Source of the DNA: Chondrosia reniformis
Lineage: Eukaryota > Porifera > Demospongiae > Chondrillida > Chondrillidae
Reading direction: 5' to 3'
DNA: 64,000 bases
NCBI GenBank assembly: GCA_947172415.1
Contig: OX359194.1
Span: 7,793,901 to 7,857,900 of the forward strand
A program made the position numbers and the translations under genes. Below the pieces are notes generated by a model, which was given only the letters and a program-made list of their open reading frames with translations, was not told the DNA's origin and searched no databases. The number at the start of each line of letters is the position of its first letter. The first letter of the stretch is position 1. Of the stretch, positions 1 through 64,000 are shown piece by piece.

Positions 1-22
1 ACAATGATTTGATTCTTTTGTA

Positions 23-3000
23 GCTATTGCCCTGTTCTTCTGCTCCGTTTGTGGTCAGGATGTCAATTTCGATATCAAATCGTGCCTCTTTGATCAAGTG
101 TGCAGCAAAAACCCGACCGAAGTAGAAATACAAAGCCCGGGCCCGTCATCGGAGGAGTTAACGGAAGATGAAGCAATGAAAATTTGCTGTGTGCAGCGAC
201 GGGCTGCATCTGTGGCCTTTTCCACTTTCGACGCTAGTTTTAAAGATTCGTGGAAGGTTTATGAATGTAAGAGGCTTCAAGCTGTGTTGCTACACTCAAT
301 TCTTTTATCTTTGCCAAGTTAAGGCGCTTGTATATCATAATCCTGTTTATATACCTCTGTTCGTGTATACTTATATATAGGTCCGCCCCGTGTTGTAAAT
401 GTTGACGAGGGCTCTGAAGTTGGTACCAGTTTGGTGATTGGTACTTCAAGTGATCATGTAGTTAGACTGAAGTGTCAACTCGGAGATAGCCGATTCGAAG
501 GCACTCAACCAAGTTGGGAAGATACTCAAGCAATACGAGGAATAGAGTTTTCAAATGATATTGTTGAGATCATCCCCAGCAATATGACAGCATCTTTGGT
601 ACAGTTAAGCTGTAGAACAGCTACACTTGTTGAATCTAGCTGTGACAATTTTCGCCAAATTCCCACTGCACTTTTGAACATTACCATTAGGAAAGGTAAG
701 ATACAAACATTGCAATTTGATTCCTGCATTTCTAATTTAAATTGTCAATTTGGTGCATTTTGAAGATATTTTTAAGATAAATGGGCATTTCTGTACTTCA
801 CACTATTTCTTAGTCCGAATTCCTTACAATATTCTCATGTGTAATCACACAGAATCCATATCCTCCTACATAACTGTTGTTAAAATCACTCAAGTAGCTA
901 TCCTCAGGAAAACCTGTAGTGTTGCTTTATACAGATCACATTTGTACCTATATCTTAATCTTATACAAAAATTTATTTAAAAAATTCTTTCTACGATTTG
1001 CTAATTTATTTCTGTCCTTTTCCACTTTAGAAGATTCTTTCTTCTTTAAAAACGAAACTGAAGATGTCACCTTTAATGGAGGGACAATTAATCTATCCTG
1101 TCCAGTTGTTGACTCGCCTGGCAGAAATATATCTTGGTTTAAACAGCTTACAGAAGGAGCTAATTCAATGAATTCTGGAAATATATCTTGGTTTAAACAG
1201 CTTACAGAAGGAGCTAATTCAATGAATTCTGTAAGCATCACTTCAGAGGGAACATATTTCTGTAAGAGTATGGGACTGAGAGGAACGTACTTTAGCAGAT
1301 ATATTGTTGTTGGAGACTCAAGCCCACCCACTACTGGTAAGCCAAGATGGAATCTTTTCCTATATCAATTGTTTCTCACTGGACACTTCTCCCCCCTGAG
1401 ATATATATACCTGACTAGTGTGACTACAGAGATATAGTGTGTGTCTGCATACGCACGTGTATTCATTGCCATAATAATAATTGTAAATCCCTACTCGATA
1501 ATAATTGTACATTATTACGACATGCCATACAAAGAACTGAAATCAGTAGATGGTCCAACCAGGTTTAGTTTAAAAGTTACATTGGGTAAGGTCATCACAC
1601 TGCAGCAGCTCTAGCTTGAGATGGTGAATGAGAGGTGGTGGCGTGTGCTTTGTAATAAGTACAACTATTGGTATATAAAGAATACTGATATATATCTATA
1701 TATGTATGTATGAGGAGATGAGTCTCCAAGTCATAAAAGATTTTGTCCTCTTTTGATATGCCAATATTGCACTATAGCTGTATATTGGCTTGGGTATATG
1801 TAATTATCACCAATTGTACTGTGGGTTGTTCCTGATGGCTGTAGCCTAGCAACCTAGCTGAACCATCCTACTTCATAACTAGCATAATACAAAGTTACTG
1901 TTTGTGGTAGGTAGGCTGTTTCTACCCCTACCTGAAATTACCTTTAGAATTAAATCATTCTAGTTGTTTCTGACTCTACATCATTAATTGTGGTTTGTTG
2001 TTTACTAATTCTATATACCTAAAGTTATTTCCTAGTTTACAAGGAGTATGCTGTTCTCTTCTTTTACAGTATTAATCTTCTGTCACAAGAAAAGTTTGTT
2101 TAACACCTTCTAAATTGTTAATCTCTCTAGCTCACCTACTCAAACTGTAATATCATCTTTATGTGCAGTTAAAACAATTCAACCACAAACACTGTACACC
2201 TCTTGGAAATGTTTTAAACTACGTTCCCATTGGAATTATTGATTGTTTTCAATTTTAGTGGTATCTGTACTAAGACATACATAACCTGTTGACCACCAGA
2301 TTCCTCACATACCATAGCAACTGCACCCCTGATAAGGGAAGACATACTCAAGCTCTTACTCTTAAGATTGTTTCATAGAATGAATAGGAATAGTTTGGTT
2401 TTATGTGAATGGTTTATCTTGTATAACATCTTCTTTCAAGTAGGCTTTAACTTGGCTGTTTTAATACACTATCATTCAAACATGTGCTCCTATCCAATCT
2501 AAACAAGCTCTTTGTGGGTTACAGCTGGATGACTCAACCCATAAGTCTGTCTATATATGAACTGCATATCTTGCTGTTTGTGTTATATTTCCTTCAATTT
2601 TCTTTACGTACAGAACCAAATTTCGATGTTCCTCTACCAAATGAGGTTGCTACTACAGTCAAAAAGGAGGTTTCCCTCTCATGCATTGCTAACAGTGATG
2701 TTGAATGGTTCTTTAATGGAGAGCCTATACCAGTGTCAGAGAATAGAATTGTGAGCGGTTCCTCCCTAACCATCAAGAGTGTAGAGACATCTCACAAGGG
2801 CTTCTACCAGTGCAGGATTGGTGGCACTAAGAAAGCTAACAAAGTAACAACAACTTACTTGCATGTGGTTGATGTTGAGTTAACTAAAGGAATAGTAGTG
2901 ATACCTGAAGCAATTACATGCACGGTAACAAACCCTGTGAAGGTAAAGAACATAACTTGGAAGAAGGATGGGAATATACTCGCTGCGTTACCTTCTAGAG

Positions 3001-6000
3001 TCATTTCTCCTTTATTTTTTAATGGTTATAACACAACTAGCAGTCTGAATTTGACATCAGCTGAATCAAGCGATAGTGGAGTGTATGAGTGTGTAATCTC
3101 ACTTTATAGTGTTGATGAAACATTCAGTGAAACATCTAAGCTGACTATTGTGGGTAAGTAATTCATCTGGTATCATACATTCAGGTATACAAAGACTTGT
3201 CTGATAGCCAATTTTCAAAGTTTGCACATTTTGTATTAATATTTCTTTAATAACATTAATGAATGGCATATGATTACCATGTTTATACAACAAGTATTCA
3301 CTGGTTTACTGGCAGTGAAGATATCTGATCTCATTGAAGGAGCCATACATGTATTGTTATAAAGGGGAAATATGATCATGCTTTTAAGTGCATATGTTAT
3401 GTATGTAAGTTATGTATTACCCATAAAAATCAGTGCTTTCTTCCTGTAATTGGTTTTTCAGTGATGCACTATAGCATGTAGGAAAGAGTTTTCTCAATTT
3501 TGTCATTGGTAATGAGACATTAGTCCTATTCATGCAGTGTAGTCTAATTGGCAAACCTATTCTCTATTGACCTACAGGACCACCACCAGCTCCCCAAGAA
3601 CTACAAGTTCAAGAGATTACCAAAATTTCAGCTGTAGTTTCTTGGAGTGAGATTGAGAATATGGGACCTGTAGCCCTTCTTAATTATTTTGTTCTGTGGA
3701 GAGAAAAATCAAGCAGTAATGAGTTTGAGGAAGTAATGCTTGACAACAGCACTGGGAGTACAATGCTTGCTGATCTTCTACCTTTTAAAGAATATGAAGT
3801 TCAGGTTTTTGCAAGTAATGCCTTTATTAATGGAAGTAAAGCAATGACAACATTTAAAACAGCAGAAGATGGTAAGCTCTCTAATTAGGTCAATATATAT
3901 GTTGTAAACATAAAAGACCAGAGGATCTGTAACATACGTATGTACGTATGCCCTATGAAGAAGCTGATATATTATGACTTTAAAGATGGACCTTAAGTTT
4001 GTATGTACATAAATCATGATTTTGCTCTCTTTGTGCTCACAGTTCCAGCGAATGCTCCTGCTAGTTTAAAAGGTAGACCTCATCCTAGGGAAATTGAGCT
4101 GGAATGGACAAAACCAGATCCTCCACATAACGGTATAATATTGGGCTACAAAATCACATATCAGATCTCTGGTGAAGGTGGTACAAGGAAATCAGTTTCT
4201 GTTAAAGGACTCTCGTACGTGCTTGCTGGATTAGAGGAGAACAGAGAATATGTGATTTATGTTAGTGCAGAAACGTCAGCTGGTTTTGGGCCTCCTACAT
4301 CAAATTTGATCTTGGATACTATTGAATTATGTAAGTAACCACTCTTTACATATGTACATGAATATATATATGTACACGTACTGTACATATATAATGTTAC
4401 TTATTGTACATTTGTAAAGTGTAGAACTTTTTATTCATTTACAGTTGACCTACCTAAGCCACTTGAACCAAAAAAAGTGAAAAGCTTAAGCAAGACAGTG
4501 GAAATAGAATTTCCAATGCTCCAAAGCAATGTGCATACACTGAGGTACGTACATGCATGTTATGCATTTTGACATAATATTTATATACGTAAAGATTACG
4601 TATGTAATTTAAAACTAATTGCTAAAAGATTGATATTTCATTCGATTAATTATATTTATTTTGCAGCCATATTTGGTTTGTTGCCGTGGAGCTGTCTGAT
4701 TGTAAAGCTGCAGATGGCCATCCAGATGTCTTATATCCAGCTGGCAGCCCCTTTGGTTCCTATGCTAATCATGTGAAGGGGGAGCCATACATTGCAGCAG
4801 AGATTAACGGAGCACAGCTACGGTCACCTCACAAATTCATCTTTGGAGATAACACTTATACAATGGACAATATGTATCACAATGGACCTCTGAATGAAAG
4901 TTCGTGTTATCTCTTCTTTATGAGAGTATTTCCAGAAGTTGGACAAGTGAGTAAAGCTTTTTGTAATATTCTCATGCTGAAGCAATTTTAAGAGTTATAC
5001 ATACGTAGTTTGATGCTTTGAATATTTCTCTGCAGACTAAATCTATAACAAAAAGGCTTACTGACAGGCAATATCGAACATTTGTGTCGACCCAGTTCAC
5101 CAGTCCTATACAAACAAGTAGGTTTTTCTTTTTCCTTCTTTGTTTATTTAAAGATTTAAACTCCTCACTTCTTTTGTACTTAGCGCCAAGCTCTCTACAG
5201 CTGCAGATTCGCTTCTCACATGTTGATATGTGCAGTAGATGGAGGGTGAGTTACTATATATGAGGCTTGCATTACTTTTAACACTGTTATTGAAAGTCTC
5301 TTTACTTAAATTTGACAGAGTCAAGATGCACCTGGAAAAAGCATGAACATAATTAGTATATTAGCAAAAGAGATAGCAATGAATTGCAATGGTTGTGGTT
5401 TTACTAATGCCGATATCAAGGACTCTGCATTTTCATGCTGTCAATCAAATCCTGATAGTAGCCATGTTGTCTTCACTGCAACAGTCTCAGAAACTGGCCA
5501 AACGGGGGCTCCAGAAATTGTTAACATCATTTCAGAATGGAAGGACACATCACCAGACCTCAATGTGGAGAGTGTTAATTATGTAGTATCAAAGGATTGT
5601 GATGCCTTGTTGACAGGAGACCAGAATTGTGCTTGTGTTGAACCATCTACAGGAACAGAGGCTACTATCATACCAATAATAATTGGTGTCAGTGTTGGAT
5701 CTGCTTTTCTTGTGATCATACTTGTCACAATAATCTCACTGCTGATCTTTAGGACCTGCAGGTATACAATGAAGGATAGCTACGATACTAACGAGTAAGA
5801 CCCTACTGGAATGATGTCTTGCTGACTATGTTAGGATAAAGACCAATAATTAATAATTACCTACTTGTGTGAGATGTTTAGTGATAATTTTCTTTTTTCT
5901 TTTTTTTCAGAAACAGAAGGCCACGCCAGCCATCTGATGTATATCCAACTGAGAATGGCAATACCGTTATACAAAACATGCCTGATGGCTCTGGTAAAGA

Positions 6001-6934
6001 CAATGGCCAGAGACCTGTGGTACCTGGTGGATCTGTCACAGAAATACCTTTTGAAGGCACACCTCCTTATCTGTACCCGCCCAATATATTACATATGAAT
6101 GGAAGTACAACATCACTAAATTCTGGGAGGGCAGGTTCACCATATGTCTTTCCAGTATACCCTGGATACCCCAGACCACCGCCCGTTGGTACAATGCCAC
6201 CACAGGAGAGGAATGCCCACCAGCTGTATCATCACAGGAGGACTGCCTCAGGAGGAAGTTTTGACGTCCATTCCATGTCTGTTCCATTTCCACCTCAATT
6301 TGATACTCCCCCTCACTCCAGACAGCCATCAGAAGCTAGCTCAGTGATGAATTCTGATCGAAAGTTTTATGACTACAACTACTACCCTTACCCCTACCCC
6401 TACCCTTACCCCTACCCCTACCCCTACCACCCAAATAGTGTCAGATATGGCTCTCCCATTTCCAACAGATACAGTGGCACCCAAGAAGGAAGGGGGGCTG
6501 GGGATTATGGCCCGTATCCAGACATGAGCAGAAACAGCAGTGGCAGGTCTACTCCACAGATGCAAAGGAGACCACATACAGCTGAATTGTTAGAAGGGGA
6601 AGCCCACCATGGGATTCCCCGTGGCCACTATTCAAGGCACCCTAACTATAGGGGGAACCCCCAAGTTTTCTATTCTGCAGAGGATCCCTCACAGCCAAGG
6701 AGATCTATTAAGGCACAAAGAGAATTTCATTCTGCAGGGAATTTGCTCGATAGGTTACCTGTAGAAAAGCAGTCGCACGAAGGAGACCCTACTATAGAGA
6801 AGTTTGTCAATGACCATCTACCTCAAGCTAGAATGTCTGTTGATCGATCAGACATATCTGCTGACACCACCAACCCAATGTCATCCTCATCGCTTCACAA
6901 GTCAGCAGATAGTATAGAATCAGAGGTTCTGTAG
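23..6934 (+). CDS. Single-pass Ig/FN3 receptor with receptor-phosphatase-like juxtamembrane region and Pro/Tyr-rich tail (5' end outside window)
   Basis: Multi-exon gene. The first in-window exon (from about 23) ends a signal peptide (AIALFFCSVCG) and leads into a Cys-containing N-terminal segment. Next come Ig-like exons at about 381-695 and 1030-1335, and one exon carrying two Ig domains (2614-3155; motifs SCIANSDVEWFF...GFYQCRIG and SGVYECVIS). FN3 exons follow at about 3580-3872 and 4043-4332. Exons 4445-5247 match the juxtamembrane region of receptor tyrosine phosphatases (HIWFVAVELSD, GEPYIAAEI, KFIFGDNTYT, YLFFMRVF). Exon 5320-5797 holds a Cys-rich, SEA-like stretch and a membrane helix (IIPIIIGVSVGSAFLVIILV). 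The last exon (about 5911-6934) encodes roughly 340 cytoplasmic residues rich in Pro, Tyr and Ser, with no kinase or phosphatase domain. A polyadenylation signal AATAAA lies near 6960. It is likely a cell-surface adhesion or signalling receptor that works through docking sites. Orthology is unknown. Confidence 0.85.
1134..1241 (+). repeat. In-frame tandem duplication of 54 bp inside an Ig exon
   Basis: Two adjacent, essentially identical 54-bp copies (1134-1187 and 1188-1241) each encode NISWFKQLTEGANSMNS plus one residue. The unit carries the core Trp of the Ig fold, so the domain has two candidate strand-C tryptophans. The frame stays open. Near identity implies a recent event or an assembly duplication. 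Confidence 0.9.
1336..2613 (+). other. Long intron of the first receptor gene
   Basis: About 1.3 kb of AT-rich sequence between Ig exons, with no convincing ORF, RNA gene or structured repeat. It is one of the larger introns in this gene; most others are 60-400 bp. Confidence 0.6.
6382..6429 (+). repeat. TACCCC-type hexanucleotide repeat encoding Pro-Tyr repeats
   Basis: A run of TAC-CCC/CCT codon pairs gives about eight consecutive Tyr-Pro units after DYNY in the cytoplasmic tail of the first receptor. Both residues and the hexamer are repeated, so length polymorphism is likely. Such a stretch could bind SH3 or WW domains or be tyrosine-phosphorylated; this is inference. Confidence 0.9.
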
Positions 6935-7243
6935 TTTTTATCTTTCATTTCGTCAACTGAATAAATTGATTTACAATTTCTCCTTTTAATTAAGCTTTTG
7001 TAAATATTTATATTATACATATTATATTTATCATTTTAAAGTTTGTCAACAATCACATTTTACAATTTATGTCTCATCTCAAGATTCTTTAGATTTAATC
7101 ATTTTATGAACATGTGTTACCAATCAAATGCAAGTTTCGCAACACACCACGCCTATGATTAGGGCCGTCCCGTTGCTTAGCAGTCAGTAGTGACCGAGAA
7201 GGGTTAAAATAATATACTCTCGGGATCCGGACAAACACGCACA
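6935..7243. other. Intergenic region with 3' UTR of the first receptor and promoter of the small gene
   Basis: AT-rich 3' UTR sequence with an AATAAA near 6960 is followed by a more GC-rich patch at about 7136-7243. That patch precedes the start codon of the next gene and is its likely promoter/5' UTR. No coding sequence is visible. Confidence 0.5.
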
Positions 7244-8067
7244 ATGAATCAATCCAGGAATGCTAGTGTAAATGTATCTTCTGAATCCGATTCGACGAGG
7301 AACAGATTGTCGGGAAGATTCGACAATTTCTCAGCTCATCATCCTATGATCCCAAGGAGGTATGTCCCCGAGTGGCAAATAGACATGAAGAACCAGCGAG
7401 TAATCCTAGCGGTATGTTTATTAAACATTATAATACAGATAGACATACGTGCACTGTACGTTGTGAAACCTTTCACCTATAGTAAATAATACGAGCAATT
7501 TAAAACACCTGCATACCAAGCTTTGGATGAGGATATAAAATCGTTTCTTTCTTCTTCTGCTCCACTGGGCCACACATGCATGAATAATCTAAAACATGCA
7601 TATATATCTGCTTCATTGGAAGATCCGACGGCACATATACATGGTATTGCTGGGTAATAGGGGGCTTGATGCTGTCCTATGGTGGTACGTGTCTTCTGTT
7701 ATTAACAATTTATTGGACCCATACATGAAGATTATGTAACAATTTGTTAATAATTAACATGTTTTCTGTTTATCAGAATGCCAGGAAAGCCAAGATTGAA
7801 GCAAGAACAGGACAGATCAGTGTGTTTTTTAACAGAAGAGGTAAATAAATGCACTTCACATGCATAATTATTTACACTTTAAATTTAAGGCTAAAATGTT
7901 ACACTCACCTTTTCCTTCCTTCTCCACCATGCACTGCAGAAAGATTAAATGCAACTAACCACACAATGTCATCCATTGTACTGGGTTACACCAGAAACCT
8001 TCAGCCAAACAGGAGCCACCTCTCAAAGTTTAACAGCAGCTTGATTTATAACAATTATCATATATAG
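7244..8067 (+). CDS. Small three-exon protein of unknown function
   Basis: The start codon at 7244 opens MNQSRNASVNVSSESDS. Exon 1 ends at about 7411 (phase 0) with MIPRRYVPEWQIDMKNQRV. Exon 2 (about 7778-7840) encodes NARKAKIEARTGQISVFFNR. Exon 3 (from about 7940) encodes ERLNATNHTMSSIVLGYTRN and ends at a TAG at 8065-8067. Splice sites and phases agree, giving about 120 residues. The protein is basic and rich in Asn, Ser and Arg, with no signal peptide or membrane segment. I do not recognise the family. Consistent splicing is the main argument that it is real. Confidence 0.6.
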
Positions 8068-8279
8068 CTAGCTTTATAAAGGTCACTGGTTAGTTGTGTA
8101 CATAACAAGCAGGTATTATATACGTACCTATAAGACATGATTTGTACTGTAATATAATGTTTACATTAAAAACTTGGTACATTGAGGAAAAGAAGAAGTA
8201 TTCAGTTTGCTCACAGTAGTATTGCGACATACCACATAATTACAGTCAGAAGTCTTTGAAAAAAAAAACTATTTAACTA

Positions 8280-11200
8280 CTAATCAGCATTGGTTACATT
8301 CCTTTTAATTTGTGATAAGTCATTTATTTTAACTGCCAGTTGCTCGAGCATTCTTTGTAACTGTTCTCCGTCGGTCATAAAAACTTGAAAGAGATCATGT
8401 TCTTTCTGAAGTAATGGATCGTGTTCCAGTTGCTATAGCACAAATAAGTAAAAAGTACATAACATCTAATGATACAAAAAGTGTATACTTTTGATTACAG
8501 CTCAGTTAGTATAGCATGGAGTACCACCAATAATCATAGCCAGTATTACTATAGCATTACCACATTATGAGCATATATACTCAGCTGATATAGTAAAACA
8601 TGGAGTACCAGCAAATGCAGGTGAACAACTCTCCACTCTTACTTTCTTCCTCTTCTCCCTATTTTGTAAAATGTCCCTGACATTTAACTCTATTTGGCCT
8701 AGATTGTTTTCAAACTGGTTGAGACCACTTGAAATGTCTTCATTGGTGGCCTTGTAAAACGATCCACTAAAAACCTTGTCATGTACGTGAGCAATCATCC
8801 CATCCCTACACAAGTATTGGGAAACACAAATGCTTAAGTTTACTTAACAGGAACCAGACCCTTTGCCATTCAAATTGATGGTTGAGACATTGACGGCTGT
8901 TTCATCATTATTAGGACTAATCATCATGGCATATGATAAAAGTCTAAGTGGCTGTTCTTATTTAGCTCAACCAGAAACCTACGTACAGTGCTGCAATTTG
9001 TTGGTGAAATTCTCTTTCTGTCTGATCTGATGCATCCTTTGATGTTTGTACCTGTTCCCTAACAGCCTTCAATTGGGAGAGTACATTGGCGTAGGTCAGA
9101 ACAGTGGGTGCTGATCCATCATCATCAGCAGCAGCACTGGAGACACCTAGGGATGGGGCAATGGGATGTATTCATGCAGTGATGGATGCTGTTACATATT
9201 GAGAGAAGAAGCAGCCTTTTCCGTAATTAAGTTAAATAAAACATTTAATAAATGAAAAAGTGGAGATGGCACTACACTTGTAAGGGATCTGAAGGTAAAT
9301 CATATAAAAGGAATTAAGCAAGAGAGGAGGTATAGAAGGGTTTGTAGACATATTAGGTGTTGATTTTTTGATATAAGTAAATATATGATATCTTTTTAAT
9401 AAGATATTCAAAAAGCAGCCATGTTTTGTGCCATCCCTACTTTGAGTTGTGACTCACTGGCAAGCATTCTATGCAAGCTCCAAGTCGTGCTGTCTTTCAC
9501 ATGCACTGCCACCTTAGGCTTGACGCTAGGTTGCATGTTTGGACTGCACAGGGCCTTCTAGGGGGGTGGGGGTTAAGGACTATAATAGACATACGTATAT
9601 TATTATGTATTTATTGTACACCTGCACTAATGTGCTTTGAATTAATAGAGCTCTTTATTTCTGTTTTCCTTCAAAAGCAGCATGAATTATAATACAGTTC
9701 TAAAGAGTTGTAGGGAAAGGATACAATTCTCCCTTTGAATCCATCTTCCCATAGGTTCAAGTCTTGCTTCAAAGCGGCCAGCAGGCAATGGGTGCTGAAA
9801 TGATGGTGCGATTCCATCTCCAATAGCAACATAAAAACCTCAAGACGTGAACGCTGCTCACACAAAGCAGCTAAAACCTGCAAATGCAAATGTACATGCA
9901 TACATATGTATATACACACATCAACTAGAACAAAGTGTGAAGCAAAAGTACATATTACGATACCAACCTGATCAAGCCTTTTGAAGTAGTAGTTTTGCCG
10001 TGCAAGCTTTAGGTCGTAGTTTCCATGAAAAACCCTTGAAATCTGCAAATTGGCCAAACTGTCAACAAGTTGTGGTACTCTTTGACCAGCAATAATTGCC
10101 AAATCTTCTTTTACGCCAGTTAACTCCTTTTTGAGGGTTTTTTCTTTCTCCCTTAACTCACTCACACTTGGCAGAGTTATAGACAACTGCAACAGCTCAG
10201 TAAGGTGGTCGCTGACAAAGGTACACATTGCAGTGAGAAACTGAATCTGAAACTCCACATTTATCCTCTCCTTTTCAGTGCCAGGAATGCTATACGTACA
10301 TAGAGACAAAGGAGGCATCACATATTGCATCTCAAACCTTACTTGACCAACTGCTTTGATTCCTATATTTCAACTTTGGCTAAACACACGTAATGTAGGT
10401 ACGCATAAATGCAAGAGTTTCATCATACAGTATGACAAAAAGAATTCACATTATTAAATCTATCAATTAAATTCTCTTTCTGATATTTAATTATCCAGGA
10501 TATGCTCCCACCCCCACATACATAACTAAATAATCTACTCTCATAAGGTTGAGGATGTTACAACATACATAAGTACTCTCATAAGGTTGAGGATGGAGTA
10601 AGGTTACAACATACGTACAAGAGCTACAGATTCCTAACAGAGACTGCTAGGGCCTCGATGAAGGTTAAAATTCCTTGAAACAGGTGACTGTGGCATCATG
10701 GATAAGGAGAAAGTAAATATTCTCGTCTAAAGGTCTATAATTTAAGTGTCTATTTTAATCATTAATGATGAAAATGAAGAAATGGATAATCACTGGAAAA
10801 TATTATGAAGTGGGCGGAGTCTTATCTTGGCAGGATAGAATGGAAAACCTACATACTTACATCTTCTGTAACCTTTCCAATTCCCTACAGATTTTGTAAT
10901 GCAAATTAGGTGGCATTCCGCTTATCAGCAACTTTTCTGCTGAGCTGGCATTTAGCAGGTCAAGATCCAGGGAGGCACTCGCTGATCCTATCATGTCAAA
11001 GAGACTGCGCAGGTGCTGGAACTTGGAGTACTTGGTCAGAGTGCCAATAAAGTCATTCTCCTTCTGAAAGTACAACTTAAGAGGCACTCTGGAAATAAAT
11101 TGTTCTCCATTCTGTCCTTTGTCTATAGCAAACACACGAAAGTAATCAGAATACAGGAGCATTAGGACCTTCCAAACTGTAAATGTACATGTGTTTAAAA

Positions 11201-12277
11201 GGGGTTGTAATTGGAGAAAATTAGAGTGGTGGGACTGTTTCAATCAATAATCTATAAGGCAATTCAAACTGTAGATCTTCAACTATATATATACGTATAT
11301 ACTATTGGGAAATCCCCTCGGCCATAGGCTGCAATACCAACACAGTGTATTCATAAATTTGAAAGCGTTGTGTTGATCACTTGTAACAATAAATGCTCAC
11401 ACAATTCGTTATTATCTTAATCCTGGCTGGTGTACAATCTATATACATGGCTATACAATACAAATGAGGTTTGGAAAATGATCACTAATTGAACCACACA
11501 CTAGTACGGTCCGTTAATCAAACTGGCTATATCTAATTATTGTACATTCACATTTGCATACCATCCTGTCCGTGTTCACTGTGGGCAAGAACAACACTTG
11601 TGACTGTTCTAGACAGACTTGACAAGGACTTGTTAAACTATAAGAACATTGATCAAAGGGGAGAATGCTATTAGAGTACATCTTGTGTTGAAGCAATGTA
11701 AAATGGCTGCACTATGGAATGGTTACTTTTGCACTTCTCTCCTGGATCACTCCTAACTCTTTCTGCAGTTCAACAGCTGTACCTCTCTCGTGTTCCTTAT
11801 CAACTTCAGCATCTTTCAGCAAGGATTTGTACTGGCAGCTACAGAAATCCAGAAATTGGTACCTCCATCCGTAGACTATCTATGACCACGTAACCTCCGT
11901 CTAATAACTTCTGAGCACTAACCAACACAACACTATCCGATAGCTTACCTTAGACGATTCTGTAGTTTCCGTAATTTGTCAACTCTTGCTCGCTTGAGAG
12001 CAATCTCTTCTTTAATTTGTCTCTGTCCGTCCCTGACACAACACCCAGCAAGTAAACAACGGTTATAGTCAGTGTTATCAACAAACTGATTCGGAGCTAA
12101 CCTTGCAGAATGATTAGACTCTAAACGTTGGTTTAACCATTTAAAAAACTGCAGAACTCTTTCATTGCTTTGTAGTTTTCGAGGAATAGCAAACGTTTGC
12201 TCCTTTTTGTCTCGTTCTAATCTCTCGCTGGTGAGCTCGCGAAACCTTTCCAAGACAGCTTTACCGCTCTCGGCCAT
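8280..12277 (-). CDS. HAUS3: HAUS augmin-like complex subunit 3
   Basis: HAUS3 is a subunit of augmin, which recruits gamma-tubulin to spindle microtubules for branching nucleation. The start codon is at 12277 (MAESGKAVLERFRELTSERL) and the stop at 8280-8282. About nine exons on the minus strand encode a mostly coiled-coil protein. Resemblance to vertebrate HAUS3 is clearest in three places. One is a segment at 11150-11050 (FISRVPLKLYFQKENDFIG). Another is the stretch around 10040-9980 (VFHGNYDLKLARQNYYFKRL) followed at about 9860-9800 by LCEQRSRLEVFMLLLEME. The third is the C-terminal exons at 8814-8632 (NQFENNLGQIELNVRDIL) and 8433-8280 (HDLFQVFMTDGEQLQRML). An in-frame short intron near 12099-12043 may or may not be removed. 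The gene is head to head with the Kelch-like gene. Confidence 0.82.
10515..10620. repeat. Short tandem duplication in a HAUS3 intron
   Basis: The phrase CTCTCATAAGGTTGAGGATG followed by GTTACAACATAC occurs twice (about 10540 and 10575) with a small insertion in the second copy. Non-coding. Confidence 0.7.
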
Positions 12278-12331
12278 TTTGTTTTGAGATAATAGAACCA
12301 CAAGGACAATAATTGTAATTATTGCTCAAAG
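12278..12331. promoter_or_regulatory. Divergent promoter between HAUS3 and the Kelch-like gene
   Basis: Only 54 bp separate the two start codons, which face away from each other. The interval is AT-rich, includes ATAATTGTAATTATTGC, and shows no obvious TATA box at a usual distance. The two genes must share core promoter sequence or have transcription starts inside each other's 5' region. Confidence 0.65.
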
Positions 12332-15300
12332 ATGTATCGCGGAAGCCCTCCAGATCCTCGTCCAGTAGCAAGACGAGAAGTAATCATATATATATATATA
12401 TATATACCATAATGTTTAGTTAGTTAAAAGAAGTCTAAGGACCTATTTGTGACTTCTTTCTCCGCTTTATGATTATCCGGTATATTATCCATAACTCATT
12501 GTGCACTGTAGAGGCAGGTAGTCAGACGTGTCCAGCAAACTGACCCTTGGCTCACAGAACAGGCTGGTCTGGAACGCGGGGTAACCAATTCAGACCAGCT
12601 GCATGCGGATACTAGTCCCGTCATCCTCCCGAGACAGCCGCCGCATGCAGCAAGGCAACATCGAACAAGGTCGCATTCATTCCATTCTTCAGCTGGTAGT
12701 CAAGAAGGACACAACGGTAAGTGGAGATCGAAGGATCATAACTGATCATAAAGTAGGAGATCCGCCCCCCGAATTGGTCAGTTACACCCCCTTACAGGAG
12801 CTTATGAGATATCATATTTGTAAGCACTACTTAAGGTTGTATATCTTATTCCAAATCATGAATAATCTAATATCTAGTACCGATGATAAGGATACAGGAG
12901 TCTTCTCTTTCTTCTTTTTCTCCACTGGGCCAGAGAGCTGTTTTAGGAATTCCCACCTTGATCAGTGACCCTAGGAATCTGTCTTCTTCCTGATCTTTTG
13001 TGAATCCTTGGCTTTCTAGTCTAAATCTAGGTAACGGCGTCATATCTGTTTTCTTTCCTCTGTATTTAAGTTGCATCACCTTTATTTCCAGGATTAATAA
13101 ACCTGTGTCATATATATAGGCCCCAATAACCTCTTGAACTCTTAGTTGTTTAATTCTCTAACATAATTTAAAAGTTTCTGTACAACTTTAATAATTGATA
13201 TCCCCCAGTTCAGTGACAGAGCACTAGCTATTTAACCAGTTTAAGCAACACTTTTAAAGAGATATCCCCATTTCTTCCGTGTAGAATTAAATTCAAGGTT
13301 TGAATTCTTCAACTGTTTCCATGGTAATCATTGTCAGAATGTGTACAGTGAAATGTGGAAGAGACAGGAGCTTTGTGATGTTACACTTGTAGTGCAGGGC
13401 AGGAAGTTCCCGGCCCACAGAGTGATTCTGGCTGCCAATAGTCCCTACTTTAGAGCTATGTTTACAAGTGGACTCAGTGAGTCACAGCAATCAAGCATTG
13501 AACTCAATGACATCAGTTCAGCCATTTTAGAGCCATTGCTAGGCTACTTTTATACATCCCATGTGCTGCTTGAGGCGGAGCAGGTCCAGGATTTGGTGCA
13601 AGTAGTTGACATGCTTCAGGTTGACCAGCTAAAGGAGGCCTGTGTCGAATACCTGCTTCATCATGTGACTGTCACAAACTGCCTTACCATGCTCAACTTT
13701 GCTGATATACACAACTGTGAGAAGCTGTATGAAGAATCTCAAAAGCTTGTGACTAAGCAGTTCAAAGAAATTTCTGTCAGCAAGGAATTTAAAATGTTGT
13801 CTTCTAGTCAGTTGTTCCAGTTGCTGTCACTAGATGCCCTGTCTGTTTCCAAGGAAGAGGTTGCTTTTGAAGCTGTTATTTCCTGGGTGAAGCATAATCC
13901 CGAGAAAAGGAAGATTCACATGAGAGATCTTTTAGGACAAGTTAGTATGCCAAGAGTTAGTCAAGTTTAGCGTGAAGTTTCAAAGTATTTTGTTTACAGG
14001 TTCGTTTGCCGTTGATTGAAATGGAATACTTCTTTGATCATGTAAGATCGGATCCCCTGATATGCAATGACAAGGAGTGTCTGGAACTCATGTTGAAGGC
14101 ATTAGAAGTTAAATGCCTTCCAAATCGACCACCAGCAAATGCTACCATGGTAACACCCAGACAAAATGGCGGATCCTCACTACAGGTAAAGTATAGCATG
14201 ATACTATCCAAAATTTCCATATTAAGCAAATTTTTCAGCAAACTTACTTTTAATAGACTTCTACCCTTTGCTATGGCACCCTAAAGGTTATTGCTGTGTT
14301 TGGAGGAATCTCACGTTCAGAACCTATTTCATCTGTTGAGGTGTATGTACCAGCTCTCAGTCAGTGGCAGATGATAAAGCCAATGAGGGTGGCGAGGTGG
14401 GGCTCCGGGACGGCTGTGGTGAACCATAATGTTTACATAGCAGGAGGAAGTGATAATTCCACAAGACTGCTCTCTGTGGAGAAATTTAACACTCAAACAC
14501 TTCAGTGGAGGGCTTCCCCACAAATGAGTATTCCAAGAAATGGGATGGGACTTATTTCCTTCAAATGTTTGTTGACACAGTAATATTATAGTTACAAGCA
14601 TAATACATTATCCTACACCTACATTGTATGTGATTTAAGACAAATTACCTGTATCAAATGACAATGTACAGGTTTACACTTGTTGTTCTACTTTACTGTA
14701 CAAGACATCAGTTTCTTAGAATTATAGGGCTAATGGGGTTAATCAAATTGAATGAAAGAATTTATGCAGGTGTACCCTTATAGGTTTGGTAGGAATTGAC
14801 TCTTTTATAAATTATCGGACTTTATTACTCTTTGCAGCCTGTCTCTATGCCATTGGTGGTTTTGATGGACAACACCATCTGAAAACAGTTGAAAGGTTTT
14901 CACTATCTTCTGGTGTTTGGACAAGAGTAGCAGATATGAATGAAAGGAGGTATGGAGTCGGAGTGGCTGTTATGAATGGTCAGTTTAAGTACATATAATG
15001 TAGAAACACTTTAGTACAGCTGTAGTATGTAGCTAGCTACATGATGACGTGAGTTTGTTTTCTTAATTACCTGTCTAAATTAGATAAGAGAAGAAGTTAA
15101 ATAATTTAACAAATTCCTATGATTTGTAAGCAGGATAGATCAATCATGTTACACAACAATTGTAATTGTTCTGCTGTCAAAGTTTTTGTAGTTAATGGCA
15201 TGTTTGGCTTTTTTGGTATTTAGGATTGATTTATGCTGTGGGCGGAGCTGATACTACAGAGTCGGAACTAAACTCAGTAGAATGCTTTAATGAAAGTACT

Positions 15301-15720
15301 AACAAATGGACCACTATCAAGTCTATGAAAGAGAATCGCAAGTACCCCGGAGTAGTAGAGAGTAGTGGTCGTCTCTTTGTCTTTGGAGGCTCAGATGGCA
15401 AGATGACCTGCCAGACTGTCGAGATTTATGATCCTGTTGGGGACCATTGGGTGTATGCCTCTCCAATGATGTCACCTAGATCTGGGATGGGTTTAGCCAC
15501 ACTCAATGGTCTGATTTACATTATGGGTGGATCTAAAGGAGGGTCAAGTTACAACTCTGTAGAATGTTATGATCCACTGTCTGATAGATGGTCATCTTCC
15601 CCTAGCATGAACATTTATCGTGACCGACCTTGTGCCAGCATGCTGACCCTGCCAAATGTTGACATCTTCCAGAATTTTCAATTACGAGAAACATCACACA
15701 TCAGACAGTATTCAGCCTAA
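12332..15720 (+). CDS. Kelch-like protein (BTB-BACK-Kelch), probable CUL3 substrate adaptor
   Basis: Exons with matching phases: 12332-12379 (MYRGSPPDPRPVARRE), about 12512-12716 (a polar leader), 13285-13940, 14000-14185, 14287-14566, 14838-14978 and 15224-15720. The BTB domain begins near QNVYSEMWKRQELCDVTLVV and includes KFPAHRVILAANSPYFRAMF. It is followed by a BACK domain (LLQLD/EVAFEAVISWV type; VRLPLIEMEYFFDHV). Six Kelch blades follow, each with a Gly-Gly pair: VFGGIS, YIAGGSD, AIGGFDG, AVGGADT, VFGGSDG and IMGGSKG. This is the standard family architecture, and such proteins recruit substrates to CUL3 ubiquitin ligases. The exact KLHL subfamily is not clear. The exon-3 acceptor at 13284 was chosen because it restores frame with exon 2. 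Confidence 0.9.
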
Positions 15721-16666
15721 TATAAACTATTAACATTTGATTACACTTTTAAAACCAAGTTTCGCTTTTTGTATATTTTCTTCACTAATTTCCAATGTTT
15801 CACTGTCTGCTGCCAAAAAGTGACCCCCAAACTATTTAATATGTCTAGGTTTAATTTGCAAAGTACGTATATTAATGAGCAAAGTCAAAGACATACAAAG
15901 TGAGGAAGTGTCTCTATAGGTCTTCATGAGTACAAATGATACCACACCAGTCCTATAATTAATAATTAATTAATTAGCCATAGATATATATATGGATTCT
16001 TAATGCAATCAACAGCTTATAATCATATTATTATTATTATTATTATTAAAGGTATAGCCCCGTCAGCCCAAGGCTGGTATGAATGAGGACCTTACAAAAA
16101 CACAAAAACAGATAAACATAACAATACAAGAATATCAGTTAGGGACACATAATTTATCGGGTTTAGTTCTAACTACCTCTGGAGTTACTTCAATAGCAGT
16201 CCAAAAGCGGCAGCGACCCAGATTTAACGTGAGGCCTGGCTGACCATCAACCCATTAGCCAAAGTAAAAGGTTAATTACTTTACAGAGAGCCCATGCATA
16301 CAAAGGGAATATTTAGGTAATAGCTCCTTCGAGTGGCTAGTGTTTGATCCATAGAGAATCAATTGGCGGGCGAACTTCAAAGGAAATAATTATTAGTGGG
16401 GACCATTGCTGGTTAATCATTTTTCCAACGGCGTAGAGCATTGAAACATGTTTCCTTATTACTGCAAATCGAATGTAACCATTGTCACCAATTATCGCTT
16501 CGTAGATTTAATAGAGCAGCCATGTTCTCTTTCAGTCAACCGATTTCCGGTAGATATATAGATGCTGGGCCATTTCCGAGAGCAACGCGCTGTATATAAA
16601 AGCATACTGTTGCTTTGGATATTGCTAACCGAAAGGAAAATTATAATTAGCTGGGAGAAATCATCC
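15721..16666. other. Intergenic region between the Kelch-like gene and the second receptor gene
   Basis: Contains the 3' UTR of the Kelch-like gene, a TTA/ATT microsatellite with an attached repeat (listed separately) and the presumed promoter of the next gene. No ORF with supporting features. Confidence 0.5.
16022..16260 (-). mobile_element. Probable 3' tail of a non-LTR retroelement or SINE with (ATT)n tail
   Basis: On the minus strand a more GC-rich segment ends in GCTGACGGGGCTATACCTTT followed by (AAT)n at 16022-16048. A unique-looking body followed by a short A-rich microsatellite tail is typical of LINE/SINE 3' ends. No reverse-transcriptase ORF is present, so this would be a 5'-truncated copy. 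Identification rests on structure only. Confidence 0.45.
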
Positions 16667-19600
16667 ATGACCTGGGTCCAGAGAAGCTCTCTTATTTCAG
16701 CTCTAGTTCTATTAACTTCACTGATCATGAGTGAGTCACATATTATTACTTCGAGTGATAAATTTTAAATTTAATTACCTTTTATAGGTGGAGCTGGAGT
16801 TAAAATTTCGAACCTTACGGAAGAGCAGAAGAGTTATTTTGCAGTTTCGCCTAATACACCGGAGATTATAAACCATCCACAAAATATCATTGCCACGAAG
16901 GGAGAAAATTTCACCATAAATTGTACATTCAGAATTTCCAAGATTGGATTTAGGAAACCAGGCTTATTAGGCCCCGTAGAATGGCCTTTACCGGAAGTCG
17001 CTGTGTATTATCGTGAAAGTAAGGATGTTGTAAGGGAAATAGGAAAGGACGAGAAACATAACCTAATCAAAGATTATGGCAATGAAGAAGAAAATGCAGG
17101 GAAAAGGATAAGATATCTAACATTAACGGTGACAGATGTCGAAGCAAGCGATGCTGGTATTTATTGGTGTGTATTAGGTGAATGGTCCAATCTCTTGAAC
17201 TATACAACATACAAAATATTGGTGACAGTTAGAGGTGAGACGATGGTATATAACTAAAATTAGTAATGTGTAAAATATGGGCACTTGCACGTTTTTTCGG
17301 GAACATTGCGGTATGCAGATATAACTGTGTATGCACCTGCTCCCACAACCAGCTTTTTGAGGAAGTGAAAATTTACATTGTGAAAATCAGTTCGAATACC
17401 AGAAATGACATAATTATTTGGATAAAGTCGGGATGTGTAATTCTCTGAGCTAATGTGTGATTTTGAACTATGTACATGCAAAATAAATCTGCAGTTGTAA
17501 CGGCATGCCATACGGCATAGGCATAGCATGTAGGAAATTGGTGTATTGGATTATTGATACATACATAATTTGTATCCTCCAAGTGGGTGGGTGGGCAAAT
17601 AAGAAACACAGAAAACAATTACACAGCGTTATAAATTGATCGCACTCACTCCCTTATTTAACAAGGGGGCAACAGCTGTTTAGTGTTGTTGAGTTGTTAA
17701 ACAAGGGGGTGATAGTTGTTGTGTGATCGATCATGGCAGACAAAATATTTGATTCGAAACACCTAGGGACAATAATCATCACCATATAATATTATTACTA
17801 ATACCGAACTTTTGAGCTTATCCTTAGCAAAAATTCACAAATTAATTCATTCACAGCGATATTCAATGCGAAAGTAGTATATATTAATACATTGTGTTTT
17901 TGATAGCTCTATTGCCAGGAAGTTCATGAGGGCGGATGATGAGAAATAGGAAATTTACTTGGTGCGGCCTTAGCTACACCTAACTATACCTCTATACATG
18001 GCCCTGACTACCTCATGTTTATATATATATTATACAACCATGACTAAACTTAATGGCTTACAACTGTAATAGAAGTATTGGTGATTTAGATTTTATTTAA
18101 AGTTGTATCTCAACTATATACTAGTAACTATATAGACATTATACACATGTCGACGTATTATATCAAAAGGACTGAGGGTCACATAATATATAAGCAAGCA
18201 AAATGATCACTACAAGTAGCAGCATCTGGTGGTGGATTAAAATCATTTCTATTAAGCCATAACTGCCACTTATCCACATTTAGAACTTAAAACCTCTTTT
18301 TCTGCTCTCTGTTATCTCTGTTGCTACAAACAAACACAGAGCAAGATCAGACCATAGTTGCTTACAATAAAACAAAAAACGTTCAGTTTCCCCATATCGT
18401 AACACACTTTCTTGCCACACGTTCAATTTCGCAATCTCTTTGTGACGTCACGTGCAAGTACCCTATAGATATTAGGACAAAATCCATGTTTTTTTTGCAT
18501 AGAGGAAATATCAAAAGGACCACAAGGAATATTCTCCCTCAATTGCACTTCCAATGAGTCAAGATGGCAAGTCATTTTTCCAAATAATACAAAGATTAAC
18601 ATCACAGAAAAAACTGTACGTACATATGATATACATAGCTTATATTCTCAAAATAGAATATTTGGAACTGAAGGTCTTCATCAGTGTAACGATGTATGTA
18701 TATACAAATACTCAGATCAGAAGATTTTATTCTATTATAATGAATGTAGCCAAATGTGTGTATATATATACTCCCTATGATAGAGTAGAAGTTCATCGCT
18801 ACATCGAATATATGGCGGTTAATTATTGAGCTTGCTATAATGTTATGAAACAAGAATTTCAAGACGTTTCGGTCCGTGGACCTTCATCAGTTGAAATGAC
18901 ACAATAGATTAGGTTCTTGTTTCATAACACTACAGCAAGCTCAATAATTAACCACCATATACTCGATCCCTATATATACCATATTTTAAACACAGATCCC
19001 AATGAATCAAGGTAGTCTTAGAGTCAGCAATCCTCAACTGTTTGAAAATGCTACATTTCAATGTTGCAATACTTTAAATGATATCATCAGTAGCCAGAAA
19101 CTTACCACCACTACTCATCAAGAAGGTTTGTACATTATTCTGCATAACAAATATATATACTTTTGTTTCCAATTTGGCAAATCAGCATGTTATTGAAACA
19201 GCGGGTATAATGCATATAGTAAATACACTTCAGCCATTCTTACGCAAAGAGTACCTCTACAATTAGTTGAAGAGTTGTAAATTTGGAAGTTGAATGTCTA
19301 GCTACAACTGCAAGACTTACATCAGACTTTGACTGAAATGTGCAAAGAGTAATTTGGACACTTTGAGCAATGACCTGTCTTTTCATTTAAATTTAAACCT
19401 TTAATTAAATCATCTAAATATAGAATGGAGCTATGCGAGTACATAAAGTAGATGCCTAATTTTTGTACATTATATACCCATATGTAGTAAATTTTACTCA
19501 GTTGAGAGCTTATGTTGAATACTTACCAGTGATCAATTGTAGCTTACCTGCTAAAAAAGGTACGTATGGCATTTCAAATGTGCATGATTTATAGTACAAG

Positions 19601-22600
19601 TTGAACTTTATATAATAATCTTTGCCATATTATGTTCAACCATACAGAGATCACCCAGAAATCATCTGTTACTGTGCATGTTGATGATGCATGTAGTAAT
19701 GGGTGTATCAAGTTGGAATGTGGAAATGACTCAGCCACAAATTATTATGAATGGTACAAAAATGGTGAACGGATGGAAGAGCATGAGAATCATTCAGTTA
19801 TCTTTGTATCTGAAATATGTGTACATCAGTGTTTTGCTCATCAAGAGGACAAAATAGAACTGTATACATTTCGTGTTTTGCCTTACAGTGAGTTGAAAAT
19901 GCAAAGTTAAAATCTATGCATATGTAGGAATGGTTCCCTTAATAAAGAGTATACTACTATGGTGATTAAAAGTCTTTTAACAAAGTACATACAGCATACT
20001 TGCACATGTATAATTATTATTAATTCTTTATCAAAAGATACAAATTTTCAATTTTAATGTACGTAGATTTTATTAACCCAGTGTCACACCTATACTTTCC
20101 TAAAACTGAAGTTATAACAGATGATGTAGGAACACGAAATGTTAGCTTGAAATTATGTTGGGAGCCTCCTTTGTACTATGGCAACTTCAATAAAGTGGAC
20201 ATTATCTATAGTGTGACATGGATGAGAGATACTATGTCAACGATGTCAAGTACAAGTGAAACTTGCCATTCCATCTATGTGAACAAAAAGGACCTTTATA
20301 AAAAGTACGATTTCTCTGTGAGTGTTATGAATGGAGTATCACCAAGTACATCAATATACAAGTTCACAGCCATTCAATGTAAGTTATATATATATATAAG
20401 ATGACATGCACATAATGCTAATATATACAGTACGTATATATACATAATGCTAATATATACAGTACGTATATATACGTACATATGTAAATATATACGTACA
20501 TTTATTTTTTCTACATATTGCAGCTGTTTTTCGCTCCTTTTCTTCCATAGGGTTAAATACCTCAATAGAATTGACAGAATGTAACAGTACAAATATGAAG
20601 ATATCTGTAACATCACCTTTGTTTAAATACTTAGATAAGGAGTATTTTGGATCATCTGCATGGCCTTTCCTCTACTATAGTTTCAATACAACTTCCGTTG
20701 ATGAGCGGAAACTACTTCCATCACTCTTCACTTATAATTATGTAAATTGGACTAGTGGTACACCAAGAAAGTATTGTAAAGATGACAGTGAATTTTGTGA
20801 GAAAGCCAAAGTAAGCAAAAAAAAACTAAATCAAGCAGCCAACCATATGTACGTATGTGTCCTATAGAAAAATGGTGTACTAGATTATTCATTTATTAGT
20901 ATCTGTATTATGAACCATTTTCTAAACGTGCAAGTAAACAGATAGACTTTATATGTACCAACAGTTATGTACGCACATTTATTGTAGTTTGGATTCTTAT
21001 TTGAACAGTTCTCTAAGGTTTTAGGGTATTAAATCTTCTGTTTTAAAATTGGAAATGCTTCACAAATTTGAATGCCCTCACCCTCTCTTTTCTCTCCCAT
21101 ACACAGATGGTACAGAATATTGAAGGGATTAAATATGAACTTCAAAATAATTCCTATACTTTCACATTTAATAGAGGAGATGATAATATTTGTTTGAAGG
21201 CAGTTGGCATGTATATCACCTATTTTAAAGATGAGCACTTTCATGTGACACAACATTTTCCAGCAGAGAGCTATCGTATTTGTGACTTTGGTGAGATATT
21301 TAAATACTAAATACAAATTGCCATTGCCACATATCACACGAGCATATATATGTCATGCTGCATTATCAAATTTTATTGTCATACAAGCATGTATGTAACA
21401 CATTTTATATAGAAACGAGACGCTTAGGAACAGTTAACATGAATTGGAATAACATCACTGGAGAAGTCATGTTAATTGCTACAGGTTGTCCTTTGAATTA
21501 CTTCAATGTCTTCATTAGCTGTACAGGTAAGTTCACTGCAATGTACACCTGCATATATACGTAAGTATGATTGCAATACTCTTACCAAAAATTGGTTTAT
21601 TATATATGTAGTACTAGTCGATAGTACTACATTTATGCACATGCATTAATTGCATTATGTGTATACCACAAATTTATATATTTATTGTGTATTTCCACAG
21701 GAGTTAATAATTCAGAAAAAGCAACACTACGATTCCCCCCAGAAAACTGTTCTCTCCTGGGTACTAACATTACTATCCCAGTAGAATCTGTTGGTGAAGG
21801 TGACCGGTTTATTAATTGTACACTTAAAACTGACCTACCAACATGTGAAAAGCAATATTTTGATTTGCTTCATCCATCTCCTCCTGTACTCTTGATACCA
21901 CTGAAACATCCAACTCCAGGTAAGAATGAGGAGTGTTTATATCCATTTAGTTATTTTTAATTATATCTTGTTAATTTTTAAAGTGTAAAAATCTAATATG
22001 TACATTATTATGTTTTGATAGTAACCTGCATGTATTGTATATATATGATATGTATGAAATTTTTGAAATGCATGTATACGTATTAATTTTATAATTGTCT
22101 TAAACATGTTTGCTTACTTATCTTTTATTTTGGTATTTTATTTATTTTTGGTATTTTAAACTTTCAACTGAAGATGCTGGAGTAATGGAGAACCGTTTGG
22201 TTGCTACTGTGTTAATCTCAAGTTCAGCTTTCTGTATCTTAGCTATAATTGTCATACTAGCCATCATAATGATTGTTATCAGAAAAATAAAATGGGAAAA
22301 AAAGTATTGCAGAAACACCAAACAATTTTGAAATACCAGGTACATTTTAATAAGGAGAATAATGCATATACATATATGTATAATAAAACTTGTGTTATGT
22401 ACTTAAATAGGATCAGAAGGTTTGGTACATCGATAAGGACTATCAAGATATAGAGGCAGACCAGGCAACTCTTTGTGAAGATAGCAAAGATTTGCCTTTG
22501 AATGCTAAACCTTTTAGACCGGAAGTTCTAAAAAAGGAAGATTTAGATCAACCAGAGCCATCTGGAGTGGAATCTTTATCTGTGACTGAGAATGGTCGTC

Positions 22601-22632
22601 CAGGATATGTAACATATCAATATAATACTTAA
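16667..22632 (+). CDS. Second Ig/FN3 single-pass receptor (cytokine-receptor-like ectodomain)
   Basis: Signal-peptide exon 16667-16730 (TWVQRSSLISALVLLTSLIM) splices in phase 1 to 16789-17232, an Ig domain (GENFTINCTF...SDAGIYWCVLG). Later exons: 19012-19125, 19648-19889 (Ig-like; GCIKLECGNDSATNYYEWYK), 20068-20379 (FN3-like; NVSLKLCWEPPLYYGNF), 20524-20809, 21107-21289, 21413-21524 and 21701-21919 (Cys-rich, heavily N-glycosylated modules). The membrane helix is at about 22174-22339 (LAIIVILAIIMIVI). A last exon at 22411-22632 encodes about 73 cytoplasmic residues with tyrosines (WYIDKDYQDI; GYVTYQYNT). The Cys-Trp-Glu-Pro FN3 module and the glycosylated Cys-rich exons recall cytokine or IL-17-type receptor ectodomains, but the homology is not proven. 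A one-base frame break lies between the membrane helix and the tail. Confidence 0.72.
17233..19011 (+). other. Large intron of the second receptor gene
   Basis: About 1.8 kb, AT-rich, with no coding sequence I can support. Its 3' end carries a long inverted-repeat element (18803-18967) only about 45 bp before the next exon. Confidence 0.55.
18803..18967. mobile_element. MITE-like long inverted repeat with hammerhead-like core
   Basis: A left arm (about 18803-18856) and right arm (about 18914-18967) are near-perfect reverse complements over some 54 bp (for example TTAATTATTGAGCTTGCT against AGCAAGCTCAATAATTAA). The 57-bp centre has the sequence CTGATGA ... GAAAC on the minus strand. There is no coding capacity. 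It is a non-autonomous foldback element, or a head-to-head pair of a short repeat. Confidence 0.75.
20407..20480. repeat. Tandem duplication of about 32 bp in an intron
   Basis: ACATAATGCTAATATATACA plus GTACGTATATAT occurs twice in a row in the intron between two ectodomain exons. Low complexity, non-coding. Confidence 0.75.
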
Positions 22633-22850
22633 CTATACTTTTGGAATGCTTTTACATTATAGACAAAGTAATAACTGGTCATCTCTGCTTATATATAACT
22701 GTATTATTCATTTCCATGTTATATAATATATATATTGATGCAGTTTTTAAAACTTATAATATAGATGTATTTACAATAATTTGTAAAAGTGAGAAACACT
22801 ATATACGTAATGTTGATTGATCAATTAGAAATTATTACCAGACTGTAGAC
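22633..22850. other. Short tail-to-tail intergenic region
   Basis: Only 218 bp separate the receptor stop codon from the stop codon of the convergent small secreted gene. The sequence is AT-rich and must hold both 3' UTRs, which probably overlap. Confidence 0.6.
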
Positions 22851-23989
22851 TTATATACACGTATGTTTCAAGCGTATTGATTTTAGCTCTTCTATGCAGT
22901 TGTCTGTAAAAGCCTCATTTCTCTCAATATACCGATCTCTTCTTCCTTTGTTAGATTCACTATACTCCATGACCAAACAATCTATAAATTGGACTGCTGA
23001 GCCAATGTCTGTTATGTTGGAGGTGTGACCAGTTGAAGTACTATTATCCATCTCCAATCTGTCAAGTTGTGCTCTCTATATACGTATATATACAGTACAA
23101 GTTACAATATATGTGTATATAATATAATGTGCACATGAGAAAGTAATGAAATATATGCATATGCATGTTATGGTGAGCACACTAGGGCAACACAGCCCCA
23201 CATAGCAGCGCTAGCAGCATACAATTTCAAGTATACATTTACAAATCACAAAGCAGTGGATAGGTCATACAAATGTACCATATTTGTTTGAATAAAGGCC
23301 TGGGCTTCTATTTCATATAGAGACAAATATACAGTAGGTAAATTAAAATTTGTTCTTCCAAATCATATATGTATATAACAGTTGATCGATTGCCTGGGTC
23401 TTGGATCAGTTGGTGCATACTTATATGCATACATTATATATAAATTATTGCATAGTTCTTATAAACCATACCTCAATTAATTCAAGAATGTCTTTTGAGC
23501 TGTTAATCACTTTTTTTAGCTCTTGCTGAAGACAATTAGGTTCCGGATCCATTTCTGATTTCCTGATCATGACTTGGTATATTTCAAGAATACGATCTGA
23601 TAGGCCAACAGGATTGTTTAATATGTTCTAAATATATTTAAAACATAAAATAAATTATGCAATAATAATATATGCATTATACGTATATCTACATACACAC
23701 AAGTATACCATGGAACAAATATACTTCCAACTACAAATATGCTCTTGTATTATATACGTACCTGACAGATTGCTGTATTATTAAGACTAATGTTGTAAGT
23801 GTTATTGCAGTACATTAACAATCTCAAGTCATTATCATCCCCCCATATTTTTTTATGCAGCTCACTAACTGCATTATTGACATATTCAGCACACTTTCTT
23901 TGTCGAACATGATGAGGGATGCTTATGCAGACGTCATACAAACAAATAAACAAAAGTATCTTTGTGAAAGACAAATGATGAGAAAGCAT
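22851..23989 (-). CDS. Small secreted, helix-rich protein (cytokine-like candidate)
   Basis: Three exons on the minus strand: 23989-23762 (76 codons), 23627-23472 (52 codons) and 23075-22851 (74 codons plus stop). Both introns are phase 0, with good GT-AG sites, and the total is about 202 residues. The N-terminus is a signal peptide (SFTKILLFICLYDVCIS). The mature part has predicted amphipathic helices (KCAEYVNNAVSELHKKIW; LSDRILEIYQVMIRKSEM; CLQQELKKVINSSKDILELI; a helix-rich C-terminus with AVQFIDCLVMEY and FTDNCIEELKSI). It has about seven cysteines and several N-glycosylation sites. Size, secretion, helix content and phase-0 introns resemble four-helix cytokines. I recognise no family, and sequence alone cannot prove the fold. 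Confidence 0.6.
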
Positions 23990-26117
23990 TTCAACTGTGA
24001 GCCACTAAAAAATCAACTCTATATTTTACTTGCCAATGAAGCTTTTCTGTTGGACTTATATACTTGTAATGGAATGTGGGTGTCTATGCTACAATCCAAT
24101 ATCACACGCCCTAAATCAGTGTATTGGACCATATAATCATAAAGTGGAAAGAAAACAGCTGTGTATATATTTTCCTACTAATTTTGTTCAAGGAAATATA
24201 TACATCATTATCAATCCAAAAATCCCAAAGACTTAGAGGATTTCAGCTAGGTATTACTAAGAAACACTGGAATTCTTACAAATATATTTTACTTCAGGAT
24301 TTACGCACAGCTGGAGTGTATCACTTCGGGTGTGATCATGGAAACCATGACATCAGAATATTAATCAGTTGAGATTCATGGTACCTCTAATGCTATCCAG
24401 TGATACATATTTATACAAAATAGATGGCTATTATATAAAACTTTCATGCACATCAAATAGCCTCAGTCAAAAATCAAGATTAAATCAGCCTTACTAATTA
24501 AGGCAAGTTATTTACACTTAAAATAGTGCAAACAACCAATTTAAACTTTATATTTGTGTGGGGTAGGTATGTAACTTGTTCTCATTTATGATCAGTTAGT
24601 ATGTGAATGTGTGTTCAGATTTGTGTTTTGTATATATCACTTCTAAATTAAATAGGACCGTTGGTGCCCCATTTGATTGACCTAAATATAGTTACACGTG
24701 TCATCTATACGAATAATATAATTAGCATGTACTGTATATAAGGTATACTTACCTTGTTTGCACACTTCTCATGTTGATTAGGAAAGAGTAAGTATATATA
24801 TAGGAAGGACACATCATATAGATGAAGTCACTATGAGACACAATGTAACATTATTAGACTTCAAATTACAAAATCATGAAGCACCTGTTAGAGTTTATTA
24901 TTTTAATTGTCCCATTACTAAAAACAATGGTGATCTGATAATCCATCATATACGTAGCTTGCGCTTCGTATTTTGACTTTAATGTTAAAATTTAAAGATC
25001 TACAGCTAGACTCATTTAGTATATATGTACTTATATCGTATAAAGCTTGTTCTGTGTATACAATATATGTATGAAAGCATGAACACATATACATGCATAC
25101 ATACATATCAATACCTGAGAAAAGGAGATTCAAATGAGAGAAAACAAGCAACAAGTATATGACAATATCACGTAATCAAAAATTGAAAACTCGTATGGGT
25201 TATCCGCATTCTCACACTATTGTTTGATCTACAAATAGTCTATTCATTTATGATCTTTAATTAATTAGTTGCAAAAAATGCTTAATATAGATATACATGG
25301 GCAGAGGTGAAGGTGTGAATTTCGCAGGTAATGCATAATATTAAAGGAATCAGTCTCACCATCAGTTTCCTGCTTAGTTAGATTTCTAAAGGAAATGTTA
25401 GATAGCTTCTTATGCTGACTATACTGTTATATTTGATAGCTAATTCTAAAAATAGATCTAGACTTAGTTCAATATTCTGTTGTCATTTATTTCCAATAGA
25501 ATTTGATATACAGTATATGATGTAACAAGAATAACATCCATGTAAACATAATTGACCTTTTATGGCAATACAGCCATAAAGTGAACTATGCATGCCTACA
25601 TATACCATTGATTGAATAAATTGTGTACAGATGATAAAAATTCTGTATATAAACATTAGAAACTCAAATAGTTACGTATGTATATAGGTTCAAACCAGCC
25701 TGTATATAGAAACCCCCATATATTGTGTCATGTGCATTATATTTAACTGTATTCTGGGACAATGATAATTGAAGTTTTAGTTTATAATATGTTAAAGATG
25801 TGGTAAATCTAATAAAAGACCAATTTGTGTATATACCCTAGTAATGAAAATATGTATGTGACAGCTGCAGGTGTCAGAGGTTATGGTACAATAATTTACA
25901 TGACAGGGAGTAGTAATATATAATAAGGCCATATCAGATTGATCTACTGTTTTGCAATTTCTGGAGTTTTAGAAAAAAAATCGAGCTAAATACATGTAAG
26001 AAGAGAGATTGATCACTGATAATGAATTTGATAAAAAATATCTAAATGGAAAAAGGCAGAATATTTTCTCTGCAAGATCTACCCTACAAAAGGGCCAACA
26101 AGATTGGAACTCCTTAG
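23990..26117. other. Long region without a supportable gene
   Basis: About 2.1 kb of AT-rich DNA. One short open stretch near 24238-24372 on the plus strand reads QDLRTAGVYHFGCDHGNHDI. It looks like a decayed domain fragment, but no splice partner is evident. The proximal part probably holds the promoter of the secreted gene. Nothing else is convincing. Confidence 0.45.
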
Positions 26118-27116
26118 CTAAAGTTAAGTCAGAGGGACCTGGCATTGTTATTAAGAGCTGCAGAGGAAAAAGCTGAGCTGTATCGGCACATAAATGCTAC
26201 ACAATCAGGTAAGCAGCCATTTTTTACAGCTTGATATACTGTCCATTGTTAGTCGTTACCATATTTTATCTAGTCAGGAGGTACACTATTGTTTGTATAT
26301 GACTGCAACATGTATCTCATTTATATATTATGTCATTGTTACAAAATGGAGGCAGAACAGTGGTCGGGCTATGTCAGACTATTGATATGGTTACCTTCCA
26401 GTTATGTTATAGTTGGTTGTCCTGTATTTCTGTTGTATGTACGGCAACAGAAAGTAGATGAATGTAGAGATATTTTCAACTCACAAAGAATCTGTCTTCA
26501 CTTGGTGTCAACTGTGACATGGATATTAATGAGGATATGGTCTACCTTTCTGATTGTTCCGAATGGGTCATCGATAAAATAAAACTTTGTCGCAAGAGAG
26601 GAGGACATGTGCTTATGGTGTGTTCAGAAAAAGCTTGGGTGAGGTATGGTAAGTTTAACTCATTGGCCATAAATAATTGGCGGAACAAGGCATCCTGGAT
26701 CGTTGTGTCCCGGTGTTTGTGAACAGGCAGAGTAACTCAGCCTTAATTCCACAGTATTTAAAAGGAGAAATGTCATTCAATCTTAGCATTCAGACTTTTG
26801 AGCACCATCTTACATCCAATTCTCTTGAAAAAACAATAAAGATGTGCCACTTTTCTCAAATCTTTGTGATCTCTGTACACTTTTGCAGGGTATAGCACCA
26901 TATGGAAATGATGAATTGCACAAGACTGTTCTCACTGACCTGGAACTATCTAATGAGAAAGACTGGTGGCCAAGTTTAGCTGCAAAACTTACCATATCGC
27001 ACACTAAGGTAGAGGACATTCAATCTAGCTATCCATCCAATTCTATTGAACAGTGCTACAGAAAGCTTTTGGTATGGGTGGAGGCCATATCAAAGGGCTT
27101 CTATAGGAGGCATTAG
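26118..27116 (+). pseudogene. Frameshifted SEFIR-Death receptor tail (IL-17-receptor-type signalling domain)
   Basis: An exon at 26118-26210 (RDLALLLRAAEEKAELYRHI) splices in phase 1 to about 26359, where a SEFIR-like fold begins: CPVFLLYVRQQKVDECRD, then LSSLGVNCDMDINEDM, SEWVIDKIKLC and GGHVLMVCSEKAW. It continues with GILDRCVPVFVNRQSNSALI and ends at about 26840. A Death domain follows at about 26889-27100 (DWWPSLAAKLTISHTKVEDI, QCYRKLLVWVEAIS) with a TAG at 27114-27116. The frame slips by one base at about 26465 and again at about 26840. A third slip near 26655-26680 could instead be a 41-bp intron. No ectodomain or membrane helix is found upstream. It is most likely a relic of a receptor or adaptor. 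Base-calling errors are the alternative. Confidence 0.65.
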
Positions 27117-27804
27117 CAGAATGCCACTGGAGAGATACACTTCATTAATGAGAATGTCAATGACATTTTCTACATATGTAATATAATTTACATTACAGCC
27201 AGTTAAAATATAAGTCAAAAGATTATTTGCAAGTGAAGAATTTTGAGCTCTTCCCAAACTTGTAAACACATACTGTACATATTCAAAATTTTAAACATCT
27301 TGACCAAAAATTGTTCTGAGAGTATCTGCATATTCCTTATATAGAATTCCAAAGAAAATATGCAAGCCTTGTGAAAACTTGTGGTTAAAGCAAGACCACT
27401 GATCATGATCATGAGTTCATAAATGTTGTCAATGTCGATATGCACAATTGCCAAAGTAGCATATGTGCAGTACATATTTATAGTGCTAAGTCATAAATAA
27501 TTAACAAAAAATGAACTTTAATCAATTCAGTGAGCAGTATAAATATCTTTGTTTCATATAGCCAAGTAGTATGTATGATCAACCTTAGTATTGGTATCCT
27601 GTGGGTGCCTATACTGTACAAATCGGGTCCATCTTATTAGAATGACGAAATTTGTGTGTAGTGAAGTGTAGTTGCGGGGGAGTGCGGAGTGCCTGTGCTT
27701 CCTCCTCGATTATATAACCACACCCAATCTAGGCTAATATAGATTACTATATATACGTAACTAACTACGTATTAACTGTTCATGTAAGAAGGATTTAGGA
27801 AGAC
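27117..27804. other. Intergenic region upstream of OvoA
   Basis: AT-rich until about 27600. A GC-richer patch at 27600-27720 (including GTTGCGGGGGAGTGCGGAGT) is the likely proximal promoter of the OvoA gene. No ORF is supported. Confidence 0.5.
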
Positions 27805-30800
27805 ATGGCCAACTCGAAGATTCAGCCATTTGCCAGAAAGCAATATGAATACAGTTCGCGCACACTTTGCGATCTCTCAAGCTGCACAAAGGAGTAAGGA
27901 GGAAGGAGCTGTGACCCATTTGGTACTTTGTTACGTTTGTTTTATCCTTACCAGGCAAGTAAAGGAGTACTTTTTGAACACTTACAATCTAGACGAAGGC
28001 ATATTTGCTGGCATTAAAGGTTAGAAATATTGCTGTGTGGCTATTGTTCATTTTACGTACCGCTATCTACAAGTAGAGGCGCAGTACTTTTACAAATGCC
28101 CGGATCGTCTAAGGCTCCCAATCGTTTTTTACGTCGCTCATCCTGCATCAGTCTACGTGAACAAGCTAATGTTAGCAGGGCTTTTGAAGGTAAGTTATTT
28201 CCAGAAAAATTCGCTTACAGATGCCTTTGAATTTCTCCTATGCTCCTATCCTTTAGAAGAGAGTAAATCCAGAATTTGAGTCGCTGTTTGAGACTGGTGT
28301 GGATGAAATGTCTTGGGATGATACAGTAAGTGTTGTACAACTTGTAATGACTATTACTTTAAATTTAATCCATTGATACTTTAGGAGAACTACAGAATGG
28401 GAGGAACTTTTAGATGGCCATCAATGGAGGAGGTGTTTGACTATAGAGAACGAGTGAAGAAGGTCATTTTGGATGTGATTGACAACACTCCCCTGAACCT
28501 TCCTATCACGCAGGACAGCCCATGGGTCGGTTGGCCACCTGTCTCTATAGTAATAATATAAACATGTTTTACTTATAATAATAGTTAGTTTATTTAGTTA
28601 AAATTTGACCTTTTGGGAAATTTGATCCTGCATGGGCCATTTTGTCAATAGCAGAGTTATTACAGATATTGTATAGCTTGTAGTACACTACAGACTTTTA
28701 AAATCGCTGTTTCCTGTTTTGAACCTGTAATGGTAACTGGATACACTGAAGTGATTGGTTACTAGAGACATAGGTATGGGAACAGAACAGGAGAACTAAT
28801 AGGAAACTACTGTAATAGAACATATATATTTATTTTACATGTTAACGCCAGTTGTTCTAAAACACATTCTCATGTAATTGCAATTGAGTTTGTAACTGCT
28901 ATTCTCATTTCTGATTAATATGTAGTGGTCAGTGTTTATGGGCTTTGATCATGAAAGGTATGCATTCATATTTCTAGCTTTTACTAACACATTTACATAT
29001 TTAAATTGTCAACTCTCGTAGAATACATATTGAAACATCTTCAGTTCTGATTAGACAGATGCCAATAGACTGTGTGCAAAAACCTGAAGGCTGGAAATAT
29101 GCCCCTGCAGAACTAGGTAGTGTGATTTCCTCTTCTTCCTCTCTCTCTCTCATACTCACTCTTTTACTCTCTCTCACTCTTTGTGATTTCATTGTGTCAA
29201 TGATGTCATATCTTGCAATTCTGTGAATCTGAAATTCTTTACCAACACCCTGATCCTTCCCTCTACTATTCATGCTGTTTTAAGCTTTCTTGAGATATTT
29301 TCAATTCATTCACAGATGGGCCTCCTGGACCAAATTCTTTCATCAAGGTGCCTGCTGGGAAGGCTGTCCTTGGCAAACCAAAGGACTTCCCCACATATGG
29401 CTGGGACAATGAATATGGATACTGTGAAGTTGAGTAAGTCCTTGCTTCAAGTTTCAACAGTGCTATAGCAGCAGTATATCTATATCAGTTAAATGAACCA
29501 TATACATTCTCCTGTAGTGTACCTGAATTTGAAGCCTCCAAATACCCAGTGACAAATAGAGAGTTTTTTCAGTTTGTGAATGATGGGGGATATCAGAACA
29601 AGGACTTGTGGACTGCAGAAGGTGGATAGATTTCAGGCTATCCTGTCACATAGTCTGTGAAGCTTTGTCTTCATGTTCATTGAATTCATTTAATTTACTA
29701 TAGGTTGGCATTGGGTCCAATTTCGAAAAGCTGTGCATCCAACCTTTTGGGTATGTGATCAGCTGTGTAATTCTGGATGTGGAGGTGACTTGTCATCATA
29801 TTCACACTGCCATCCCAAGTACTTTTCCTCCAATGGCCATACCAATAATGAAAATGGAAGGTATATCATGTTGAATATTAAAAGTAATAGTCAAACCTAT
29901 ATACGTATTTGAAACACAATTGAAAAGCACAACCAATGAAGGAATGCATAAACAGGAAAACATCCCAGTTATAGTTGCTGGGTGATTGTGGTTGCCACAG
30001 CAACAAATATTTTGGCAAGACCAAATTAGGAATCCTTATGGTTGTAGTTTGGACTAAGTGGGGTTGTTGATGACCTATGTTTTTGTAATCATTTTGCAGT
30101 GCTAATGGTCTTAATGGTACAAAGCAGACTTTCTTGTAAGTGCTACTCACTTCGCAGCCAATCACATTTCACTAAATTAGTTCTATTAACCAGCGACTTC
30201 CTTTGTTCCCTTAGGTACAGAGCAATCTACGACCTGTTGCCAATGCCATGGGATTGGCCTGTTGAGGTGAACTATCACGAGGCCAAAGCATTCTGCAAGT
30301 GGAAGGGTGATGCATACAGGGTCCCCACAGAGGCAGAATACAAATTAATGAGATGTGATAAGGTACAATCAGCCCTGCTGCCCTCAAAATATTCAAGTTT
30401 GATTTTCCTTGTTTTATGATAGCTAAATAAAAAAACTAATCAGATTCATAGTTGCAACTAGAACTATAAAACGTAGATGATTCATTATTATGGTATGTGG
30501 TTATAGTATTATGTTACCGAAATCAATTATGGTGTAACTTTATATGGGATGACTAATATATGAGGAGAGGGAACTTCAGTTTATGGTAATTATGAATACC
30601 TGTCATGTTGCAGCCAATAACTAACACTCTTGATTGTGATGCGGTCTGTGACCCTGGTTATCCTGCAAACCACAATTTGAAGTTTGGATCATCAAATGTA
30701 AGCTATGTTAGATATAGAAAATGCATATAACTTTTCTTTTATTTATATTAAGCAGACAATTATGTTCAATTCACCTCTACCTCTGCTTGTATCTTTTGGT

Positions 30801-33800
30801 TCATATAATTTGAAGTATCTTCTGTATCAACAATGAATCTCTCCTTCCCCAATTAACACATATGCATACTTACACACACACACACCTCCTTTGTTCTCCT
30901 TATCCTTAAGAGGATGTAGGGCAGGGTCGGATTACAGCACACCATGCAGATCGGTCTAGCACTACAGATGCCCACTCTGGTATAGCTCTTAGATCCCTGT
31001 TCACTATATCTATCCATCTAAGTCTTTTGGCCTTAACTTTCCTTTCAGCTTGCTGCATAGTAGTTGACGTTGTATTCTCCCGGTATCACATACACACACA
31101 CACACACATATATATAGAAAGATACATATATGCATACATAGATAGGTAGGTAGAGACAGTAATAGATAGTCAGAGAGAGATATAATATGATATAATTCCA
31201 AGGAATGCTGTGTTGATGTATGTAGATGTAGTGGACGTGTGGTGTATAGTGAAATATCCATTTTTTTCTATTCTGCATTTCAGCCAGTGAACATGTACCC
31301 TCCAAACAACCTGGGTTTCCATGACATATATGGTAATGTGTGGGAATGGACTGAGGACCACTTTAATGGGCTGCCTGGCTTTGCTACAACCTACCTCTAT
31401 GATGACTTCTCCACTCCCTGCTTTGATGGACGGCACAATATGATATCTGTAAGAATCAGTGGGTCGTGTTTGTTAATTATTAACACATTAGTGTCCCTAG
31501 ACGAGTGAGCCTGACTAGTATAAATTGTGACCATTCGTGCCAGTTTAATGCCCATGAGAAGGTGGATTATCCCAAATGTTAACTTTTAACAAGATATCTA
31601 GTTGTGATACTGGAATTTACCACTTTCCTCCGAAAACTTGCAATAGTCTCAAGAATCCTGACTCAGCGTGTTCGATGATGCATATTTCAAGTATATGGCT
31701 GTAATATATTGCTAGTTTCCATTAACTACGTATATAATATTACATGTATACAGCATGTGCTATCATTGTAAAAAGAATTTCAACTTGTTTTCTTAATTGC
31801 ATTCTGAATACTACCAATTTGAAGATAACAAGTTGAAATAGAAAACTGCATGGAGACTTAAATAAAACTGTAATAGTGTGTAACTGACTTTAATGTTCAA
31901 TTGTTGTATTTCTAACTGTCCTTTTTAATCCAACTTACCTCCTGAATAGCTTGGGATCAGTCTGAGGAACTCTTAAGTCTACCCTGCAACTCTTAAGTCT
32001 ACCCCGCAACTCTTTAAGTCTACCCCGCAACTCTTTAAATCTACCCCGCAACTCTTTAAGTCTACCCTGAGTCTACCCTGCAACTATTCCTGCAACTCTA
32101 TACCCTTAATAACCTATGGGGAACCTCTTATATATTTGTTTCCAAAGAGTTGCCTAGTTCTAGTATACCCTTTTGTGCTCCTATTTGGTAAGCCAAGTCC
32201 ACTTGCAGTATATGCACTGTAGCATAACACTGTTTGACGAAATATTTGCACAATTTTAATCCATTCGTTTTATGGACTTATTCCAATGGAGTACCAAAAC
32301 TCACGAAATGTTTTTTTTAACTTTGGAAGTAGTAGGGTTATTGTCAAGCTTTGGTTTCTTAATTCTCAATTAGTAGCTAAATGCAACTCTATGGTTGCTT
32401 CAGGAGAATGTAGGAAATGTATGGATTTTTAGTATGCGACTTTTACGGCGCAGATACATACGTATGTTGCGATTTCAACCCAGGGATCATATATATGTAC
32501 CTTTGTCTTCCAGTTGTTACTTGTATAATTTATTTTATCCAGGGGGGTTCCTGGATATCTGGTTACAGTGGGGGGTCACGTTTTGGGCGCTATGCTTTTA
32601 GGAGACACTTCTTTCAGCATATGGGTTTCCGTCTTGTGCGCTTCTCCACAGAAAAGCCAGCACCAGTGCGCCTGTGCAAGGTTGAGGTTTTCATACCTGG
32701 AGCTGGAGTACAGGGTAAGGTGTTTTAAGATTATAAATCCTTCTCTCTGATCATATTTACTAATCTGGTCCTTGTAGAAAATGCAATAACAGTTCCTTGT
32801 GTTGGTGACAAGCAGTTTTTTGAAAGCACCAATATCCAGTTCAACCACGAGACTATGGAATATCTCAATGGTATCCTTTCTGAGCAGTACCAGGAGGACA
32901 GTACCAAGCTCTTGGTGGACTTTTGTGATGTGATGCTGAAGAAGTATGATATAACTCTGAATAAAGCTGCTGAGTTTGGCTGTGGAACAGGACTGGCTTG
33001 TTTTCTACTCACAAAATTGTTCAACAAGGTAAGAGCTCATTGGAGTATTGAATCTATTAGAATATTTACCATTTTTGTAAACATGTGGTTTGGAGGAGTG
33101 CTAAAGTCTATGAATATTCCTATAACAGGTTATGGGTATGGATTACTCAGGTCGTCTGATTGATGCATCTGAACAGCTGAAGAAAGGAAAGACTGTTACT
33201 GATGGAACCGGATTCTCTTATGATCTGAAGGACTATGTAGGCATAAAGCCTAGCAGGTGTATCTTTAAACAGGTACAAGTCTTCACTGTTAGCTAAAATT
33301 AATTATGCATGTGTATGGACTTCTCCTTACTCAGATGACATGGGTACCAAATGAAATTTCTGGCTACAACTTTACCCTGTTTTCCTGCCTTGACAGACTG
33401 ACAAATCCCACAGGTGACCAAACCATACACAAGTACTGGTATCCAGGATACTATTCTAGTATATTAATGTTTTGTGTGTTTGATTTACAAGACTTAGTGC
33501 TGAATATAATACACTGAAGAGGCAGCCATGTATTTTATGCCTTCCCTACTTGGGAGTATCTGTTTTTGTACTGTCTAATAATATCACTGTATTACTATGT
33601 GGTACTGAGGAACCAAAAGAGTGACATTGATGATAGGATTTCTGGAGTATATACTGTATATATATAATATGTATGTATGTACATACTATATTTTGGTATT
33701 TGTATGCTATATTGATGAATTATATACTGTATGGACCTAAATTTTCGTGGGACTAAACTTTCGCGGATGGCTGCCAATCCGCGAAAACCATGAAAGTTTA

Positions 33801-34231
33801 ATCCTGCGAAAATTTAGGTCCATATGGTATATACAGGGCTTCAATTGTATCTGGCTGCTTTATAAAAGTATGTGACTATGTCTGTAGCTTCACATTAGAT
33901 GTGTAAATTCATTATAGGCTGGTTTTTGAAGTTGTGGGAAGTTCTTATACCAGGAGGACTTCTTGTAGTGGTGACTAAAAAATGGAATACTGAGGATATG
34001 CAGACACCTCTTTCTAACAGGTAGGCTGTGTGATATATACGTACATAATTTAGTGGGTAATTTGGTCCTTGACAGTAGTCAGTCCAAAAATCAGGTTTGC
34101 TGTATAAATGAATATCATTTTTGTTTTGGGATGTTGTATTTCTTGTACCATTGCTTTCTAGATTTTCTTTATGTGAAGAACAACTGGTTGCTGGGAAGAA
34201 GGTGTCCGTTTGGAAATTCAACCATGCATAA
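27805..34231 (+). CDS. ovoA: 5-histidylcysteine sulfoxide synthase / 4-mercaptohistidine N1-methyltransferase (OvoA)
   Basis: OvoA couples cysteine and histidine oxidatively (iron, O2) to 5-histidylcysteine sulfoxide. Its C-terminal SAM domain then methylates the thiol-histidine to ovothiol. Exons join in phase from 27805-27893 (MANSKIQPFARKQYEYS) through 27955-28019, 28074-28189, 28257-28325, 28385-28525, 28926-28957, 29022-29116, 29316-29433 and 29518-29621, and on to a TAA at 34229-34231. Order: DinB-like domain (PIVFYVAHPASVYVNKLMLA), with the HxxxHxE iron motif in GFDHERIHIETSS; FGE-sulfatase-like domain (PSTEAEYKLM-type PTEAEYKLMR, NVWEWTEDHFNG, GGSWISGYSGGSRFGR, FRRHFFQHMGFRLV); methyltransferase (AAEFGCGTGLACFLL, GMDYSGRLIDASEQL, PGGLLVVVTKKWN). 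All three domains look intact, at roughly 700 residues. It is followed on the same strand by a PLP enzyme. Confidence 0.93.
31083..31170. repeat. CA microsatellite and adjoining GATA-like low-complexity tract
   Basis: An (AC)n run at about 31089-31107 is followed by TATATA and GATAGGTAGGTAG-type repeats inside an OvoA intron. Low complexity only. Confidence 0.8.
31968..32098. repeat. Minisatellite of about 21 bp, five to six copies, in an OvoA intron
   Basis: The unit approximates CAACTCTTTAAGTCTACCCC with small variants, repeated from about 31968 and ending in decayed copies. It is GC-richer than the surrounding intron and non-coding. Confidence 0.85.
33731..33823. mobile_element. Foldback MITE in an OvoA intron
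   Basis: The ends ATGGACCTAAATTTTCG and CGAAAATTTAGGTCCAT are reverse complements, and the inner parts (AAACTTTCGCGGAT / ATCCGCGAAA...) also pair. The whole 93 bp can fold into one hairpin. The CGAAAATTT vocabulary is shared with the larger element at 34330-34710. Confidence 0.8.
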
Positions 34232-34329
34232 TTGCAAAGAGAAATTTACTTGCATAGCAAACTTGTTCAGTAGAATATCTTGCACTATTTGCAGCTATTT
34301 TCCCAATGTTCTTAGATCAGTTATGTTTC

Positions 34330-34710
34330 TACCGTAGTTCGGGAAATTTTCGTTGTTAAAATATTTTCGTGGTTGGCTCAAACCACGAAAATATTTTAAC
34401 ACGAAATATTTTTAACAACGAATAATAACACGTTGTACAATCTACGTATATATGTAAACGCAACACAGCTGAGCGCGGCCAAAATGGCTCTACTGCGATA
34501 CCTGCAGCGCAAGGACGGTTTACCGGACCCAAAGGGCTCACTTTCGTGAAAGCCGCGAACACAGAGATCCCTTTCGTAATCCTCTATTTCTCAACGTAAT
34601 TACGTAACGTGTATAAATTTTCGTGGTAGCCCCCAGACCACGAAAATATTTTAACACGAAAATTTTTTCCACGAAAATTTCCGAACACGAAAATTTCCCG
34701 AACTACGGTA
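34330..34710. mobile_element. Terminal-inverted-repeat element between OvoA and the PLP gene
   Basis: It begins TACCGTAGTTCGGGAAATTT and ends AAATTTCCCGAACTACGGTA, a perfect 20-bp or longer terminal inverted repeat. Sub-terminal arms (TTTTCGTGGT ... ACCACGAAAA) pair as well. A GC-richer core (about 34480-34600) has no transposase. The flanks share TGTTCTTAGATCAGTTA at about 34307 and 34720, suggesting a local duplication associated with insertion. A non-autonomous DNA transposon (MITE) fits best. Confidence 0.85.
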
Positions 34711-34843
34711 TTATCTTTTTTGTTCTTAGATCAGTTAGACTATGTATTATCTTTTTTGCAAACATGAAAGAAAAAATGGCCGCTAGTTGTACTTAATTAC
34801 CACTATTATATATATATATACACGATCTCAAGGTGACCACAAA

Positions 34844-36414
34844 ATGGAGTTTGGAAAGGCTTTTAAGGAAAAATACTTTAACTTCGACCCCGAGGCTGTG
34901 TTCTGCAACCACGGTTCGTTTGGTGCTGTTCCCAAGTCTGTACAGCAGTATCGAATTGAGCTTCTAGAAGAAGTAAACCGTCATCCGGATTCTTGGTTTC
35001 GCCGAAATTCTGTTCGTAACCTCACAGCAGTAGCTGCCAAAATAAGTCAGTTTATCGGTTGTGACGAAGGAGATGCTGTTTTAGTCGACAATGCTACAAC
35101 TGGAATTTCCATCCTGCTACACTCGTTGAAATTAGCTCCTAGTGACCGAATTCTTATCACCAGTCACACTTATGCAGCTGTAAAAAAGGCTGCAAATGAA
35201 TGTGGCGCCATTGTCCATGAATTAGACATTGAAGCGAAAGTGTCCAGTAAGGAGAGTGTTGTCGGGATGTATCGTCAAGCCCTTTCCGTTCACAATGACG
35301 TTAAGTTGGCGATAGTGGACCACGTAACCAGCCCTAGTGCAATGCTCCTTCCATTGGCCAAAATAGTCGAGGCGTGCAGGGAAAATGATGTGATGATATT
35401 GGTTGATGGAGCACACTCTCCTGGACATATTCCCCTTGATTTGAAGGCTTTAGACCCAGATTTTTTTGTAGGTTAGTTTGACATATATAGACCTCCAGAC
35501 ACTTTATACTTTATCGACACTCACTTAAAAGTATTACAAAATTATCTAGCAATAACAGCTTGTTTTCAAACGGTTTAGGCCTAGGTTGCTCAACTAGATA
35601 TTTTAACTTGTTTTGTTCAGGAAACCTACACAAGTGGTTGTTTTGTATCAGAGGGTGTGCAGTGATGTATGTGAAGAAGGTGCACCAGGACAGGATAACA
35701 CCAGTGGTTGTATCACACAATCACTATGAGCCATTTCAGAAAAGGTTTCCTGATGGGTCAACACGAGATTACACACAGCTTTGTTGTGCCTCCAAAGGCT
35801 TAGAGTTCTTTGAACAGTGTGGAGGATTTGTAAGTAAATCTGCTTATATATGCACACACTTTTTATAGTTCAAGGCTAGTACATACGTATATATATTCAC
35901 TTTTATAATACATAACTCTTTAAAACTTTTGAAGAATTGAATTAGACTTTTTACCTGCATGCATTGGTACTCTTGAATCTTCTTTTATGTATAGTAAAGT
36001 TGCTTGAATTTCAGTACGTACTACATGCTTGGAGCATCTGTAGCTCTAGTGTGCTTCATTTAATATACTGTATGTATAATATCAAATCTATAGGAATGTA
36101 TTACACCATACAATGTCAAACTTCTCAAGTGGGCTACTGACCATTTGATAAAGCAGTGGAAGACTCAGGGTAGTCCCTTTCCGGAGGAGCTGCAGGCACC
36201 TTTCATGTCTTTGGTGATGCTACCTCCAAAGAAGGAATACCTTCCTCCCTCAGAGGCCAGCGCAAATAGGATGATGTCAGACTTATTTTCAAAGTTCAAT
36301 GTGCAATCAGTTGTTCAGTATATTTTTGGAAATTTGTGGTGTAGACTTTCAGTACAAAATTATAATTGTAAGGAAGACTTTGAGAGACTAGCTGAAGCTG
36401 TACTTGCATTGTAA
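34844..36414 (+). CDS. PLP-dependent class V aminotransferase-fold enzyme, candidate ovothiol C-S lyase
   Basis: Three exons, 34844-35471, 35621-35829 and 36094-36414, join in frame to 385 residues. The protein belongs to the isopenicillin-N-epimerase / EgtE / Egt2-type branch of class V aminotransferases: FCNHGSFGAVPKSVQQY at the N-terminus, VDNATTGISILLHSL (PLP phosphate region), LVDGAHSPGHIPLDLKALD (PLP-ring Asp) and GNLHKWLFCIRG (Schiff-base Lys). It starts 612 bp after the OvoA stop on the same strand. OvoA makes a sulfoxide that needs a PLP C-S lyase (OvoB in bacteria; EgtE in ergothioneine synthesis), so this enzyme is a natural candidate. That role is inference from family and position. 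Other class V activities remain possible. The first ATG in the conserved frame was chosen as start. Confidence 0.85.
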
Positions 36415-37271
36415 AGTGCTTCCAAATTTCAAGACCTTAGGAGTCATTGATTACAGCTACAGTATTTAGCTATAGGTCTTAAAGAAATTTTATAACTTAT
36501 TTAAAAATTTGCCCTATACGTATTTACTGTACATGCATGGTGTAGGTTTAACAAATAATTTGAGTTGAAAACTTGTGGGTTGTGCCAACCCTGTAATTGA
36601 ATTAGTGTATGTCCTATGTAGAGAAAGAACCTTTCATACATGTTGTACACTGTACTTGTGTATTTGGGTAAGCCTGCGTGAGCAAGCCCCACACTATAGA
36701 GAATCAGACAAAAGAATATATGCTTACAATATAATTATATGATGTGAAGTCATGCAAAAAAGTCGCTTAATATTTTTTTTTTATGTTATACCATCCTTTG
36801 GTAGCTATTATAAATACAGAACCTGTATATTATATTTCGCATATAAATAAAATAAAGTATATACATACGTAAAAGGGAGTTAATATATATATAGATAGCC
36901 TTTGTGTAGGGTGATGGTAAGTAAATAACATATCAAAGATATAGCGTAATTATAAGCGCTTTAATTGCTTATAGATTTAATAACATTTAATTTAACTGTT
37001 GGTTAGTGTGTGATTAAGAAGCTTCAGAGAGATTCAACTGACTCTTTTGAGAAACATCATACAGACTAAGTTAACAGTTACAATTTGCTTTATAAAATTG
37101 TAACCCAGTGGTAGTACATGTATATATGAATGTACAGCTGATCGTGATGATACTGCGCATGAGTTGTAGAAAAGATAACACTTATTTTTGCAATACTGAA
37201 AGCAAAACTGAACATTAATTTGCATAACCATATATTGTATATGAATTTGTTGTGATTAAATATTAATAATG
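36415..37271. other. Convergent intergenic region between the PLP gene and SZT2
   Basis: AT-rich, with 3' UTR sequence for both genes (the PLP gene ends at 36414 and SZT2 ends at 37272). An AATAAA-rich stretch lies near 36847. No ORF or RNA gene recognised. Confidence 0.5.
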
Positions 37272-40200
37272 TTACTTTCCAGCATGTGACACCAAATTGG
37301 CCCAGATGAAACTAGAGGCAAAGTTAATGAAAGAGTGAATATGCTTCTGTTCAGCTTCAATGTGATTATGTGAAGGGTTGTCCTGGTCTGCCAGTGGTTT
37401 ACGATAAACTACAAGGACCTTCTGCTGTAGAACAAGAGTTGCATTATATACATACACGTACAAACATGTACACATACATAATACATATACATACACCTAT
37501 ACAATGCATATACATACTCCTATACGTACATAATACATATACATAATAGACATACATACGTATATATACATACGTACATCTTCTGATTCTACTTTATTCA
37601 GTTTTACAAGGATCAGCATGTCACTCCACTGAGGATTTATGACAACCTAAACATTGAGATATGCAAAATATGTACCATACGTATATTAGTGGCTATCAAT
37701 ATGAGAAAAGTATTTTTTTCAATGTGTACAATGATATGTACATTTCAATGGTACACTAACTGTATAATGTCTGTTAGAGGCTTCACAGATACTGGACCTT
37801 ATATCACCTTTGTATTTGACCTCCAATAAGCTACAACATGCATACACAAATATAAATACATATGTTTATATGTACTATAGGGGAAGCACCCTTATATGTA
37901 CTATACGTACGTACGTATATGACAGTCAATATACATACCTGTGTACTATACAAGGAATTTACTATCTTAAGGATTGAGTAAGAAACTGGTTATCGTTATA
38001 TTAATGTACATAGAAAGTAATTATAATTATACAATATGTGTACAAGTACCATATTAAGGTATAGATGCTTCTAAACATAACATGGACAGGAGGATGAGAC
38101 AACTGTAAGGTGTTATTATAAGAAACATACGTCATAAAAGATTTGAACCAATTCTTTTTCTGTTTGAAAATGGCTACTAGGTTTGTGTCATAGTGTGTAA
38201 TAGGGACGGTGTGGACCAAAGCTAAGAGAAGGTCAACTTCATCACAGGTCAAGGTGTTTAAGGGTACCTGTACAGTTGAAATAAAACACACAATGCATGC
38301 ATTAGGTATACATTAGGCAGTATATATAATTGGGCATGTATACTGAACATGCTTGGAAACTGGTAAAAAAGTAACTAAGAATTTAGCAGCTAGAATAAAA
38401 TGAATGGTAATAACATATGTTACCTGTCCATCAACTCGTTGATTGACTGTCCCATACAAAAGTTTCTTCCACAGATCTTCCCTCTGAAGATGTGTTTTTG
38501 CAGAGCTTATGACATCTTTAATGTTCTCCACAATAGTGTTATGAATACGCCGCAGGGATTGGCCAGTCTCAGAGGCCTATATATGTACAAGCATAGTACA
38601 AAATCGAGGTGATGACATGTAACTACGTATGTGTGGCTATTGTGTATAACCACTAACTGGACTGTAGCAATCCTGTGCCAGACTGCTTTCACTCTTTGTA
38701 GGATACTTTTCAATTTTGCTCTCCAAAAATATGAACAAATGAAGTTCACCCGAGTGGAGTACTAGTACACCATGTATGATAAAGGCAGAGAGGTATTCAA
38801 TATCAAATTCACACTGAAACATTTCAGGATCTATGATCCACAGAAGACAGAGCTGAGAGTCATCCGAAGAATCATTGCAAAGATCCAAAGTCTCCAACCC
38901 AAAAGAGGCTGAATGAGCAAGCATGTGCTGATAAAGGGGTTTCTTAAAATCATCTCCTAGAATCCCTACAACATCTAAATATAGAAATATACATATAGGA
39001 CATTAGTAGGATACCAACATCAGTCCTGCAATTATAATATTGTTCAAGGGAGACAAACTGAATGGAAGTAGGCAAGCTCAAAAGTAGAATTTAAAGCTAT
39101 AACTATTAGCCACCCATTATTACAATTTGTAATTGACTAATTCTAAGACTTATATTTAAATCAAGAAAAGGCCACATGAAAATGCATACAGTTAGGTTCA
39201 AAAGTAGGGCATATTTGTCACTAAAAAGGGAGTAGAGTAGTAGATGGATTGTTTGTTGAGCACCAGCAACTTAACTTCACCAAGAATATTATCTTACCAT
39301 GAAATAGTCTAGTTTGTATGTATTTAGGCGGTTGCTGAAATCGATTGTAGAAGCTATAAAGTAATGATGCAGCATTCACTCCTTTAGGTAGATTGGTTCT
39401 TTTTGTAAAGAGACTATGAAAATATCTCAAATGAAAATCATATGAGAACGAATGGACATGAATAGCATCTTTCATACGAACACATTCTTCTGAAAAAATC
39501 TTTGAACTTATTCCATGATCAGAATGAGCTCCCACTCTTGACTTTTCAAGAGAACAGAGATTGGCAGTAAAAATATTATCTTTGGCTGTTATCTCGAGGA
39601 TAAGAATGCCGCCAGGAAGGGCTCTCTGGAAAGATATCTGATGTTGAGTAAACGGAGGACTGACTCTCTGGTATGACACCATGATTGGGGTAAATCTTAA
39701 TGTGCTCTGTGTAACAAATTGTTGATATTTCTTGAGAAAGTCTTTCTCAAAATTTTCTGACACTGTCCGAGTACAAACTGATGGGTCCAATAGTAGTGTG
39801 CTGCAAATATGTATAATTCTAGAAAGGCCCTTTATATACAGCAACTTAATATTGGGCACCATTGTATCATCTTGTTTGTACCAAGTAGCGAATGCATTTT
39901 CTAGGTTTGTACTTCTCTTTGTCACTCTAGCAAGCTCAATACTAGCAGACTTAAATTGACTGCCATGTCTTGCAAAAGGGTCAGACACTGATTGGTCTAG
40001 TGGAGGAATATCTGTAGCATTAAGTAACACATCATCCAACTCCATTAAGTGGGCGACATCACTCTAATAAGAAGAGAGGTACAGATGTGAGAAGAGAGAT
40101 ATGTAAATATGTGTAAGTCTAATAAGAAGAGAGGTACAGATGTGAAAAGAGTGGTACAGTACGTAAATATGTGTAAGTCTAATAAGAAGAGAAGCGTATG

Positions 40201-43200
40201 TGTAAGGTGCTCACTGTCATCTAGGTATATACTTTAATAACTGGAATATGTAAAACTTAACATACATTACACACCAACCTGCTTATCGGTCACATTGAGA
40301 AGAGATGAGAAACGGCCAATTTGCCGATAAAAATTAGCCATTTCCTGTTAGAAAGAAGTCACAGAATTTCAAACCAATAGTTAAATAATATTACAAATAC
40401 ACCACATAATATTTTAAACTCTACAATGTATGTATAATAAGATAGGCTTTCTTACTGGAGAAAGATAAGGTAATTTGTCCTCGAGTGCTATACCATAAAA
40501 GATCCCCATTTTCTGCAGGAGAATATGTTTCATGAGATTATCACATATCTTTAGGCGATTAACCACAGCAGTGAGGCTCTTTAGAAGGGACGACCAAATC
40601 TCATCCGTCAAGTTGTAAGCAAACATTTCAATCTATTAAGGTACAGAGACAAATATTTAATTCTTATAGGACACTGTGCAACTGTATACACTGGCTAGCT
40701 ATAGATAATACAAACTACGTACGTACATAACATAATTATAAAATTGATGGGCCAAGGTGATTACATTAAAATTGGGGTAGTATATTAGTTACACTACATC
40801 AGACAAGATGAAGGATTGATTATTATTTAACCAATCTTTAGTATCAGTATATATATGTATGCACTGATCAACCTTACCTTTCTCTCCTTTGCTGAGAGTA
40901 CAAGCATTCTCTGCCGTGGGATAAAGACGGGTTTTGTTGTTGAGAGCTGCTGGAATGGTATATCAATAGTTGAACAAAACTTTTTGGAGTCTAGTGGCAT
41001 GAAGTACTGCAGAGGTCTTCTAGTTCTTTCATGCAACCATGGTTCATTGGAATGAAAGTCTGCCTGTGTAGGATTCCGAGCTTCCATCCATTGCTTTAGG
41101 CAAAATCCAAAAGAAATGATAGTGTCTTCAACGGAAGTAGGTTTTGTTACAGCGAGATACTCATTATTGGAGCATTGAAAGCTTCTGGTACAAAAATCTG
41201 GACAATGCTCTACTAGTAAACTGAGGGCTTTCTCCAGTAACTTGAGATTGTCAGAATGTGAAGGGACTGCACCTGACCAATAGTAGATGCCAGGCGTCGA
41301 AGCCTCCAAGAGGGCATGCAGAAACTTCCAAATCATGTGGCTGTAGTGAGGCTTTAGGTGGCCTTCAGTACCACTCTCCATTAACTGCTGTTTCTTCAGT
41401 AAATCAATCTTATGCCGCTTTTCCATTTCCACCTCCTTCCATGTTTTAGGAACAGAAGAAGTAAACACTTCCTCAGGACTAGGATCAGGGGTATTTGGTG
41501 AAGGTACTGGTTCTACCAGAGTATCTAAGCTAGTTTCCAAGTCCTCATCAGAGCTCAACATAGCAGGTCTATTTGGAACAAGACTCTGATTTCCAGATGG
41601 CAATTTTGGTTTTGGGACTACAGTTAATGGAGAAGGGAATAGAAAAACCTCCAAAAAGCAGGTCATCATTGCCGTCCTAAACATATTCTCAATCTTTGTC
41701 TTCAGATCATTTAAGGCAATATTTCCCTTCTCCCAGATGGTTACTTTGAATGCTATATCCAAGCAGGGGTACTTGTCCTTGAACAAACCGTAAGCCTCTT
41801 CGGCAGACCAGGACTGAGGAGAAGGGGGCACAGTTTCTGATGGGCCAAAGGGCAGCTCTCCAAACGCATCATGCAATGTTACAACAAGGAGACCCAAACC
41901 TGAACAGTTAATAGAGGAGTTACATCAGTGTTGTATTATGTATATTCGTATATTCGTACCTAACGTTGTATTATTATTCATACATTTTAAGTTTCAAAAC
42001 CTAGCTCCATTTACACATGAGCTTGTAAACAAAAAACAAATGTTGTGTACTTAATATAAATACAGTCAAAATAAATGGAAACTACCAGACTTTGTGACTA
42101 AATGAAGTTACAATACAATGAATAACAGACTGTTTGGAATTGAAATATATTGTCATACCTCGACCCTGTTGTACAGGCCTCAAATACAAAAATATTGCAT
42201 CATCAACTGATCCCTATACAGTTTAAAAATGGTAATAAGTAAAATAAAACATTTATTGCATAATATTCATGTATACTTACTGTAAAGGTGTCTGTCTCTT
42301 TGGTATAGTGTGGCTTTATGGTGATGGTACTTAGCAGCTGGAAAAAGTACACAGCCAGGGCTTGGACATAATCACCAAGTAGCTTAGGAACTAGTAGTGA
42401 GATCTTTACACTGGGTGCCTGCAGCTTAGGCTGAATGAAACGGACGTCTTGTGGTGCCAGCTTAACATTGGTACTGCGTCCAAACTGGGCACAGAGAAGT
42501 TCCAGTGCCATATCATCCAGCTTCCTCTGTAACACTCCCATTATATTTTCCAGCAGCTTGTCAGCTAATCAGAGGAAATAAAATTTATATACGTAGGTAT
42601 TACATATCGTTCTTAGAGAAACCTGTGGCATAATACAAACTTTTGAGCTGCCAATCAAAGCTAGTTATAGGGTCAGGACTAAACACCAGGTAACTACCAT
42701 TGCTACTTGCAAGGTTACCATGTCATCCACCCAGGTACATATCCGAGGTCACTGTGAGCAGGTCTTGACTATTATACCATCTACCTAGTAGGCATCAATA
42801 CACACTATATTTTCATATGTCCTTGCTTTACTTTTTATTGCTATTAGCTGTAATGATACTGCATAACACTTTACCAGGAGTAGGTACTAGTAGTTGATTT
42901 AGGGTATGTGGCTGACTCACATGGTGGACATATTCCATAAATACTGACTTTAATACTGGGTACTGTGGTATGGCTGGTCTCCACTGGAGAAGGTATGGAG
43001 ATCACACTCTAAACAAGAAATAGGACCAAGACAAATAAATACACTCCAATAATACTCTTTCAAATAGGTAGCACTGGTGGTTCAGTGGTAGAATCCTCGC
43101 CTGCCACGCGGGGGGCCCGGGTTCGATTCCCGGCCAGTGCATACTTTTTCTTTTTTTTCCTTTTTTACGTTAAACCGTAAATGACACCTACGTACCTCTT

Positions 43201-46200
43201 CCCTTCCTAGATCTGAGATAGCACTCATAGTATCAATGTTACTAAGGACAGTATCTCGACCATCTAGTGTACCTAAATCCAAGCAACAGACGTAAAATCA
43301 TAAGTAAGGAAATAGAGACGGTCTTAATTACCAGTGCCATGATGTGACTCCAGATCAGTTTCTCTTGAAAATAATTGGTCTTCTTCACACATGGACTCAT
43401 GGATCCTGTGAGTATTACATCATATCATCCAGATTAGTAACAAGTCATATGAAGCTCACAGTACAAGAGATTGCTAACACCTTAGAATGTAGATTAAAAC
43501 TGGTCTAACCTCAAATAAAATATTGTTTCTTTACCAGAAACATCTGTCTCTGAGACAACAAACAGGTCTTCTCTATTTGTGACTATGAATGGATCTAGAA
43601 CACTTCTTACAATATTCAAAGCTGTAGTTACTGAATCAAGGAAATTAGAAACAGAACGTTAGATTTAAAGTATATAGGAGGGTTGGTGAGGATCAAGTAA
43701 TGCTCAATTTGAGACTAGGTTTAAGTTGGTGTTTTCTACAATCTTACATTTCATTCTCCAATATGGAGTAAAGTGTCTACGTGACACACAATCACATTCA
43801 TATCTGCTAACCACCATTTCAGAGTCAACTATTATGATGCAAGGAGAGGATAGATGAGCATGTAGCAGGCACTCATCACAGTCTAAGGTACGGACCTTGG
43901 TCAACCCAGCCTTTTGCACCAGATTCTGGGATTAACAAGGAGTGACACTTATGCGTTTCAAGCATGTCTTTTAGCAAGTACCACTATGAAAAATATTCAA
44001 TAATATGTAATTAAGTGGAAGATGTACAGTATAGTGTACATATATACACATAATAAGAACAAAAGTGTAATCATAATAGTGTTAGTTCTAAAATGAAGTA
44101 TGTCCATGACTGGAGAGCTGGTATGAACTCCCTGGAAACTGCTAAATCTACTATTAGACAGCACCATCTTCTAACATAATGACAACTATAGACATTTTAA
44201 GTTTTATGGAAATAAAACTAGGTAATTGAAAGCCAATTTGATAACCTACTAAGATGGCTCTTACGTATTAAGGTGCTCTAAAAGTCGAAAGATGATCCTT
44301 TCAAAAGATAAGTTCGACACAGTTGGAAGAAATCCTTATTCTATTAACCTATCAGTTATAGAGCCTGTGTGACGTGTCACCTCTCTAGGATGGTCACTTC
44401 AAAGGAGCCACAAACATTCACACAATACTACTTTTCTGTACTTTTAACAACTGGTCACAAGGAAAAAGTAGGTCCCATAGGTGAACAGATTATAGTCAAA
44501 GTTTCAATATGGTATTACATCACAGTCACATATAAAAACGATGGTATAGTGTACCTGATTGACTCGGCAGTTAGTCTTTTCCACTTCTTGAATAATCTCT
44601 GAACAAACTCTTTTGTCCCACTCCAATTGCTTATCTGTCCATGAATAACAACTCCTTAAAGCAATAAAATGTGCAGCCTTGGTAACACAAGTCTTATGCA
44701 AGGCAATATGTATAATAAGTAAATTCTAGTAGACTGACAATTTCAAATTTCAAATAGGGTCCCACTAGGAATTAAATACAGTACTGTACATGAAACATAT
44801 TGTTAAAGTTAAGTGTTGCTAATAATTGCAATTAATAAGAAAAGTATGTTTGAAAGAGAGAGAGAGCCATTTCCTGTAGAGAGAGGAACACAAACCTTCT
44901 GTGAAAGTAAAGTTGTACATACTGTCGCACTCCTTCATTTAGCACACGTAAAATAAGCCAGAAGTTAGACATTGACTCAGTCAGTGAAACCTCATTCAAT
45001 TGTATAGGATTGAGATTCACAGAAGAGGATGCGGTAGATTGGGACTTCCTTAAGCTTCTACTGATAGAACTGCTAGGAACAGACAACTTTTCAAAGGAAT
45101 CTCCACATGATTGAGCTCTCCTGAGTACAGATAATTGAAATGCAATTATTGATATCTATAGATCACCAAAAATGTACTACAACAAAGCCTGGGCACAAAC
45201 CTGTGGATGTAACTTCTCTTCCTTTCCAGAGCTGATGAAGGTACAGGAGATATGATGCTAACATCTGTAGGTTTATCATCTTTCTTTTGTGGAGATAACA
45301 TGAAGTAGTCACCAATGGTCTTCAAACTATATCCATAGGCGGTGAGTGCTTTCAATTCCTAATATATACGTACATAGTACAGTATATCTCCTTTATTGAG
45401 ACAAAATTTCAAAGTGGCTATAGCTAATCAACATGCTAGAACAATGTTTACTACGTATTAGTCATAATCTAGACTGTAGATAAAAGTATATCAGACATGT
45501 CTCAAATAATTTGTGAGCTTACTTCAAGGAAGTATTCCAGGCATCTGTTGACACCAAATACAAAGTTTATGGCAATCGGCTCTGTGAAGCAGTTTTCAGT
45601 ATGTGCTGAATCAGGTATATGTGCTATCACAGAGCTGAGCAATTCTGAATCAGGCTCTTGGTGGAGAAAGCACATTGACAGACTTTCATCTTTAAGAAGC
45701 CATTCGATCTATGAAGAAATAAACTACAAATTTCATGCAATGAGACAAAAAAGCAATGGTTATATAGTAAAGTAAGGTACTGTTACACTGTAATAATCAC
45801 AAGATTAGCTAGGTAACAGTAGAAGTGTCCCATTGAAACACCAACACCCCCATCTACCCACACATGAAATCATTGGCAATATGCATTATGAACCATATTA
45901 AATAACACTACTTTGAAGCTATCAGCTGCTGCTCAATGTACATATGTACGCACGTATGTTCTCTTATGAAGAGACTGCCTAATTACCTGATGGCTCATAC
46001 TGAGCATTGCAAATCTCTGTTTAGGTGGAAGTTGCTCCAGATCAAATGTTTCCAGGTGTGAATTACTGAATGAGCTGAATGAGAAAGTACAAGAATGGGT
46101 ATTATAGTGTTATGAAGCAAGGATTTGATCTACAGAGAATGTTCATCACATTAATCAAGATTTTATGCCCTACATTTGTATATTTAATTGGTTAACTTTT

Positions 46201-48895
46201 ATCAGCTATAGTACAACAGCTACTACAAAATTCCTCCTCCAATTTAAGAGAACTTCACAGACTGTACATGAATGGCGGCAGTTAGATACTTCATCTGCTG
46301 TAAGTGAAACTATACACATTTGTGCATGCACATAGATCAGTATACTGTTAATATATAGGTATGCTGTGATACAGTAATATATAGCAAGATGCCCCAGTTG
46401 TCTGGTGTTGCAATAGCTAACCATTCAGGTGCTTCCTGTCTCCCATGCAGCGTAGGAGGACAGAGGAAGTTGAGGTGCAGGGATACCTTTAATTCTTTAT
46501 CTTCTGCTTGAATTCCTTGCATAAGTGATGCTGTAGGACAGTACAATTTAAAAAAATTCAGAACTAAATACAATACTGAAGAATGTAAATTATGTATTTT
46601 CAACCGTTACAGTAACAAATATGTTAGTTTCAAAAACAATATACGTATATACACACACACATGTATACACATGAGAAAGCACAAGAATGCACATACACAT
46701 GTATACGTACGTACAAGTACATGAATATTACAGTAGAGCTGATAATATTGGCGGAAATTTATTTTGGTGAATTGGCGATTTCCACATGAATCTCCAAATT
46801 ATGATCCACCAATATTATTGCATCATAGTGACGTAATGTGGGTAACCACTAAAATTAAAACTGCCTCTATCTAAATCTGTCCAAAATAGCCAAATATTCT
46901 TCCCGCCAATAACACTTTTATAGTAAAGAAGATATACGTAAGTAGTGCTGCATGCTCTCACTAACCTAAACAGGTTGGAAATGGTTGACTGAGGTTAACA
47001 CATACAGGATCTACTTGGCCCTCAATCGTCACACTGTAACTGAAGTACATAAAGAGAGGAGGATCATTTGAATCCACTAAGCCAGTAGTAATCCCTGTTA
47101 AGTCATCTAAGAGTGCATCAATGGCTAAAGATGCTTCAGATGTGTTCTCTGAATCTTGTCCTATTTGTTCTCCAAGGGTACTGCTTTCACTCTCTTGGGA
47201 AGATAAAGGAGGATGGTCTGAAGGAAGCAGACTATCTGTAGAGAAGGAGAGCTCTTGACTGGGTAGTAGAGAGTTAGCTTCTCCAGTAGATGGGTTATGA
47301 AAATAAAATCCAGGACATAGGGGCACATGATTGAGGCAATATTTGGTTATAATTCTGCCAATTTCATTGTGCAAGTTCTTTGACCATTTAACACACATTC
47401 CAAGTTCACCAAGACCTTCTTTATCTTGCCTTGTAACTTCTTGCTGAAGCATCAAACTTTTCTCGCAAGCCTTGCTATGGCAACACACATTTTTCAAGTA
47501 TTCATTGTAGTTGATTTTTAGAGTCAGTACTTGGCAGAGATCTAGTGCCTTCTGGATGTCTAACTGACTGACATTTGTACCTTGAACTAGGCAGTAGTAG
47601 CTTGCATTGATGTAAGAATTAATGTAATAATGATAAATTGTGGATACTAATGATTGAAGATAATGGTCTGCCTCATGTTCACTATCATCCAAAATAAGAG
47701 CTTTCTTATCATTCATCATGGATGACTCTAATGCATTGTCAATTAAAACATCTTTACCTCTCTTATGTTGCCGTATCTCTGTTGGATATGGCTTAAGGAT
47801 GAAGCTTGGCTTACATTGGAGGACAATGACTGGAATTTGTGTTTTGCCATTGACAGTAGGCCAATCTGATACAGGTAGCAAAACTGCATATAAATCTTCA
47901 TCTTTTTCACACCTCCACCAAGTGTGCCACTGTTTAGGAAAGATCTCAAAATAATCTTTCATTTGCTGTAAAGTGGATTCCATCAAACGTTCTTCCAAAG
48001 ACTCTCCAAAGTGTGTAAATGCATAGTACTGAAAATGATGGTTAAGAGACCTTCTGAAGTGTTCCAGTAGATGATTGTTAGCTATTGAAACAGTTGAAAC
48101 ATTTCCTATAAAGACAAGTACATAACAAATGTGTTACCATGGTCACATAACAGATCATAAATCTATGTATACATTCCATCAGTGACATCATTGATTGAAA
48201 ATTGTACCTACTGGTTATATTTAGCACTAATTTAAATGTTCCAAATTCCTAACTCTAAACATGTAACTGGGAATATCCTGTTGATAAGGTAGCTAAGAGG
48301 AGTATGTAGATCAGCTTCTAATGATAACAAGTGCACATCAAGAGAGTATCAAGACAAAAATCCTACTTATTTAGAAGGTAATTGAAATATAGGTATGTGT
48401 ATGGCCAAATTCTAATTGAGTGGTGCTTACATAATCATAAAGACCTTTAGGAGTAAGTTATATATGAGTAATATATATGTATAACAGTATATATTCAATA
48501 TTAATATTATAGCACAACTGCATGGTTCATGAAGCTAAAGTACACACCTGTTGGTAACTGTACTAGTTATATAAACTCCATATACGCTTTATCCATACAT
48601 ACATACATAGGTACATGGAAGTGTACATATTTTAATAGTGTAAGAATATAAAACTGGTGCCTTAATCTTACCATCAAGTGTGAAGGCTGGAAAGGGCATT
48701 CCAATTAGTCTGACATAAGGAAGTAGAGAGGAAACACTCAGGTGGATGGATGCCTGATACAGGTTGGGTAGTATTGTGGCAATCCTATCAGCCGGATTCT
48801 GTGGCTTACATCTAGCTTGGCAACAGTACAGCAGCTGGTAAAAGGCAACCATTGTTGAGAGCATAGATGCATCCTCCACAATGAGCTACAATGTA
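37272..48895 (-). CDS. SZT2: KICSTOR complex subunit SZT2, C-terminal two-thirds
   Basis: SZT2 is the large scaffold of KICSTOR, which tethers GATOR1 to lysosomes to restrain mTORC1 when amino acids are low. Some 20-plus exons on the minus strand run from about 48895 to a stop at 37272-37274. Segments resembling vertebrate SZT2: DPPLFMYFSYSVTIEG with FPTCLG at about 47060-46965; DKELKVSLHLNFLCPPTL at about 46500; IEWLLKDESLSMCFLHQ and INFVFGVNRCLEYFLEE at 45710-45525; PGGILILEITAKDNIFTANL at about 39600; and a C-terminal exon with EAEQKHIHSFINFASSFI. Long exons lie at 47998-46965, 41897-40870 and 40045-39280. The first recognisable exon (48895-48670; STMVAFYQLLYCCQARC) begins at a splice acceptor, so coding sequence upstream is expected. 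The first 900 or so residues of the family were not found. Confidence 0.85.
40063..40193. repeat. Tandem repeat of about 60 bp in an SZT2 intron
   Basis: TCTAATAAGAAGAGAGGTAC is seen at about 40063 and 40118 and, as a partial third copy, at about 40178. The intervening ATGTAAATATGTGTAAG is also repeated. Confidence 0.8.
43071..43141 (+). tRNA. trnG-GCC: tRNA-Gly (anticodon GCC)
   Basis: A complete cloverleaf. The acceptor stem is GCACTGG ... CCAGTGC with discriminator A. The D-arm region is GGTTCAGTGGTAGAA (A box), the anticodon loop is CTGCCAC with GCC at 43103-43105, and the T arm GGGTTCGATTCCC is the B box. The gene lies within an SZT2 intron on the opposite strand, so it is transcribed by Pol III antisense to that gene. 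A T-rich tract (CTTTTTCTTTTTTTT) just downstream is a good Pol III terminator. Confidence 0.97.
43145..43167 (+). terminator. Pol III terminator after tRNA-Gly
   Basis: Runs of five, eight and six T residues start five bases after the tRNA 3' end, which is the usual Pol III stop signal. On the opposite strand they are an A-rich intron tract of SZT2. Confidence 0.8.
46747..46910. mobile_element. MITE-like element in an SZT2 intron
   Basis: The ends ATTGGCGGAAATTT and (reverse complement) ATTGGCGGGAAGAAT form imperfect terminal inverted repeats. The left part (GCGGAAATTTATTTTGGTG) matches, in reverse complement, the right end of the element at 58799-59004, so both belong to one family. No coding capacity. 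Confidence 0.6.
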
Positions 48896-50482
48896 CACAA
48901 AACAATGGCATGACAATAGTGACAATTGCTGCAGCTGGTCACTGAAATACAATGTAAGGCTTACCAACTGGTTCATTAAACATATTATTATGTGCAATTA
49001 TTTTATACGTATTTTAGCAATAGCATACAACTACGTATACGTATATATGAATGTACTAAACTATACACAGCAGCTGGTCAATAGGATTTCCAATTAGGTG
49101 ACCCATAAACGTATGACGTTTTAAAAATACCACAATATGTACTGTACATACATGTATATGCAGTTTGTTACAGCCTAGAGGATTCAAATATTTCAAAAGG
49201 GTATTCATACACATGCTATACATAATACTTCTTAGGAGTTGAAATCATGAAACAATTCGCTGATAACAATCTATCTTGGAAAGTACATGTGAACATAAAT
49301 ACGTACCTTAGCAACCTGAATGAATTCACACATGCAAGATTAAATCAGTGAATTGAAAATGTATATACGTATGTGTGTACATTCCATTAGATACAAGGAA
49401 TTCAAACAAAAGGAAGAATTTCTTCCTGTTCATGAAGTTACCTGAGAATGCACATAAATTACATTAGAAATCATACATCACATCATATTTTCTAACCACA
49501 ATTTATCAAACATAGCTAACGTACAGACCAGCCTTAAAGTAGGGGTTATCATCCCCTGCAATGACAAATTGAATGATAAACCAACAGTTTCAATTTACCT
49601 AGATACCAGGCTGATATGAGGAAGTAGCAACTGCAGTTTTCAAGGATAGCACACACTACTACAGAAAGTGCTTAGTTAATGCATAATATACTATAAGCAT
49701 CAATGTATAGCCAGTAATATTAAATTACACCACCAATGACTGAAACAACTAAACATTTGCCCAAAGTTAACTAACTCTATAGGTATCTATTGGCCCTTAG
49801 GTAATTAAATTCCTAAGTATACAGATGGACATGCATCCATACATGTGTTAAGTAAAGCCTCACTAATACCAGCACAGACAATTGACAGAATAGTCAATCT
49901 AACAGATGTGTGCATAATCACATAGAGTACATATTAATGTGCATACTGTACGTATGTATATATATATATTTGCCTTATATAATACTGCAGATGTACGTAG
50001 CTCCTTAGAATTATAATAACAAAATGATTATTAGCTGTGTTAAATGGCGGGTGTTTCTGAATTTTAAGGTAAACTGCAGCTAAAATGTAGGTACGTATAC
50101 GTACATGTCTCAACATAAAGGTCATGCTTGATACAAGTGTGGATTCATGGCACTGATACACTAAGGTAGCAGGTTAGTTCAATATTTTGATTTCTTTCTT
50201 TGGTCAGACAATGACAACTCTGGTGGTATTGAAATTTTATTTTTCACCTCTGTATACCCACATAGCAAGGAGTTTTAGTTGGGTGATAACAAATTCCATA
50301 AACACAATCAGTTACTTAGGTAGTATCCTAGGATCTCAACACTATGCAGTACTATTTTTAGCACAGCCCTACAGATAAATTAGTGGTTAGCAGTTATAAT
50401 TCCATTCAATAGCAATAGCGCTCAAGAAAGTAGAGGTTCTCTTCTAATAATCCTGAAATTCAGAACTAAAAAAACTACAATT
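48896..50482. other. Region between the 5'-most SZT2 exon and the first FN3 gene
   Basis: 1.6 kb of AT-rich DNA. Two tiny exon-like islands can be read on the minus strand, at about 49620-49595 and 49577-49549 (the latter GDDNPYFKAGL between AG and GTACGT). They are too short to accept. The missing N-terminal third of SZT2 does not fit here. The homology shared with the second FN3 gene starts at about 50384. Confidence 0.45.
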
Positions 50483-50603
50483 ATGGTTATCAGATTAGAA
50501 ATTTTAATCTGGCTTTCTATATGTGAGTTCTAATTCCAGTACTGTTACAGTAGCTACAGTATCAAAATGTATCTAATACAAAGAACTATTATTCATATCA
50601 TTT

Positions 50604-50655
<52 letters not shown>

Positions 50656-53600
50656 GTACTGGAATAAGCCAAGCACAGCCAATAGGTAGGTTAGGTACAC
50701 CTTACAACTAATAATATATGTATATAGCTAGGTATGTACGTATGCAATAAACTAGTCAGCTTCTCTAGCTTGAGAGCAACCAGTGAATAGTATAAATGTA
50801 TGTATTGTATGTATATGGGTATAAGGAATCAGTGGGACATTAATATACTGTTTTACAGTCAGTTGGGAAAGAGACAACTATGTATTCCGAGAGATGACTG
50901 ATACAGATGTTGCAATCACACTAGTACTGGCTGACCCAGCCCCACCTGGTGGAGTTAGTGTTGAACTGGTCTTTACAGATGGCACAGCTACTACAGGTAA
51001 TGCAATCAAGATTGTAATGTTACGCAATTTTATCATTATAATCATTGCTCTTGCTAATCCAACAGGGAATGACTATTTGGCTCCTAATACCATGGTGGGA
51101 TTCTCTGAGGGAGAAATAACTAGGAGCGTTGGTATTACTATAGTAAATGACAATGATAATGAGGAGGATGATCAGATCTTCACAGCAGAGATCATGAACA
51201 ACCCAAGCATAACTTTAGGAACTCCATCAGTGACTACAATCAGAATTTTGGATAATGAAGGTAATTACAACTTGGTCAATAAAGAAACCTTTTATAATGT
51301 CTGTAGGCACTAGATTTCTCGACCATATCATTATGTCATTATGTGACATTTTCTAATTATCATACACAGTCCATAGTATAGGACTTTAGACTGGACGAAG
51401 GTTAATGTAGCCAACCTTTTCTTACTTTTACAGCCACCACAGGGATTATGCCAAGTGGCTTTAACCTCACCCCTGAACCCGAATCAATCTTAATTTCATG
51501 GTCAAATGATGGATGCCCTTCGAGCTTTAATCCTGAAGAGTTCTTTATCCGAATTAATGAAGAACCATTCATTAGAGTTATTTCAACTCAGTCTTCCTAT
51601 ACTGTTCCTGATTTGACTCCTTTCACAAACTATACATTCGTAATCATACTCAAATGTCAAAATTTTCTTGGCAGTCAAGTTTTAAACACAGATCCTAGCT
51701 CACCTATTGAAGGAGCAACTGAACAAGGAAGTAAGTATATACTCTCTAGTAAATGCAAATTCTCAACTTCATTTTTGAATATTTTCCTTGTAATCTCTAT
51801 CCTAAGGACCTAGTGAAGTTAGAAATTTAACAGTAGAAACAATAGGAGCAACCTTCATCCAAATTTCATGGATAGAACCTGAAGTTACAAATGGAATCAT
51901 CACCAGCCATATAATATTTGTCAATGGTACTGAAGTTAATAATACTGGTGCGGTTACAAATTTCACAATAATTGGTCTTGAACCACTTACAACCTATGAA
52001 ATTGGAGTTATTGCATTAAGTGCCAACCCTATTGGAGGAACACTTGCTAGTATAATTGCAATGACAACACCAGCTGGTACGTAAGTTAAGATAGCAAAAT
52101 ACTTGCCAGTTACACTTGACAGTATACGTAGGTAAATGTGCGTATGTACTGTATACTAGCCAAAGATATCATACTATGAATGTCTGGGATACTGAGTGCT
52201 AATTTGTATACCATTTCTATGTGTGTAGCTCCTGATAATATGCCAGCAGATCTACAGATTATATCTCTAACACAGACTAGTTTGGAGGTCAACTGGACAA
52301 TTCCAGCAGGATCTGGTCCTATTGACAGCATATTCATATCTTGGGAGCCCTTGGGTGATCTTGCTGGAATGCCTGCATTCAGTGGAACTATGTCTATAAA
52401 TGCTGCAGACATCTCTTTCAATATCACAGGGCTTGAAGAATTCATTACTTACAACATATCTGTTAGATTTGTAAACGTTGGTGGAAGTGGTCCACCTGAG
52501 ACAATAGAGGGAACCACACAGCCAACCAGTAAGAACTATATAGATACGTACTTGTGATTTATCATATACATACATACGTAATGTGTAGTGAAATGATAGG
52601 GGGTAATTTTAGTTGCGTTCATTATGAAAGATAAGTTTATTGGAGCTCAAAAATTGAGCTAGTTTGAACGTTTCGACCCGTACTTACTGCTGATGAAGAC
52701 CTATGGGTCGAAACGTTCAATCTAGCTCAATTTTTGTTACTGATAGCTCCAATAAACTTATCTTTCAAAATGTGTAGTATATTAAGTTTATGGTATAATA
52801 TTAAATAGCTAATCATAACAACACATTCTCTTCTTCATGGTTTACACAGATCCAAGTGCTATACCTAATGAAATACGCAGCAGCTTTACGAATGCCACTT
52901 CAGTACTGGTTGAATGGGATGCAATACCTTTTCAAGATCAAAATGGACCAAACTTTATGTATCAACTAACTATTAATGGAATGAATGATACAAATACCGC
53001 TGATACAAGCTTCACATTTACTGACCTAACACCCTGTACTGACTACAACATATCTCTCACAACCCTTAATGATGTTGGAACATATCCAGGATCAGTCTTT
53101 GTAGAAGTAACAACTGACTTTCAGGGTAAGACCTTAAAGAAAACAATATATAGAAACTAAATTATTGGATTTTGTATTTATTTTACAGTTCCAAGTGCTC
53201 CAAGTGACTTGACTCTCACTCCTACTGACACCACTATACAAGTTACTTGGACCCTACCATCAGATCCTTGTCCAGCAGATGGAATCTTCATCATGTGGAG
53301 CCCTTCCAACCTGCCATCCAGTGTAGTCCTCCCTGGAGGAATGGACCAGGTGGATCCCACAGCAACATCATACACAATTATGGGACTGGAGGAGTATATC
53401 ACCTATCAGGTAGATGTACTCATTGGCAATGCTGCAGGGAATGGAACAGCTGCTACAGCAAATGTTACCACTGATCCAGTTGGTAAGTTTACTATTTTAA
53501 AGAACGTACACATGTAAAGTAGTATTTCTCCATTTGGTTCACAAACAGTACCAAGTGATGCTCCAAATGATTTGATAGAGATATCAAGAACAGATGATTC

Positions 53601-56600
53601 TGTCAACTTTACTTGGATCCCCATTGACTATCTGGATCAGAATGGACCTAACTTTCAATATGTTGTATTTTATGCTTATGAAGGCAGTGAGAGGAATACT
53701 ACAACTGATATGACATTCAAACAGCTTACCAACCTCATGGAGTGTACACAGTTTAACATTACAGTAGGCACTCAAAACAGCGAGGGACTACATGCCAGGA
53801 GAAGTGACATCTTGACATTCATTACTCCAGTGATATCCAGTAAGGATGTTTTATTAATGTGTTAACTTAGCTAAGCATATCCTCATATTTACAGTTCCAA
53901 GTGCTCCAAGTGACTTGACTCTCACTCCTACTGACACCACTATACAAGTTACTTGGACCCTACCATCAGACCCTTGTCCTGCTGACAACATCACTGTCAT
54001 GTGGAGACCTGCCCCATCAGCATGTTCAGGAATAGCTGGTGGAATGATGGTTATAAGCAGTACAGATACATCATACACAATTATGGGACTGGAGGAGTAC
54101 ACTCCTTATGAGGTGTCCGTTCTCATAAGTAATGCTGCTGGAATAGGACCAAATACTTCTGACACAACAACTACAACATCAATAAGTGAGATAACCTTTA
54201 ATAGCTAACTCTAAATATTACTGTTCTTGAATTTTCATATACGTACGTATATTAACTACAGTACCAGCTGCAGTTCCAACCAATGTTATGGCAACGCAAT
54301 TGAGCAATGATAGCATTACCCTTGAATGGGATGCAATCACTTGTGTTGATGAAAATGGACCAAATCTGGAATATGTCATCTCCTACGTAGCAGCAAGTGG
54401 TGGCGTGGAGATGAGCAGGACAACAACAAACTTATCAGTAACCCTTATGGACCTAATGGAATGCACTCGATATAATATTTCTGTAGCAACCAGAAATGAC
54501 ATTGGTGTAAGCATGGAAACAAGAGATGCTATGTATACAACTACTATTAACAGAGGTAAATAAATAAAGCTTGAAACAAAATCTTAATGTTTAACAAAAT
54601 CGTTTTATCATTTTCTGATAGCCCCTAACAATCCAGGTGTAATAACTACAACACCAGCCTCCACCAGTATTACTGTTATGTGGAATGAAGATGATTGTCC
54701 TGTTGAGAATGTTGTCATTGAGCATGCCGCTATTAATCTACCAAATGGAGAGCCCATGGGAAATACAACAATTCCCGGAAGTCAATCCTCTTTTATAATT
54801 ACTGGTTTGGAGGAGTTTGTAACATATAGAATCACAGTTTTGTTTGTCAATAGCATTGGGAATAGCTCCAACATGACAACAACAACAACTCTTCCTGATG
54901 GTAAACAATCCTTACTATAGCTACGTATATACGTACATATGTATGTAGGAGATCATATACGTGATGAATATTATCTCATCTTTGATGCCTTCATATAACA
55001 TATGTAGAATATGTACATACATTGTCTGCCTTTTAGAAAATTAAATTACATTAGAAATAACTCTTTTTATATAGTTCCTGCTGATGCACCACCTATTCCA
55101 TTTGAAAATGCTTCTGCCTTCACTAACATCACTGTATCATGGGAAGAAATATCATTTTTGGATCAAAATGGACCAGATTTTGTCTACATAGTCTTTTACG
55201 TCGGTAATGGTGTTGAGATGAATACAACCACTTCAAATAACTTGGCCACCATAACCAATCTAGAAGAATGTACTAACTACAGTATAACTGTAGGAACTCA
55301 GAATTCACAGGGAGTATTTAGTAACAGAAGCAGTGAAATTATGTTTGAAACACAAAGCGTTAGCGGTGAGACATAGCATTGACAATTACGAATTACATGA
55401 GCAGACATTTAGGAACAAATCTGCCAGATTACCCTTATGTACATATATGTATGTATACTACCTACACAGTCAAATAAAGCACTTTATTCTGTTAAATGTA
55501 TGTAGTCCCGGGTGCCGTGGTGCTTGGATTATCATCATCAACAGTAGACAACATATCAATAAGCTGGACACTCCCAACCACAGACCCGTGTCCCATTCAA
55601 TACATAAATATTAGATGGGAAGCCATCAGCTGTCCTGTATCTGGGGGGATGCAACGTCTATCAGATATTACAGCTACAACATATGATATAACTGGTCTGG
55701 AGGAATACATTGCCTACCAAGTATATGTTACTCTTGAAAATACTGTTGGAAATGGTAGCAGTAGTGCAATGAACTATACCACAGCTTCTACAAGTTAGTA
55801 ATCTTAATGTGGACTTAGTTTATGTTATCAAACTCATTCATGACACATAATGTACACATGTATATTATTAAACAACCTATGCAGCATATACAGTATCTTC
55901 TACCCACAGATGTACCAGATTCTGTTCCAATGGAAATCAGATTAAGGATGAGCAGAGCAACTGAGCTTGTAATAGAATGGGATCCCATTCCGTGTTACAA
56001 CCAAAATGGACCAGGATTTGTATATGTTTTGAATATAAATGGAAGTGAAATTGAAACTGCTGAAACAAACTTCATATTTACAAACTTACAGCCATGTTCT
56101 GTCTATGAAATAAGCATTATAACTGCAAATGTGAACGGGAACTCAACTCTGAATTCAACAGTAGCAAGCTTCACAACATTTCCTACAGGTACTACAGCTG
56201 GGAGATGTATATATTAATAGCTAGACTACAAAGAATTATTCTTAACGAAATCTCATAAATTTCTACAAAATGGAATAAGTAGTATCTATATAGTAATATG
56301 TTATTAGGACCATTACACACATTAGAAAATAGTTATTGCTTGCATGTATTCCCAACCTGTATACACATATATGCAGCAAGTATATCTTCATATTTACAGT
56401 TCCAAGTGCTCCAAGTGACTTGACTCTCACTCCTACTGACACTACTATACAAGTTAATTGGACCCTACCATCAGACCCTTGTCCTGCTGACAACATCACT
56501 GTCATGTGGAGACCTGCCCCATCAGCATGTCCAGGAATAGCTGATGGAATGATGGTTATAAGCAGTACAGATACATCTTACACAATTATGGGACTGGAGG

Positions 56601-58454
56601 AGTACACTCCTTATGAGGTGTCCGTTCTCATAAGTAATGCTGCTGGAACAGGACCAAGTACTTCTAATACAACAACTACACTCCCAATAAGTGAGATCAA
56701 TTTTTGTATATTAGCCTTGAACTCTAATGTATTCTGTAGATATGGAAAAATCTATAATTTACATTGTAAGATATTGTACATGCATTCATAATCTTTCTGT
56801 TATGTTAAATTCCTAGTCCCAAGTCAAGTTCCTGCAACAATAATAGAAAGTAGTGCTACATCAAGCACTATCTATGTCACTTGGAATGCTATTGACTGCA
56901 CAAGTTGGAATGGACCAAACTTTTCTTATATTGTCTACTACTCAAACAATGGAAATGAGACAAACATGACTACAACTGACACCTCTTTCAACATATCAGA
57001 TCTAGTGGAGTGTACTACATACAATATCTCCATAGGCACCCAAAATGATGAAGGACAGAACAATGACAGAAGTACACCAGTACTTGTGGAAACATGTAAG
57101 TACTGCACATAAAGACTTTACACACATACACACACATCTAATAAAGTTAAACACCCTGTATCTTTCTCTCAAATGGTGTAGATCCCATTGCTGTTCAAGG
57201 GTTAACTGTAATTTCAGAATCTGTGACAAGTACTACTATTGACATTACCTGGACAGCTCCAGAAGGACCTTGTCCATCACCTGATAGCAGTTACTACATC
57301 ACATACACTCCACTTCTCAGTGGTACATCTCTACAGACCATGTCAGCTACAGTCAATTCTAGTACTACTAGGTATCAGATAACTGGTCTCAATCCTGGCG
57401 TACAGTATAGGATATCAGTGGCAATTAGAACCAATGAGGGAGTACTTGGGCCAGCCAGTTCACAAACTGCCAAAACCGATGAATCAGGTATAGTTTCAGG
57501 GTAGCTGTAAAATGCACATAAATTTGATACAACCTTTCAACATTCATCAATATTTTACTTACAGTGCCCTCAGTAAATCCAGGAATTGATGATGTTACAT
57601 TCACTCCTGATGGTGGCTTAATGGTCACATTTGAAGAATTACAACACCCAAATGAAACCAATGGAGATGTCACGTATATGGTATGCTACACTCCACAAGG
57701 AGGAGCTGCCAGTGAAATGGTCTGCAGGAACTCAACCAGCAGTCCAGTCATATTCCCTAATGTGAATCCCAATAGTGTATATGATGTTACAGTTTCAGCC
57801 ATAAATGGAGCAGGACAAACACAAAGTGACATCTTCACAATAGGTTAGTGGATAAATGATACCTCCCATATAATGCCATGTACGTATTTCAGGGTTACAA
57901 ATTAAAGGTGCTATTCCCAGGGAAGCTATCTGGCTCAGTGGAGCAAAAGAATATAGAGAAGACTTTTGTATCCTCTTCCAAAGTTGTCTAGGTTTACGTA
58001 CTTCCTATTTAAAAGTATGTACACATCTATCAAGTATAGATATGGGAAAATGGTGCTTTTAAGGGACTCGTATACATACAATATATGTAAGGGACAAAAT
58101 GATATTTCTAAATGCAATATATGTACGTATGTAAGGTTACCTATTCTATATTCTATGTATTCTATGTATCTATCAAAAACACACACTCAAATTAATTAGG
58201 AATACAGGGTAGTTAGAATAGTTAATCATTCAATACATTAGTACAGCACTTTTACTAACAATTACATTTAATTAAGGGTGCCTTGATCAATCTTTATCTT
58301 TACAAACTATTCTGTAGATGGAACAGTTGACCGATTGGAGGTGAATGAGCTTATTTTGGTGATAACCCTAAGTGTAATTGGATCAATAGTCTTTCTCACT
58401 ATCATCATCACCTTGGCAATTTACTGTTATCTGTTCCAAAGAAAAAAGGCTTAA
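50483..58454 (+). CDS. Calx-beta plus sixteen-FN3 single-pass adhesion-type protein, copy 1
   Basis: The signal-peptide exon 50483-50522 (MVIRLEILIWLSI) splices over a CT-repeat intron to GISQAQPI. A Calx-beta domain follows (50859-51260; VELVFTDGTATT, YLAPNTMVGFSEGE, DNDNEEDDQIF). Then come sixteen FN3 domains, mostly one exon each with phase-1 borders: 51434, 51807, 52230, 52848, 53189, 53549, 53895, 54262, 54622, 55075, 55503, 55909, 56399, 56817, 57180 and 57566 (approximate starts). A membrane helix at about 58360-58434 (ILVITLSVIGSIVFLTIIIT) precedes a very short tail (FQRKKA, stop 58452-58454). From the third FN3 on, two types alternate, one with a DPCP-like motif and one with an NGPNF-like motif. 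Many N-glycosylation sites. Probable extracellular adhesion or recognition role without signalling in the tail. Confidence 0.9.
50605..50656 (+). repeat. (CT)n microsatellite forming the polypyrimidine tract of intron 1
   Basis: About 20 CT units lie directly against the CAG acceptor of exon 2. The second gene copy has the same tract at about 60041-60068, roughly 30-40 bp shorter. Confidence 0.95.
52625..52767. mobile_element. Foldback MITE inserted only in FN3 gene copy 1
   Basis: The arms TGAAAGATAAGTTTATTGGA and TCCAATAAACTTATCTTTCA are exact reverse complements, and inner arms (AATTGAGCTAG / CTAGCTCAATT; GAACGTTTCGACCC / GGGTCGAAACGTTC) pair too. The centre contains CTGATGA followed by GAAAC. 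The equivalent intron of copy 2 (61933-62000) has no such sequence. Confidence 0.88.
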
Positions 58455-59842
58455 AACTTGTATATACAAAGGACACAAACGAAATGTAGATCCTTTCTTA
58501 TTGTATATAAATTAAGTGCTAAACTGGTATGCAATTTACATGATCTTGTAATTAGAAGTTTACATTGAATGGGTCCATGCATTTTTGATTGTTCTATTGT
58601 TTAAAGAACAGCAGATGGAAGGATTTTTGAGAGGACTTGAACCAATGCCTCCTCCCCTACTCCTCTACTCATGTGACTGTTTGCTTGTACGTACTAGTGA
58701 AACCTCATTAATATCAGTATGCATAGGGCAATTGATAGCATAGTGCCTCCAGCTATTTGTAACTCAGTATATACGTATGTAGACCATGTACATAATAATA
58801 CCGTATAGCGGGTAATTTAGATGGGATGAATATTAGGCAGAGTGTTCAAATTATGGCATTTGGTGGATATTACTTTGGCATTTTTCTGACAAGATAATTG
58901 TTCTCCTACCTGGTACTTTGGTGGTTGAAATATTAGCTACGTAATTGCTCTCAAAAATGCCAATCCACCAAAATAAATTCACCTCAAACATTTCCGGCGG
59001 TATATAGTATATTAATTAAATGTATACCAACCTGTTCATCATTACACAATCCATTTCTTGTTACTGCAATAAAAAGAGTTTATGAGAGATAAATGCCTAC
59101 TCTAAAAATCATTTAAAACCAATTGCTACCACCACCACGCTCTTATGGTAGCTTTGAATGATAAAGTATAATTGCAGTACTTCAGCTAATATACGTACGT
59201 ACATACATTTACCGGGTGTTCTCTGTATACACATATGTACGTATACAATTACAATCAAGTACTACACAGTGCAAGTTACAAATTTAAAGAGATGCAAGTG
59301 ACTCCTATATAATCAAGCCTATCAAAAGATATATGTATACATATAACTTATAACCATTCTGTTAAGGAAACAGTCTGGTTCTTAGCCAAGACATACACAT
59401 AACATTCCGGGGTAATAACTGCTGCCTAAGGTTTTACATAACAGTAGTTGGAGTGAAATGGAATTGATGGGGAAGTAAGTATGTGTAATTTACACCACAT
59501 TCTACAGAAACATGTCTACAAGTGTTGGTAACAGGTCTGTAAAGGAATATCCGTATCATTTAAGGACGCAACACTTGATACGTCTAATGAACACCACCAA
59601 TTGGTACAAAGTTTACTTTACATGTACTGTATGTACAACATCTTTGGGTCAAGTAAATGATACCTACTGCAATTACATTTTCTATTTGTCAATGCTACAT
59701 ACATAGTTGCATACTTGGTTGCTAGGTCAGTTTTGGCTGTGACATTATCTAACACCCACAGTATGTAACTAACTAATCCTGTTATTATAATAACCAGACA
59801 CTATATTTAGTACAGGCTTGTGTTAAGGTTACTTATTTAAGG
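58455..59842. other. Spacer between the two FN3 gene copies
   Basis: 3' UTR of copy 1, a MITE-like element (58799-59004) and AT-rich DNA. A short open stretch around 59512-59706 is not supported by splice sites or similarity. No gene called. Confidence 0.5.
58799..59004. mobile_element. MITE-like element downstream of FN3 gene copy 1
   Basis: Begins ACCGTATAGCGGGTAATTT and ends AAACATTTCCGGCGGTAT (reverse complement ATACCGCCGGAAATGTTT), an imperfect terminal inverted repeat. The inner AAAATAAATTCACC matches the SZT2-intron element at 46747-46910 in reverse complement. Confidence 0.6.
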
Positions 59843-59936
59843 TTAGCAGTTATAATTCCATTCCACAGTATAGTCAGGGATAAAGAAGGTTGAGATTTTC
59901 TCTACTATTAACTCATTCAATAAATTATGGTTATCA

Positions 59937-62900
59937 GATTAGAAATTTTAATCTGGCTTTCAATATGTGAGTTCTAATTCCAGTACTGTTACAGTAGCTA
60001 CAGTATCAAAATGTATCTAATACAAAAAACTATTATTCATCTCCCTCTCTCTCTCTCTCTCTCTCTCAGGTACTGGAATAAGCCAAGCACAGCCAATAGG
60101 TAGGTTAGGTACACCTTACAACTAATAATATATGTATATAGCTACGTATGTACGTATGCAATAAACTAGTCAGCTTCTGTAGCTTGAGAGCAACCAGTGA
60201 ATAGTATAAATGTATGTATTGTATGTATATGGGTATAAGGAATCAGTGGGACATTAATATACTGTTTTACAGTCAGTTGGGAAAGAGAAAACTATGTATT
60301 CCGAGAGATGAATGATACAGATGTTACAATCACACTTGTACTGGCTGATCCAGCCCCACCTGGTGGAGTTAATGTTGAACTGGTCTTTACAGATGGCACA
60401 GCTACTACAGGTGATGCAATCAAGATTGTAATGTTATGCAATTTTATCATTATAATCACTGCTCTTGCCAATCTAATAGGGAATGACTATTTGGCCCCTA
60501 ATACCATGGTGGGATTCTCTGAGGGAGAAAAAACTAGGAGCGTTGGTATTACTATAATAAATGACAATGATAATGAGGAGGATGATCAGACCTTCACCGC
60601 AGAGATCATGAACAACCCAAGCATAACTTTAGGAACTCCATCAGTGACTACAATCACAATTTTGGATGATGAAGGTAATTACAACTTGGTCAATAAACAA
60701 ACCTTTTATAATGTCTGTAGGGACTAGATTTCTTGACCATATCATTACGTCATTATGTGACATTTTCTAATTATCATACACAGTCCATAGTATAGGCCTT
60801 TAGACTGGACAAAGATTAATGGAGCAAACCTTTTTATACTTTTATAGCCACCACAGAGAGTATGCCAAGTGGCTTTAACCTCACCCCTGAACCCGAATCA
60901 ATCTTAATTTCATGGTCAAATGATGGATGCCCTTCGAACTTTAATCCTGAAGAGTTCTTTATCCGAATTAATGAAGAACCATTCATTAGAGTCATTTCAA
61001 CTCAATCTTCATATACTGTTCCTGATTTGACTCCTTTCACAAACTATACATTCGTAATCATACTCAAATGTCAAGATTTTCTTGGCAGTCAAGTTCTAAA
61101 CACAGAACCTAGCTCACCTATTGAAGGAGCAACTGAACAAGGAAGTAAGTACTCCCCAATACAAATTCTCAACATCATTTTTGAATAATTTCCTTGTAAT
61201 CTCTATCCTAAGGACCTAGTGAAGTTAGAAATTTAACAGTAGAAACAATAGGAGCAACCTTCATCCAAATTTCATGGATAGAACCTGAAGTTACAAATGG
61301 AATCATCACCAGCCATAGAATACGTGTCAATGGTACTGAAGTTAATAATACTGGTGCGGTTACAAATTTCACAATAACTGCTCTTGAACCACTTACAACC
61401 TATGAAATTGGTGTTATTGCATTAAGTGCCAACCCTATTGGAGGAAACCTTGCTAGTATAATTGCAATGACAACACCAGCTGGTACGTAAGTTAAGCTAG
61501 CAAAATACTTGCCAGTTACACTTAACAGTATACGTACGTAAATGTGCGTATGTACTGTATACTAGCCAAAGATATCATACTATGAACTACAGAGTGCTAA
61601 TTTGCATACCATTTCTATGTGTGTAGCTCCTGATAATATGCCAGCAGATCTACAGATTATATCTCAAACACAGACTAGTTTGGAGGTCAACTGGACAATT
61701 CCAGCAGGATCTGGTCCTATTGACAGCATATTCATATCTTGGGAGCCTTTGGGTGATCTTGCTGGAATGCCCGCATTCAGTGGAACTATGTCTATAAATG
61801 CTGCAGACACCTCTTTCAATATCACAGGGCTTGAAGAATTCATTACTTACAACATATCTGTCAGATTTGTAAACATTGGTGGAAGTGGTCCACCTGAGAC
61901 AATAGAGAACACCACACAGCCAACCAGTAAGAAATGAGAGATACATATTTGAAAATACATATAATGTGCAAATGTGTATGAATATTCTTTGGCTAATCAT
62001 AACAACACATTCTCTTCTTCATGGTTCACACAGATCCAAGTGCTATACCTAATGAAATACGCAGCAACTTTGTGAATGCCACTTCAATAGTGGTCGATTG
62101 GGATGCAATACCTTTTAAAGATCAAAATGGACCAAACTTTATGTATCAACTAACTATTAATGGAATGAACGATACAAACACCACTGATACAAGCTTTACA
62201 TTTACTGACCTAACACCCTGTACTGACTACAACATATCTCTCACGACCCTTAATGATGTTGGAACATATCCAGGATCAATTTCTGCTGTAACTGATTTTC
62301 AAGGTAAGATCTATAATTTTGTATACGTAGAAAACATTATTCAAACATGTTACTTCCATTTTTCAGCTCCTAGGCTCGACACCATTACTATACTACCAGC
62401 CTCCACCAATATTACCATTACATGGAGTGAAGATGACTGTCCTTTTGAAAATGTTGTCATTGAGCATGCTGCTATTAATCTACCAGATGGAGTCACACTG
62501 CCCATGGGAAGTACCACAATTCCTGGAAATCAATCCTCTTTTATAATTACTGGTTTGGAGGAGTTTGTAACATTTAGAATCACAGTTTTGTTTGTCAGTA
62601 GCAAAAGGAATAGCTCCAACATGACAACAACAACAACTCTTCCTGATGGTAAACAATCCTTACTATTGCTACATACGTATGTAAGAGATCATATACGTAT
62701 AATATTCAACTTTCACTATTGAGATGAATATAGGTATAAGCATTGTTTGTCTTTTAGATCATTTAATTACATTAGAAATAACTCTTCTTACGTATACAGT
62801 TCCTGCTGTCGCACCAGCTACACTTTTCGAACACTCTTCTGCCTTCACTAACATCAATGTATCGTGGCATAAAATATCATTCTTGGATGAAAATGGACCA

Positions 62901-64000
62901 GATTTTACCTACATAGTCTTTTACATCGGTAATGGTGTTGAGATGAATACAACCACTTTGAATAACTTTGCCACCATAACCGATCTAGAAGAATGTACTA
63001 ACTACAGTATAACTGTAGGAACTCAGAATTCACAGGGAGTATTTAGTAACAGAAGCAGCGAAATTATGTTTGAAACACAAAGCGTTAGCGGTGAGAGGAA
63101 CAAATCTGCCAAATTACCCTTATTTACATATATGTATGTATACTACCTATACAGTCAAATAAAGCACTTTATTCTGTTAAATGTATGTAGTCCCGGGTGC
63201 CGTGGTGCTTGGATTATCATCATCAACAGTAGACAGCATATCAATAAGCTGGACACTCCCAACCTCAGACCCGTGTCCCATTCAATACATAAATATTAGA
63301 TGGGAAGCCATCAGCTGTCTTGTATCCGGGGGAATGCAACGTCTATCAGATATTACAGCTACAACATACAATATAACTGGTCTGGAGGAATACATTGATT
63401 ACCAAGTATATGTTACTCTTGAAAATACTGTTGGAAATGGTAGCAGTAGTGCAATGAACTATACAACAGCTTCTACAAGTTTGTAATCTTAGTGTGGACT
63501 TGGTTTATGTTATCAAACTCATTCACGACACATAATGTATATATTATTAAACAACTTGTGCAGCATACACAGTACAGGGCATAATAAAAAAACTACAAAC
63601 ATCACTATCTTTTCTACCCACAGATGTACCAGATTCTGTTCCAATGGAAATCAGATTAAGGATGAGCAGAGCAACTGAGCTTGTAGTAGAATGGGATCCC
63701 ATTCCATGTTACAACCAAAATGGACCAGGATTTGTATATGTTTTGAATATAAATGGAAGTGAAAATGAAACTGCTGAAACAAACTTCATATTTACAAACT
63801 TACAGCCATGTTCTGTCTATGAAATAAGCATTATAACTGCAAATATGAACGGGATATCAGTAATAGTAATAATGGTAGCAAGCTTCACAACACTTCCTAC
63901 AGGTACGTACTACAGCTGGGAGATGTATATATTAATAGCTAGACTACAAAGAATTATTCTTAACGAAATCTCATAAATTTCTACAAAATAGAATAAGTAG
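59937..64000 (+). CDS. Calx-beta plus FN3 adhesion-type protein, copy 2 (3' end outside window)
   Basis: The same signal-peptide exon opens at 59937. It is followed by GISQAQPI, a Calx-beta domain (about 60274-60675; TDGTATT, YLAPNTMVGFSEGE) and FN3 exons at about 60848, 61214, 61627, 62034, 62367, 62800, 63190 and 63625. FN3 units 1-4 of copy 1 are matched. The next exon here (APRLDTITILPASTNITITW) corresponds to unit 9, so units 5-8 are missing without loss of frame because the exon borders share a phase. Units 10, 11 and 12 follow. The last in-window exon ends at about 63902 with a donor site, and the membrane segment lies beyond the window. The reading frame stays open, so both copies look functional. 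Confidence 0.88.
60041..60068 (+). repeat. (CT)n microsatellite in intron 1 of FN3 gene copy 2
   Basis: Shorter counterpart of the tract at 50605-50656, again serving as the polypyrimidine tract next to CAG. Confidence 0.95.

Follow-up and report, generated by a model that had tools for sequence, protein, structure and literature searches.

Does the gene that follows OvoA in the sponge Chondrosia reniformis encode the sulfoxide lyase that the ovothiol route needs and that most animals appear to lack? The available text of one source describes the 5-histidylcysteine sulfoxide lyase as unidentified in metazoans except hydrozoans, which have OvoA and OvoB (PMC8623360). The window analyzed here, a 64,000-nucleotide stretch (C6:7793901-7857900) of a 117.4-Mb genome in 15 contigs, of which C6 is chromosome-scale, holds OvoA and a PLP enzyme gene, PLP1, head to tail on the same strand (Table 1). 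The original prediction placed this neighbor 612 bp downstream of OvoA on the same strand, and recomputing the spacing gave the same figure. Bacterial contamination was rejected in view of the 19 GT-AG introns of OvoA and the 2 of PLP1, together with the chromosome-scale contig. We propose, with about even confidence for and against, that PLP1 is a candidate for the lyase acting on 5-histidylcysteine sulfoxide, equivalent in role to bacterial OvoB but not homologous to it, and that OvoA and PLP1 would form a pathway pair for 5-thiohistidine or ovothiol. The direct grounds for the pair are both gene models, their adjacency, the family placement, and the conserved catalytic residues.

Table 1. 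Features of the OvoA-PLP1 locus; positions count from the first nucleotide of the window.
Feature	Position	Strand	Remarks
OvoA gene	27805..34231	+	20 exons, 744 aa
OvoA exons 1-10	27805-27893, 27955-28019, 28074-28189, 28260-28325, 28385-28525, 28926-28957, 29022-29116, 29316-29433, 29518-29621, 29704-29860	+	predicted
OvoA exons 11-20	30100-30135, 30215-30362, 30614-30697, 31284-31448, 32543-32714, 32778-33028, 33129-33272, 33335-33413, 33918-34020, 34162-34231	+	predicted
OvoA exons 16-20 (from residue 530)	32778..34231	+	shortened methyltransferase region
MITE-like element, 377 bp	34332..34708	not assigned	OvoA-PLP1 gap
PLP1	34844..36414	+	class V PLP enzyme, Egt2-like group, candidate 5-histidylcysteine sulfoxide lyase; 3 exons, 385 aa
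PLP1 exons 1-3	34844-35471, 35621-35829, 36094-36414	+	predicted
PLP1 exon 2	35621..35829	+	Schiff-base K214 (HKWLF) and divergent loop VSHNHYEPFQKRFPDGSTRDYTQ (residues 240-262)

The OvoA model is a predicted one, its splice sites chosen by score from in-frame options and several of them below the top score, with GT-AG at all 19 introns and a reading frame open across the 20 exons. A decayed OvoA copy is also present in the genome, on C4. The protein scores 599.5 bits on the NCBIfam ovoA_Nterm equivalog TIGR04344, above the cut-off of 400, and its best PDB match is the OvoA structure 8khq (E 9.8e-116). All three iron ligands are present (H74, H168, and H172, the HX3HXE motif reading HERIHIE), as are M107, Y456, F459, H494, and F495, residues whose equivalents, like those of the iron ligands, are named for the sea urchin OvoA model in the available part of PMC4768315, which also lists an Amphimedon OvoA (XP_003388095). 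Across residues 1-510, 100 of 108 conserved columns (those shared by 95% or more of the 80 bacterial OvoA sequences) are kept. The sulfoxide-synthase half of OvoA reads as intact. At two positions occupied by His in all 80 bacterial OvoA, however, the sponge protein has L66 and T453, and because of these changes and the degraded methyltransferase, the activity of OvoA is itself an assumption here.

An EgtB-like protein working on hercynine would make the pair a source of ergothioneine instead. EgtB-IV is the second PDB match of OvoA, which also scores 160 bits on the EgtB model TIGR03440, but this lies far below the cut-off of 360, whereas ovoA_Nterm exceeds its own. Moreover, an exon-by-exon search of the genome for an EgtD-type methyltransferase (Methyltransf_33, PF10017) gave no match at E up to 1, a search that could miss a split gene and that was positive in 2 of 14 control genomes. 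Since no such methyltransferase was found, ergothioneine is the less likely product; we rejected it as a likely one and regard this alternative as extremely improbable.

The C-terminal part of OvoA is another matter. Its methyltransferase region retains a SAM motif (AEFGCGTG at residue 594) and scores 48.9 bits on TIGR04345 against a cut-off of 170; 12 of 23 conserved columns, defined as above, are kept, and the protein lacks a stretch of roughly 35-45 residues that includes the WLGG motif. The description of an intact three-domain OvoA is thus only partly right: it holds for the synthase half and fails for the methyltransferase domain, which is shortened and far under the family cut-off. For this reason the ring may be methylated by a different enzyme, for which the methyltransferase genes on C14 are candidates, or not at all. 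One could go further and suppose that the locus is being lost, with OvoA function fading and the pair no longer a working pathway, as the shortened methyltransferase, the L66 and T453 changes, and the decayed C4 copy would suggest. The 20 open exons and the retention of the synthase columns, iron ligands, and named active-site residues argue against such decay, which we consider very unlikely.

For PLP1, a single combination of GT-AG sites was open within the ranges tried. The product scores 78.5 bits on Pfam Aminotran_5 (cut-off 21.5), and its 34 bits on Aminotran_1_2 do not place it in class I/II, the class of MalY/PatB-type OvoB. The predicted Schiff-base lysine, K214 in GNLHKWLF, aligns with the Egt2 lysine. 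The enzyme stands as first described, an intact class V PLP protein. Among the best 60 of 96 PDB matches, the top entries are 9aza/8dl5, a fungal-type class V enzyme (E 3.6e-31), and Egt2, the C-S lyase of ergothioneine synthesis (4.6e-27), followed by the cystine lyase C-DES (5.2e-14), SufS (5.3e-10), and EgtE (8irk, 6.3e-5), and no kynureninase appears. Trees group PLP1, PLP2 (a second gene, described below), Egt2, and 8dl5 against bacterial homologues with support 96/92, and PLP1, Egt2, and 8dl5 with 92/85 when PLP2 is left out; both have long branches, that of PLP1 included, with 2 non-sponge eukaryotic rows and no desulfurase or kynureninase rows. These family-level data support assigning PLP1 to the Egt2-like branch within class V. 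The neighbor had been called EgtE-like: as a statement of kind, Egt2-like, this survives, but strict EgtE identity is ruled out by 48 bits on TIGR04343 against a cut-off of 400, even though EgtE is likewise a class V sulfoxide lyase. A grouping with kynureninase or desulfurases, which would have told against the prediction, did not emerge, Egt2 lying far above the desulfurases among the same best 60 of 96 PDB matches, while the trees lack rows for either family.

A close named relative is Egt2 (PDB 5uts) of Neurospora crassa, a species attribution found in the available part of PMC9103826. The two proteins share class V membership, the HKWLF lysine motif, an NHGSFG N-terminus, and Tyr and Arg in matching places, with 29% identity over 333 aligned residues, and the same kind of reaction is proposed for both. 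K214, D188, H191, Y110, and R363 of PLP1 align with Egt2 or family residues, but loop 240-262 is divergent relative to Egt2 and deviates from the family SHG..F..W.GT pattern. The partners also differ, Egt1 and hercynine for Egt2 as against OvoA and histidine for PLP1. That PLP1 is instead a desulfhydrase or a general C-S lyase for cysteine and cystine, beside OvoA by chance, would be consistent with the place of C-DES directly below the Egt2 and 8dl5/9aza entries among the PDB matches, with how common PLP1 homologues are in bacteria that have no OvoA above the cut-off (49 of 191 Planctomycetota), and with the fact that gene neighbors are often unrelated. We think it unlikely: the sequence is closer to Egt2 than to C-DES, and with 17,340 genes in C. 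reniformis the probability that one named gene adjoins OvoA is 1.2e-4, or 2.3e-4 for two candidates, figures that overstate the significance because the pair was spotted after the fact. The two genes are adjacent on one strand, as in a metabolic gene cluster, a label that is based here on one genome.

A further difficulty is PLP2, a second Egt2-like gene on the minus strand of C6 (approximately 7775851-7782630), 39 kb upstream of OvoA. In favor of PLP1, its use as query gave no other close copy in the genome. Read as one multi-exon gene and searched as a partial model, PLP2 hits Egt2 first among PDB entries (1.6e-26), and it retains the family SHG..F..W.G loop. Moreover, an Opitutales homologue (genome L075), with OvoA elsewhere in that genome, matches Egt2 at 5.7e-40, stronger than PLP1, which means that Egt2 likeness does not pinpoint a substrate. 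After these two controls we dropped the Egt2 rank as specific evidence for PLP1; the Egt2 match is a trait of the wider family. On the same footing, PLP2 must count as an equal lyase candidate, since the two fall in one clade and sequence cannot choose between them. The lyase could then be another PLP enzyme of the genome, foremost PLP2, with PLP1 doing something else, and the available text of PMC12631010 terms bacterial OvoB a broad-specificity beta-lyase. What favors PLP1 is that it adjoins OvoA and PLP2 does not, and we hold the alternative to be rather unlikely, if the most serious of those weighed here.

Bacterial genomes gave no gain for the OvoA-PLP1 link. A PLP gene of MalY/PatB type, class I/II, lies beside OvoA at 23 of 80 loci, and we infer that these neighbors are OvoB; a class V gene was in the flank at 1 of 80. 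Among 199 Planctomycetota, a PLP1 homologue occurs in 4 of 8 OvoA genomes versus 49 of 191 genomes without OvoA over the cut-off (p 0.21). In 49 OvoA genomes taken from the 80-locus set, 9 have a PLP1 homologue (E < 1e-34), and tblastn found no OvoA in any of the nine neighborhoods. Egt2-like homologues are in 0 of 12 genomes with MalY-adjacent OvoA versus 9 of 37 of the rest (p 0.09), a comparison confounded by phylum. At E 1e-60, the EgtE reference had a match in one genome out of 60 from the phylum to which G047 belongs.

In the proposed pathway, the iron-dependent synthase half of OvoA would join cysteine and histidine into 5-histidylcysteine sulfoxide. PLP1, holding its cofactor as an internal aldimine with K214, would bind the cysteine part of the conjugate as a PLP aldimine, remove the alpha proton, and eliminate a sulfenic acid, which thiols would reduce to 5-thiohistidine, while the aminoacrylate would go to pyruvate and ammonia. 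This elimination is the chemistry reported for EgtE and Egt2. Bacterial OvoB is the 5-histidylcysteine sulfoxide lyase; it is likened to PLP1 by the same proposed reaction and by a gene adjoining ovoA. In this scheme PLP1 would fill the role of OvoB but come from another PLP family, class V rather than the MalY/PatB type. Cleavage of such sulfoxides by class V enzymes is described in the available part of PMC9103826. Hydrozoans also have both OvoA and OvoB activities in an animal genome, but there, according to the accessible text of two sources, OvoB is reportedly a bacterial transfer and fused with OvoA (PMC8623360, PMC9103826), whereas PLP1 is separate, intron-bearing, and class V. Among the papers listed in the open-licence literature searched, we recognized none on a class V lyase beside OvoA.

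PLP1 is thus a good candidate for the lyase missing in most animals, of the enzyme type that fungi use for the matching ergothioneine step; it provides a defined protein for expression and assay, and a sequence with which to search other animals. If the assignment is true, two unrelated PLP families perform the same sulfoxide cleavage. More tentatively, and we hold this less likely than not, the missing animal OvoB may in sponges be a co-opted class V lyase of Egt2 type, kept together with OvoA as a unit of two genes. The methyltransferase fused to OvoA would meanwhile be decaying, its role passing to a group of stand-alone methyltransferases of the OvoA C-terminal type, a rewired animal ovothiol pathway with two of three known activities replaced.

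Most of the gap between the genes is taken up by an element with perfect 21-bp terminal inverted repeats, flanked by TA duplications, and two further copies, on C1 and C2, score equal to the gap copy. Its insertion between OvoA and PLP1 is recent, and once it is removed the spacing is 233 bp.

For the ovothiol pathway of this sponge, adjacency to OvoA, the predicted 5-histidylcysteine sulfoxide synthase gene, together with the literature on OvoB and EgtE, makes PLP1, the class V PLP gene adjoining it 3′, the best candidate in the genome for the OvoB-type step. We consider this reading about evenly balanced against its alternatives: that the step falls to PLP2 (a second Egt2-like gene, upstream of OvoA) or to another PLP enzyme, or that PLP1 has an unrelated role. 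In the literature bearing on this step, OvoB is described as not identified in metazoans apart from hydrozoans (PMC8623360), EgtE as cleaving a sulfoxide via sulfenic acid, and E. tasmaniensis OvoB as carrying out the ovothiol step (PMC9103826). The mechanism, substrate and pathway membership of PLP1 are what we infer. The window, C6:7793901-7857900, belongs to a genome of 117,379,552 bases in 15 contigs; for the kidney sponge Chondrosia reniformis, 117.37 Mb, 14 chromosomes plus a mitochondrion, and 17,340 protein-coding genes are reported (PMC12181767).

Features around OvoA (window coordinates unless contig C6 is named)
Feature	Position	Strand	Description
OvoA	27805-34231		744 aa in 20 exons; GT-AG at every one of the 19 introns
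MITE-like element	34332-34708		377 bp; perfect 21 bp terminal inverted repeats, TA duplications on either side
PLP1	34844-36414		3 exons, 385 aa
tRNA-Gly(gcc)	43071-43141		
Fibronectin-type repeat exons, first block	50825-57845		like the second block (by eye)
Fibronectin-type repeat exons, second block	60239-64000		like the first block (by eye)
PLP2 (L014)	C6, about 7775851-7782630	minus	two weak PLP1-query pieces read as one multi-exon Egt2-like gene

The OvoA splice sites, chosen by score among in-frame options and several of them below the top score, are predictions; the PLP1 model is the single open combination among the splice sites tried. From the OvoA stop to the PLP1 ATG is 612 bp, or 233 bp minus the inserted element, and the motifs AATAAA and ATTAAA are absent from this gap. 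A 380-bp query spanning the element (34331-34710) matched at least 147 pieces in the genome, a lower bound because scores cover 40 of the 280 candidates. Two copies, C1:5492147 and C2:7307632, reach the score of the gap copy itself; thus, the insertion is recent, and the equal scores suggest that the element has recently been active.

The OvoA product scores 599.5 bits against ovoA_Nterm (cut-off 400), and its best PDB match is OvoA 8khq (9.8e-116). Counting columns identical in at least 95% of 80 bacterial OvoA, residues 1-510 agree at 100 of 108 and residues 511-744 at 12 of 23. The iron ligands H74, H168 and H172 are present, as are M107, Y456, F459, H494 and F495, all corresponding to residues that PMC4768315 names in the sea urchin enzyme. 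L66 and T453 depart from the bacterial proteins, which have His at both positions in 80/80; an aligned EgtB-IV chain has Asn at the L66 position. Relative to 8khq there is also a Cys-rich insertion of ~43 residues at about 293-335. The third, methyltransferase domain is probably impaired, since it scores 48.9 bits (TIGR04345, cut-off 170), the ~35-45-residue segment that bears WLGG is absent, and no overlooked exon was seen by eye in the 141-bp intron between exons 19 and 20.

Methylation could instead come from elsewhere. Of 33 exon-level TIGR04345 pieces in the genome, 30 fall within the 580-846 kb stretch of C14 (C14:580710-845564), apparently an array of genes resembling the OvoA C-terminal methyltransferase and a possible source of ovothiol methylation. 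No single piece exceeds the cut-off, and weak matches occur in 14/14 control genomes; three adjacent pieces (C14:580710-582021; 41.1, 76.7 and 70.2 bits, positions 42-242 of 242) together exceed OvoA's own domain, in an informal sum that is not a formal score. Methyltransf_33 (EgtD) had no match at E up to 1 in an exon-by-exon search, which a split gene could escape and which gave matches in 2 of 14 control genomes. At C4:1129500-1139400 lie a decayed OvoA piece and a second copy of OvoA's upstream neighbour.

PLP1 belongs to Aminotran_5 (top Pfam family, 78.5 bits). Its top PDB matches are the class V enzymes 9aza/9azb/8dl5 (best 3.6e-31), presumably fungal, and Egt2 (4.6e-27), followed by C-DES (5.2e-14), PvdN (2.1e-10) and SufS (5.3e-10); EgtE-type 8irk stands at 6.3e-5. 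The rank of Egt2 is a family trait, since Egt2 also tops the matches of a bacterial homologue (L113, 5.7e-40) and of a partial PLP2 model (1.6e-26). The highest NCBIfam scores, PvdN and SufS (both 68.7 bits; cut-offs 650 and 475), are below cut-off, and PLP1 therefore fits no equivalog; the EgtE model itself gives 48 bits against a cut-off of 400. PLP1 sits within the Egt2-like group, yet is no EgtE equivalog. K214, D188, H191, Y110 and R363 have aligned counterparts in Egt2 or the family and are common to the family rather than sulfoxide-lyase-specific. At the position of Y110, the Egt2 sequence of 5uts carries Y and that of 5v12/5v1x carries F, the latter presumably a deliberate mutant of a catalytic Tyr. 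Loop 240-262 deviates from the family pattern.

In a 25-row tree, PLP1, PLP2, Egt2 and 8dl5 grouped (support 96/92), as did the remaining three without PLP2 (92/85) or without PLP1 (95/91), with program warnings on long branches and on long branches meeting; desulfurases were left out, and the only two non-sponge eukaryotic rows came from printed alignments. Pairwise identity is 30% for PLP1-PLP2, 29% for PLP1-Egt2 and 30-34% for PLP1 against three bacterial homologues. Searching the genome with PLP1 returned its own exons and two weak pieces (E 0.004, 0.009), both on C6 and both assigned to PLP2, whose exons are split by one ~4 kb intron holding a large minisatellite. PLP2 lies 39 kb upstream of OvoA and PLP1 adjoins it, so both Egt2-like genes fall inside ~55 kb around OvoA. 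By their motifs, the other class V matches in the genome resemble NFS1, a sphingosine phosphate lyase-like gene, MOCOS, PSAT and a desulfurase-like pair. Matches to PatB are also weak, the best exon reaching 63.8 bits against a cut-off of 340.

In bacteria, among the best 80 of at least 587 OvoA loci (full 10 kb flanks in 46), a class V gene flanks OvoA in one (L068, ~5 kb away). A MalY/PatB-type ORF, so typed with a partial query, sits no more than 0.9 kb from the OvoA match at 23 of the 80 loci; we infer these neighbours to be OvoB. Of 199 Planctomycetota genomes, 53 have a PLP1 homologue below 1e-34. OvoA exceeds the cut-off in 8, of which 4 also carry the homologue (p 0.21), in each case on a contig other than OvoA's. 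These counts indicate that the bacterial PLP1 family is not tied to OvoA. PLP1 is proposed to have a function like that of bacterial OvoB, but it lies outside that family; if it is the lyase, the identical step is performed by another PLP family. Farther along the window, the two fibronectin-type blocks are apparently a local duplication.
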